Positions 1 through 27,916 of a stretch of 27,916 bases of DNA are shown piece by piece; position 1 is the first letter of the stretch, and each line of letters opens with the position of its first letter. The position numbers were made by a program, and so were the translations under genes. The notes beneath the pieces are model-generated. The model saw only the letters and a list, made by a program, of their open reading frames with translations. It had not been told where the DNA came from and did not search any database. Source of the DNA: a virus. The DNA lies in the IMG/VR virus record IMGVR_UViG_3300013100_000026, positions 1 to 27,916 of that record; one strand, given 5' to 3'.

Positions 1-303
1 CCTCCGTAGACATACAACGTGTTTTCCTACGTCAGACAAATCTATGAAGTTTGTTCCTATGATCGTCTGCATAGGTACAGGCACCTTTCAAGGTACGGCA
101 TCATGGTTTCGGCCACCCGTTCCGTCAAACTACGGACCCCACAGTTTAGCCACGCTTATTAAGTTTAGTGTCCGTTGACTTTTGCGATTGCGAGGTAGTT
201 TCCTGAATATAAGGCACGGACCACACCCTACACTACCCCACCGGCCAGACCCGCAAGTCTGAGCGATTGCATTTATTTGCGACGGTTGCTATTCCGTCCT
301 CTG
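1..303 (-). ncRNA. Structured ORF-free leader or small RNA, truncated at window edge
   Basis: No credible ORF on either strand. A strong minus-strand promoter at 310-338 places the RNA start near 303, so this stretch should be transcribed leftward. It holds many self-complementary segments: hairpins 281-285/294-298 and 246-250/257-261, a long imperfect helix 124-128+133-137 with 170-179, and a candidate H-type pseudoknot. In the pseudoknot, stem 56-61/70-75 has loop bases 65-69 that can pair with 33-37. The octamer GCGATTGC occurs at 184 and 263. The transcript ends at the edge with GGAGG (1-5), a ribosome-binding site for a gene beyond the window. It could be a regulatory 5' leader or the 5' part of a large phage RNA. 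A tmRNA was considered but no tRNA-like 5' half is visible. Confidence 0.45.
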
Positions 304-309
304 TATTCT

Positions 310-338
310 AGTCTACCAAGATTGGAACTGGCTGTCAA
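310..338 (-). promoter_or_regulatory. Sigma70-type promoter, minus strand
   Basis: TTGACA (333-338), 17-bp spacer, TAGACT (310-315). It lies just after the stop of the Pth2-like gene and should start an RNA near 303 that reads through the ORF-free leader. Confidence 0.75.
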
Positions 339-380
339 GGTGACTGCGACGTTCGTTTCTTGCTGACGAGTGGAACTCTA

Positions 381-713
381 TCAGAAGGTTTTGCTGCGGT
401 CAAGTGCCTCTTCGGCCTTCCACTGCTCGATCTTCTCAGGAGGAACATCACGCTCATCCCAATAAGCGCCAGCAGTAACCGTCATTGGCTTGACTTCGGT
501 TCTACCCTCGTCAATGATCACAACTGTACACTCTTCGATCTGACGCTTGGTGCCATCTAGGACGATCACCGGCCCGCCATGGTGAGACTCTACCAGTTGG
601 AGAGCGGCATGTACAGCCTGTGCAGCCAACTTCTTCGGACTCATCTTCGCATCCTTACGAACCTTGATTACCAGTCTAAGTTCTCTAGGATGTTCTTCAT
701 TCTCTACAGACAT
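381..713 (-). CDS. Pth2-family peptidyl-tRNA hydrolase-like protein
   Basis: 110 aa. Peptidyl-tRNA hydrolase 2 frees tRNA from stalled peptidyl-tRNAs. The protein matches the Pth2/Bit1 pattern: residues 13-37 read LRLVIKVRKDAKM then SPKKLAAQAVHAAL, equivalent to the family's strand-1 and GK-AAQ-HAAL helix. Residues 66-72 (IIDEGRT) match the family D-x-G-x-T segment that carries the catalytic Asp (here D68). Length equals a minimal Pth2 domain (about 110-120 aa). ATG start with weak AAAGG about 8 nt upstream; promoter at 751-780. In a phage carrying many tRNAs the likely job is recycling peptidyl-tRNAs during intense translation. Family assignment is from motifs only; activity is inferred. Confidence 0.75.
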   Translation of the reverse strand: MSVENEEHPRELRLVIKVRKDAKMSPKKLAAQAVHAALQLVESHHGGPVIVLDGTKRQIEECTVVIIDEGRTEVKPMTVTAGAYWDERDVPPEKIEQWKAEEALDRSKTF

Positions 714-750
714 ATTTCAACCTTTTCTTGTTCTCTACTCCATTATAACT

Positions 751-780
751 ACACTAGCAGGTCTGCTGAGTGCCTGTCAA
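751..780 (-). promoter_or_regulatory. Sigma70-type promoter, minus strand
   Basis: TTGACA (775-780), 18-bp spacer, TAGTGT (751-756); RNA start about 745, with a 30-nt leader before the Pth2-like gene. The -35 box contains the TGA stop of the upstream gene (777-779). Confidence 0.7.
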
Positions 781-1001
781 CTCCATATAACACCCGGTGG
801 CCTCTTGATCGCCACCATCTTTGGCCTCTCTGGATCATAGGTCTCCCAGTCCCCTCTTGGTCGCCTAATAATCTCTACGGCCCCCTCCTTGATTCCGCCC
901 TCTGTCATCCATCTGACGAATTTAGAAGCCTCTTCCAGTGTCATATTCTCCCTGTGCACGTACTGGTCGCGCACCCATCGAACACCGTACTCGTATTCCA
1001 T
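777..1001 (-). CDS. Hypothetical protein, 74 aa
   Basis: No family recognised. A small mixed-charge protein with several Trp residues and an acidic-basic helix in the middle (TLEEASKFVRWMTEG). The ATG at 1001 overlaps the TGA of the upstream gene (TGATG), suggesting translational re-initiation; a GTG one codon earlier (1004) is the alternative. The stop codon is embedded in the -35 box of the next promoter. It is predicted soluble because no hydrophobic segment is visible. Confidence 0.6.
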   Translation of the reverse strand: MEYEYGVRWVRDQYVHRENMTLEEASKFVRWMTEGGIKEGAVEIIRRPRGDWETYDPERPKMVAIKRPPGVIWS

Positions 1002-1399
1002 CACCAGTCCACCAATACTGTGAACTCGGCAGGAACCTCGTAACCGTCCATGCGCAAGTGGTAGACCATTTCTTCAATGGACGGTGAGTTGTTGCGAGCG
1101 TCATAGCCCTCCAACTTCGACCATTCCTCAAAGGTGGCCGGAACGTCTGAATCGCTGTAGTATTGAGGATACTTCTCCTTCATTTTCTGCCACTCACGCA
1201 GGCCCTCTTCAAACTCTTCCCACTGCTTGTCCATAAGCCATTGCTCTACATCTACAAAGTGATAGGTGTAGTGCCCGAGCCTGTCGTCACCGCGCATACC
1301 GGAGACCGTCGAATACCTACGCCCATAGACCTCTTCGACAAATCTGTCGAAGTCTGAGCAGTCCACTACTGGCTGATCATAATACTTCAATTCTGGCAT
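1001..1399 (-). CDS. Hypothetical protein, 132 aa
   Basis: No family recognised. Acidic and rich in aromatic residues (Tyr, Trp); the middle is a charged helix (residues about 50-80) and there is no membrane segment. Clear start: AAGGAG five bases before ATG. It is the first gene after the GC-rich hairpin at 1424-1451 and is translationally coupled to the 74-aa gene downstream. An 8-bp hairpin (1333-1340/1345-1352, loop AATC) lies 48-67 nt into the coding sequence. Confidence 0.75.
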   Translation of the reverse strand: MPELKYYDQPVVDCSDFDRFVEEVYGRRYSTVSGMRGDDRLGHYTYHFVDVEQWLMDKQWEEFEEGLREWQKMKEKYPQYYSDSDVPATFEEWSKLEGYDARNNSPSIEEMVYHLRMDGYEVPAEFTVLVDW

Positions 1400-1423
1400 G
1401 TTTTCTCCTTGTTAATGCCGATA

Positions 1424-1451
1424 GGGCGGGCAGGCGTTTGCCCACCCGCCC
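1424..1451 (-). terminator. GC-rich intergenic hairpin, possible terminator
   Basis: GGGCGGG (1424-1430) pairs with CCCGCCC (1445-1451), and GGC/GCC (1433-1435/1440-1442) extends it across a CA/CA internal loop. It lies between the stop of the 62-aa gene and the next gene. There is no U-run on the minus strand, so it may only attenuate or stabilise RNA. Confidence 0.4.
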
Positions 1452-1457
1452 CAACGA

Positions 1458-1646
1458 TTAGTTGAACGACTTGTTGACCAGTCTGTTGAGAGAACGGTCG
1501 GCGTTAATCAGGAACAACACATCGAAGACTGCCTCGTCCCATGTATCACAGTCTTTCAGGTGTGACACGTGAACCATACGACCGGTCTCGATCATGTTGA
1601 TTGACCATTTACCGCGCTTCTTGCGAATGCTGTATCTGACAACCAT
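1458..1646 (-). CDS. Hypothetical protein, 62 aa
   Basis: Basic N-terminal half (KKRGKWSI) and a hydrophobic C-terminal helix (AVFDVLFLINAD) in a soluble-looking protein; no family recognised. The ATG at 1646 begins one base after the stop of the 55-aa gene. GAGGAAGTG in the end of that gene is the only purine-rich element upstream, so translation is probably coupled. It is followed by the GC-rich hairpin at 1424-1451. Confidence 0.6.
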   Translation of the reverse strand: MVVRYSIRKKRGKWSINMIETGRMVHVSHLKDCDTWDEAVFDVLFLINADRSLNRLVNKSFN

Positions 1647-1647
1647 C

Positions 1648-1815
1648 TTAGAAGATCACTTCCTCGATGAGTTTCCGGTAAATCTTGATTTCTCGATCCT
1701 TGGGCCATGAGTTGGCTTTCCATCTGACAGCAGCCTCGTAAGCATCATCAGGATCATCAAAGCGCCATTCACTCTGGATTGGCCCAATGCTCCAACAATA
1801 CTTTTCACTTTCCAT
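1648..1815 (-). CDS. Hypothetical protein, 55 aa
   Basis: A short open frame that fills the gap between the polynucleotide kinase and the 62-aa gene. It begins MESEKYCWSIGP and ends KLIEEVIF, with a DD-PDDAYEAAVRWK segment typical of small acidic phage proteins. Its ATG overlaps the TGA of the kinase gene (TGATGG), the coupling pattern used throughout this window. No family recognised. Support comes from exact packing between neighbours and coding-like composition rather than homology. Confidence 0.6.
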   Translation of the reverse strand: MESEKYCWSIGPIQSEWRFDDPDDAYEAAVRWKANSWPKDREIKIYRKLIEEVIF

Positions 1816-2702
1816 CAGAAGTGGCCCGGTGCAACCTGAGCAACGGTGATACCGCGCTTGCGAACGTGACGAACAACCTGATCGCGGTCGTCAAAGACCA
1901 TTCTGATGTTCCAGTTGGGGATAACCTTCTGGTCATACAGATCAGCCTTGATTCGGTAATCAGGACGATCGTCACCGTGCTTCCTCATGTGCAGGAAGTA
2001 GTCACCATTCGTGAAATCGAAGTGCTTCTCGATCCACGCACGCGTCTCAGCCTCGCACGAGTCCTTGCGACCCGAAACAAAGATGACGGCGAAACGCTCG
2101 GCAAGAGCCTTGACAACGCTGATAACATCGTACTTCGGGTTGTCAAGGCCGACCTTCGACTCGTCGTATGGAGAGCGAACCCCCTTGTGGTCAGCAACAG
2201 TGCCGTCAATGTCAACGACAATTGCCTCGGGGCTTGCCTCGTTGTGCTTGTACTTCAGAGCACGAGGGTGCGGCAGCAGGATATCAATGATTTCCTGACT
2301 GTTGAGGTCGTTGTAGAACTTCGTGATAACATCAGCACCGACCGTACGCTCACGCGCCGCATCCCTCATGATGAGAACGTCAAGAGGCTCGTAGAAGGTG
2401 ACCAGTTCAACGTCCTGAGCGTGCTCATGAGCGAACTTGACCAACTGATTACGGAAACGCCTGTTGATGTTGGTGTCTGCAACGATAACGTCCATTCCGG
2501 CAGCAAATGCACCCTCCATCTGGGCACGCTGAACGTCTGTCAGGAACTGCTCAGTTTCCTTGTCACCGAACTTGGTGATGCCATAGGTAGCGCGAATGTC
2601 GTCACGGCACGTGATCATCGTGTTTCCGAACTCATTGGCGTACTCGATAGCCCACGTGGACTTGCCACTGGCAGGCGCACCAACGGTGATGAAAACGGTC
2701 AT
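1815..2702 (-). CDS. pnk: Polynucleotide kinase/3'-phosphatase (T4 Pnkp/PseT type)
   Basis: 295 aa, like T4 Pnkp (301 aa). It heals broken RNA ends: the kinase adds a 5' phosphate and the phosphatase removes 2',3'-cyclic or 3' phosphate, readying ends for RNA ligase. N-terminal kinase P-loop GAPASGKST (8-16), RDD (33-35) at the position of the T4 kinase catalytic Asp. C-terminal HAD phosphatase: DIDGT (164-168; D164 nucleophile, D166 acid/base), VSGRKD (209-214), DDRDQ (271-275). Start ATG with GGAG five bases upstream. Two RNA ligases and an RlaP-like gene in the window complete a repair set. The coding region contains an 11-bp inverted repeat at 2107-2149. Known family role: repair of tRNAs cut by host anticodon nucleases. 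Confidence 0.93.
   Translation of the reverse strand: MTVFITVGAPASGKSTWAIEYANEFGNTMITCRDDIRATYGITKFGDKETEQFLTDVQRAQMEGAFAAGMDVIVADTNINRRFRNQLVKFAHEHAQDVELVTFYEPLDVLIMRDAARERTVGADVITKFYNDLNSQEIIDILLPHPRALKYKHNEASPEAIVVDIDGTVADHKGVRSPYDESKVGLDNPKYDVISVVKALAERFAVIFVSGRKDSCEAETRAWIEKHFDFTNGDYFLHMRKHGDDRPDYRIKADLYDQKVIPNWNIRMVFDDRDQVVRHVRKRGITVAQVAPGHF
2107..2149. repeat. 11-bp inverted repeat inside pnk
   Basis: GCCTTGACAAC (2107-2117) and GTTGTCAAGGC (2139-2149), 21-nt loop. Lies at the start of the phosphatase domain coding region. Confidence 0.9.
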
Positions 2703-2710
2703 GTTTACTC

Positions 2711-3205
2711 CTAAATGTAGTCTGTGATTGGGACTCGGCCACGCGGCATATCATTGAGGATCATGCGGCGCATGCTCGGGTCTTCGATGGACATGAGCAT
2801 AGCATAGAACATGGGCTCTCGTCTAGCGATCCACCGCGCCCTCTTCTCGTGACCAGAGCAGAAGTCATAGTCCAGAGTACGTAGGCCCTTACCACAAAAC
2901 TTGCAGTGCTTTCCGTATTCTCCACGGAGGTAAGCCTTGTACTCTTCGTCCGTCATGCTGCTCTTGTCGCTGTTGCAGCGCTCACACGAGACTGCAAGGT
3001 TGGTGATCCTGTTGCTACCGCCTCGGCTCTGCGGGGTAAGGTGCTCGATGGTACCATTCTTCAGGGTGAGAACACAATCGCAGTAGCGACAGTTCCTGCC
3101 GTCTCGCTCAAAAAGCAGACGGAGCATCTTCTGACGCGAGGACGCATTGTTGCGGACAACGAATTCTGAGGGAACCGCAGGCTCCACGACGATGGCGGTC
3201 TCCAT
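2711..3205 (-). CDS. HNH endonuclease
   Basis: 164 aa. Compact HNH domain with two zinc-knuckle pairs, CRYC (39-42) and CERC (74-77), enclosing the HNH core: EHLTPQSRGGSNRITNLAVSC-type segment with catalytic H55 and N69. A second CxxC (CKFC) and CSGH follow. ATG at 3205 overlaps the TGA of the upstream gene (TGATGG); a GTG at 3208 is possible. Sitting inside the RNA-repair operon it may be a free-standing homing-type nuclease or a DNA-nicking accessory enzyme. No intron is seen nearby. Substrate unknown. Confidence 0.85.
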   Translation of the reverse strand: METAIVVEPAVPSEFVVRNNASSRQKMLRLLFERDGRNCRYCDCVLTLKNGTIEHLTPQSRGGSNRITNLAVSCERCNSDKSSMTDEEYKAYLRGEYGKHCKFCGKGLRTLDYDFCSGHEKRARWIARREPMFYAMLMSIEDPSMRRMILNDMPRGRVPITDYI

Positions 3206-3423
3206 CACTTGCTCGACGTGTGGTAGTGGTTGCAGAGCGGGCAGGGATATGCGCGTGAGGCAGAAATATCCCTGCCTGCCCCCTTCATGTTCTGAAGTGC
3301 ACCAAGAGCCGACTCCAACGACTGGTACGCACGCTTGTTGGATGGGCAGAGCCCACGATTTGCTTCGGCTGGTGACAGCCGAAGGGGTCGAACACGTGTG
3401 CGAGAGCGCTGAGGTCGGCTCAT
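3205..3423 (-). CDS. Small basic protein with CxxC-HxH zinc-like motif
   Basis: 72 aa. Very basic N-terminus (SRPQRSRTRVRPLRLS), then KRAYQSLESALGALQNM, ending YPCPLCNHYHTSSK. The C-terminal CPLCNHYH looks like half a zinc-binding site and is reminiscent of small phage proteins that end in a C-x2-C plus His cluster. Nucleic-acid binding is plausible but unproven. Clear start: GGAGG seven bases before ATG, two bases after the ligase stop codon. An 8-bp hairpin (3363-3370/3377-3384) lies 40-61 nt into the gene. Confidence 0.65.
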   Translation of the reverse strand: MSRPQRSRTRVRPLRLSPAEANRGLCPSNKRAYQSLESALGALQNMKGAGRDISASRAYPCPLCNHYHTSSK

Positions 3424-3425
3424 GG

Positions 3426-4580
3426 TTACACCTCCGTTACTAGCGGTGCCTCCTTACGAGGCTTGACTGAGAGCAACGCTACAGGATGGATCGGCCTGCC
3501 GTCAAGTACGAGGAACATGTACTTTGCCAGAGCAGGGAAATGCTTTTGTATGGCCACGGCTGCGGTCTTTCTGTCAACCATGTCCAGACGCTCGTGAAGA
3601 ACTGTGCTTTCCAGAGTGTCGATGGCAGAGTACACCGTCGAAACAATCTGAGAAGCCTCCTTCAAGAACTTCTTTCCAGCATTGTCGATGAACTCGTGGA
3701 ACTCTTCAGGCAATTCACGCTTCAGGTCTTGAAGCGCACCGCCCTTCACCATGTGCTCCCAGACAGTCTTTTCAGAAAGTCCAGTCACCAATCGGTGCAA
3801 CGCGATGTAGTCCGGAGACTTCATCTTCGTACGGAAGTCAGGAAGGTCGTTTCCGTCCCTATCCTTACGACTCGTCCAAAGGTACACGAATCCCTCGTCA
3901 CCATCGGGAATTGCAGCGGTGTCACCTGAGTCAAAGTTGGCGAGGATTCGCTTAACCTTGTCAGGCCACTCAGCCTTGTCGAACTCCTGAACATCAGAAT
4001 TGCCGGTCTCGTTGTCGATAACGTCAAGCAGCACTAGGCCCTTGTAGTCACCGTAGTCAACGACAATTCTGTTCTCCGGGTAGATGATTTCGAACAGGTA
4101 GGTCTTACCCTGTAGTGGCGAAAACACCATTTCGGGAGGCAGGTTGTTTGCAGACTCTGCCACTGTCTCTAGGTAGAACTTGGTTGCCCACTCGGCCTGC
4201 TCTGAATGGAATGACCCACGAGTGGAAATCCATTCCTTAGTTGGAGTGCCGTTGCAGTAGTCATCGGTTACGAGAATACCCAGCGATCCGTCCATCTTCT
4301 CCATGCGCAGGGTATGACCGATGGGAGGGTACTGAATCACACCCTCGTCCCAATTGAAGAACTTGGGGAAGGGGCGAGCCAGAACGGTGTTTGTCTCGTA
4401 GTTCCAGACAAGTCCACGACATGCGAGGGTTACGTCGTCCCATGCACGAGCGAACTGAGCCTTTGGCGTGTAGTTGAAGATTTCCCAAGGAAACTTCTCA
4501 TGTGTGCGGGCAGAGACGTTTCCGTCTTCGATATGCCTTGCAAGCAGTTCTGTGTCTAGAATCTCGTCTAGGCTTGTCAT
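3426..4580 (-). CDS. RNA ligase, T4 Rnl1-like
   Basis: 384 aa (T4 Rnl1 is 374). ATP-dependent RNA ligase that seals 3'-OH and 5'-phosphate RNA ends, classically cleaved tRNA anticodon loops. Nucleotidyltransferase motifs in order: motif I EKMDGSL (94-100, AMP-accepting K95), motif III YLFEIIYP (161-168), motif IV EGFVYL (229-234), motif V KMKSPDYI (252-259), then a helical C-terminal domain as in Rnl1. ATGA overlap with the upstream gene and a purine-rich GAGGAAATC before the start. It lies in the same operon as pnk, giving the healing-and-sealing pair known from T4. Confidence 0.92.
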   Translation of the reverse strand: MTSLDEILDTELLARHIEDGNVSARTHEKFPWEIFNYTPKAQFARAWDDVTLACRGLVWNYETNTVLARPFPKFFNWDEGVIQYPPIGHTLRMEKMDGSLGILVTDDYCNGTPTKEWISTRGSFHSEQAEWATKFYLETVAESANNLPPEMVFSPLQGKTYLFEIIYPENRIVVDYGDYKGLVLLDVIDNETGNSDVQEFDKAEWPDKVKRILANFDSGDTAAIPDGDEGFVYLWTSRKDRDGNDLPDFRTKMKSPDYIALHRLVTGLSEKTVWEHMVKGGALQDLKRELPEEFHEFIDNAGKKFLKEASQIVSTVYSAIDTLESTVLHERLDMVDRKTAAVAIQKHFPALAKYMFLVLDGRPIHPVALLSVKPRKEAPLVTEV

Positions 4581-4828
4581 GATTTCCTCTTCCTCTTAGT
4601 CGGTGCGCTTTTCGCTACCGGCTTTTCTGTAGAAGCCTTTACAAGTTCAATCTCTCTGAACTCGACCCAGACTTCCTCACCATAGGCGATCTTAACACGG
4701 CATGACATGGGTGTCAAGGAGCCTACGATCCTGCCTTCTTTACCCAAAGTACCGGGCGGTAGAGGCATATAGCGGTTGCAGTTTCGAACCACCTTAACCC
4801 TGTCACCTACTTTGAACCCTACCTCCAT
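4577..4828 (-). CDS. Small SH3/KOW-like protein with basic tail
   Basis: 83 aa. The N-terminal part (FKVGDRVKVV, GKEGRIVG, EEVWVEFREIELV) has the alternating strand pattern and VGDRV-G-IV spacing of KOW/SH3-like barrels; the C-terminus is a Lys/Arg-rich tail (TKRKRKS). This suggests a small nucleic-acid- or protein-binding module. ATG at 4828 overlaps the TGA of the upstream gene (TGATGG). It overlaps the RNA ligase start by 4 nt, so the two are co-translated. No specific family is claimed. Confidence 0.6.
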   Translation of the reverse strand: MEVGFKVGDRVKVVRNCNRYMPLPPGTLGKEGRIVGSLTPMSCRVKIAYGEEVWVEFREIELVKASTEKPVAKSAPTKRKRKS

Positions 4829-5016
4829 CAAATCTCCTTAACGTTGGCAATCTGGAATCGTGTCCACCAGCCGTCCAACCTCAGGTCTAGATATGCCATG
4901 TCTTCCTCAGCCGGTACGTACTTGCGCATGATTGACTGCACTGTATCATAGTCCTCCTGAGTCATGTCAACATGATAGGTAGAGAAGCCGCTGATAAATC
5001 CTTTATGGTCAGCCAT
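4828..5016 (-). CDS. Hypothetical protein, 62 aa
   Basis: Acidic small protein (MADHKGFISGFSTYHVDMTQ at the N-terminus, WWTRFQIANVKEI at the C-terminus). No family recognised and no membrane segment. Start ATG lies 8 nt inside the end of nadR with AGAGGAAG upstream. It links the NAD cassette to the RNA-ligase genes in one transcription unit. A perfect 5-bp hairpin (4962-4966/4971-4975, loop TCAA) lies at +42 to +55. Confidence 0.6.
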   Translation of the reverse strand: MADHKGFISGFSTYHVDMTQEDYDTVQSIMRKYVPAEEDMAYLDLRLDGWWTRFQIANVKEI

Positions 5017-6052
5017 TGTGCTTCCTCTCGTATGCCCTCAGAGGCTCGGAATACGCTTCGAAGTTATTAAAGATCAGAGGAAGTGCCTCAGATGCCCTCC
5101 TGTTCAAGCCCTCCGCGTCGAGAACAATGTAGTTTAGACTGTACTTCTCACACACGTTGACCCAGTATTCATCGCTACCCTCGCGCACATCGCCACCATA
5201 CCGGAGCGGGTCTGCCTCAAATGGGATATTGCTCTTGGTGATCAGGTAAAGGTCTGACTTCTGGCGAATAGCATCAGCGACAAGACCCTTGGGCGGTGCT
5301 CCGATGGTGTCCTGCCAGTGCGGGAATTCCCAGTAGCCTACCGTGGAGAACAGGTCAGTGTCTTGAATGATGAACTGATGCGGCTCCCACATTTGTGCCG
5401 ACTGCTGCAACGCCGACTGACCCTTCCAGATATCTGTCATCGAAGAGACCGTAATCTCATTGACAGTGTTCTCTAGGTACGGACGGGCATACTCTGGAAC
5501 AAAGTATGAGTCTGTAACTGCCGAGAGACGCTTGGCCAGCGTTGTCTTTCCGGTGCTCTCCGCGCCGAAGATTGTAATGCGTCGGGTGAGGTGCTTGGCA
5601 AACTCAGGAGCAATTGCCGACCACATGTCGTAAACATCCTCGCGCACCTTGGTGGCCTTGATTGGCATAATGGAACGCTCAGGATCGTACGGCATGAACT
5701 TGCCATTCATTTCATCGGCCAGACGCTTGCCATAGACCTCAGAGGCAATGTAGGTGTCTCCGGGCTTTGCACCCTTGCCGTTCAGAATGCCTCGCCACAT
5801 GTCCCAAAAGCCGGGAGCGTCAGCGTTCTGCTCCATTTCATGGTAGACGCTGTTGACGCGGGTGTTGGGAAGTGCGTCAGCAATTTCCACAACTGCCTGA
5901 ATACGATGAAGTGGAAATGGCTCAGACGGCTGGGTACAAACGACCACCGTGCTCTTTGTCCCAATTGTCCCGGCGTACTGATCAGCGAACTGAATCAGTG
6001 CCTTGTGACCCTTGGTGACTGGCATTGCTGTCAAAAGTACCCAGACCGTCAT
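5009..6052 (-). CDS. nadR: NadR-like NMN adenylyltransferase / ribosylnicotinamide kinase
   Basis: 347 aa bifunctional enzyme. The N-terminal nucleotidyltransferase (about 1-150) should make NAD+ from NMN and ATP; the C-terminal kinase (about 158-347) should phosphorylate nicotinamide riboside to NMN. Evidence: VLLTAMPVTKGHKALIQFA (nucleotide-binding loop), SEVYG (104-108), IKATKVRED (131-139, the adenylyltransferase signature near the C-end), then Walker A GAESTGKTT (163-171), EYARPYLE (187-194) and QDTD (230-233), all as in NadR. It lacks the N-terminal repressor HTH of enterobacterial NadR. The usual HxGH reads TKGH, so the first His is replaced. AAGGAG in the end of pnuC serves as ribosome-binding site. 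Confidence 0.9.
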   Translation of the reverse strand: MTVWVLLTAMPVTKGHKALIQFADQYAGTIGTKSTVVVCTQPSEPFPLHRIQAVVEIADALPNTRVNSVYHEMEQNADAPGFWDMWRGILNGKGAKPGDTYIASEVYGKRLADEMNGKFMPYDPERSIMPIKATKVREDVYDMWSAIAPEFAKHLTRRITIFGAESTGKTTLAKRLSAVTDSYFVPEYARPYLENTVNEITVSSMTDIWKGQSALQQSAQMWEPHQFIIQDTDLFSTVGYWEFPHWQDTIGAPPKGLVADAIRQKSDLYLITKSNIPFEADPLRYGGDVREGSDEYWVNVCEKYSLNYIVLDAEGLNRRASEALPLIFNNFEAYSEPLRAYERKHNG

Positions 6053-6056
6053 GAGT

Positions 6057-6806
6057 TTACTCCTTGTTTAGATGATCCCAGCCGGGATGCATTTCGATTG
6101 GCTGAACCGCTGCGGGTTGCACCGGCTCAATGCCTGCCTTGCGACTCTGGTTCCAAACATACCACCCGTAGAGCGTGTTGGCAAGGAAGAAGATGTACTG
6201 GACACCAACGATGAACAGGCCAGCGGTGAAGTAGGTGTAGATGGCAAACACGTTGACCACAGCCCATACCGCCCAGTTCTCCAACTTCTTGTTATCCAGA
6301 AGGAACTGAGCCAGAATGGTCAGAACAAGGATAACCGTGTCGGTCCATGCGAACGATCCACCAAAGTGGGTGTTCAGACCAAGAGCACCTGCATACGCCG
6401 CGCCTGTAGCCATAAGGTACACCGGAACCCACTTGATTTCAACCCTAGAGACAGGGCGAGTCGCAGCGTCGGAACGCCAGCGGAACCAGCCGTAAATTAG
6501 GCTGAGTGTCAGGTAACCGTTCAGCACCGCCGATGCCAGCAGACCACTCTGAACAAAAAGGATGCAGTACAGAGCCGTGCTCAGGGCACCGATGGGGTAG
6601 TTGATGCGGCGTTCCTTGACGCACAGGTACGTGCAGGAGTAAGAGGTAAAGACGGCAGCAGCCTCTAGGAGATTGACGCTATCGATCCATCCCGCTCCCA
6701 TGCCGATCAGGTAGGAGAGGCCGGTGGCAACAACAGCCACCACCAGACTCACCAGAATGTCATTCTTCGGCCCAACTCGTGGAGCCACTGCAACTGCGGT
6801 CATCAT
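6057..6806 (-). CDS. pnuC: PnuC-like nicotinamide riboside transporter
   Basis: 249 aa integral membrane protein with about seven hydrophobic helices. Recognised by the second-half signature FLLDNKKLENWAVWAVVNV followed by YTYFTAGLFIV and NTLYGWYVW, plus IYGWFRW in the first half, all typical PnuC features. It imports nicotinamide riboside, which the kinase domain of NadR next door traps as NMN. The reading frame extends upstream to 6902, but the likely start is the ATG at 6806 (ATGATGA overlapping the stop of the upstream gene), with 6803 as alternative; GAGGG precedes both. Confidence 0.88.
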   Translation of the reverse strand: MMTAVAVAPRVGPKNDILVSLVVAVVATGLSYLIGMGAGWIDSVNLLEAAAVFTSYSCTYLCVKERRINYPIGALSTALYCILFVQSGLLASAVLNGYLTLSLIYGWFRWRSDAATRPVSRVEIKWVPVYLMATGAAYAGALGLNTHFGGSFAWTDTVILVLTILAQFLLDNKKLENWAVWAVVNVFAIYTYFTAGLFIVGVQYIFFLANTLYGWYVWNQSRKAGIEPVQPAAVQPIEMHPGWDHLNKE

Positions 6807-8281
6807 GCCCTCGCGTTCTCTCGGACCTCTCGGAATGGGGTCACTGAGTGGAAGATACCGTCCTTCCAGACGGTTGTCAACTCGGACCTCTGTAGAGCCC
6901 ACTCAGAAGCGTCGTCCACAGCGTAGTAGTCACCAGTCTCCATGTTCTTCAACACAGCGATGCGACCACGTAGCGACTTCTTTAGACCGTTGTCGGTCTT
7001 GGGGTTCTTGAAGATCGGCTTTTCCACACCGTTGATGGTGACGTTGGTGGCCTTCATGGCGAACCCGAAAGTGTCACGAGTCTGGTACTGGTAACCGAAG
7101 GAACCCATACCGAAGACGACATTTGCCGAAGCAAAGCCCTTGGCGTCAAGACGCTCTAGAATGTCCTTAGCACGCTCGTAGTTGATGCTGTCTCCGTAGA
7201 TAACACCAATGTGAGAGTCGAGCAACTTGTGACCGGTTTCGGTCTCGGTGCCGCCGAAAATCTCCCAAAGGAGTTCAACGACACCCTTTTCCTCAGGAGT
7301 GCGATCCTCAGGCGAACGGTACGAGCCCTTGATACCACAAAGGATATCAGCAGGATCACCAGAGTCAGGACGAATAACCAACTTACCGTCACGCGCCATG
7401 ATCTTGTCCTTTAGGGCGGGAAGGGTCTCGGTGATGACCTTCCACAAGTCCCACGTGTCAGAAACAACCGAAAGGATACCGCTCGGGTAAAGGTTGATAA
7501 GACGCTCGTAGGTCTCCTGCTCGTCATCCTCACCACCGGCACACATCACAGAGTGCTCGGTAGCAGCGACAGAGCCACCAATGAGGTATTCCTCGGCGTT
7601 GCTAACGTAGAACTTCTCCACGGCTTCAATTGCAGGAATGGTGTCCGTACCCGTGAACTGGGTTAGGTGACCAATGCCCGAAAGGGCAGCCGACTCAACA
7701 CCGGCCATACCACGCATCGAGAAGTCGTGACCCTGCCAGTCCACGAACTCAGCAGGCGATCCCGTCTTTGCAGCATACTCTTCCAGCAGACCGCGCATAC
7801 GCTTGGCGATGGTGGCGCTGGTCATGGGCATCCACAGAACATTGGACATAAGAGTCTCAATGTAGTTGACCAGCCAGAAGAAGTCCGGGTGCGTGTTCTC
7901 GACCGTGAACATCGGAACACGGAGCGGAACGAGAGCGCCCTCAGGAAGAGACTTGAACTCTAGAGGCAGGTAGCCCAGTTCGTGAAGCGCACGAATGTGA
8001 TCAGAACCAATCTCATTCGGGCCGAGGTACGTGTTCATACGACGCTCGTACTCAGCACACACGAAGTCAACGTCTTCATCGAAGAAGTCATCAAACTGGT
8101 CCTGAAGGTATTCCTTTAGGAAATACTGAAGACCGACGTTCACCACGTGATCGATACCATCGATTCGGCTACCGCGCGGGGTCCAGTTGGAGTAGACAAA
8201 CTCCGTTCCTGCGGGGTACTGGCGGCGGTGGTCAACCTTGTAACCATCGCAGAGAGTGATAACATTCAGCATATCATGCAT
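6803..8281 (-). CDS. nadV: Nicotinamide phosphoribosyltransferase-like (NadV/NAMPT)
   Basis: 492 aa, the size of human NAMPT (491). Converts nicotinamide plus PRPP to NMN. Full-length family match: N-terminal DGYKVDHRRQYP, YSNWTPRGSR (30-39), FVDWQGHDFSMRGM (179-192), TEHSVM with the phosphorylated-type His (H243), VIRPDSGDP (302-310, PRPP/phosphate binding), VIYGDSIN and a C-terminal SLRGRI region. The start overlaps the upstream prs homologue by 8 nt. Close relatives of this family in phages can also act as nicotinamide-ADP-ribose transferases (NARP1-type), which sequence reading alone cannot exclude. Confidence 0.93.
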   Translation of the reverse strand: MHDMLNVITLCDGYKVDHRRQYPAGTEFVYSNWTPRGSRIDGIDHVVNVGLQYFLKEYLQDQFDDFFDEDVDFVCAEYERRMNTYLGPNEIGSDHIRALHELGYLPLEFKSLPEGALVPLRVPMFTVENTHPDFFWLVNYIETLMSNVLWMPMTSATIAKRMRGLLEEYAAKTGSPAEFVDWQGHDFSMRGMAGVESAALSGIGHLTQFTGTDTIPAIEAVEKFYVSNAEEYLIGGSVAATEHSVMCAGGEDDEQETYERLINLYPSGILSVVSDTWDLWKVITETLPALKDKIMARDGKLVIRPDSGDPADILCGIKGSYRSPEDRTPEEKGVVELLWEIFGGTETETGHKLLDSHIGVIYGDSINYERAKDILERLDAKGFASANVVFGMGSFGYQYQTRDTFGFAMKATNVTINGVEKPIFKNPKTDNGLKKSLRGRIAVLKNMETGDYYAVDDASEWALQRSELTTVWKDGIFHSVTPFREVRENARA

Positions 8282-9137
8282 AGTTTGTCAGTCCTTCCGT
8301 GACCTTTAGCGTGATGACGCGAGGGTCGTTGATTTCAACAGAGTCGGTGGAAATGAGGTTGTTGTAGTGCTGCAAAAGGGTTGCAGTGCCCTTGGTGAAA
8401 AGTCCGTGCGTGACGAACAGGTCGAGAGTCACACCATATACCTTGTGAGCCTCTTCTGCAAGTCCGATGAACGTGCCGCCCGCGTCACACAGATCGTCCA
8501 CCACGAGGTAGTGGGAATCAGGGATGAGGTGATCGAAGAAGTGGAAGCCGCTCAACTTGTTGGTGTGCGGGTCACGAGTCTTGCCAGCCTGAAACACCGG
8601 CAGTTCGAAGTGTGCAGCAGCCTCCTGAGCACGCTTCTGAGCCCCAAGATCGGGCGCAATAATGCCAGCGTAGTCCTTGACGTGAACACCAGCCGTCTCC
8701 ATGCAGTGGCGCAGGCGAATTTCTGGGACCACGAGCCTGTCGATCAGGGCGGTGGTGGCCAGAGAGTGAGGATCAAGAGTGACAACATTCTGGAAGTTTC
8801 TCTCATTGACCATCTTGGCAACGCTCTTTAGAGTAAAGAGCCAGTCGCCTTCCCACTTGATGCGATCCTGTCGGGCACCGGGGACACGAGGAAGGACAAG
8901 GCTCCGAATCGGATTGCCCCTCTCAGCAAAAGAGTCCGCTACGAACATATGCGTAACGAACTCGTGTAGTGATTCCGGACGGCTAATCATGAATGTGTCG
9001 TTATGACTGGCATTGAAGTTCCAGACAGTCTCTAGATCAACAACAGGGGTGTTATCTGGATACATACCCAGATGAACGGTTTCAGCGACACGATTAATAG
9101 AAAAGCGATCCGTCTTGTTTCCAATTTGTAGTGACAT
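8274..9137 (-). CDS. Ribose-phosphate pyrophosphokinase homologue (Prs-like)
   Basis: 287 aa. Motifs: RQDR (89-92) for ATP binding, LDPHS (121-125) as the catalytic His region, and LVVDDLCDAGGTF (211-223), the PRPP-loop signature. The N-terminal half diverges from cellular Prs, as in other phage versions. It should supply PRPP, the co-substrate for the adjacent NadV; in NARP1-type phage pathways a Prs-like enzyme instead makes ADP-ribose pyrophosphate. Start chosen at 9137 because AGAGAG precedes it; an in-frame ATG at 9155 lacks a ribosome site. First gene of the NAD operon, downstream of tRNA-Cys. Confidence 0.87.
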   Translation of the reverse strand: MSLQIGNKTDRFSINRVAETVHLGMYPDNTPVVDLETVWNFNASHNDTFMISRPESLHEFVTHMFVADSFAERGNPIRSLVLPRVPGARQDRIKWEGDWLFTLKSVAKMVNERNFQNVVTLDPHSLATTALIDRLVVPEIRLRHCMETAGVHVKDYAGIIAPDLGAQKRAQEAAAHFELPVFQAGKTRDPHTNKLSGFHFFDHLIPDSHYLVVDDLCDAGGTFIGLAEEAHKVYGVTLDLFVTHGLFTKGTATLLQHYNNLISTDSVEINDPRVITLKVTEGLTNYA

Positions 9138-9192
9138 TGTTTTTCTCTCTTTCATTTGAGTACCGGCGTTTGTCGAACCCGGTAGATTTTAA

Positions 9193-9270
9193 TGGACGTG
9201 GTGACGGGACTTGAACCCGCATTTACTTCGCTTTGCAGGCGAACGGCTAGCCAATTCACACCACACCACG
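9193..9270 (-). tRNA. tRNA-Cys (GCA)
   Basis: Acceptor CGTGGTG/CACCACG, anticodon stem TTCGC/GCGAA with loop CTGCAAA (anticodon GCA), T arm GCGGG-TTCAAGT-CCCGT. U73, as expected for Cys, and the CCA end is encoded. Last tRNA before the NAD operon. Confidence 0.92.
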
Positions 9271-9291
9271 ATAGACTATTTAGTTATTGCG

Positions 9292-9375
9292 TGAGCGTGA
9301 TAGGATTCGAACCTACTCAGACGCAGTGCAAGAGGGTTACAGCCTCCCCCAACTCTCCAACGTTGGCGCACGCCC
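9292..9375 (-). tRNA. tRNA-Tyr (GTA)
   Basis: Acceptor GGGCGTG/CACGCTC, D stem CCAA/TTGG, loop CTGTAAC (anticodon GTA), long variable arm as in bacterial Tyr tRNAs, A73; CCA not encoded. Confidence 0.92.
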
Positions 9376-9381
9376 ATGGTT

Positions 9382-9468
9382 GGGTAGTTTAACCGAACTC
9401 TACCCGAAACGGACCTCGTTATGTCTACACGAGAGGCTATGAGGCCAAGCAACTCGCTGATTTATTAT
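9382..9468 (-). ncRNA. Hairpin-rich leader before tRNA-Tyr
   Basis: Between promoter 9475-9504 and tRNA-Tyr. Three hairpins: 9382-9387/9400-9405 (GGGTAG/CTACCC), 9415-9419/9429-9433 (CTCGT/ACGAG), 9435-9437/9444-9446. It is tRNA-sized but has no T-loop or anticodon arm I can assign. Could be a degenerate tRNA, a processing leader or a separate small RNA. Confidence 0.35.
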
Positions 9469-9474
9469 GTACTC

Positions 9475-9504
9475 AGTCTAGCACATCGATCACCGGGCCG
9501 TCAA
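9475..9504 (-). promoter_or_regulatory. Promoter for tRNA-Tyr, tRNA-Cys and probably the NAD operon
   Basis: TTGACG (9499-9504), 18-bp spacer, TAGACT (9475-9480). No terminator is visible between here and prs, so it may also drive the NAD cassette. The -35 box supplies the TGA stop of the 59-aa gene. Confidence 0.7.
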
Positions 9505-9680
9505 GCCCGTGATTTCCCCGTCCTGAGACGGTTACGCTTCAGCATCCACTCACGCCATGTTACCATGACGCAGTTTCGCTGTCCACCGTAGCAATGCTCT
9601 CCGTGAGCATCGCAACGCATGGTGCGAAGAAATTCATATTCTTCGCGGTCGCCCGAAGGCATACTGCAAGGACCAGCCAT
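9501..9680 (-). CDS. Cys-rich hypothetical protein, 59 aa
   Basis: Frame MAGPCSMPSGDREEYEF to GKSRA with five Cys residues (5, 23, 30, 37 and neighbours: MRCDAHGEHCYGGQRNC), consistent with a small metal-binding fold; the C-terminus is basic. Strong start: GGAGG eight bases before ATG. A perfect 9-bp inverted repeat (9693-9717) abuts the ribosome site and may control translation. An 8-bp hairpin GCGAAGAA/TTCTTCGC (9624-9646) lies at +35 to +57. No family recognised. Confidence 0.75.
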   Translation of the reverse strand: MAGPCSMPSGDREEYEFLRTMRCDAHGEHCYGGQRNCVMVTWREWMLKRNRLRTGKSRA

Positions 9681-9692
9681 CTTTGTGTCCTC

Positions 9693-9717
9693 CTTTCCAA
9701 CTTTAACAGTTGGAAAG
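9693..9717 (-). promoter_or_regulatory. 9-bp inverted repeat beside ribosome-binding site
   Basis: CTTTCCAAC (9693-9701) and GTTGGAAAG (9709-9717), loop of 7. The arm nearest the gene runs into the GGAGG of the 59-aa gene (9689-9693), so folding could partly mask it. No U-run, so not a classic terminator. Confidence 0.5.
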
Positions 9718-9745
9718 AGTCACGTAGAATTGAACTCCGTGTTCA

Positions 9746-10183
9746 TTAGTACCTTTCTGGTGCGTAGTCCCACAACTGGTTGATACCAGCCGCGAGAAAG
9801 AAATAGCCAAACATCATCGCTTGAAGCGCCGCGCTCGGTGCGTGAAGCCAAATGAATCCGTTCAGCACATACGATAGCATAGCCATGACCCAGAGCGCAA
9901 ACCCTGCAAAAGCAGATACTTGCACGACTGAGGTTTTCTCACACAGCATGCCGATGATCAAACTAACAGATGCTACTACCAGAATCAATCCCCAAATCTC
10001 CGTTGGCATAAGGGGATCGATTTCTGACAGCACAGTTCTTGCGCCACCCTTGTCATCCAGCAGCAGATGGTTAACTCCGAATACGGTTTGCCAAACTGCA
10101 AACAGATATCCCAAAGGGGTGACGTGTGTATTAATCGTCCTTTGGATTATGTTCATGACAGCCATGAACCCATTATACATCAT
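9746..10183 (-). CDS. Small integral membrane protein, four helices
   Basis: 145 aa with four hydrophobic segments (about LGYLFAVWQTVFGV, IWGLILVVASVSLIIGML, FAGFALWVMAMLSYVLNGFIWL, AMMFGYFFLAAGINQLW). The arrangement and spacing resemble the 138-aa protein at 11436-11852, suggesting distant paralogues. ATG at 10183 overlaps the upstream TGA (ATGA). Alternatively the ATG at 10165 lies exactly six bases after TATAAT (10172-10177), the leaderless pattern found at four other genes here. Function unknown; a holin-like or membrane-remodelling role is only a guess. Confidence 0.72.
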   Translation of the reverse strand: MMYNGFMAVMNIIQRTINTHVTPLGYLFAVWQTVFGVNHLLLDDKGGARTVLSEIDPLMPTEIWGLILVVASVSLIIGMLCEKTSVVQVSAFAGFALWVMAMLSYVLNGFIWLHAPSAALQAMMFGYFFLAAGINQLWDYAPERY

Positions 10184-10587
10184 GTCATCCAAAAAGGCTT
10201 TACGTTTGTCTTGTCGATCACTTCGTAGACATCGCTTTCATTGAAGGCTCTACCTACCGGCGATGTTCTCCTGCTCCACCAGTAATAAACGTTGTGGACG
10301 TGGCCGCAGCCAACGCACATACGCTTCCACTTGCTTTCAGGAGCCCAAACATAGCGAACACCCTCGTCGGTTCGCTTATACTTCTGGCCCCACTCGATCA
10401 CTTCAACAATCTCGTAAACGTGAGCCTTGTTGTCGTTCTCTGGGCAGCCCTTGGTACGAACCTTTTCTCTCTTTGACCTCTTGCGAGGTGAGTGTGCGTA
10501 ACGTGGGTCTTCCTCGTCTTCTGGACGGTAAGCGTTACGTTCTCGGTGGTCGGGCCATCCCTTTCCATCGAAACAATTGCTGCACAT
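10180..10587 (-). CDS. Hypothetical protein with two zinc-knuckle-like motifs
   Basis: 135 aa. N-terminal CSNC (2-5) and C-terminal CVGCGHVH look like two halves of a zinc site; between them is a highly charged stretch (SPRKRSKREKVRTKG). Probably a nucleic-acid-binding or structural zinc protein, family unknown. Excellent start: AAGGAGG four to five bases before ATG. Coupled to the membrane protein downstream by a 4-nt overlap. Confidence 0.72.
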   Translation of the reverse strand: MCSNCFDGKGWPDHRERNAYRPEDEEDPRYAHSPRKRSKREKVRTKGCPENDNKAHVYEIVEVIEWGQKYKRTDEGVRYVWAPESKWKRMCVGCGHVHNVYYWWSRRTSPVGRAFNESDVYEVIDKTNVKPFWMT

Positions 10588-10613
10588 ATTTCCTCCTTAT
10601 TGTAGTTACTTAC

Positions 10614-11135
10614 CTACTCATGAGTATCACCCTCCCATTCAGAGCGACGGCGCTCCAAGTCGTGCAGTTGCTTGACAAAAGTCTGGTTGCACAGAACCAA
10701 CTGGTCGCGCCCACGACGCAACTTGTCGATGGCGTCCTGCGCGGACATACCCTGACGCATCAGGGTAAATGCCGTAACAAGTCCAGAGCGGTTGAGTCCA
10801 GCCTGACAGTGGACAAGGGTCTTGCCCTTTTCCAGACCGGCCAGAACCTCATCGGACGCTCGGAAAAGGTCTTCCTCTAGCACACCGTCGTGGCTGTCGT
10901 ACATGCGGATTTCAACACGGTCAGTGCCGTCAGCAATCTCGTAACGCTCCCACGGGTACAGAGAGACGACCTTGACGAAATCGTCATCCAGAGCGTAGCC
11001 CTGCTTGCATCCACCCTGATAGAGATTTCCCTCAACGTGAGACAGAAGCGGAATGTCGATCCAGCCACTGGTGGATGCCATACGGACACCGCCCGTGATA
11101 CGCCCATTGCGCCAGTCGATCTTTACGTTCTCCAT
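10614..11135 (-). CDS. Dual-specificity/tyrosine phosphatase-like protein
   Basis: 173 aa. Cysteine phosphatase signature HCQAGLNRSG (Cys about 110, Arg about 116) followed by a typical helix TAFTLMRQGMSAQDAIDKLR; an upstream Asp in MYDSHDG is the likely general acid. It should remove phosphate from protein Tyr/Ser/Thr or from nucleotides/RNA ends. Phage members of this fold are often annotated as DSPs with unknown target. Start chosen at the ATG at 11135, preceded by GGGAGG at good spacing; an ATG at 11168 with AAGGA is possible and would add 11 residues. Confidence 0.87.
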   Translation of the reverse strand: MENVKIDWRNGRITGGVRMASTSGWIDIPLLSHVEGNLYQGGCKQGYALDDDFVKVVSLYPWERYEIADGTDRVEIRMYDSHDGVLEEDLFRASDEVLAGLEKGKTLVHCQAGLNRSGLVTAFTLMRQGMSAQDAIDKLRRGRDQLVLCNQTFVKQLHDLERRRSEWEGDTHE

Positions 11136-11169
11136 GGTAATTTCCTCCCAAGGAACCTCTCGGTCCATA

Positions 11170-11361
11170 CTAGTCCTTAGTGATGATGTAACCGAGACGC
11201 TTCATGCGCTCTAGCGCATCCTTCTCGGTGTCGAACTCAAACTCGTGCTTGGACGAGCCGAAACGCGGGTGTGCACACCAGTGATACATGTGCAGAATTA
11301 GTACGTGCTTGTTCCCCCGAACTTCGTACTCGGGAGGGGCAGCAAATGCTCGTGGATTCAC
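11170..11361 (-). CDS. Hypothetical protein, 63 aa
   Basis: Frame NPRAFAAPPEYEVRGNKHVLILHMYHW to RLGYIITKD. A central His/Trp-rich strand (HVLILHMYHWCAHPRF) precedes a charged helix (EKDALERMKRLG). No family recognised. Although the frame opens further upstream, a promoter's -10 overlaps that part, so the GTG at 11361, preceded by AGGAG at five bases, is the likely start. A composite hairpin (11300-11305/11325-11330 with inner GTTC/GAAC) lies at +32 to +62. Confidence 0.65.
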   Translation of the reverse strand: MNPRAFAAPPEYEVRGNKHVLILHMYHWCAHPRFGSSKHEFEFDTEKDALERMKRLGYIITKD

Positions 11362-11405
11362 TGTGACTCCTGACTCTAAGACTCTGTGGAGGGTCTTACA
11401 GGTTG

Positions 11406-11434
11406 AGTCTAGCACCTCACCAACTGGCGGTCAA
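11406..11434 (-). promoter_or_regulatory. Promoter for the 63-aa gene and phosphatase
   Basis: TTGACC (11429-11434), 17-bp spacer, TAGACT (11406-11411). RNA start near 11399, followed by a short hairpin leader before the GTG start at 11361. Confidence 0.65.
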
Positions 11435-11435
11435 G

Positions 11436-11852
11436 TTAAAGTTGTGACTCTTCCCTAAGTAGTGCACCTAGGAAGAGGAAGGCGTTGAAGATCATAAATG
11501 GCAGAATCAACAAGATGACGCTGACTGCATTTCCAGATAGAAGGAATGCAATGGCTCCAAACACCCAGAGACAGAAGGCAAAGAATGATCCGTAGACAAC
11601 GGCGCGTTCCTTCCCTGTTGCCATTCCATAAATCTTTGTAATGCCAGTGATGATCAAACCGCCAGACCAGAAATACCCATTGACGGGAAGCACGGATAGA
11701 AATTCTCGTAGTCCCGGCGTAGCGCCTTCTCCGCTAGCGATCAGAATGAACATAACAATTGCAGTGGCGGTGGACACCAAAATCCACAGCCACGCGGACA
11801 CGCTGTAGCGTGCGTTCAAAATCTTTCTGAGTCTCTGTCTGAATCCAACCAT
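11436..11852 (-). CDS. Small integral membrane protein, four helices
   Basis: 138 aa: basic N-terminus (FRQRLRKILNARYS), then hydrophobic segments WLWILVSTATAIVMFILIA, YFWSGGLIITGITKIYGM, GSFFAFCLWVFGAIAFLL and VILLILPFMIFNAFLFLGALL. Same layout as the protein at 9746-10183. Start chosen at the ATG at 11852: no ribosome site is present, but TACACT ends exactly six bases before it, suggesting a leaderless mRNA. The frame extends upstream into the preceding gene without a better start. A 5-6-bp hairpin (11799-11812) lies at +41. Confidence 0.72.
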   Translation of the reverse strand: MVGFRQRLRKILNARYSVSAWLWILVSTATAIVMFILIASGEGATPGLREFLSVLPVNGYFWSGGLIITGITKIYGMATGKERAVVYGSFFAFCLWVFGAIAFLLSGNAVSVILLILPFMIFNAFLFLGALLREESQL

Positions 11853-11877
11853 ACTAACAGTGTAGCATGGTATGCGT

Positions 11878-12168
11878 TTAATCACCAGAATTGAGACGTG
11901 TAGGCTCTGAATCTGTGGCAATTTCCTCTTGTCTAACCTCAACACGAGAAGCCTGCCATGCCGCTAGGTGACCAGCGACGTTTGCATAGATGCTAACTAG
12001 TGCAAGATATAGAATAGAAATCTTGTCCCACGTTTGAGGAAATGCGAAGTACAGAAAGATTACCACAGGAAAGTGGCAAATCCAATGTAGCGTCAGGTGC
12101 CCATTCAACTTTCTCATGAACACAGGGTCGCCCTGAACTGACGCCCATAGGGATCGGATAACATTCAT
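11878..12168 (-). CDS. Small membrane protein, two helices
   Basis: 96 aa. Two hydrophobic segments (HWICHFPVVIFLYFAFP and SILYLALVSIYANVAGHLAAW) followed by an acidic, soluble tail. Start chosen at the ATG at 12168, six bases after TACAAT (12175-12180), the leaderless arrangement; an ATG at 12186 has no ribosome site and would sit almost on the tRNA 3' end. The N-terminal codons YNGYMNV mirror YNGFMAV of the protein at 9746-10183, so the two promoter/start regions look related. Function unknown. Confidence 0.65.
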   Translation of the reverse strand: MNVIRSLWASVQGDPVFMRKLNGHLTLHWICHFPVVIFLYFAFPQTWDKISILYLALVSIYANVAGHLAAWQASRVEVRQEEIATDSEPTRLNSGD

Positions 12169-12194
12169 GTATCCATTGTACCGCATTATTCAAT

Positions 12195-12280
12195 TGGTGG
12201 CGGAGGCGGGATTTGAACCTCTTAAATTGCGACCTCTAGGTTATGAGCCTAGCGAGCACTCCGAACTGCTCTACTCCGCT
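12195..12280 (-). tRNA. Initiator-type tRNA-fMet (CAT) with T-arm insertion
   Basis: Acceptor bases 2-7 pair (GCGGAG/CTCCGC) while position 1 is A opposite C72, the mismatch that marks initiators. D stem GAGC/GCTC, anticodon stem CTAGG/CCTAG with loop CTCATAA, then AGGTCGCA as in bacterial fMet tRNAs; encoded CCA. Odd: about eight extra bases (ATTTAAGA) interrupt the 5' strand of the T stem before GG-TTCAAAT-CC, making it 86 nt instead of 77. Confidence 0.75.
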
Positions 12281-12282
12281 AG

Positions 12283-12354
12283 TCGTGATGGGTGGATTCG
12301 AACCACCGGCCTTTTCCTTATGAGGGAACTATTCTGCCACTGAACTACACCACG
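12283..12354 (-). tRNA. tRNA with CAT anticodon (elongator Met or Ile2)
   Basis: Acceptor CGTGGTG/CATCACG, D stem GTTC/GAAT, anticodon loop CTCATAA (CAT), T arm GGTGG-TTCGAAT-CCACC, A73, no encoded CCA. Met and lysidine-modified Ile cannot be told apart here. Confidence 0.88.
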
Positions 12355-12355
12355 G

Positions 12356-12438
12356 CGCTCCGAGAGGGATTCGAACCCCCATCCGTCCGTTACGCTGATT
12401 ATACTGGAAGGCTTAGAAGACCTCGGCGCTATCGGAGC
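12356..12438 (-). tRNA. tRNA-Arg-like (TCT), D arm absent
   Basis: Perfect acceptor GCTCCGA/TCGGAGC and T arm GGGGG-TTCGAAT-CCCTC; anticodon stem GAGGT/GCCTT with loop CTTCTAA (TCT). Only seven bases (TAGCGCC) separate acceptor and anticodon stem, so there is no D arm, while the variable region is 27 nt and carries GCGTAACGGACGG. The same layout recurs at 16244-16320. It starts two bases after the predicted RNA start. Confidence 0.6.
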
Positions 12439-12446
12439 ATTCCACC

Positions 12447-12475
12447 AGTTTAGCAGGTCGGTGGGCACCTGTCAA
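12447..12475 (-). promoter_or_regulatory. Promoter for Arg/Met/fMet tRNA block
   Basis: TTGACA (12470-12475), 17-bp spacer, TAAACT (12447-12452); RNA start about 12440, right at the first tRNA. Confidence 0.75.
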
Positions 12476-12478
12476 GCG

Positions 12479-12955
12479 TCAGGCTGGTGGTGCCAATCCG
12501 GGCAGGGCCTCTGATTCATCGCCATTGATGACTTCACCGCCACTTGGGCCGTCACCAGCAGGGGACGAACCAGCAGGAACTGGGGTGCAGTAAAGCGACA
12601 GGACTACACTGTCATTTACAAGCCAGAACCACGTTCCGTTGACGTTGCCGTAATAGATGTAGCCCCATGGGGAGACACAACGGTAGCCGGGTCCAACGTA
12701 GAAAGCATCTACGTCACGGAAGTTGTAATAGTTGTTCGACCACTGGCCCTTGCCAAGATTGTAATAGGCTGGACAGCCCGTACCGGGGCCATCTGCATAA
12801 ATGCGTGGAAGAAGTCGGCTCGACGGATCATTGTAAACTCGTCCACCATAGGAGTGACAACCAAGATTGTCGGTCGCTGCCTGAGCGGACACACCACTCA
12901 GGACAAGCAGCATTGCTGCAAACAGCGATGCAATCGCCATTCTGATCTTGTTCAT
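12479..12955 (-). CDS. Secreted Cys-containing protein, paralogue A
   Basis: 158 aa. Clear Sec signal peptide: basic MNKIR, hydrophobic MAIASLFAAMLLVLSGV, cleavage near AQA/A (residue 26). Mature part has four Cys and is rich in Tyr, Trp, Gly and Asn (WGYIYYG, NGTWFWLV), with a Pro/Gly/Ser-rich acidic tail. The segment CVSPWGYIYYG...WFWLVND...LYC aligns with CQSQWGYTYNG...RLYRFTTNN...LTC of the protein at 15852-16196, so the two are paralogues. Probably exported by the infected host. Role unknown; superinfection or cell-wall interaction are possibilities. ATGA overlap with the upstream gene. Confidence 0.75.
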   Translation of the reverse strand: MNKIRMAIASLFAAMLLVLSGVSAQAATDNLGCHSYGGRVYNDPSSRLLPRIYADGPGTGCPAYYNLGKGQWSNNYYNFRDVDAFYVGPGYRCVSPWGYIYYGNVNGTWFWLVNDSVVLSLYCTPVPAGSSPAGDGPSGGEVINGDESEALPGLAPPA

Positions 12956-13269
12956 TCGTACTCTTTTCTAAGATCGGCAAGCAGATCGTTTGCCGTTTCA
13001 ATCACTTTCTTGGAGCGGTCAGTCGTGTCTTCGTGATACTGGTCAACATACCAGCGTTCTAGACCGCTGCCGCGATTGTATCGACGGAACTTGCCGCCGA
13101 ATCCCAGACAACCTTGAAAGCGGTATTCTTCACACACGCTTGCTGTCTGATGATACATGAAATTGTCACGCCAACTCTCTGGCGCACCGCAGTGCTCAAC
13201 GAGGATATCATAAACCTCGCTTGCCTGCTCCTGACTCATCGGCTTCATGGAACTGTCATGCCTGATCAT
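12952..13269 (-). CDS. Hypothetical protein, 105 aa
   Basis: Soluble, charged protein with SQEQASEVYDILVEHCGAPESWRDNF, then EEYRFQGCLGFGGKFRR and a helical C-terminus (KKVIETANDLLADLRKEYE). No family recognised, but the pattern resembles small conserved phage proteins of unknown role. Start at 13269 overlaps the upstream gene by 14 nt with AAGG close to ATG; internal ATGs at 13248 and 13239 lack better ribosome sites. Confidence 0.7.
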   Translation of the reverse strand: MIRHDSSMKPMSQEQASEVYDILVEHCGAPESWRDNFMYHQTASVCEEYRFQGCLGFGGKFRRYNRGSGLERWYVDQYHEDTTDRSKKVIETANDLLADLRKEYE

Positions 13270-13585
13270 AGCCTTGGGGCCTACGAATGGAATTGTAAAT
13301 TTCGAAGCATAGCATGAAGAACTTTGCGATCCATATGACTAGGTATGTTGGGATGACCAAAGGCCACACGAGGCACCGAGCCCAGAACATCACATTCTTT
13401 ACCAGATCGATTGCATTGCTGCGCTCACGCTTAGCACTACGCAAATCACCATCGTTCCACCGCTTCGATTCTTTCCAAGAACGGTAGGACCGGGCAACCG
13501 AGCGGTTGTAATCATATATGTGAGCCATTCCCTGAATCCAGAAAATGACTAGAGCGACGGCGAAGTATGGTCCAGCAATGTACAT
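13256..13585 (-). CDS. Membrane protein, two helices
   Basis: 109 aa. Hydrophobic segments at the N-terminus (FAVALVIFWIQGMA) and near the C-terminus (LVWPLVIPTYLVIWIAKFFMLCF) flank a strongly basic cytosolic-type loop (SWKESKRWNDGDLRSAKRERS). Start ATG overlaps the upstream TAA (TAATG) with GGAGG in front. Part of a run of four small membrane-protein genes (13256-14139 region), suggesting a shared envelope-related role. Confidence 0.72.
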   Translation of the reverse strand: MYIAGPYFAVALVIFWIQGMAHIYDYNRSVARSYRSWKESKRWNDGDLRSAKRERSNAIDLVKNVMFWARCLVWPLVIPTYLVIWIAKFFMLCFEIYNSIRRPQGYDQA

Positions 13586-13944
13586 TAGAAACCCTCCTGC
13601 TCTCGGATTGCCGCGTGGTCGATCTGGCTCTTGGGAGCCATGCTGCTATTCTTGTTTCGAAGCCACGTAAAGCCCTTTACGGTAAGGTGCCCAAAGAGCA
13701 CACCATGCCAAAATAGAGACATGAACGCAAACATCAAAGAGTTCGTCATATCCCTCTTCGCAGACTCACCGGCCCACCACAGTTCATCACGGTCGTACCA
13801 GCCATTGTACATGTGCTCTCTGTTTTCCCGCAGGAAGGAATGGAAAGAGCGAATGCCTTGCCATTCCTTGTAATGCAGATGAGCCCGGTAAAGGTTGGGC
13901 ACTGCCATGGCGATGACGCCAGTAATATACAGAATGAAAAGCAT
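13585..13944 (-). CDS. Membrane protein, 119 aa
   Basis: N-terminal hydrophobic helix (LFILYITGVIAMAVP), a charged middle with many Trp/His/Arg residues, and a second hydrophobic helix (SLMFAFMSLFWHGVLFGHLTV), then a basic tail. ATG at 13944 with AAGGGAG upstream. Translationally linked to the next membrane protein. Family not recognised. Confidence 0.7.
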   Translation of the reverse strand: MLFILYITGVIAMAVPNLYRAHLHYKEWQGIRSFHSFLRENREHMYNGWYDRDELWWAGESAKRDMTNSLMFAFMSLFWHGVLFGHLTVKGFTWLRNKNSSMAPKSQIDHAAIREQEGF

Positions 13945-13962
13945 TCGCTCTCTCCCTTACGT

Positions 13963-14139
13963 TTAACGATTAAAGATTGATCTGAGGACACTTCCCCAGA
14001 AGATCAGCAGTAGCAAGTCTACCACAAACTCGATGATGAGCGGCGTGAACACCAGCCACCATGACCATGCAGCGAAGCCACCAACAGCACCCATCTTACA
14101 CACGAAGAAGATGACTGTCAAGAGCAGTCCAAGGGTCAA
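13963..14139 (-). CDS. Small membrane protein, 58 aa
   Basis: Two hydrophobic helices fill almost the whole protein (LGLLLTVIFFVCKMGAVGGFAAWSWWLVF and PLIIEFVVDLLLLIFWGSVL) with a short basic end. Likely start is a TTG at 14139 that overlaps the stop of the upstream gene (TTGA) behind GAAGAGGA; the longer frame upstream lies inside that gene in another frame. Could be holin-like by shape, but nothing else supports that. Confidence 0.5.
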   Translation of the reverse strand: MTLGLLLTVIFFVCKMGAVGGFAAWSWWLVFTPLIIEFVVDLLLLIFWGSVLRSIFNR

Positions 14140-14300
14140 CGCTTCATCCTCTTCCTGATGAGTGCAAGACCAGTAACTGTCACCACGAACTGGGCGACTC
14201 TCTGCAACAATTTGATCTTGTTCTCGTTCTTCTCGATGAAGTGATCGGCATTCTTGATATTGAATGCTGCCCACTCCCTACCGCGCTGGTTGTCAAACAC
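14136..14300 (-). CDS. Small basic hypothetical protein, 54 aa
   Basis: Frame FDNQRGREWAAFNIKNADHF then IEKNENKIKLLQRVAQFVVTV, ending LALIRKRMKR. A single hydrophobic/amphipathic segment precedes a basic end, like small membrane-associated proteins. Start is GTG at 14300 with GGAGG six bases upstream, overlapping the preceding gene by 8 nt; the longer frame upstream is in a different frame of that gene. A perfect 6-bp hairpin GCATTC/GAATGC (14248-14267) lies at +34. Confidence 0.6.
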   Translation of the reverse strand: MFDNQRGREWAAFNIKNADHFIEKNENKIKLLQRVAQFVVTVTGLALIRKRMKR

Positions 14301-14583
14301 AGTCGTCCTCCGTAATGGTAAATGTCTTCTTGGTGTTGATTGCGTCCCTGTCTGAGACCAAATCCTTGATCTTGTCTGAGGCCAATGCTTTGACCTCTTC
14401 CTCGGTGCCCACGAAGTTGTCCCTCTGGAACACCATGCTACGACTATACACGGTGTCTGGGTCCACTGTAAAATAGCGGACCTCCTCAACCTTGACTGAC
14501 CACACGTCCTTGCCCTGTGGCGTTACTGTGGCCTCGTACTTGCTCATTGTCTTCGACTGTTCTTCATTAATAGCGATTGTCAT
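14293..14583 (-). CDS. Hypothetical protein, 96 aa
   Basis: MTIAINEEQSKTMSKYEATV then strand-rich WSVKVEEVRYFTVDPDTVYS, ending KKTFTITEDDCV. Soluble, acidic, no family recognised. Start ATG at 14583 with GGAGG directly upstream; the frame continues upstream into the terminator and tRNA, so it is not used. First gene after the intrinsic terminator at 14596-14623, yet no clear promoter is visible between them. Confidence 0.72.
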   Translation of the reverse strand: MTIAINEEQSKTMSKYEATVTPQGKDVWSVKVEEVRYFTVDPDTVYSRSMVFQRDNFVGTEEEVKALASDKIKDLVSDRDAINTKKTFTITEDDCV

Positions 14584-14595
14584 ATTTCCCTCCAT

Positions 14596-14623
14596 AAAAA
14601 ATGCTACCCCGTCAAGGGTAGCA
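14596..14623 (-). terminator. Intrinsic terminator of tRNA block
   Basis: TGCTACCC/GGGTAGCA 8-bp stem (14602-14609/14616-14623), 6-nt loop, followed on the minus strand by six T (14596-14601). It ends the tRNA transcript that starts at the 15473-15502 promoter. Confidence 0.9.
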
Positions 14624-14628
14624 CATTG

Positions 14629-14714
14629 AGAATCGGGTGGGATTCGAACCCACGATGGCATTTCTGCAACGGATTAAAAGTCCGACCCAATCGACCATGC
14701 TCTGGCACCGATTC
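14629..14714 (-). tRNA. tRNA with TTT anticodon (Lys by codon), class II-like
   Basis: Acceptor GAATCGG/CCGATTC, D stem CCA/TGG, anticodon loop CTTTTAA (TTT), T arm GTGGG-TTCGAAT-CCCAC. Odd: 15-nt variable region that can form GCA-GAAA-TGC, and T at position 73. Amino-acid identity is therefore less certain than the anticodon suggests. Confidence 0.75.
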
Positions 14715-14913
14715 ATTGATGAGAAGTCTGGTAGCCGATATCACCAATTGCCGTAGCAATCTTGTCAACACCGTACTCTACGTCATCTGCCATATCAGAC
14801 ACAATCTCGTAGAAACGGGTAACGCCATTGCTGTCAGTCCAAGAGAGGTGACGCAAATCGCTGCTGGCGAAAACGTCCTCTTGAATTACTAGTGACTCTC
14901 CCATACCGCTCAT
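14713..14913 (-). CDS. Hypothetical protein, 66 aa
   Basis: Acidic protein: SLVIQEDVFASSDLRHLSW, then GVTRFYEIVSDMADDVEYG and a short helix (KIATAIGDIGYQ). It lies between two tRNA genes and overlaps the TTT tRNA by two bases. Start at 14913 or the ATG at 14904; neither has a good ribosome site because the tRNA is immediately upstream. No family recognised. Expression from within a tRNA operon is odd but the frame is coding-like. Confidence 0.5.
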   Translation of the reverse strand: MSGMGESLVIQEDVFASSDLRHLSWTDSNGVTRFYEIVSDMADDVEYGVDKIATAIGDIGYQTSHQ

Positions 14914-14914
14914 G

Positions 14915-14988
14915 TGGGTGTAGAGGGACTTGAACCCCCGACACGCAGATTAAGAGTCTGCTGTTCTAACCAACTGAACTATACACCC
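14915..14988 (-). tRNA. tRNA-Lys (CTT), copy 1
   Basis: Acceptor GGGTGTA/TACACCC, D stem GTTC/GAAC, anticodon stem GCAGA/TCTGC with loop CTCTTAA (CTT), T arm GGGGG-TTCAAGT-CCCTC, A73, CCA not encoded. A canonical fold. Confidence 0.93.
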
Positions 14989-14991
14989 ATT

Positions 14992-15064
14992 GACCAGTCA
15001 GACCATGATCCCACGGTATACCGCCGCCATGATGCCTCGCCTCCATCCTGTTAGGAGTCTGGTC
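14992..15064 (-). ncRNA. Structured tRNA-sized spacer element
   Basis: Between two Lys tRNAs. Outer stem GACCAG/CTGGTC (14992-14997/15059-15064), the palindrome CGGTATACCG (15014-15023) and repeats of CATGAT (15004, 15028). No T loop or anticodon arm. Possibly a decayed tRNA or a separate structured RNA released by tRNA processing. Confidence 0.35.
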
Positions 15065-15112
15065 GTGCCGTTAGTGCTTAGCAGGTTTATCATCTAGATA
15101 TTAGCACTTTTG

Positions 15113-15187
15113 TGATCCGAGTGGGATTCGAACCCACGTTCTCGGGCATTAAGAGTGCCATGCACTGCCAGACTGTGCGACCGGATC
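15113..15187 (-). tRNA. tRNA-Lys (CTT), copy 2
   Basis: Acceptor GATCCGG/TCGGATC, D stem GCAC/GTGC, anticodon loop CTCTTAA (CTT), T arm GTGGG-TTCGAAT-CCCAC, A73. The body differs clearly from copy 1, so it is not a recent duplicate. Confidence 0.88.
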
Positions 15188-15249
15188 ATACGGCTTTTAC
15201 TAACTGGAAATCAGTTACCTATTTCTAGGAGGTATGCCGCTACCCTTTG

Positions 15250-15321
15250 TGGATGCGGAGGGATTCGAACCCTCAATGCTTGCTTGCAAAACAAGTGTGT
15301 TACCGTTGACACTACGCTCCC
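15250..15321 (-). tRNA. tRNA-Ala (TGC), copy 1
   Basis: Acceptor GGGAGCG/CGCATCC with the alanine identity pair G3-U70 and an A4-A69 mismatch; D stem GTGT/ACAC; anticodon stem CTTGT/GCAAG with loop TTTGCAA (TGC); T arm GAGGG-TTCGAAT-CCCTC. Confidence 0.85.
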
Positions 15322-15386
15322 ATTCAGTAGTTTAACGTCTTGCTCAGGACGGCCTCATCACACTAGCCTCATGTGATTCAACGACG

Positions 15387-15458
15387 TGGAGGTGATGGGA
15401 TTCGAACCCACATATGACTGCTTGCAAAGCAGTTGCTTCCCTGTCAGGCCACACCCCC
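15387..15458 (-). tRNA. tRNA-Ala (TGC), copy 2
   Basis: Acceptor GGGGGTG/CACCTCC, again with G3-U70; anticodon stem ACTGC/GCAGT with loop TTTGCAA (TGC); T arm GTGGG-TTCGAAT-CCCAT; A73. First tRNA after the promoter at 15473-15502. Confidence 0.88.
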
Positions 15459-15470
15459 AAAGTGTGTACT

Positions 15471-15680
15471 TCAGTCTACCACACCGTCTGACGTGCTGTC
15501 AATACTGTACGTACCGCCCGGATTCAAGAAGTTGAGGCATTCTGAGCAGCAGGGAATCTTGATATCGAACGGTTCCGTATCCTCATCGGACACTTCAAAT
15601 TCGACTTCTCCCACTGCTTCGTTACCCTTGCATGCGGCCTGAATACCACAGATCATGATAATCTGGTCAATGTTACTCAC
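15471..15680 (-). CDS. Hypothetical protein, 69 aa
   Basis: Starts SNIDQIIMICGIQAACKGNE, has an acidic middle (VGEVEFEVSDEDTEPFDIKI) and CCSECLNFL near the end, so four Cys that may bind metal. GTG start at 15680 with AAGGAG four bases upstream, one base after the stop of the 47-aa gene. The last codons overlap the -10 box of the tRNA promoter. No family recognised. Confidence 0.65.
   Translation of the reverse strand: MSNIDQIIMICGIQAACKGNEAVGEVEFEVSDEDTEPFDIKIPCCSECLNFLNPGGTYSIDSTSDGVVD
15473..15502 (-). promoter_or_regulatory. Promoter for Ala/Lys tRNA block
   Basis: TTGACA (15497-15502), 18-bp spacer, TAGACT (15473-15478). Drives tRNA-Ala x2, tRNA-Lys x2 and the TTT tRNA up to the terminator at 14596-14623. 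Confidence 0.8.
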
Positions 15681-15681
15681 G

Positions 15682-15825
15682 TTACTCCTTGATATCAAGA
15701 TTTACGATTTCCACTCCGCAGTCGCTGCCGGGGTCGAAAGTGTCATGCAAAATGTCCGTAGCATCGGACTTGTCAAACGCCTCTACCTTAACAGTGAGGC
15801 ATACGGTGAATGTGTACTCTTCCAT
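15682..15825 (-). CDS. Hypothetical protein, 47 aa
   Basis: Frame MEEYTFTVCLTVKVEAF to VEIVNLDIKE: alternating hydrophobic strands around a short acidic helix (KSDATDILHDTF), like a compact ferredoxin-type alpha/beta fragment. There is no ribosome site, but a perfect TATAAT (15832-15837) ends six bases before the ATG, so a leaderless mRNA is likely. It is followed one base later by the 69-aa gene, whose ribosome site lies in its last codons. Confidence 0.65.
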   Translation of the reverse strand: MEEYTFTVCLTVKVEAFDKSDATDILHDTFDPGSDCGVEIVNLDIKE

Positions 15826-15851
15826 ACCACTATTATACCTTGCCTATTTTA

Positions 15852-16196
15852 TCAGGCGTGACGACAAGTCAGGTACAGGTAATTGTTGTTCGTGGTGAAC
15901 CTGTAAAGCCTACCGAACCAATCGCCATTGTAGGTGTACCCCCACTGTGACTGACAGTAGAATCCATTAGGAACAATAAATCCATTTACACCTGTCGGGC
16001 TGCACTTGTACCAGCCGACATTCTGCTTTGTGCCGTTCTCCCACCACGCCTGAATAACGGCGTCGGTTGAACTGCCACTTGTCTGACAGAACTTGTTTCC
16101 TGTCGTCGCTGCCGCCGCACCCTGTGCGGGGGCGATGGTCAACGCTGCAAAGAGCAGCAGGAAGGTGGCCATTAGGCCAGTAACTTTTGCCTTCAA
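15852..16196 (-). CDS. Secreted Cys-containing protein, paralogue B
   Basis: 114 aa. Signal peptide with KAK, hydrophobic VTGLMATFLLLFAALTIA and cleavage near AQG/AAAA. Mature part rich in Asn, Trp, Tyr, Gly with four Cys; CQSQWGYTYNG and YLYLTC match the secreted protein at 12479-12955, which is longer. Start is TTG at 16196 with AGGA upstream, needed to include the basic residues of the signal; an internal ATG at residue 9 is the alternative. Role unknown. A 5-bp hairpin GCTGC/GCAGC (16144-16158) lies at +39. Confidence 0.72.
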   Translation of the reverse strand: MKAKVTGLMATFLLLFAALTIAPAQGAAAATTGNKFCQTSGSSTDAVIQAWWENGTKQNVGWYKCSPTGVNGFIVPNGFYCQSQWGYTYNGDWFGRLYRFTTNNNYLYLTCRHA

Positions 16197-16243
16197 TGTA
16201 TTTCCTACTCAACTTCATAGCACATCAATGTGCGTCAATCGCG

Positions 16244-16320
16244 TTGGGGAGAAGGGATTCGAACCCTCATTTTCAGTCCGTTATGCACTACTGGTTCGTA
16301 GCCAGCGCCAATACACCCCA
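16244..16320 (-). tRNA. tRNA-Arg-like (ACG), D arm absent
   Basis: Acceptor TGGGGTG/CTCCCCA (one T-T mismatch), anticodon stem GCTGG/CCAGT with loop CTACGAA (ACG), T arm GAGGG-TTCGAAT-CCCTT, A73. Only seven bases (TATTGGC) lie between acceptor and anticodon stem; the variable region is 21 nt with GCATAACGGACTG. Same plan as the TCT gene at 12356-12438. A standard D-arm fold leaves no valid anticodon stem. Confidence 0.6.
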
Positions 16321-16321
16321 G

Positions 16322-16393
16322 TGCCGATTGAGGGTAACGATCCCCCACTTGATGATCTTCAATCGCCCGTGCATCCATTAACACTTAATCGGC
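16322..16393 (-). tRNA. tRNA-Phe (GAA)
   Basis: Acceptor GCCGATT/AATCGGC, D stem GTGT/GCAC, anticodon stem GGCGA/TCATC (one C-A mismatch) with loop TTGAAGA (GAA), T stem GGGGG/CCCTC. The T loop reads ATCGTTA instead of TTCGAAT, so it may be a weak or decaying gene. Confidence 0.6.
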
Positions 16394-16437
16394 ATGACCG
16401 GGGCGGAAACTCATCGAATCCGCGCCGGAATAAAACT

Positions 16438-16466
16438 AGTGTAGCATACTCACTCTCGGCGTGCAA
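16438..16466 (-). promoter_or_regulatory. Probable promoter for Phe/Arg tRNAs
   Basis: TTGCAC (16461-16466), 17-bp spacer, TACACT (16438-16443); weaker -35 than the other promoters. RNA start near 16432. Confidence 0.5.
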
Positions 16467-16719
16467 CATCTGAGACGACTGGTTTCGTTTCACTGCCGCG
16501 CCGCTCCTTAGACGATCTGACCCTTGCCATGACACCCTTAATACTGATCTTTCTACCCCATGACTTGTGATTACCACTGTTGAGGTAGTATTCAAGGTAG
16601 TCCTTGGCATTGAGAAGGGTGTCCCTGTCACTCTGCCCCGGCTGAATGTTGAATTCAATGGTGACAGTCGTCGGAACGTCGCCGTGCACTCTGAAAACTT
16701 CTTGGTTTCTACTCTCCAC
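16450..16719 (-). CDS. Hypothetical protein, 89 aa
   Basis: Frame ESRNQEVFRVHGDVPTTVTI followed by EFNIQPGQSDRDTLLNAKDYLEYYL and a basic C-terminal half (WGRKISIKGVMARVRSSKERR). Looks like a small soluble strand-helix-strand protein; no family recognised. GTG start at 16719 with GGAG five bases upstream, overlapping the preceding gene by 11 nt. The 3' end runs into the tRNA promoter. Confidence 0.68.
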   Translation of the reverse strand: MESRNQEVFRVHGDVPTTVTIEFNIQPGQSDRDTLLNAKDYLEYYLNSGNHKSWGRKISIKGVMARVRSSKERRGSETKPVVSDVARRE

Positions 16720-16981
16720 GAAGGCTCCTGCTCTTGTCTCTGGCCTCTGTCACCAGTGCCTGAAGGATTTCCTCGTTGTACTTGGCAATCACTTCCTTGA
16801 AAAGCCAAGAAGGGACTCCAAAGATATCAGCATACTTTGCGTACACCTCTTCTGAACTTGGCTGAACCTCTGTCTTGACATGAGTACAGGGCTGGTCAGA
16901 CACCACGATTGTCTTGTTTGGACTTGGACACCTACAGGTAGAAATCTGCTTTCCGCAACTGCATAGAATTGTCTTGTGCAT
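16709..16981 (-). CDS. Hypothetical protein with Cys cluster, 90 aa
   Basis: N-terminal MHKTILCSCGKQISTCRCPS has CxC...CxC and a further Cys-Thr-His, consistent with a zinc site. The rest is helical (EEVYAKYADIFGVPSWLFKEVIAKYNEEILQALVTEARDK), reminiscent of a four-helix dimerisation segment. ATG with AGGAG five bases upstream. No family recognised. Confidence 0.7.
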   Translation of the reverse strand: MHKTILCSCGKQISTCRCPSPNKTIVVSDQPCTHVKTEVQPSSEEVYAKYADIFGVPSWLFKEVIAKYNEEILQALVTEARDKSRSLRGE

Positions 16982-16989
16982 TCTTACTC

Positions 16990-17475
16990 CTAAAAGTCGG
17001 GCAACTCCGTCAGTCTATCAGCATCGATGGTGACCTGTCTAGCCTGCTCGGCTGTCAATGTTGGGTTGAATCTACCACGTTCATGGGCTTCGCGCAAGTT
17101 GAGCAAGAGCCTCAGTGCATGCCGCCGCCTCTTGTGGTCATCGTTCTCAACACCGAACATCCAGAACGACTTGATGGTTCTAAAATACGTGTCTCTCATG
17201 TGTGTCATGTTGGGCATGTAGGTGTCCGTGATGAATTCTATGCGGTTCACAGTGGCCTGCTCGGAGAACATGGCTTCAAGATACTGGGGCACACCCTTGT
17301 CACAGTACAGCAGGAATTTGTCTAGTGATGCCTTGACAACATCATCATCACCGATGATTTTTTGCTTTGGCCTGAACTTGTTGAAACCATAAACCTCCAT
17401 GCGGTCATGGTCAGAGTTCGCATGGTGCAGGCCATACAGACGTGATCCATGCGGTGTGCTGAATAGTAGTTCCAT
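16990..17475 (-). CDS. RlaP-like nucleotidyltransferase (polymerase-beta fold)
   Basis: 161 aa. N-terminal GSRLYGLHHANSDHD: G10-S11 and metal-binding D22/D24, the nucleotidyltransferase signature of the RlaP/PF10127-type family found next to RNA ligases and in many phages. Later FNPTLTAEQARQ and arginine-rich KRRRHALRLLLNLREAHERG. The family is predicted to add nucleotides during RNA repair; the substrate is not established. Start ATG at 17475 with AAAGGAGG upstream, right after the strong terminator at 17496-17537. Fits with pnk and the two RNA ligases in the window. Confidence 0.78.
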   Translation of the reverse strand: MELLFSTPHGSRLYGLHHANSDHDRMEVYGFNKFRPKQKIIGDDDVVKASLDKFLLYCDKGVPQYLEAMFSEQATVNRIEFITDTYMPNMTHMRDTYFRTIKSFWMFGVENDDHKRRRHALRLLLNLREAHERGRFNPTLTAEQARQVTIDADRLTELPDF

Positions 17476-17495
17476 GTCATCCTCCTTTGGGTATA

Positions 17496-17537
17496 GAAAA
17501 GGGCTGGTGCGCCCGAAAGCATCCACCAGCCCTTTTT
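17496..17537. terminator. Strong intrinsic terminator, symmetric
   Basis: AAAAGGGCTGGTG (17497-17509) pairs with CACCAGCCCTTTT (17524-17536) around a 14-nt loop, with T runs in both directions. It ends the tRNA-Ser transcript on the minus strand. Confidence 0.9.
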
Positions 17538-17540
17538 GGG

Positions 17541-17623
17541 CGGAAGGTGAGGGAGTCGAACCCACATCGGTTTTACCCTTAGCAGTTTTCAAGACTGTGT
17601 GCTACGCCAATTGCCGACCTTCC
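17541..17623 (-). tRNA. tRNA-Ser (TGA)
   Basis: Acceptor GGAAGGT/ACCTTCC, loop CTTGAAA (anticodon TGA), long variable arm with GGT-AAA-ACC, T loop TTCGACT, G73 as in Ser tRNAs. A GGGC-TTCG-GCCC hairpin sits four bases upstream (17627-17638) and may guide processing. Confidence 0.88.
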
Positions 17624-17654
17624 ATTTGGGCCGAAGCCCTTATATTAAGTTAAA

Positions 17655-17861
17655 TTACAAAGGCTGTACGCCATTGTTCCATGTGATCGGAGTTGAAGGC
17701 TTTCCGTCTTCGTACTCTGTCACTGTCTTGCGTGCGACCAACTTTTCCTTCTCATCAAAAGTCTCAATTACTGTTACGCTCTTGATCACACGCTTTGCTT
17801 CACCATATGTGACGGGAGGTGTGTATATTAACCCGCCAATGCCTTGCTGATATTCATACAT
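17655..17861 (-). CDS. Hypothetical protein, 68 aa
   Basis: Frame YEYQQGIGGLIYTPPVTYGE, then basic strands (AKRVIKSVTVIETFDEKEKLVARKTVTEYEDG). No family recognised. ATG at 17861 has only a distant G-run as ribosome site. A 23-codon frame (GTG at 17925 to TGA at 17854-17856) with GGGAGG in front overlaps its start and might act as a leader peptide; this is weak. A perfect 4-bp hairpin (17800-17812) lies at +50. Confidence 0.55.
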   Translation of the reverse strand: MYEYQQGIGGLIYTPPVTYGEAKRVIKSVTVIETFDEKEKLVARKTVTEYEDGKPSTPITWNNGVQPL

Positions 17862-17949
17862 AATTTGTGTACCCCCATCCGGGGATGACCCGGCTTTCAC
17901 GACTTATAAGGATCGCTGAGAACACCGTCCTCCCTAGAGGCATGTTGCG

Positions 17950-18021
17950 TAGTCCCAGAGAGAATCGAACTCCCGCATGTCTGTGTGTAAAACAGATGCC
18001 TTACCACTTGGCGATAGGACC
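17950..18021 (-). tRNA. tRNA-Val (TAC)
   Basis: Acceptor GGTCCTA/TGGGACT with a G1-U72 wobble, D stem GCC/GGC, anticodon stem TCTGT/ACAGA with loop TTTACAC (TAC), T arm GGGAG-TTCGATT-CTCTC, A73. Confidence 0.88.
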
Positions 18022-18034
18022 ATATTTTGTTACG

Positions 18035-18109
18035 TAGTGGTAGTTGGATTTGAACCAACGCATCATGCCTTATCAGAGCATTGCCTTCACCAGACTTGGC
18101 TATACCACC
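18035..18109 (-). tRNA. tRNA-Ile (GAT)
   Basis: Acceptor GGTGGTA/TACCACT (again G1-U72), D stem GCC/GGC, anticodon stem ATGCT/GGCAT with loop CTGATAA (GAT), T arm GTTGG-TTCAAAT-CCAAC, A73. Confidence 0.9.
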
Positions 18110-18120
18110 ATGTTAGTTCC

Positions 18121-18150
18121 ATTATAGACTGGAACCAAGTCTTCTGTCAA
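18121..18150 (-). promoter_or_regulatory. Consensus promoter for Ile/Val tRNAs
   Basis: TTGACA (18145-18150), 18-bp spacer, TATAAT (18121-18126); the best match in the window. The -35 contains the TGA stop of the upstream 102-aa gene. Confidence 0.85.
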
Positions 18151-18455
18151 GAGCGCTTTTGAGCCTCTTCTACCAGAGTAGCCAAAGCAATCACATGCTG
18201 TGTGACTGAATCTGCTAGTTCTGGCCTTCCTGACTCATTGAGAAATATTGCGTGCATATGCATAGCATGTGCGTAGATCGCAATTGCATTGACATTCAGG
18301 AATAGAGCCTCGCCATCCCTAACGGCGTACTTCTCGTCGGCCTCTTCCTTAATTGACTCAGCAATGTCTGAAACAAGCGCTTCGATCTGTCCGACCCAAG
18401 TCTCCAAACCATCCTCTGCAACCACCTTAGCGACTGCATCGTTCTTGTCTGCCAT
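18147..18455 (-). CDS. Hypothetical helical protein, 102 aa
   Basis: Almost entirely helical and acidic: KNDAVAKVVAEDGLETWVG, then IEALVSDIAESIKEEADEKY, and a His/Met-rich segment (YAHAMHMHAIFLNES). No family recognised. ATG with AAAGGAG upstream. Its TGA lies within the -35 box of the tRNA promoter, so gene end and promoter are fused. Confidence 0.72.
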   Translation of the reverse strand: MADKNDAVAKVVAEDGLETWVGQIEALVSDIAESIKEEADEKYAVRDGEALFLNVNAIAIYAHAMHMHAIFLNESGRPELADSVTQHVIALATLVEEAQKRS

Positions 18456-18508
18456 TATTCTCCTTTAAGTGACGGCGTGTGCTCCTATACACTATACCCA
18501 TATACCGG

Positions 18509-18530
18509 GCACCGGGATTCGAACCCGTGC
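18509..18530 (-). pseudogene. Orphan tRNA T arm
   Basis: Directly after tRNA-Pro on the transcript: a T-arm hairpin with GGG-TTCGAAT-CCC and outer GCAC/GTGC but no matching 5' half. Looks like the leftover 3' end of a deleted tRNA. Confidence 0.5.
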
Positions 18531-18536
18531 TTCACG

Positions 18537-18608
18537 TCGGAATGGAGGGATTCGAACCCCCGACTTTTTGCTCCCAAAGCAAACCGCATACCTCTTGCGT
18601 ACATTCCG
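18537..18608 (-). tRNA. tRNA-Pro (TGG)
   Basis: Acceptor CGGAATG/CATTCCG, D stem CGCA/TGCG, anticodon stem TTTGC/GCAAA with loop TTTGGGA (TGG), T arm GGGGG-TTCGAAT-CCCTC, A73. Canonical. Confidence 0.93.
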
Positions 18609-18630
18609 ATTGAAAGAGCGCATTAGCAAT

Positions 18631-18681
18631 GCTTCGGCGTCTGCCGGGTGGTTAGAGGTTGAATAGCCGAAGCCTCAGACC
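18631..18681 (-). ncRNA. Candidate pseudoknot element between tRNAs
   Basis: Perfect 8-bp stem GCTTCGGC/GCCGAAGC (18631-18638/18666-18673) with a 27-nt loop; loop bases GTCTG at 18640-18644 can pair with CAGAC just outside the stem (about 18676-18680), an H-type pseudoknot layout. No tRNA hallmarks. Lies between tRNA-Asp and tRNA-Pro. Confidence 0.4.
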
Positions 18682-18705
18682 AATACCTTTCCTTCTCTCT
18701 TTGCG

Positions 18706-18780
18706 CGACCTAGACGGGAATCGAACCCGCTTCATGCTTCCGTGACAGGGAAGTGACACAATCCAACAGTCACCTAGGCC
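18706..18780 (-). tRNA. tRNA-Asp (GTC)
   Basis: Acceptor GGCCTAG/CTAGGTC, D stem GAC/GTC, anticodon stem CTTCC/GGAAG with loop CTGTCAC (GTC), T arm GCGGG-TTCGATT-CCCGT, G73 as expected for Asp. Confidence 0.93.
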
Positions 18781-18801
18781 ATCGATTATTTAGTTGTTGA
18801 G

Positions 18802-18873
18802 CAGGGACGGAGGGATTCGAACCCATCGCACTAGAGTTTTGGAGGCTCTGTGACTCAACCTACGCTCGTCCCT
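18802..18873 (-). tRNA. tRNA-Trp (CCA), weak arms
   Basis: Acceptor AGGGACG/CGTCCCT, anticodon loop CTCCAAA (CCA) on AGAGC/ACTCT with one mismatch, G73 as in Trp. The D stem is hardly formed and only three T-stem pairs are good, so function is less certain. Confidence 0.75.
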
Positions 18874-18880
18874 ATGTGAG

Positions 18881-18906
18881 TAGATCAAGTGTAGCATCCT
18901 GATCTA
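18881..18906 (-). promoter_or_regulatory. Inverted repeat over the -10 box, operator-like
   Basis: TAGATCA (18881-18887) and TGATCTA (18900-18906) are exact inverted copies flanking the TACACT -10 box of the promoter at 18888-18917. A dimeric repressor could bind here; no other promoter in the window has this. Confidence 0.45.
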
Positions 18907-18917
18907 CTGTCTGTCAA
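18888..18917 (-). promoter_or_regulatory. Promoter for Trp/Asp/Pro tRNAs
   Basis: TTGACA (18912-18917), 18-bp spacer, TACACT (18888-18893); RNA start about 18881, a few bases before tRNA-Trp. Confidence 0.78.
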
Positions 18918-19178
18918 CTAGAGAGGAATGAACTTCAGTTCCTCTGGCTGGAACATTGTGTTGCACTGTCCGCACCACGCTTCTGTTCCATCCTGAATAC
19001 ACTCATTGACAACACTCTGGTCCTCGGTCTTGCACACCGTGCAAATCAGATACGAACAGCCGGGGTGACGGGTAATCCATTGTGCCTCATTGCCGTCATT
19101 GTTGGCCGCATCCTCACATACCGGCCTGATATCGAGATTCAGGTCCATTTCAATGAGTTCTAGCGTATCTGTAGACAT
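18918..19178 (-). CDS. Zinc-ribbon-like hypothetical protein, 86 aa
   Basis: Acidic N-terminus (STDTLELIEMDLNLDIRPVCED) followed by CSYLICTVCK and WCGQCNTMF: two CxxC pairs separated by about 20 residues, the layout of a zinc ribbon. May bind nucleic acid or protein. ATG with AGGAAGG upstream. The stop codon abuts the -35 box of the Trp tRNA promoter. No named family. Confidence 0.72.
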   Translation of the reverse strand: MSTDTLELIEMDLNLDIRPVCEDAANNDGNEAQWITRHPGCSYLICTVCKTEDQSVVNECIQDGTEAWCGQCNTMFQPEELKFIPL

Positions 19179-19207
19179 GTGTGCCTTCCTGAAGATTAAA
19201 ACTTACG

Positions 19208-19281
19208 TACCGGCGACGGGGGTCGAACCCGCACAACTCTGATTGAAAGTCAGAGAGACTAACCAATTATCCTACGCCGAC
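19208..19281 (-). tRNA. tRNA-Glu (TTC)
   Basis: Acceptor GTCGGCG/CGCCGGT with two wobbles, D stem GGAT/GTCT, anticodon stem TCTGA/TCAGA with loop CTTTCAA (TTC), T arm GCGGG-TTCGACC-CCCGT, A73. Confidence 0.9.
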
Positions 19282-19292
19282 TAGTGTGACTG

Positions 19293-19321
19293 AGCCTATC
19301 CCTTCTCTTCGGCTCTGTCAA
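19293..19321 (-). promoter_or_regulatory. Promoter for tRNA-Glu
   Basis: TTGACA (19316-19321), 17-bp spacer, TAGGCT (19293-19298); RNA start about five bases before tRNA-Glu. Confidence 0.72.
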
Positions 19322-19373
19322 GTGGCGGTTTATTACCGGGACCACTTTGTTACCAGTATATCAAGTTTGGTCA

Positions 19374-19435
19374 TTCAGTGGGATCAAAGGCTTCTATGGC
19401 TTTAACTAGTTTCAACCTCCACCTACCCCACTGAA
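19374..19435 (-). ncRNA. Structured tRNA-sized element, 9-bp closing stem
   Basis: TTCAGTGGG (19374-19382) pairs exactly with CCCACTGAA (19427-19435), enclosing 44 nt with a small AAAG/CTTT hairpin and an AACTAGTT palindrome. The closing stem is acceptor-like, but there is no T loop or anticodon arm. The rest of 19322-19490 holds no gene I can support. Confidence 0.4.
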
Positions 19436-19489
19436 CGCCAGCGCATTAATTACGTATGCTTCTCAGCAGGCGTTTGGCCCTACACCCCG

Positions 19490-19586
19490 CGACTTTGGGA
19501 TTCGAACCGTTGGACTGGCGTGAGAGTCGAACTCACTTTTGTCTGCGCCGAGGTTTTCCCGCCGCCGCACCGTGCGTTCCCTTCCA
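19490..19586 (-). pseudogene. tRNA-like remnant with two T-arm motifs
   Basis: Contains a perfect T arm GTGAG-TTCGACT-CTCAC and, 15 nt further along the transcript, a second, poorly paired GG-TTCGAAT-CC. A GTTGGA/TCCAAC pair could close the element, but I find no anticodon arm with T33. It lies right after promoter 19596-19623. Either a degenerate tRNA or an unusual one. Confidence 0.4.
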
Positions 19587-19595
19587 ACAAGAACT

Positions 19596-19623
19596 ACTCT
19601 ACCAGATTCTCAGAGGCTGTCAA
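19596..19623 (-). promoter_or_regulatory. Promoter inside the tRNA array
   Basis: TTGACA (19618-19623), 16-bp spacer, TAGAGT (19596-19601); RNA start about 19589, at the tRNA-like remnant. Confidence 0.6.
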
Positions 19624-19648
19624 GCCCCGATATACCTTGTAGGTATTG

Positions 19649-19720
19649 CTCCCCGTCAAGGATTCGAACCTCGCTTTTCAGGACCAGAACCTGACGTATT
19701 ACCGAATATACGAACGGGGA
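19649..19720 (-). tRNA. tRNA-Gln (CTG)
   Basis: Acceptor TCCCCGT/ACGGGGA, D stem GTAT/ATAC, anticodon stem TCAGG/CCTGA with loop TTCTGGT (CTG), T arm CGAGG-TTCGAAT-CCTTG, G73 as expected for Gln. Confidence 0.92.
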
Positions 19721-19726
19721 ATAAGT

Positions 19727-19796
19727 GTATGGATTTCTGACGGTCCCATAGGGATGTTGCCTCTTGCTCCGTCAACGCTTTACCTTTTAACCATAC
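19727..19796 (-). ncRNA. Structured tRNA-sized element
   Basis: Outer GTATGG/CCATAC (19727-19732/19791-19796), inner TGACGG/CCGTCA (19738-19743/19769-19774) and TCCC-ATA-GGGA (19744-19754). A 70-nt branched fold between tRNA-Gly and tRNA-Gln without T loop or anticodon. Confidence 0.4.
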
Positions 19797-19807
19797 GAAC
19801 ACGGGCG

Positions 19808-19878
19808 TGCGGGTGGAGGGAGTCGAACCCTCGCGGCCAGTTTGGAAAACTGGAATGCTACCGTAACATTTCACCCAC
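19808..19878 (-). tRNA. tRNA-Gly (TCC)
   Basis: Acceptor GTGGGTG/CACCCGC, D stem ATGT/GCAT, anticodon stem CCAGT/ACTGG with loop TTTCCAA (TCC), T arm GAGGG-TTCGACT-CCCTC, A73. Confidence 0.9.
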
Positions 19879-19925
19879 ATTGCGTATTGTCCACCGCGCC
19901 CGGTCGGTCTTTCGACCTCATCTAA

Positions 19926-19954
19926 ATTGTAGCAGGTTACTTCTTGGCTGTCAA
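19926..19954 (-). promoter_or_regulatory. Consensus promoter for tRNA-Gly/Gln
   Basis: TTGACA (19949-19954), 17-bp spacer, TACAAT (19926-19931), overlapping the 3' end of the 108-aa gene. Confidence 0.82.
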
Positions 19955-20263
19955 CACTGGTCGGATGCCATAGTTCATGCCACGCTTGCAGGCTTCCCAC
20001 TCCATGACAGGGAATACTCCCTTGTCAACCGTCAAAGCCCTCATAGCCTTGATCAGATCGGTCATGAACATGTGGTATTCCTTGCCGGTATTCTTGTCAG
20101 TGACACAGGCCCCCTTTGCTGACCGGCCAGAATACATGCCAGTCACCTCCATGTGGGCTTCGAAACGGACATTGCTGTCCCACTTAGTATGTCCATATGA
20201 AGCATAGGTTGCCCAGCGCTCATCATCGCTCCACCGCTCTAGTGGAACTCGCTCAACGCCCAT
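19937..20263 (-). CDS. Hypothetical protein, 108 aa
   Basis: Soluble protein with ERWSDDERWATYASYGHTKW, a strand-rich middle (VRFEAHMEVTGMYSG, CVTDKNTGKEYHMFM) and a basic end (MNYGIRPVLTAKK). No family recognised. The start ATG lies 11 nt inside the end of the upstream membrane-protein gene without a strong ribosome site, so coupling is likely. It ends in the spacer of the tRNA promoter. Confidence 0.68.
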   Translation of the reverse strand: MGVERVPLERWSDDERWATYASYGHTKWDSNVRFEAHMEVTGMYSGRSAKGACVTDKNTGKEYHMFMTDLIKAMRALTVDKGVFPVMEWEACKRGMNYGIRPVLTAKK

Positions 20264-20981
20264 CGTCTACACCCGGCACGGTCACGAAGGGACAAATCTT
20301 CCACTTCTTGGTGCGCAGCACAGTGAAGAATACGCTGACGTACTCGCCAACAGCCTTGAAGAATCGCTTCAGACGACCCGGCTGCTTCTCTTCCTTAACG
20401 TCATACGGGTGCGGACCTTCACCCTTGAAATACGCCTCAAATGCAGCGTCTTCGATCTTTCGCTTCTTGGCATCAGCCTTGTCAACGAAGTGAGAGAGAA
20501 CCATAGAAGTCAGCGCCAAGAACGCGATGACACCAGCGATGATTCCAAGGATGATCAGTGTGTCAGCAGTATGGGTGATCAGAGAATAGACCAGAATTCC
20601 GAGCACCACAGCGCCAAACGCCACTGACAGGACATACACCATTCCCAGAAGAATCTTCTCTTCGTTGTTCTTGAAGAAGGTCTTGATTCGCTGAGGAATG
20701 TGAATCTTCCTCAGACCACGTGCCGCCGCCTTGGAAGGGCGCGAGGTGAAGACAGGGTAGAGCGTGTGAAGGAAGACCCACCACAGCGGACCCCAGATGA
20801 GAACGATGCGCCAGTAGTGGCAGAAATTCTCACGGGTCGGAGCCGACTGTCCATGGACCCACGAGTTGTCAACCCAATACTGGTACATGCGCACGGGCGC
20901 AGAACCGGGCTCCGGGTCGAACTGTCCTCGCTGGGCCTCGCCCTTGGCAAGAATCTCGTCCTTCTTGTCAGCAATACTCAT
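20253..20981 (-). CDS. Membrane protein, 242 aa
   Basis: Acidic, soluble N-terminus with a Trp-rich segment (MYQYWVDNSWVHG), one hydrophobic helix (WRIVLIWGPLWWVFLHTLY), a basic loop (RGLRKIHIPQRIKTFFK), then two more helices (LLGMVYVLSVAFGAVVLGILVYSLI and TLIILGIIAGVIAFLALTSMVL) and a long charged tail. Looks like a phage inner-membrane protein of unknown role. AAGGAGG five bases before ATG, and a 4-nt overlap (ATGA) with the upstream gene. Confidence 0.78.
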   Translation of the reverse strand: MSIADKKDEILAKGEAQRGQFDPEPGSAPVRMYQYWVDNSWVHGQSAPTRENFCHYWRIVLIWGPLWWVFLHTLYPVFTSRPSKAAARGLRKIHIPQRIKTFFKNNEEKILLGMVYVLSVAFGAVVLGILVYSLITHTADTLIILGIIAGVIAFLALTSMVLSHFVDKADAKKRKIEDAAFEAYFKGEGPHPYDVKEEKQPGRLKRFFKAVGEYVSVFFTVLRTKKWKICPFVTVPGVDDGR

Positions 20982-21274
20982 CTGTCCTCCTTGATATTGA
21001 AAAGGTTGCCCAGAACCATTCTGGCTCGTAGGTGGTCGTTGGGATGCTTGTGAGGTGACATGAAGAATCCACGTCGCCTGTTCTCAGACTCAGCATCGAT
21101 GCAAATTCCTGCGAGGTAGAAGACCCCGAACAGGAACATCATGATCACTCTAGCAACCCAGAAGCCGAGTGTCAACTTGAAGTTGTAGTAGTGAATGTGC
21201 TCGTACGCGTTGATCCTGACAGCAATGTATCCTGCAAACCAGTACAGCGCCAGCCCTACGAATAGCCAGATCAT
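20978..21274 (-). CDS. Membrane protein, 98 aa
   Basis: Two hydrophobic segments: IWLFVGLALYWFAGYIAV at the very N-terminus and FWVARVIMMFLFGVFYLAGICI in the middle; the C-terminal third is basic and soluble (ENRRRGFFMSPHKHPNDHLRARM). ATGA overlaps with both neighbours place it firmly in the RNA ligase/membrane operon. No family recognised. Confidence 0.73.
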   Translation of the reverse strand: MIWLFVGLALYWFAGYIAVRINAYEHIHYYNFKLTLGFWVARVIMMFLFGVFYLAGICIDAESENRRRGFFMSPHKHPNDHLRARMVLGNLFNIKEDR

Positions 21275-21963
21275 TGGCGGAAGTCCACGTGCTTGATCTT
21301 GGTGATGACGCGCTTACCAGATCGAGTGAACAGGGGAACCTTGGGAACAGCGATAAGTCCCTCAGCCTCAAAGTCCCCCCACGCTGACCTCATACCAGCG
21401 TGTCCATTGGATCGCATGTCGATGAAGTTGCCAGCACGGTCATGAGCAAATCCGTTTGCAACCATGGCAAAACCGCTCCACAGGTTACCAGTGAAGACCA
21501 CCGGCACAGTGTCGAAGCCAGTCTTGTCACCAAAGTCATCCACGTCCTTGCGAATAAGCCAGAAGTCTCCAACGCGTACGTCGAAAGCCACGAATCGTGG
21601 AGCATCACCGTACTTTCCACCGCCATTGATCTTTGGACCATAGCCCTCACCATACACGGTAAGTTCACCAATGTCGTGCTGCTCCATGACGGCAACCACG
21701 TTGTCGCTCAGTGAGGAACACAGGTCTTCAAGGTGGTGCAGCAGTGGCTTGGGAGTCTGAGCATTGTCAGTGCGTCCAGCAATGTTGAAACCACCATAGC
21801 GGTTGAACGTCAGACGAATGTTGGTACCGTCCACCTTCTCGGTGAACTCCCACTCATTCTCTGCGAGATATTCCAGTTCGGGCATGCACCAATCACCTTG
21901 GAGCATTACGCCCTTCTTGTCGCGCTTGTATGGCGCATTGATCTTGTGGTACTCGTCACTCAT
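21271..21963 (-). CDS. RNA ligase, Rnl2-like single-domain
   Basis: 230 aa. Nucleotidyltransferase motifs in order: I EKVDGTN (42-48, AMP-accepting K43), III VYGEGYG (103-109), IIIa FVAFDV (124-129), IV EGLIAVP (201-207), V ITKIKHVDF (220-228). It stops right after motif V, so it lacks the C-terminal domain of T4 Rnl2 and is a minimal catalytic core like several phage ligases. Should seal nicked RNA; together with the Rnl1-like ligase at 3426-4580 the phage has two different sealing enzymes. Start overlaps the upstream gene by 8 nt. Confidence 0.9.
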   Translation of the reverse strand: MSDEYHKINAPYKRDKKGVMLQGDWCMPELEYLAENEWEFTEKVDGTNIRLTFNRYGGFNIAGRTDNAQTPKPLLHHLEDLCSSLSDNVVAVMEQHDIGELTVYGEGYGPKINGGGKYGDAPRFVAFDVRVGDFWLIRKDVDDFGDKTGFDTVPVVFTGNLWSGFAMVANGFAHDRAGNFIDMRSNGHAGMRSAWGDFEAEGLIAVPKVPLFTRSGKRVITKIKHVDFRQ

Positions 21964-22165
21964 TGTCTAGATGCCCTTCTATCACATCGCTACCGGCGCG
22001 AGCCAGAAAGCACTTACGAAACTTGATTGTCACACGAACCTCTACGTCCGTGGCTGAAAGATTGGTGCCCTTGCAAATCCATTTGCCTGAGGGCTGTCGA
22101 ACGAAACGACGCAGGCCGCTGCGCTCTGACACGATGTAGAGCCTGTCACCATCCGTGAACGTCAC
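21956..22165 (-). CDS. Hypothetical protein, 69 aa
   Basis: Begins TFTDGDRLYIVSERSGLRRF with a basic, strand-rich body (VRQPSGKWICKGT, VEVRVTIKFRKCFLAR) and acidic end (GSDVIEGHLDNE). Small beta-type protein, family unknown. GTG start at 22165 with GGAG upstream; the ribosome site lies inside the overlapping zinc-ribbon gene. Ends inside the Rnl2-like gene start. Confidence 0.68.
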   Translation of the reverse strand: MTFTDGDRLYIVSERSGLRRFVRQPSGKWICKGTNLSATDVEVRVTIKFRKCFLARAGSDVIEGHLDNE

Positions 22166-22304
22166 GAGTTTTCTCCTTCAGTAGCCATGTAGCAACATTG
22201 TTGCAAAGGTCTTCGGTATTGCAGACCTCGCACTTGGCAGTGATGCGCTCAATGCTGTAGGGCCAGCCCTTGCGAGCGGCACAGAAGTCACAATACTTCT
22301 TCAT
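22146..22304 (-). CDS. Small zinc-ribbon protein, 52 aa
   Basis: Frame MKKYCDFCAARKGWPYSIER then ITAKCEVCNTEDLCNNVATW. CDFC (5-8) and CEVC (25-28) form a four-Cys zinc-ribbon arrangement with a further Cys at 34. Clear start with AGGAG five bases before ATG. Overlaps the downstream 69-aa gene by 20 nt. Likely a small metal-binding regulator or structural protein; no named family. Confidence 0.75.
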   Translation of the reverse strand: MKKYCDFCAARKGWPYSIERITAKCEVCNTEDLCNNVATWLLKEKTRDVHGW

Positions 22305-22312
22305 GAGTGCTC

Positions 22313-22933
22313 CTAGTCAGTAGGTTCTTCGTCGTTGACCATAGCATACAGTTCGTCGTCCTGAATGTCAACAGCCTGCAAGATTCTCTTGGCAGCGGCT
22401 GGACGGTCCATCAGGAACAGTTGAATGGCGAGAGCCAGTGCGGCGTCTCGTGCCTTCAGGTTTTCAATGTCTACGTCTTCGTAGTCTGGCAGTTCCTTGT
22501 TGATCATGTCCATCATCTTGACTTGCTCATCAGGAGACAGAGCCTTCAGCATGAACAAGAGATACGCTAGCCTATCTGCGGCTGGTGTGTCAAGTAGGTC
22601 TTGATCTACATTACCGTCGAAGTTTTGGTAGGTTTGGAACTCCTGTGGGTCTGGCGTTTGTCCACTTGCTACCGCGCTCTTTGGGGCAGGATAGAAGTAA
22701 CGTGACTTGCCTCCGTGTGGACGGGATGCCTTATGCATATCAACGTCCACACGCCAGAATCCGGCGACTACTCCATCGAGAATCGCCTCGGCCAATGCCT
22801 CTTTGGCAGATGGCCTCAACTCGTCAAAGTCCAATACGTCCCAATCCTCCTGAGTCATGTGACTCAGGAGGACGAGGCGTACTGAAACGACGTGCTTTTG
22901 CATTGGTGCGAATGCACCCTTCCAGAAGTTCAT
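22313..22933 (-). CDS. Hypothetical protein, 206 aa
   Basis: N-terminal half is mixed (HVVSVRLVLLSHMTQEDWDV, then RPSAKEALAEAILDGVVAGFW), C-terminal half helical and acidic (RLAYLLFMLKALSPDEQVKMM, then AALALAIQLFLMDRPAAAKRIL). No family recognised, no membrane helix. The start ATG overlaps the upstream TGA (ATGA); TATAAT ends six bases before it, so it may also be expressed as a leaderless mRNA. A perfect 12-bp inverted repeat (22845-22872) lies 62-89 nt into the gene. Confidence 0.72.
   Translation of the reverse strand: MNFWKGAFAPMQKHVVSVRLVLLSHMTQEDWDVLDFDELRPSAKEALAEAILDGVVAGFWRVDVDMHKASRPHGGKSRYFYPAPKSAVASGQTPDPQEFQTYQNFDGNVDQDLLDTPAADRLAYLLFMLKALSPDEQVKMMDMINKELPDYEDVDIENLKARDAALALAIQLFLMDRPAAAKRILQAVDIQDDELYAMVNDEEPTD
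22845..22872. repeat. 12-bp perfect inverted repeat inside a coding sequence
   Basis: TCCTCCTGAGTC (22845-22856) and GACTCAGGAGGA (22861-22872), loop ATGT. Lies 62-89 nt into the 206-aa gene and encodes LLSHMTQED. Confidence 0.95.
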
Positions 22934-23202
22934 TCTCCCATTATATCATCGGGAACGGTATCTGGAACCATTTCCGATGCGTTCAGGGCATTCAATGTAT
23001 CTGTGAATGCGCTGTAGTTGGAGAGGATCACGTCAGCAACCGCAAACGAATGCGGGCAGTGCTTGTACTGCATCATTGCTGCAATGATCGTGTTGGTGAG
23101 AATGTCAAGGTCGTTGGCTGCGATAAACAGTTTCCCGTCAATCACCTTGTGGTCAACGTCAGCCAACGCCTCAACATAATCCGGCTCGTCTTCTAGATTC
23201 AT
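22930..23202 (-). CDS. Hypothetical protein, 90 aa
   Basis: Acidic, helical protein: EDEPDYVEALADVDHKVIDG, then LTNTIIAAMMQYKHCPHSFA, ending VPDTVPDDIMGE. No family recognised. ATG with AGGA six bases upstream, six bases after the HNH gene. Its last codons encode the TATAAT that precedes the next gene. Confidence 0.68.
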   Translation of the reverse strand: MNLEDEPDYVEALADVDHKVIDGKLFIAANDLDILTNTIIAAMMQYKHCPHSFAVADVILSNYSAFTDTLNALNASEMVPDTVPDDIMGE

Positions 23203-23208
23203 CTTTTC

Positions 23209-23748
23209 CTATCCGAACGCTATGCGCTCTATGGCAGATATCCTTGGAACGTGGCCAATAACACACATCCAGCAGTGGTAGGTGCTGTGGTCACATTCCT
23301 TCGGAGCCTTCTGTAGAACGGCAGGCCATGCGGCTGGCTGTGGGCCAGACTCACACTCCGGACAGAACTCGCCGGGGTACAAAAGCCTACCGCTGTCACA
23401 CATTTCACACCATTCAGGTCTGGGCAACTTGGCACTTCTGACCCTACCACGCTTTGGCAGTTCACCATTCTCGTCGTAGGTCAAGTCGGACTTGCGGGCG
23501 TTGCACACACGGTGCATCAATTGCAGGTTGTCCAAGGCCCAGATTTCCTCGTAGGTCCATCCATCTGCGTTTGCCTTCACCTGTGGGTAGATGTGGTCAA
23601 GGCTCAGGCCGTAACGAGAGTCGGGGTTTTCATCAAATGGCAAGCGACAACCGGGGTACTGACACTTGTTACCGTCACGCTCGATCAGCGCGGCGATAGC
23701 CAACTGTCTGTCAAATCGTATTCGGTCACCGACTTCGACTAGTGTCAT
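23209..23748 (-). CDS. HNH endonuclease
   Basis: 179 aa. HNH core: Cys pair at 29/34 (CQYPGC), LDHIYPQ with H52, ALDNLQLMHRVCNARKSD with N74, H79 and N83. A second zinc module (WCEMC...FCPEC) and a C-terminal CxxC follow. Such HNH proteins beside terminase genes often assist DNA packaging by nicking; a homing role is the alternative. Start chosen at the ATG at 23748 (AGGA upstream); a GTG three codons earlier has no room for a ribosome site. Confidence 0.85.
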   Translation of the reverse strand: MTLVEVGDRIRFDRQLAIAALIERDGNKCQYPGCRLPFDENPDSRYGLSLDHIYPQVKANADGWTYEEIWALDNLQLMHRVCNARKSDLTYDENGELPKRGRVRSAKLPRPEWCEMCDSGRLLYPGEFCPECESGPQPAAWPAVLQKAPKECDHSTYHCWMCVIGHVPRISAIERIAFG

Positions 23749-23753
23749 ACAAA

Positions 23754-24017
23754 TCACTTCCTAGATGCATAGATTTCTGCGGCAAGATCGCGCAGAAACT
23801 TGCCATAATGCTTGGTGATATTACCAGCAGGCAGACCGCCTGTCAAGGCGTACTCATGGAGCAAGTCTTGCAAGTTGAAGAGACCTGAAGGACAAAGATG
23901 AACCTCAGTGACTTCTTCTAGTCTTGCCAACATTAGAGGTTTTGGAATATGCTTTACAGAACATTTACATTCCTCTTCAGTATCTTGTACTCTTATTATT
24001 TGATAATTTAGACTCAT
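23754..24017 (-). CDS. Hypothetical protein, 87 aa
   Basis: SLNYQIIRVQDTEEECKCSV, then ARLEEVTEVHLCPSGLFNLQ and a helical end (KHYGKFLRDLAAEIYASRK). No family recognised. The ATG at 24017 lies within the -10 box of the promoter at 24016-24045, so mRNA from that promoter cannot use it; the next in-frame ATG would give 59 aa. Read-through from terL could use the longer start. Confidence 0.6.
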   Translation of the reverse strand: MSLNYQIIRVQDTEEECKCSVKHIPKPLMLARLEEVTEVHLCPSGLFNLQDLLHEYALTGGLPAGNITKHYGKFLRDLAAEIYASRK

Positions 24018-24045
24018 TCTAGCACACGCTTCCAAATCCAGTCAA
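24016..24045 (-). promoter_or_regulatory. Promoter after terL
   Basis: TTGACT (24040-24045), 18-bp spacer, TAGAAT (24016-24021). The -35 box contains the terL TGA stop. It overlaps the start of the next frame, which makes that start uncertain. Confidence 0.6.
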
Positions 24046-25928
24046 CCCCCGATCACCTTCATACCGTCGATGAACGAAGACAGAATGTCTGGCATCTTAG
24101 TATCTTGTGGTGCTCGGATAGGTGCAATGTTGGCCTGAGCATCTGTAGTTTCATAGACACCGGCCTCCTTCTTTCTCAGTTCCTCTTGCTCACGTTCCTT
24201 TGCGATCATGTCGGTAAGGGTGTATACTTCCACATCACCGTATGCTTCTCTTGGGGTGTGAGCGATGGAGTTGAAGATGGACCCACAGATGGAGTCAGAA
24301 AAGTCCTTCGTTCCTGAGCGGCTGTGGTCAATCTTGTCGGCCTTCGTAATTCTCAGGGCCATCAACTCGTCCACAAACAGGTCGTTCTGCGGTGCTGAGA
24401 GACGTTCCTCGTGAACCACCATTGCCATGTCTGTGTAGTGCTTCTTGGCTACGGAAAGAATCTCTGACTGCAAACCGTAACGTCGAAGTTCGTTCATGAT
24501 ATCGTGAGACTGCCAACGGTCAAAGGTCACCAGACCAATGTCGAATCCGCGTCTCTGTAGCGACAGGATGAACTCACGAACCTCGGTGAAGTCAACGGTG
24601 TATTCGCTGGTAGGTGTCCACCAACGTACCACATCGACCTTGATGATCGGTGCTGGCTCCGTCATGTTACCGCCGATGTTTCTGGTCATCCACTTGTCCA
24701 CGTGAGACATGGTGACAACACAGCGGTCCTGCTTCTGTGCAAGGTCAACGTGAATGTAATACTTCTTGCCTTCCACCGGAACGAACCATTCGTTGAATCT
24801 GTTCTGCTCATCGATACCGTTCTGGCCACGGAAAGCCTGCTGCATCTTCTCGCGGTCCTTGAAGAATGCATCGATAGCCTCGGGAGGCATACATGCGTAA
24901 CGAGAAAGAGCATCGACCTTGTTGGACAAGAAATCCTCCATGTAATTCTCGATGCGCTTGGTTGGGTTTACCTCCCACGATGGACGCTTCAGAGCAAATA
25001 CACGGGGCTCTGCGTAGCGTACGATGTGGTCCTCGTCCCACGTGATGGTGAACTCATTGCCCTGCGTACCGGGCGGTAGGTCAGGATTGATTTGGAATGT
25101 GTGCTCTCTCGGAAGAACATGCACCTCACCCTCAACCTTGATTGCAGCATCGTCCTTTCCGTACAGTGCTTCGTTGTAGCGCTTCTGGATGAAGTCTCCC
25201 TTGAATCGTGGGAAGGACAGCAGAACCAACTTGCCCACATCGGGGAATCGGCTGGTTACAGATGCTCGATACATGTCGTAGATTCCCTGAGCGGTCTTGC
25301 CGTGCTCGTTACCAGTGTTGGAGTCGAGAGCAAAACCTGAAATCTCGTCAAGCACGACATACAGAACGTTGTATCCCTCAAAGCCCTCACGCTCTGAGTG
25401 ACCAGAGTAAACGTTGATGTTCTTGATGAACTCCATGTGACCCTGACGCTCGGTGTACTTGTTGAGAAACCACGGGCTGTCCTTGATTCGCTTCTTGAAG
25501 TTTTCAAAGAACACGCGCCGCGCCTGATCAGCGTTGATAGCGATGTTCAGAATGTCGATAGAGTCATTGCGAGGCTTGTCATAATACTTTGCCGGGTCAC
25601 GAAGACACAGCAAGAGGTACACGATGTATGCACAAGCGATGGTGGAAAGAAAGTCCTTACCAGAGCCCTTTCCCAACTGTGCGATGACTTCACGAACTGT
25701 GTTTTTCCAGCGCCTCGTTCCCTCTACCTCTCCATACAGACTGATCAGCGTGTGGTTGAAGTAGATTTGGCTGGATGCCTCAATCAACTGGTACTGGTAC
25801 TCGGACAAAGGCGTATCACCCATGTCTAGGTACTTCTCATCTGTCACAAATCGTCTAATGTCCACCGGGCGTTCTTCGAAGTCGTCACCTCCCACCGCGT
25901 TCATTAGATCAGTAAAATTAAGAGCCAC
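24042..25928 (-). CDS. terL: Terminase large subunit
   Basis: 628 aa. ATPase-nuclease motor that packages phage DNA. ATPase: Walker A-like GKGSGKD (86-92), Walker B LYVVLDEIS (189-197, D194-E195), coupling region LVLLSFP (235-240). RNase H-type nuclease: acidic residues D395 (YIHVDLAQ), D470 (VTFDRWQ) and D542/D545 (KDFSDSI). Full length for the family. GTG start with AAGGGGG upstream, overlapping the probable terS by 11 nt. Two HNH genes flank the terminase pair, common in phages. Confidence 0.95.
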   Translation of the reverse strand: MALNFTDLMNAVGGDDFEERPVDIRRFVTDEKYLDMGDTPLSEYQYQLIEASSQIYFNHTLISLYGEVEGTRRWKNTVREVIAQLGKGSGKDFLSTIACAYIVYLLLCLRDPAKYYDKPRNDSIDILNIAINADQARRVFFENFKKRIKDSPWFLNKYTERQGHMEFIKNINVYSGHSEREGFEGYNVLYVVLDEISGFALDSNTGNEHGKTAQGIYDMYRASVTSRFPDVGKLVLLSFPRFKGDFIQKRYNEALYGKDDAAIKVEGEVHVLPREHTFQINPDLPPGTQGNEFTITWDEDHIVRYAEPRVFALKRPSWEVNPTKRIENYMEDFLSNKVDALSRYACMPPEAIDAFFKDREKMQQAFRGQNGIDEQNRFNEWFVPVEGKKYYIHVDLAQKQDRCVVTMSHVDKWMTRNIGGNMTEPAPIIKVDVVRWWTPTSEYTVDFTEVREFILSLQRRGFDIGLVTFDRWQSHDIMNELRRYGLQSEILSVAKKHYTDMAMVVHEERLSAPQNDLFVDELMALRITKADKIDHSRSGTKDFSDSICGSIFNSIAHTPREAYGDVEVYTLTDMIAKEREQEELRKKEAGVYETTDAQANIAPIRAPQDTKMPDILSSFIDGMKVIGG

Positions 25929-26466
25929 TGATTTCCCCCTTGATTACCCCATCATCATCTGGCACGGCTGGTGCCTGTCCGAAGATGCGTGAGATACCCT
26001 CCATGATGAAGAGTTTTGTCTCTGGGTACTTTGTAGCAACTTCCGTGAGCAACTTTCTAATTGCCTCGGCGTGTTCTTCCATTTCTGCCAACTGGTCAGC
26101 AATACCAGAGTCGTCATACATACCGGCTTTTTGCAGTGTCTCTTGGCGCTTTGCCTCAATATCAGCAATATTCTTCAGCACGGTTGCACGAGTCTTGTTT
26201 TCGACTTCTGTATCAACGATCAGCCACATTTCCTTGATGATCATGTCATAGTGGCGATCCATTGACGACAGCGCTTCCATGGCACGCTCTTGAATGTCAG
26301 GTCGATTCTGTGCGATCTGCTTCCATTCATTGATGTAGTGCACCACGTCCTTGCGCTGCATACCGAGTTCCTTGGCAATGGTCGCTGGATGCTTCGTACC
26401 CGTAAGCAGTTTCTCAACGACTCTATTCATTTCGTCGTAATATTCCGCAGTTTGTAGTTCAGTCAT
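25918..26466 (-). CDS. terS: Probable terminase small subunit
   Basis: 182 aa, immediately upstream of terL and overlapping it. N-terminal helix-turn-helix-like segment TKHPATIAKELGMQRKDVVHYINEW (about 24-48) for DNA recognition, then long helices (EALSSMDRHYDMIIKEMW, RATVLKNIADIEAKRQETLQKAG) suited to oligomerisation, and an acidic tail. This three-part plan and the position are typical of small terminases that recognise the packaging site. No name-level motif, so the call rests on context and fold. Start ATG overlaps the upstream TGA. Confidence 0.75.
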   Translation of the reverse strand: MTELQTAEYYDEMNRVVEKLLTGTKHPATIAKELGMQRKDVVHYINEWKQIAQNRPDIQERAMEALSSMDRHYDMIIKEMWLIVDTEVENKTRATVLKNIADIEAKRQETLQKAGMYDDSGIADQLAEMEEHAEAIRKLLTEVATKYPETKLFIMEGISRIFGQAPAVPDDDGVIKGEISGS

Positions 26467-26708
26467 TTTGTCTTCCTTCTGCTTCTCTTCAACTGGACGA
26501 CGCTAAGTAATCTTCCAATTGGAATCATTCTCTTCTCTCCCCGCACGTGGACCAGCAGATAGTCCTTATTATTGTCGAGGTTGTGGACGATGCACTCAAA
26601 TTGCACCAGCCCATATATGCCACTAACCTTCAGAAATGCACCAGACTTTACAGTCTCATTTCTGAAGGTTAGTGTGTGTGAAATTGTAGCATTTTCTGTG
26701 TACGACAC
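26463..26708 (-). CDS. Hypothetical protein, 81 aa, with giant hairpin in its gene
   Basis: Strand-rich protein ending in a basic tail (QLKRSRRKTK); segments LTFRNETVKSGAFLKVSG, GLVQFECIVHNLDN and DYLLVHVRGEKRM suggest a small beta barrel like the one at 4577-4828. Start chosen at GTG 26708, preceded by AAGGAAAGG; the frame opens further upstream inside the HNH gene. Overlaps terS by 4 nt. Codons 12-30 are formed by an exact 18-bp inverted repeat (26621-26674), which constrains the protein to read HTLTFRNE...AFLKVS. Confidence 0.68.
   Translation of the reverse strand: MSYTENATISHTLTFRNETVKSGAFLKVSGIYGLVQFECIVHNLDNNKDYLLVHVRGEKRMIPIGRLLSVVQLKRSRRKTK
26621..26674. repeat. 18-bp perfect inverted repeat inside a coding sequence
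   Basis: Bases 26621-26638 are the exact reverse complement of 26657-26674; between them AGACT/AGTCT (26643-26647/26652-26656) adds an inner 5-bp stem with loop TTAC and a CACC bulge. It lies 155 bp upstream of the probable terS and within the 81-aa gene. Confidence 0.95.
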
Positions 26709-26724
26709 AGCAGTTACCTTTCCT

Positions 26725-27297
26725 TCAGAGGTTACTCCTATATTGTACCATATCGTTAATGTATTCAATGAAGTCTTGGTAGACCATGCTGTTTTTAGCC
26801 CTATTGCAGATGTAACAGCACGGTACGCAATTCTGAATTACGTATCCAATGTCATTGTTCAGTCGATCAAGACCGTTATACTTGAAATCCCTGACTAGCC
26901 ATTCTCCGGGGCGCTTGGAAGGAACGCTGATCGAGTTGCGATCAGATCGCCCGCAGTAATGACAGGGGGCATGGATGGCATGCTTGAACCAGTCCATGGG
27001 TAGATCGAATTCTCTGCCCGCTCTGTTGGCGTCAGACTTGACCCTCTTGTAGACAGCACGCTCGCCCACGAGTGGCTGAACGCTGCGCTTGCACGCAGAG
27101 CACCGTAGTTGTTCTGGCTCATAAATGTCATACTCCTTGGACAAGGAGAATCCATTTCCACATTTGCACATGAAGTCAAAGGTGTTACCGCTGCCGCCAA
27201 CAACCTGCGAATACTCAGAAACCCCATCCACGAAGGACGGGGTTCTGAGTGCGGTGCGCAACCTCACTTGTGACCACCATTGGCTGTAGGTGCCCAT
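26725..27297 (-). CDS. HNH endonuclease with zinc knuckles
   Basis: 190 aa. N-terminal zinc-finger-like CKCGNGF...CSACKR (44-70), a basic linker, then the HNH core: CHYCG (112-116), KYNGLDRLNNDIGY (139-152; the GLDR-xN-xGY signature), CVPCCYICNRAKNSM (157-171). Typical free-standing phage HNH/homing-type enzyme next to packaging genes. ATG with GAGGGG upstream. The first part of the gene contains a 12-bp inverted repeat with one bulged base (27213-27250). Confidence 0.87.
   Translation of the reverse strand: MGTYSQWWSQVRLRTALRTPSFVDGVSEYSQVVGGSGNTFDFMCKCGNGFSLSKEYDIYEPEQLRCSACKRSVQPLVGERAVYKRVKSDANRAGREFDLPMDWFKHAIHAPCHYCGRSDRNSISVPSKRPGEWLVRDFKYNGLDRLNNDIGYVIQNCVPCCYICNRAKNSMVYQDFIEYINDMVQYRSNL
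27213..27250. repeat. 12-bp inverted repeat inside HNH gene
   Basis: ACTCAG+AACCCC (27213-27218, 27220-27225) pairs with GGGGTT+CTGAGT (27239-27250) with a single bulged A; TCC/GGA extends it. Lies 48-85 nt into the HNH coding sequence. Confidence 0.9.
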
Positions 27298-27434
27298 ACA
27301 GACCCCTCAAAGCGCCACTGACGATTCAACTTGTTTCCGCAATGATTGCATCGCTGAGTGTCACGATCATCGATCTTGACAATTCTATCCTCGTCCTTGT
27401 CGCATGCAAGGCACGTGTAACTATAGTTCGGCAT
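27264..27434 (-). CDS. FmdB-type zinc-ribbon protein, 56 aa
   Basis: MPNYSYTCLACDKDEDRIVK then DTQRCNHCGNKLNRQWRF and EGSVWAPTANGGHK. CLAC and CNHC form a zinc ribbon; the MPxYxYxC start and the F.GS.WAPT ending are the marks of the FmdB/CxxC_CxxC_SSSS regulatory zinc-ribbon family, common in actinobacterial phages. Function unknown; nucleic-acid or protein binding likely. ATG with AAAGAG upstream; overlaps the HNH start by 34 nt. Confidence 0.75.
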   Translation of the reverse strand: MPNYSYTCLACDKDEDRIVKIDDRDTQRCNHCGNKLNRQWRFEGSVWAPTANGGHK

Positions 27435-27448
27435 AATCTCTTTCTGTG

Positions 27449-27916
27449 TCAGGCGAGTTGCGCCAGCAAGTCCTTACCGACCTGCAACTCATCAACCTTA
27501 TTAGGATATTCTACCACATCTGAGATACGGTAGTCTCCTGCGTCGAAATCATCGTTCCATGGACGGGTGATGAGATACGTCGGCGTACCGGCCTTCCAGA
27601 GTGCCTTGAAATTCTCCACCTTGTCCTCCACGAAGATATCCGTGGGCACGACAGTCTTTACGGGAGAGAAGTGCAGTTCGTCAACCTCTGGAAAACCGTA
27701 CTCTTGCCACCACTCAATGGTTGCAATGTGACTGTTTCGCTCATCGCTGCCAAAGAATCTGTCAGTGACAACGATAATCTCGTGACCGGCATCCTTTACG
27801 GCCTGCACCGCCGCTACAGCATTGTCACGGACATTGCCACGGAAAATGTATCCGGCATCCACGCCATCATGACAGAACTGTAGAAACTGTGGAGTGGTCC
27901 ACTTCCAGTCCTTGTA
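27449..27916 (-). CDS. HAD-superfamily phosphatase, 5'-nucleotidase-like (N-terminus off window)
   Basis: At least 155 aa; the frame is open to the window edge, so the first motif (DxDxT/V) lies outside. Visible: IIVVTDR (HAD motif II), SPVKTVVPTDIFVEDKVENF (Lys and acidic motifs III/IV, VEDKVEN), PTYLITRPWNDDFD. This matches 5'(3')-deoxyribonucleotidase-like or Pnkp-phosphatase-like HAD proteins, which dephosphorylate nucleotides or nucleic-acid ends. Context beside nucleic-acid genes fits either. An internal GTG at 27862 is an unlikely start because conserved sequence continues upstream. Confidence 0.75.
   Translation of the reverse strand, partial: YKDWKWTTPQFLQFCHDGVDAGYIFRGNVRDNAVAAVQAVKDAGHEIIVVTDRFFGSDERNSHIATIEWWQEYGFPEVDELHFSPVKTVVPTDIFVEDKVENFKALWKAGTPTYLITRPWNDDFDAGDYRISDVVEYPNKVDELQVGKDLLAQLA

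Follow-up and report, generated by a model that had tools for sequence, protein, structure and literature searches.

A 77-nt element on the minus strand (16244–16320) of a viral DNA of 27,916 nucleotides (IMG/VR record IMGVR_UViG_3300013100_000026, positions 1 to 27,916; the window) very probably encodes a tRNA-Arg with an ACG anticodon, a non-circularly permuted topology and a working role in translation. The strand order and the relocated helix of this RNA are established by covariation, and we infer its exact numbering and three-dimensional fold. To our knowledge, known tRNAs, even those that lack an arm, keep one order of arms; no report of tRNAs in the present order was found in the open-licence PMC literature, and it is likely that these phage-borne RNAs represent the first natural tRNAs whose chain is permuted non-circularly, in which the L-shape is rebuilt. 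As far as the sequence tells, the RNA behaves like a tRNA, and we regard it as a new topological variant of tRNA.

The ACG gene, which lies directly after a tRNA-Phe gene (16321–16393) on the same strand, has the order TGGGGTG-TA-TTGGC-GCTGG[CTACGAA]CCAGT-AGT-GCAT-AACGGA-CTGAAAAT-GAGGG[TTCGAAT]CCCTT-CTCCCCA-A and scored 61.1 bits with the permuted model R1 (described below). Its acceptor stem is formed by TGGGGTG (16314–16320) and CTCCCCA (16245–16251), with a U.U mismatch at pair 6-67, and is followed by U8, A9 and the five nucleotides TTGGC (16307–16313 in total), the latter being read as residues 22–26 and as the 5′ strand of the relocated helix. The anticodon arm GCTGG-CTACGAA-CCAGT (16290–16306), assigned from the sequence and model R1, precedes GCAT (16283–16286), read as residues 10–13, the D-stem partner strand displaced to the 3′ side of the anticodon arm, and the relocated D-loop AACGGA (16277–16282), which supplies A14, A15, G18, G19 and A20. 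The connector CTGAAAAT (16269–16276), whose final U is read as U48, leads to the T arm GAGGG-TTCGAAT-CCCTT (16252–16268), and discriminator A73 (16244) ends the gene, CCA not being encoded. As only the seven nucleotides TATTGGC separate the acceptor from the anticodon stem, a local D-hairpin between these two stems is impossible; in this copy two D-stem positions pair, namely U16310 and G16309 (positions 23 and 24) with A16284 and C16285. The spacer, the CTACGAA loop and the motif shared with a second gene, all described in an earlier note on this DNA, are thus present at this locus.

That second gene, a sister permuted tRNA-Arg(TCT) on the minus strand at 12356–12438 (43.8 bits with model R1), reads GCTCCGA-TA-GCGCC-GAGGT[CTTCTAA]GCCTT-CCAGTATAATCA-GCGT-AACGGA-CGGAT-GGGGG[TTCGAAT]CCCTC-TCGGAGC-G, and a single base separates it from the tRNA-Met gene that follows. 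Its relocated helix, GCGC (12426–12429) with GCGT (12392–12395), is paired at all four positions, compared to two in the ACG copy, and it carries a 12-nt linker (12396–12407) and the D-loop AACGGA (12386–12391). The window contains exactly two matches to the pattern CCAGTAN{0,6}GCRTAACGGA, one in the ACG gene and one at 12386–12407 in the TCT gene, versus none in 100 shuffles. The shared motif proposed in the earlier note stands in part: since CCAGTA partly overlaps the 3′ strand of the anticodon stem in the ACG gene and belongs to the linker in the TCT gene, the true shared motif is GCRTAACGGA only, that is, a D-stem strand and the D-loop. The TCT relative in Rhodococcus phage NiceHouse has GCCC/GGGT where the window has GCGC/GCGT, a double compensatory change.

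Relatives were sought by several routes. A pattern scan of IMG/VR returned L006, a record carrying the two permuted genes also present in the window phage, and L005, a diverged ACG relative with acceptor pairs 1-72 and 2-71 altered on both sides. BLASTN against cultured phages matched NiceHouse (both genes), the Streptomyces phages TunaTartare, Comrade, Gilson, Mildred21, Navo and Braelyn and the Microbacterium phages A3Wally and Zooman; no tRNA annotation was present on the permuted genes in the phage records read. One broad scan fixed only T-arm letters and UAA..GGA, a second fixed the ACG anticodon arm and UAA..GGA, hence both the anticodon and A20, and a further scan required a base other than A after GG. 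A structural parser, which required near-complete pairing in the acceptor, anticodon and T stems, yielded at least 179 distinct candidates, at least 170 of them in the family; nine of the 179, mostly misread ordinary tRNAs, failed the motif rule. Following the non-A-after-GG scan the total reached at least 188 distinct sequences, at least 185 with both core pairs; three of the 188, in which neither relocated pair forms, were excluded, so that counts on 185 members are conditioned on those pairs; the 99% pairing given below precedes this filter and is unconditioned. On the same 3.17 Mb, the parser gave 253 matches in real sequence and none in reversed or first-order Markov sequence. A motif-free scan gave 43 matches, most of them misread ordinary tRNAs, and uncovered at least three members that narrowly miss the regular expression (L340, L283 and L134) and no additional amino-acid class. 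Escherichia phage SP15, a possible member, does not parse and was rejected.

Two initial MAFFT alignments (A1 and A2) were set aside, members with an 8-nt spacer or a long linker having been misplaced. Model R1 was built from alignment A3, comprising 30 sequences picked from 42 in which linker plus strand measure 7 nt, the D-loop motif 8 nt and the connector 4–8 nt, and a search with R1 of 100 sources (the window and 99 of the 152 loci listed) produced alignment A4. In the records searched, permuted genes scored at least 43.8 bits and everything else at most 34.3 bits with this model.

Standard tools largely pass over these genes. ARAGORN called 18 tRNAs elsewhere in the window and missed both the ACG gene and its TCT sister, and an Rfam search of the window matched the TCT gene weakly (36.5 bits) and did not match the ACG gene. 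Among the matches listed, ARAGORN calls overlap six of 185 members, with wrong boundaries or anticodons, as in NiceHouse, where what it calls Arg(TCT) is a misfit of the permuted gene; with the Rfam tRNA model, some members score just above the cut-off. Single-sequence energy folding backed no model: for the ACG gene the RNAfold minimum-energy structure differs from the permuted one and is no better than those of shuffled sequences, and z-scores are approximately 0 for both permuted genes of the window. An AGT/ACT hairpin within the region after the anticodon and an RNAfold extension, UGUAUU/AGUGCA, were rejected, both being broken in relative L005.

The energy result and the single acceptor mismatch of the window ACG copy would suit a decaying pseudogene or a chance fold, a reading to which we nevertheless give no probability, given at least 185 distinct members with compensatory changes, the occurrence of the family in phages of nine host genera and the lack of parser matches in control sequence. 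The proposal of the earlier note that the two genes reflect a conserved alternative tRNA design and not random decay is thereby borne out, and its caveat that the motif could be an unrelated repeat, or the genes variable, is contradicted.

The relocated helix emerged from mutual information calculated over all column pairs, with no structure assumed, for 135 relatives with a 7-nt spacer. Spacer position 11 and the nucleotide just before UAA..GG were paired in 99% of sequences (n = 135 among the matches listed; GC 76, TA 24, AT 21 and CG 12), and spacer position 12 and the next base upstream likewise in 99%, with all four Watson-Crick types (n = 132). High information with an excess of pairing was confined to the acceptor, anticodon and T stems and these two pairs, the four bases of which are not fixed by the three broad scan patterns or the parser rules. 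In alignment A3 the full structure pairs 99.5% of cells (slid partners, 35–45%) and the relocated helix 98.3%, with a covariation score reached by none of 500 shuffles. In A4 (130 distinct sequences) the relocated helix is paired in 97.7% of cells, slid structures in 38–48% overall, and none of 500 shuffles reached the covariation score or the percentage paired; by one of five measures, the number of pairs changed on both sides, 36 of 500 shuffles reached the real value. Parsimony on a rough tree made without the columns concerned gave 23 and 26 pair-state changes at the two relocated pairs, similar to the 37 at acceptor pair 3-70 and 22 at anticodon pair 30-40. The family alignments also show a 7-bp acceptor stem, a 5-bp anticodon stem with a 7-nt loop and a 5-bp T stem with a TTCRA loop.

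These data bear directly on whether the gene lacks a D arm, as the earlier note had it. A D-armless tRNA of the kind seen in metazoan mitochondrial tRNA-Ser(AGY), with a variable region that is long and conserved yet unpaired, would explain a spacer with no room for a local D-hairpin, and such a tRNA is workable in bacteria: a 2024 paper (PMC11551756) states that all known bacterial tRNAs are cloverleaf and shows that evolved E. coli could use a D-armless His tRNA, the mini HisT. We consider this reading very unlikely, as the spacer pairs with the strand after the anticodon arm through all four Watson-Crick types, the second strand is followed by a D-loop-like UAA..GG with G18G19, A20 or U20 and a covarying 15-48 pair, and the element is about the full length of a tRNA. 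A D-stem therefore exists, its partner strand and D-loop having been relocated 3′ of the anticodon arm, and the supposedly odd variable region is in fact that strand and loop. Permuted tRNAs share with D-armless tRNAs (mitochondrial tRNA-Ser and mini HisT) the absence of a local D-hairpin between the acceptor and anticodon stems, and differ from them in possessing a relocated D-helix and D-loop and in being about 77 nt long, i.e. not shortened.

The outer positions of the relocated helix pair poorly in the seven-nucleotide class, s13 with l-3 in 51% and s10 with U13 in 27%. An 8-nt-spacer class (36 members of the filtered set) has an outer helix between spacer positions 9–11 and the three bases after GGA; because roughly one-fifth of the family carries this elaborated version, one fixed numbering does not fit the whole family. 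A sub-class of permuted ACG tRNAs (L145, L143, L147, L186, L367 and L368) has a further short hairpin separating the D-loop from the T arm, resembling a relocated long variable arm.

Mapped on canonical tRNA, the permuted chain would correspond to an exchange of two blocks, residues 10–21 (D-stem 5′ strand and D-loop) and 22–43 (D-stem 3′ strand and anticodon arm), and would run 1–7, U8, A9, 22–26, 27–43, a short linker, 10–13, the D-loop, a connector to 48, the T arm and 66–73. If spacer positions 10–14 are equated with 22–26, and the strand before UAA with 10–12, its U being 13, the covarying pairs become 12-23 and 11-24, which are the central pairs of the D-stem. Residue 9 lies near 22–23 in the tRNA fold, 44 near 10 and 26, and 21 near 48, and the new connections would therefore be short. 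Such a block swap could leave the L-shaped core intact, rebuilt from the same bases through 11-24, 12-23, U8.A14, 15.48, G18.U55 and G19-C56. The bases for U8.A14, G18.U55 and G19-C56 are present throughout and only 15-48 varies, although the search patterns or the parser partly dictated G18G19, TTC and the UA that precedes residue 15. Among the matches listed, residues 15 and 48 are A-U in 180, G-C in four and G-G in one of 185 members (Fisher p 1e-7); under this numbering residue 48 immediately precedes the T arm and forms the normal 15-48 (Levitt) tertiary pair.

The permuted RNA retains much of a canonical tRNA-Arg (RF00005), namely the acceptor stem, an anticodon arm with A37, a T arm with TTCRA, the discriminator, a CCA that is encoded or would be added, U8/A14, G18G19, A20 and a setting within tRNA arrays. 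Unlike its canonical counterpart, it places the partner strand of the D-stem, with the D-loop, on the 3′ side of the anticodon arm, and it has a D-stem that encloses this arm and an extra linker after residue 43; the family, with its 7–8 nt spacer and relocated helix, does not follow the cloverleaf order of acceptor, D, anticodon, variable and T. Allo-tRNAs are bacterial tRNAs of odd secondary structure with unusual acceptor and T lengths and a canonical order of arms; permuted tRNAs are similarly unusual in secondary structure, but in these the order of arms is changed. In the circularly permuted tRNA genes of some algae and archaea the 3′ half comes first, and processing yields a canonical mature tRNA. 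The phage genes also have an altered order of segments, yet their ends are normal, the parsed members beginning and ending with an acceptor strand and having no 3′ half ahead of the 5′ half, and it is the interior that is swapped, so that the mature RNA would itself be permuted.

A parallel exists with the non-circularly permuted hammerhead ribozymes, in which, according to PMC10085705, the order of core segments is changed and the three-dimensional core is thought to be kept; the same paper gives hammerhead ribozymes as the only known natural non-circular RNA permutations. The phage family likewise has re-ordered core segments with conserved core bases and helices, the RNA being a tRNA and not a ribozyme. 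PMC10085705 further notes some tRNA genes with reversed fragments from which a standard tRNA is restored after transcription. An equivalent route for the phage genes, with the transcript being cut and re-ligated into a canonical tRNA, might draw on the RNA ligases that the phage encodes. This scenario is highly improbable: the two ends already consist of the acceptor strands, discriminator and encoded CCA, so several internal cuts and joins would be needed, the compensatory changes keep a helix of the unrearranged transcript, and spacers or splice motifs were not seen in the genes.

Among the 188 distinct sequences listed, Arg anticodons predominate (ACG 86, TCT 58, TCG 18, CCT 5 and GCG 1), accompanied by GAT (12), TAT (4) and CAT (3) and by one misread Ser tRNA. 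A20 is a recognition base of ArgRS in E. coli, and base 20 is A in 167 of 167 members with an Arg anticodon and U in 18 of 18 with GAU, UAU or CAU (among the matches listed); this comparison is free of anticodon bias only for the scan with T-arm letters and UAA..GGA, in which 102 of 102 distinct sequences listed were Arg, some of them also having come from the ACG-arm scan that fixed anticodon and A20, and for the non-A-after-GG scan, in which 11 of 11 listed were GAU or CAU. The discriminator is A in all 18 GAU, UAU and CAU members, which are assigned to Ile or possibly Met. Three CAU members combine U20 with discriminator A (L297:1220-1296, L266:1272-1348 and L066:4321-4397) and may be lysidine-type Ile tRNAs rather than Met tRNAs. 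Arg tRNAs of E. coli usually have A or G as discriminator; the Arg members listed often have U (65 of 167).

CCA is encoded in 118 of the 185 members listed, and its presence or absence matches that in canonical neighbours in 142 of 154 members with at least three ordinary tRNAs at the locus (p 4e-25); the nearest canonical tRNA is within 150 nt in 117 of the 185 listed. In the regions read of eight phages, 11 of 13 permuted Arg anticodons were absent from the canonical set detected, and in six of the eight every permuted Arg anticodon was missing from that set. The 131-kb relative of the window phage has canonical CCT only and permuted ACG and TCT, and Mildred21, which carries four permuted copies, has canonical Arg CCT only and permuted ACG, TCG and TCT; Zooman and A3Wally have a canonical ACG tRNA alongside the permuted one, i.e. 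a duplicate. We infer that the permuted genes are transcribed, charged and used in decoding as functional tRNAs for Arg and Ile, because base 20, the discriminator, the anticodon loop and CCA fit charging and decoding. They would be co-transcribed with neighbouring phage tRNAs and trimmed by host RNase P and other nucleases, a host enzyme would add CCA, host ArgRS would charge the Arg members through A20 and C35, and the ACG anticodon would be deaminated to inosine, thereby supplying Arg during infection.

A main role outside translation, as a decoy, sponge or sacrificial substrate for tRNA-cleaving defences or as a regulator, is less probable by far, albeit not as remote as the D-armless reading. 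It would accord with the RNA-repair-type genes of the window, with the proposal (eLife 85183) that phage tRNAs evade tRNA-targeting defences, and with the restriction of the family to Arg and Ile types, which a general role in translation leaves unexplained; against it stand features suited to real charging and decoding, and the filling of gaps in the canonical set by 11 of 13 permuted Arg anticodons. For functional permuted tRNAs, escape from tRNA-cutting defences would be a reasonable second purpose, since the window encodes RNA-repair-type proteins, and avoidance of antiphage nucleases that target tRNAs, or of host modification enzymes, may be what selected for the class.

By Pfam matches, all on the minus strand, the RNA-repair-type set comprises a PNKP-type kinase-phosphatase (1815–2702), a T4 Rnl1-type RNA ligase (3426–4580), a second RNA ligase (21271–21963) and an RlaP-family gene (16990–17592), the last of which lies 670 nt from the permuted ACG tRNA. 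Such genes suggest that the phage faces tRNA-cleaving defences.

The at least 185 distinct relatives are nearly all in phage contigs, and the cultured carriers span phages of nine bacterial genera. The parser confirmed members in Xanthomonas phages X1 and XacN1, Stenotrophomonas phage DLP_6, Mesorhizobium phage Cp1R7A-A1, Maribacter phage Panino, Caulobacter phage CcrColossus, Pseudomonas phage PA11, Microbacterium phage Pumpernickel and Streptomyces phage Yaboi, and uncultured phages of 642 kb and 735 kb also carry permuted tRNAs (11 of 12 fetched regions were positive overall). A genome-wide pattern scan found members in two bacterial contigs, one of which, of 75,082 bases, is identical in length to a member-bearing IMG/VR contig and is therefore suggested to be a phage contig; searches with model R1 of 148 and 146 genomes of the two phyla concerned, at 32 candidates scored per genome, yielded no further members. 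The design thus recurs in large phages of many unrelated bacteria, across many phyla, almost always unrecognised. tRNA finders consequently under-count phage tRNAs, and the apparent gaps among Arg isoacceptors in several tRNA-rich phages arise because permuted genes go unrecognised. If the permuted topology is true, the rule of one order of arms for all tRNAs would be broken, and the synthetase, EF-Tu and the ribosome would read shape and not chain order, translation thus accepting another topology. The family would then serve as a natural test of what defines a tRNA and as a source of starting points for orthogonal tRNAs, and it is directly testable since cultured phages of the laboratory hosts Caulobacter, Mesorhizobium, Streptomyces and Microbacterium carry members.

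Further features of the window were noted, again on the minus strand. A cluster at 5009–9155 has Pfam matches to AAA_28 (NadR-like), an NMN transporter and a NAMPT-type phosphoribosyltransferase, together with a protein judged by eye to be PRPP-synthetase-like and having no Pfam match; we take this cluster to resemble phage NAD-replenishing pathways. A short protein encoded at 381–713 has a Pfam match to PTH2 peptidyl-tRNA hydrolase. Directly downstream of a tRNA-Pro gene, at 18505–18535, lies an orphan 3′ half resembling a T arm and acceptor strand with no matching 5′ half, possibly a tRNA remnant. Among the phage contigs, tmRNA genes were observed in a relative of the window phage (L352:13766-14125) and in L354 (15625-16014), with unusual tags of 29 and 15 residues, respectively, that do not end in the usual ALAA.

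Follow-up and report, generated by a model that had tools for sequence, protein, structure and literature searches.

The question raised by this locus is why a long, perfect inverted repeat should lie within a protein-coding sequence beside the terminase genes of a virus, and whether it acts at the level of DNA, at that of RNA, or not at all. The source is a large soil actinophage-like virus, of which a stretch of 27,916 nt, here called the window, was analysed. Positions 26621-26638 and 26657-26674 are exact reverse complements of 18 nt, fully complementary as the earlier note on this DNA had stated, with an 18-nt spacer between them (26639-26656). On the mRNA, which is read from the minus strand, the 5' arm is CACTAACCTTCAGAAATG (26657-26674, codons T-L-T-F-R-N-E) and the 3' arm is CATTTCTGAAGGTTAGTG (26621-26638, codons A-F-L-K-V-S-G).

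The region is indeed coding. The gene concerned (26463-26708, minus strand; GTG start at 26708, stop at 26463, 81 aa) matches phrog_1338 (E=4.8e-5), and DUF7246-like homologues occupy the same place before the terminase small subunit gene, terS, in dozens of phages, such that this gene is a near-constant neighbour of terS. Its match to Pfam DUF7246 (E=0.029) lies under the gathering score (15.2 bits vs a cut-off of 27); homology to that family is still indicated by the place of the gene and by the alignment. The protein lacks the N-terminal ~25 aa of most homologues, and its predicted structure (pLDDT 84) is a small beta barrel that ends in a basic C-terminal tail. Its best structural matches are BAH/SH3-like barrels (Foldseek E of at least 0.027, VIA Z ~9), too weak for a function to be assigned.

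The minus-strand gene order runs from an FmdB-like zinc-ribbon protein, a conserved upstream neighbour (27264-27437; phrog_1076, E=1e-5), through an endonuclease VII-like HNH endonuclease (26725-27297; phrog_1035, E=5.6e-14) and the DUF7246-like gene to terS (25918-26466; phrog_9507, E=1.6e-47) and the terminase large subunit gene, terL (24042-25928; phrog_2 and others, with a DNA match to Streptomyces phage terminases). From the gene spacing, all five are presumed to share one polycistronic message. The position of the repeat just before a probable terS was correctly called in the earlier note, given the phrog_9507 match and the adjoining terL; homologues of this terS are annotated as terminase small subunit in several Streptomyces phages, and it also matches large Rhodococcus phages. 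The structure model of terS was poor, and structure comparison with it gave no useful match.

Of the isolated phages, the nearest are Stanwilliamsviridae (cluster BE) that infect Streptomyces, in which the order is FmdB - DUF7246 - terS - terL, in some cases with one small gene before terS. The HNH gene is absent from the FmdB/DUF7246 junction of these Streptomyces relatives and was therefore probably inserted there within the present clade. HNH genes occur at several places near terminase genes: between terS and terL in Muntaha (L115:4156-4518), directly downstream of terL in the window itself (23209-23757; phrog_9645), and, in another relative, overlapping the DUF7246 gene out of frame (L010:2553-3344).

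The 18-bp stem is the longest perfect inverted repeat in the window and ties as the longest in the 131-kb genome of a sibling virus. Codon-resampled windows contain a mean of 0.14 perfect stems of at least 12 bp; extrapolated with a ~4-fold fall per added pair, this gives ~3e-5 stems of at least 18 bp per window, in agreement with the negligible chance expectation in 28 kb that had been asserted. The 5' arm starts 34 nt past the start codon of the DUF7246-like gene, and the stem ends ~155 nt upstream of the terS start. Both arms contain rare codons (CTA 13%, AGA 15%, AGT 9%). Two other repeats were seen in the window: a 13-bp perfect stem at 17497-17536 (AAAAGGGCTGGTG/CACCAGCCCTTTT), terminator-like in both directions, adjoining a tRNA-Ser gene and also found in the sibling genome, and a 13-bp perfect palindrome with a 2-nt centre at 22845-22872, inside the open reading frame 22313-22933, a matching stretch of which was not found in relative G001.

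How far such a stem is surprising depends on the protein. Third codon positions pair only with third positions across the stem, and when the codons for the peptides L-T-F-R and F-L-K-V-S are set antiparallel, their first and second bases are complementary. By virtue of this register, conservation of the protein keeps 12 of the 18 pairs almost free of charge, and the information sits in the third positions. Given the protein and the codon usage of the phage, the probability of an 18/18 stem is 4e-5.

Besides the window, only three distinct phage genomes with this variant of the DUF7246-like gene were found. Searches by stem pattern and by peptide pattern, together with profile scans over viral contigs and a single profile scan over genome contigs, returned only the same four contigs, and the IMG/VR scans gave nothing further. 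The comparison covers four genomes (the window, L005, L006, to which L007 is identical over this stretch, and L008), which are effectively two lineages. The sibling, L005 (IMGVR 3300013105_000002, 131 kb), is 99% identical and differs at three positions in the stem-bearing 306-nt open reading frame; two of these fall in the 5' arm, one giving a G-U pair and one a C-A mismatch, neither of them compensated. In L006 and L008 the DUF7246-like proteins are 78-80% identical and the terS proteins 56-57% identical. A core of 14 pairs, CTAACCTTYAGARA in the 5' arm and TTTCTRAAGGTTAG in the 3' arm, is kept in all relatives having this gene variant. Within it, L006 and L008 carry U-A in place of one C-G pair, each arm having changed at a synonymous third position, and, on the coding strand, G-U in place of one A-U pair. 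Of the third-position pairs, the two outer ones have been lost in L006 and L008 and are disrupted or weaker in almost all relatives; this decay implies that the exact 18 bp is in part an accident. The loop varies at most third codon positions. The 5-bp inner hairpin described in the earlier note (AGACT-GTAA-AGTCT, 26643-26656) is present in the window and its sibling, but the same form is not kept in L006 or L008.

Further out, the stem is absent from L010, despite an HNH gene at the same place, and from all more distant homologues examined (L069, L071-L096), in which the protein is kept; a hairpin general to this gene place is thereby ruled out. The comparison of relatives for compensatory changes, as suggested in the earlier note, thus gave a divided result: near relatives keep the core with one such change, whereas distant ones retain the protein and lose the pairing. 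The same division applies to the findings which that note had held would tell against it, in that the distant relatives have lost the pairing and the packaging ends of cousin phages lie elsewhere, but the near relatives retain the core.

Synonymous positions are better conserved in the core than elsewhere in these genes. Seven of its nine arm codons are identical in a three-way comparison, vs 279 of 755 (37%) in the surrounding genes (binomial p ~0.016), and the probability that independent synonymous drift would have left the core intact in both relatives is 0.012-0.033, over a period in which the loop between the arms changed at most synonymous sites. With the protein constraint allowed for, retention of the core at p ~0.01-0.03 is suggestive, not conclusive. 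A shuffle control of pair counts in the four sequences gave no significant covariation (80/500). With third-position tests at this level and a shuffle test that is not significant with four sequences, the proposition that the hairpin is a maintained element is rated as evenly balanced.

The principal rival is a tolerated accident, in which the complementarity of LTFR and FLKVS gives most of the pairing, the third positions were matched by chance, and there has been too little time for them to drift. With the codon box taken as used, the protein accounts for 12 of the 18 pairs; the probability of the 14-pair core, G-U included, given the protein is 0.7%, which is not negligible over many genes and genomes, and the site was picked out of an unspecified number of windows. 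The free decay of the outer pairs also fits, and so does the chance of core retention, which is 1-3% for both relatives and rises to 5-10% for one. Against this stand the 18/18 match at 4e-5 given the protein, the use of rare codons in both arms, the concerted synonymous change, and the stability of the arms while the loop drifts. An accident is regarded as possible, though doubtful. A different route to perfect arms is template switching at a quasipalindrome, whereby replication copies one imperfect arm onto the other, producing perfect arms and concerted changes without any RNA function. The mechanism is documented for hairpins and coding inverted repeats (PMC8794818, PMC8604942), and it would account both for the concerted C-G to U-A pair and for the perfect 18 bp in the window vs the imperfect ends in the 99% identical sibling. 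The outer pairs in the sibling and relatives have, however, not been homogenised, only a single concerted change is seen, and both arms encode an unchanged peptide throughout the clade; this explanation is judged unlikely.

A third class of explanation places the function in the DNA, with TerS, the HNH enzyme or a regulator binding inverted half-sites, e.g. for terminase recognition or homing. Symmetric half-sites do adjoin terS and the HNH gene, and the flanks immediately beyond the arms are also conserved. The proposal in the earlier note of a pac/cos recognition site for the terminase fares badly with respect to the isolated relatives (Stanwilliamsviridae, Streptomyces cluster BE), which supply the genome-end evidence in place of this clade itself. 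In Wakanda the terminal repeats are direct and 1,773 bp long, and terS lies at 61 kb in 127 kb; the BE1 phages likewise end in direct repeats, of ~11 kb, and their ends were mapped from reads (PMC5764925). Terminase recognition is disfavoured since the terS-terL pair of these relatives is mid-record, ~60 kb from either end. The hairpin is, moreover, absent at the homologous place in Wakanda and the BE phages and in most IMG/VR relatives, including phages with the same TerS family, and a pac/cos site was rejected on the genome ends of the relatives and on the failure to find the site elsewhere. No second copy of the exact half-site exists in the window or in the sibling or G001 genomes, and a repeated operator was rejected on that ground; the A-T to G-T change is easier to reconcile with RNA than with DNA. 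Overall, a DNA-level site of any kind is considered improbable. The relative contigs of 131 kb and 127 kb (L101/L102 and L103/L104) have identical ends of 123 and 127 bp, typical of circular assembly overlap.

At the RNA level, a coding-strand stem of 14-18 bp with a folding energy of -26 to -32 kcal/mol is predicted in all four variant-bearing genomes. In 4/4 genomes a more stable fold is predicted for the coding strand than for its complement (-31.7/-30.3, -30.3/-26.7, -25.8/-21.6 and -25.9/-18.4 kcal/mol), and this, with the tolerance in that RNA of the A-T to G-T change, makes the evidence lean to the mRNA over a DNA site. Codon-resampled versions are as stable in 1/5000 cases for the window, and in 53/5000 and 44/5000 for L006 and L008. 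The preferred reading is of a lineage-specific RNA hairpin, embedded in the DUF7246-like coding sequence on a presumed polycistronic message, although its chances are put at about half. Its role is probably local, in the control or processing of RNA, and not in the packaging of DNA.

If so, the hairpin would be a cis-acting element of the HNH-DUF7246-terS-terL mRNA. It would most likely be a site at which an RNase III-type enzyme, specific for double strands, processes the mRNA or sets its stability, or else it would pace ribosomes just past the start codon; the effect would be that the packaging genes are uncoupled from the HNH portion of the transcript. RNase III processing sites occur in polycistronic mRNA, and the predicted duplex of 14-18 bp in the four genomes exceeds one helical turn on the transcript, as is expected of such sites. 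An RNase III site, which the earlier note had listed among its options, is thus possible on the basis of the predicted fold. The corresponding enzyme in Streptomyces is AbsB (PMC2936110). As in RNase III sites, the stem is long and double-stranded, and the message that would carry it is presumed to be polycistronic; unlike them, the hairpin here is within coding sequence and is a putative site, predicted from its fold. A more elaborate version, which seems rather improbable, is that the element is processed into a small structured RNA, or forms a co-transcriptional switch with its own Shine-Dalgarno (SD) sequence, possibly having arisen after the HNH insertion, and that it thereby coordinates the endonuclease section of the operon with the packaging section.

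Translational control in a simpler form was also considered. The SD region of the DUF7246-like gene, GAAGGAAAGG (26717-26726, minus strand), overlaps the HNH stop codon and can pair with the 5' arm, at a strength that is not unusual, so the SD region and the 3' arm might compete for the 5' arm. Such a switch looked attractive because three strands covary: CTRAAGG at the SD, in the 3' arm and, as its complement, in the 5' arm changes together between the window and its relatives, and the alternative pairing is predicted at -11.9 to -13.7 kcal/mol in 4/4 genomes. The SD change is, however, also just a swap of the HNH stop codon (TGA/TAA), and equal or stronger pairing of an SD to downstream sequence occurs in 25 of 171 genes of the sibling. 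The 18-bp stem is, furthermore, far more stable than the SD pairing, which would leave the SD nearly always free. An SD-sequestering switch is unsupported, a control over 171 and 166 genes having shown such pairing to be common, and is regarded as very improbable. As for the suggested translational switch controlling terS, nothing ties the hairpin to terS specifically, the stem ending well upstream of the terS start. An intrinsic terminator was likewise rejected, there being no U run: the stem is followed by GGCATATATGG, the loop is of 18-22 nt, and no terminator was called at the site.

Rfam covariance models at curated thresholds found only tRNAs in the window. Its 28 kb hold 18 tRNA genes together with genes for RNA repair (a polynucleotide kinase and two RNA ligases) and NAD salvage (NAMPT, NMNAT and PRPP synthetase), located at 1815-2702, 3426-4580, 21271-21963 and 5009-9155; the RNA-repair, NAD-salvage and tRNA genes are likely a counter-defence set.

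Hairpins beside phage HNH genes and structured RNAs from terminase genes are both on record, in positions other than that of the present hairpin. In T-even phages, RNA hairpins control the homing-endonuclease genes mobE, segB and I-TevI (PMC2988022), and the present case shares with them a phage operon in which a stable hairpin adjoins a free-standing HNH gene. By contrast, the T-even hairpins sequester the endonuclease's own ribosome binding site from an upstream position, whereas the hairpin here is inside the next gene, ~50-105 nt downstream of the HNH stop codon, a position that does not fit sequestering of that type. Structured cabRNA from the terS-terL region of staphylococcal phages is sensed by CBASS cyclases (PMC10686824); in both cases coding sequence of a phage terminase region can give a hairpin-forming RNA, and there is no sequence conservation between phage groups. 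Unlike cabRNA, the present hairpin is upstream of terS in another gene, is a predicted structure, and likely belongs to a different host phylum.

Among the related phages, Wakanda, Muntaha, Circinus and BillNye (L056:5225-5260; L115, L116, L117) have a GC-rich hairpin (GGACCGGC...GGGCCGGTCC) in the intergenic space that separates the DUF7246 gene from terS, with a stem identical in two genera, varying flanks and no U tract. It resembles the hairpin of the window in being a stable stem near terS, but differs in being non-coding and GC-rich, with a short core, a short loop and unrelated sequence. The presence of this unrelated, invariant hairpin directly before terS implies that more than one stem is found in this stretch among these phages.

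The hairpin is a modest finding. Since third positions pair with third positions, only these are informative, and claims of compensatory change in coding hairpins need to be tested against the peptide effect. If the hairpin is not a maintained element, it still illustrates that a perfect inverted repeat within a gene can be two-thirds explained by the peptide. If it is real, it would be a small, testable example of selection acting at once on a protein and on RNA structure, within a phage packaging operon and in the same region of the genome that yields immune-sensed structured RNAs in other phages.
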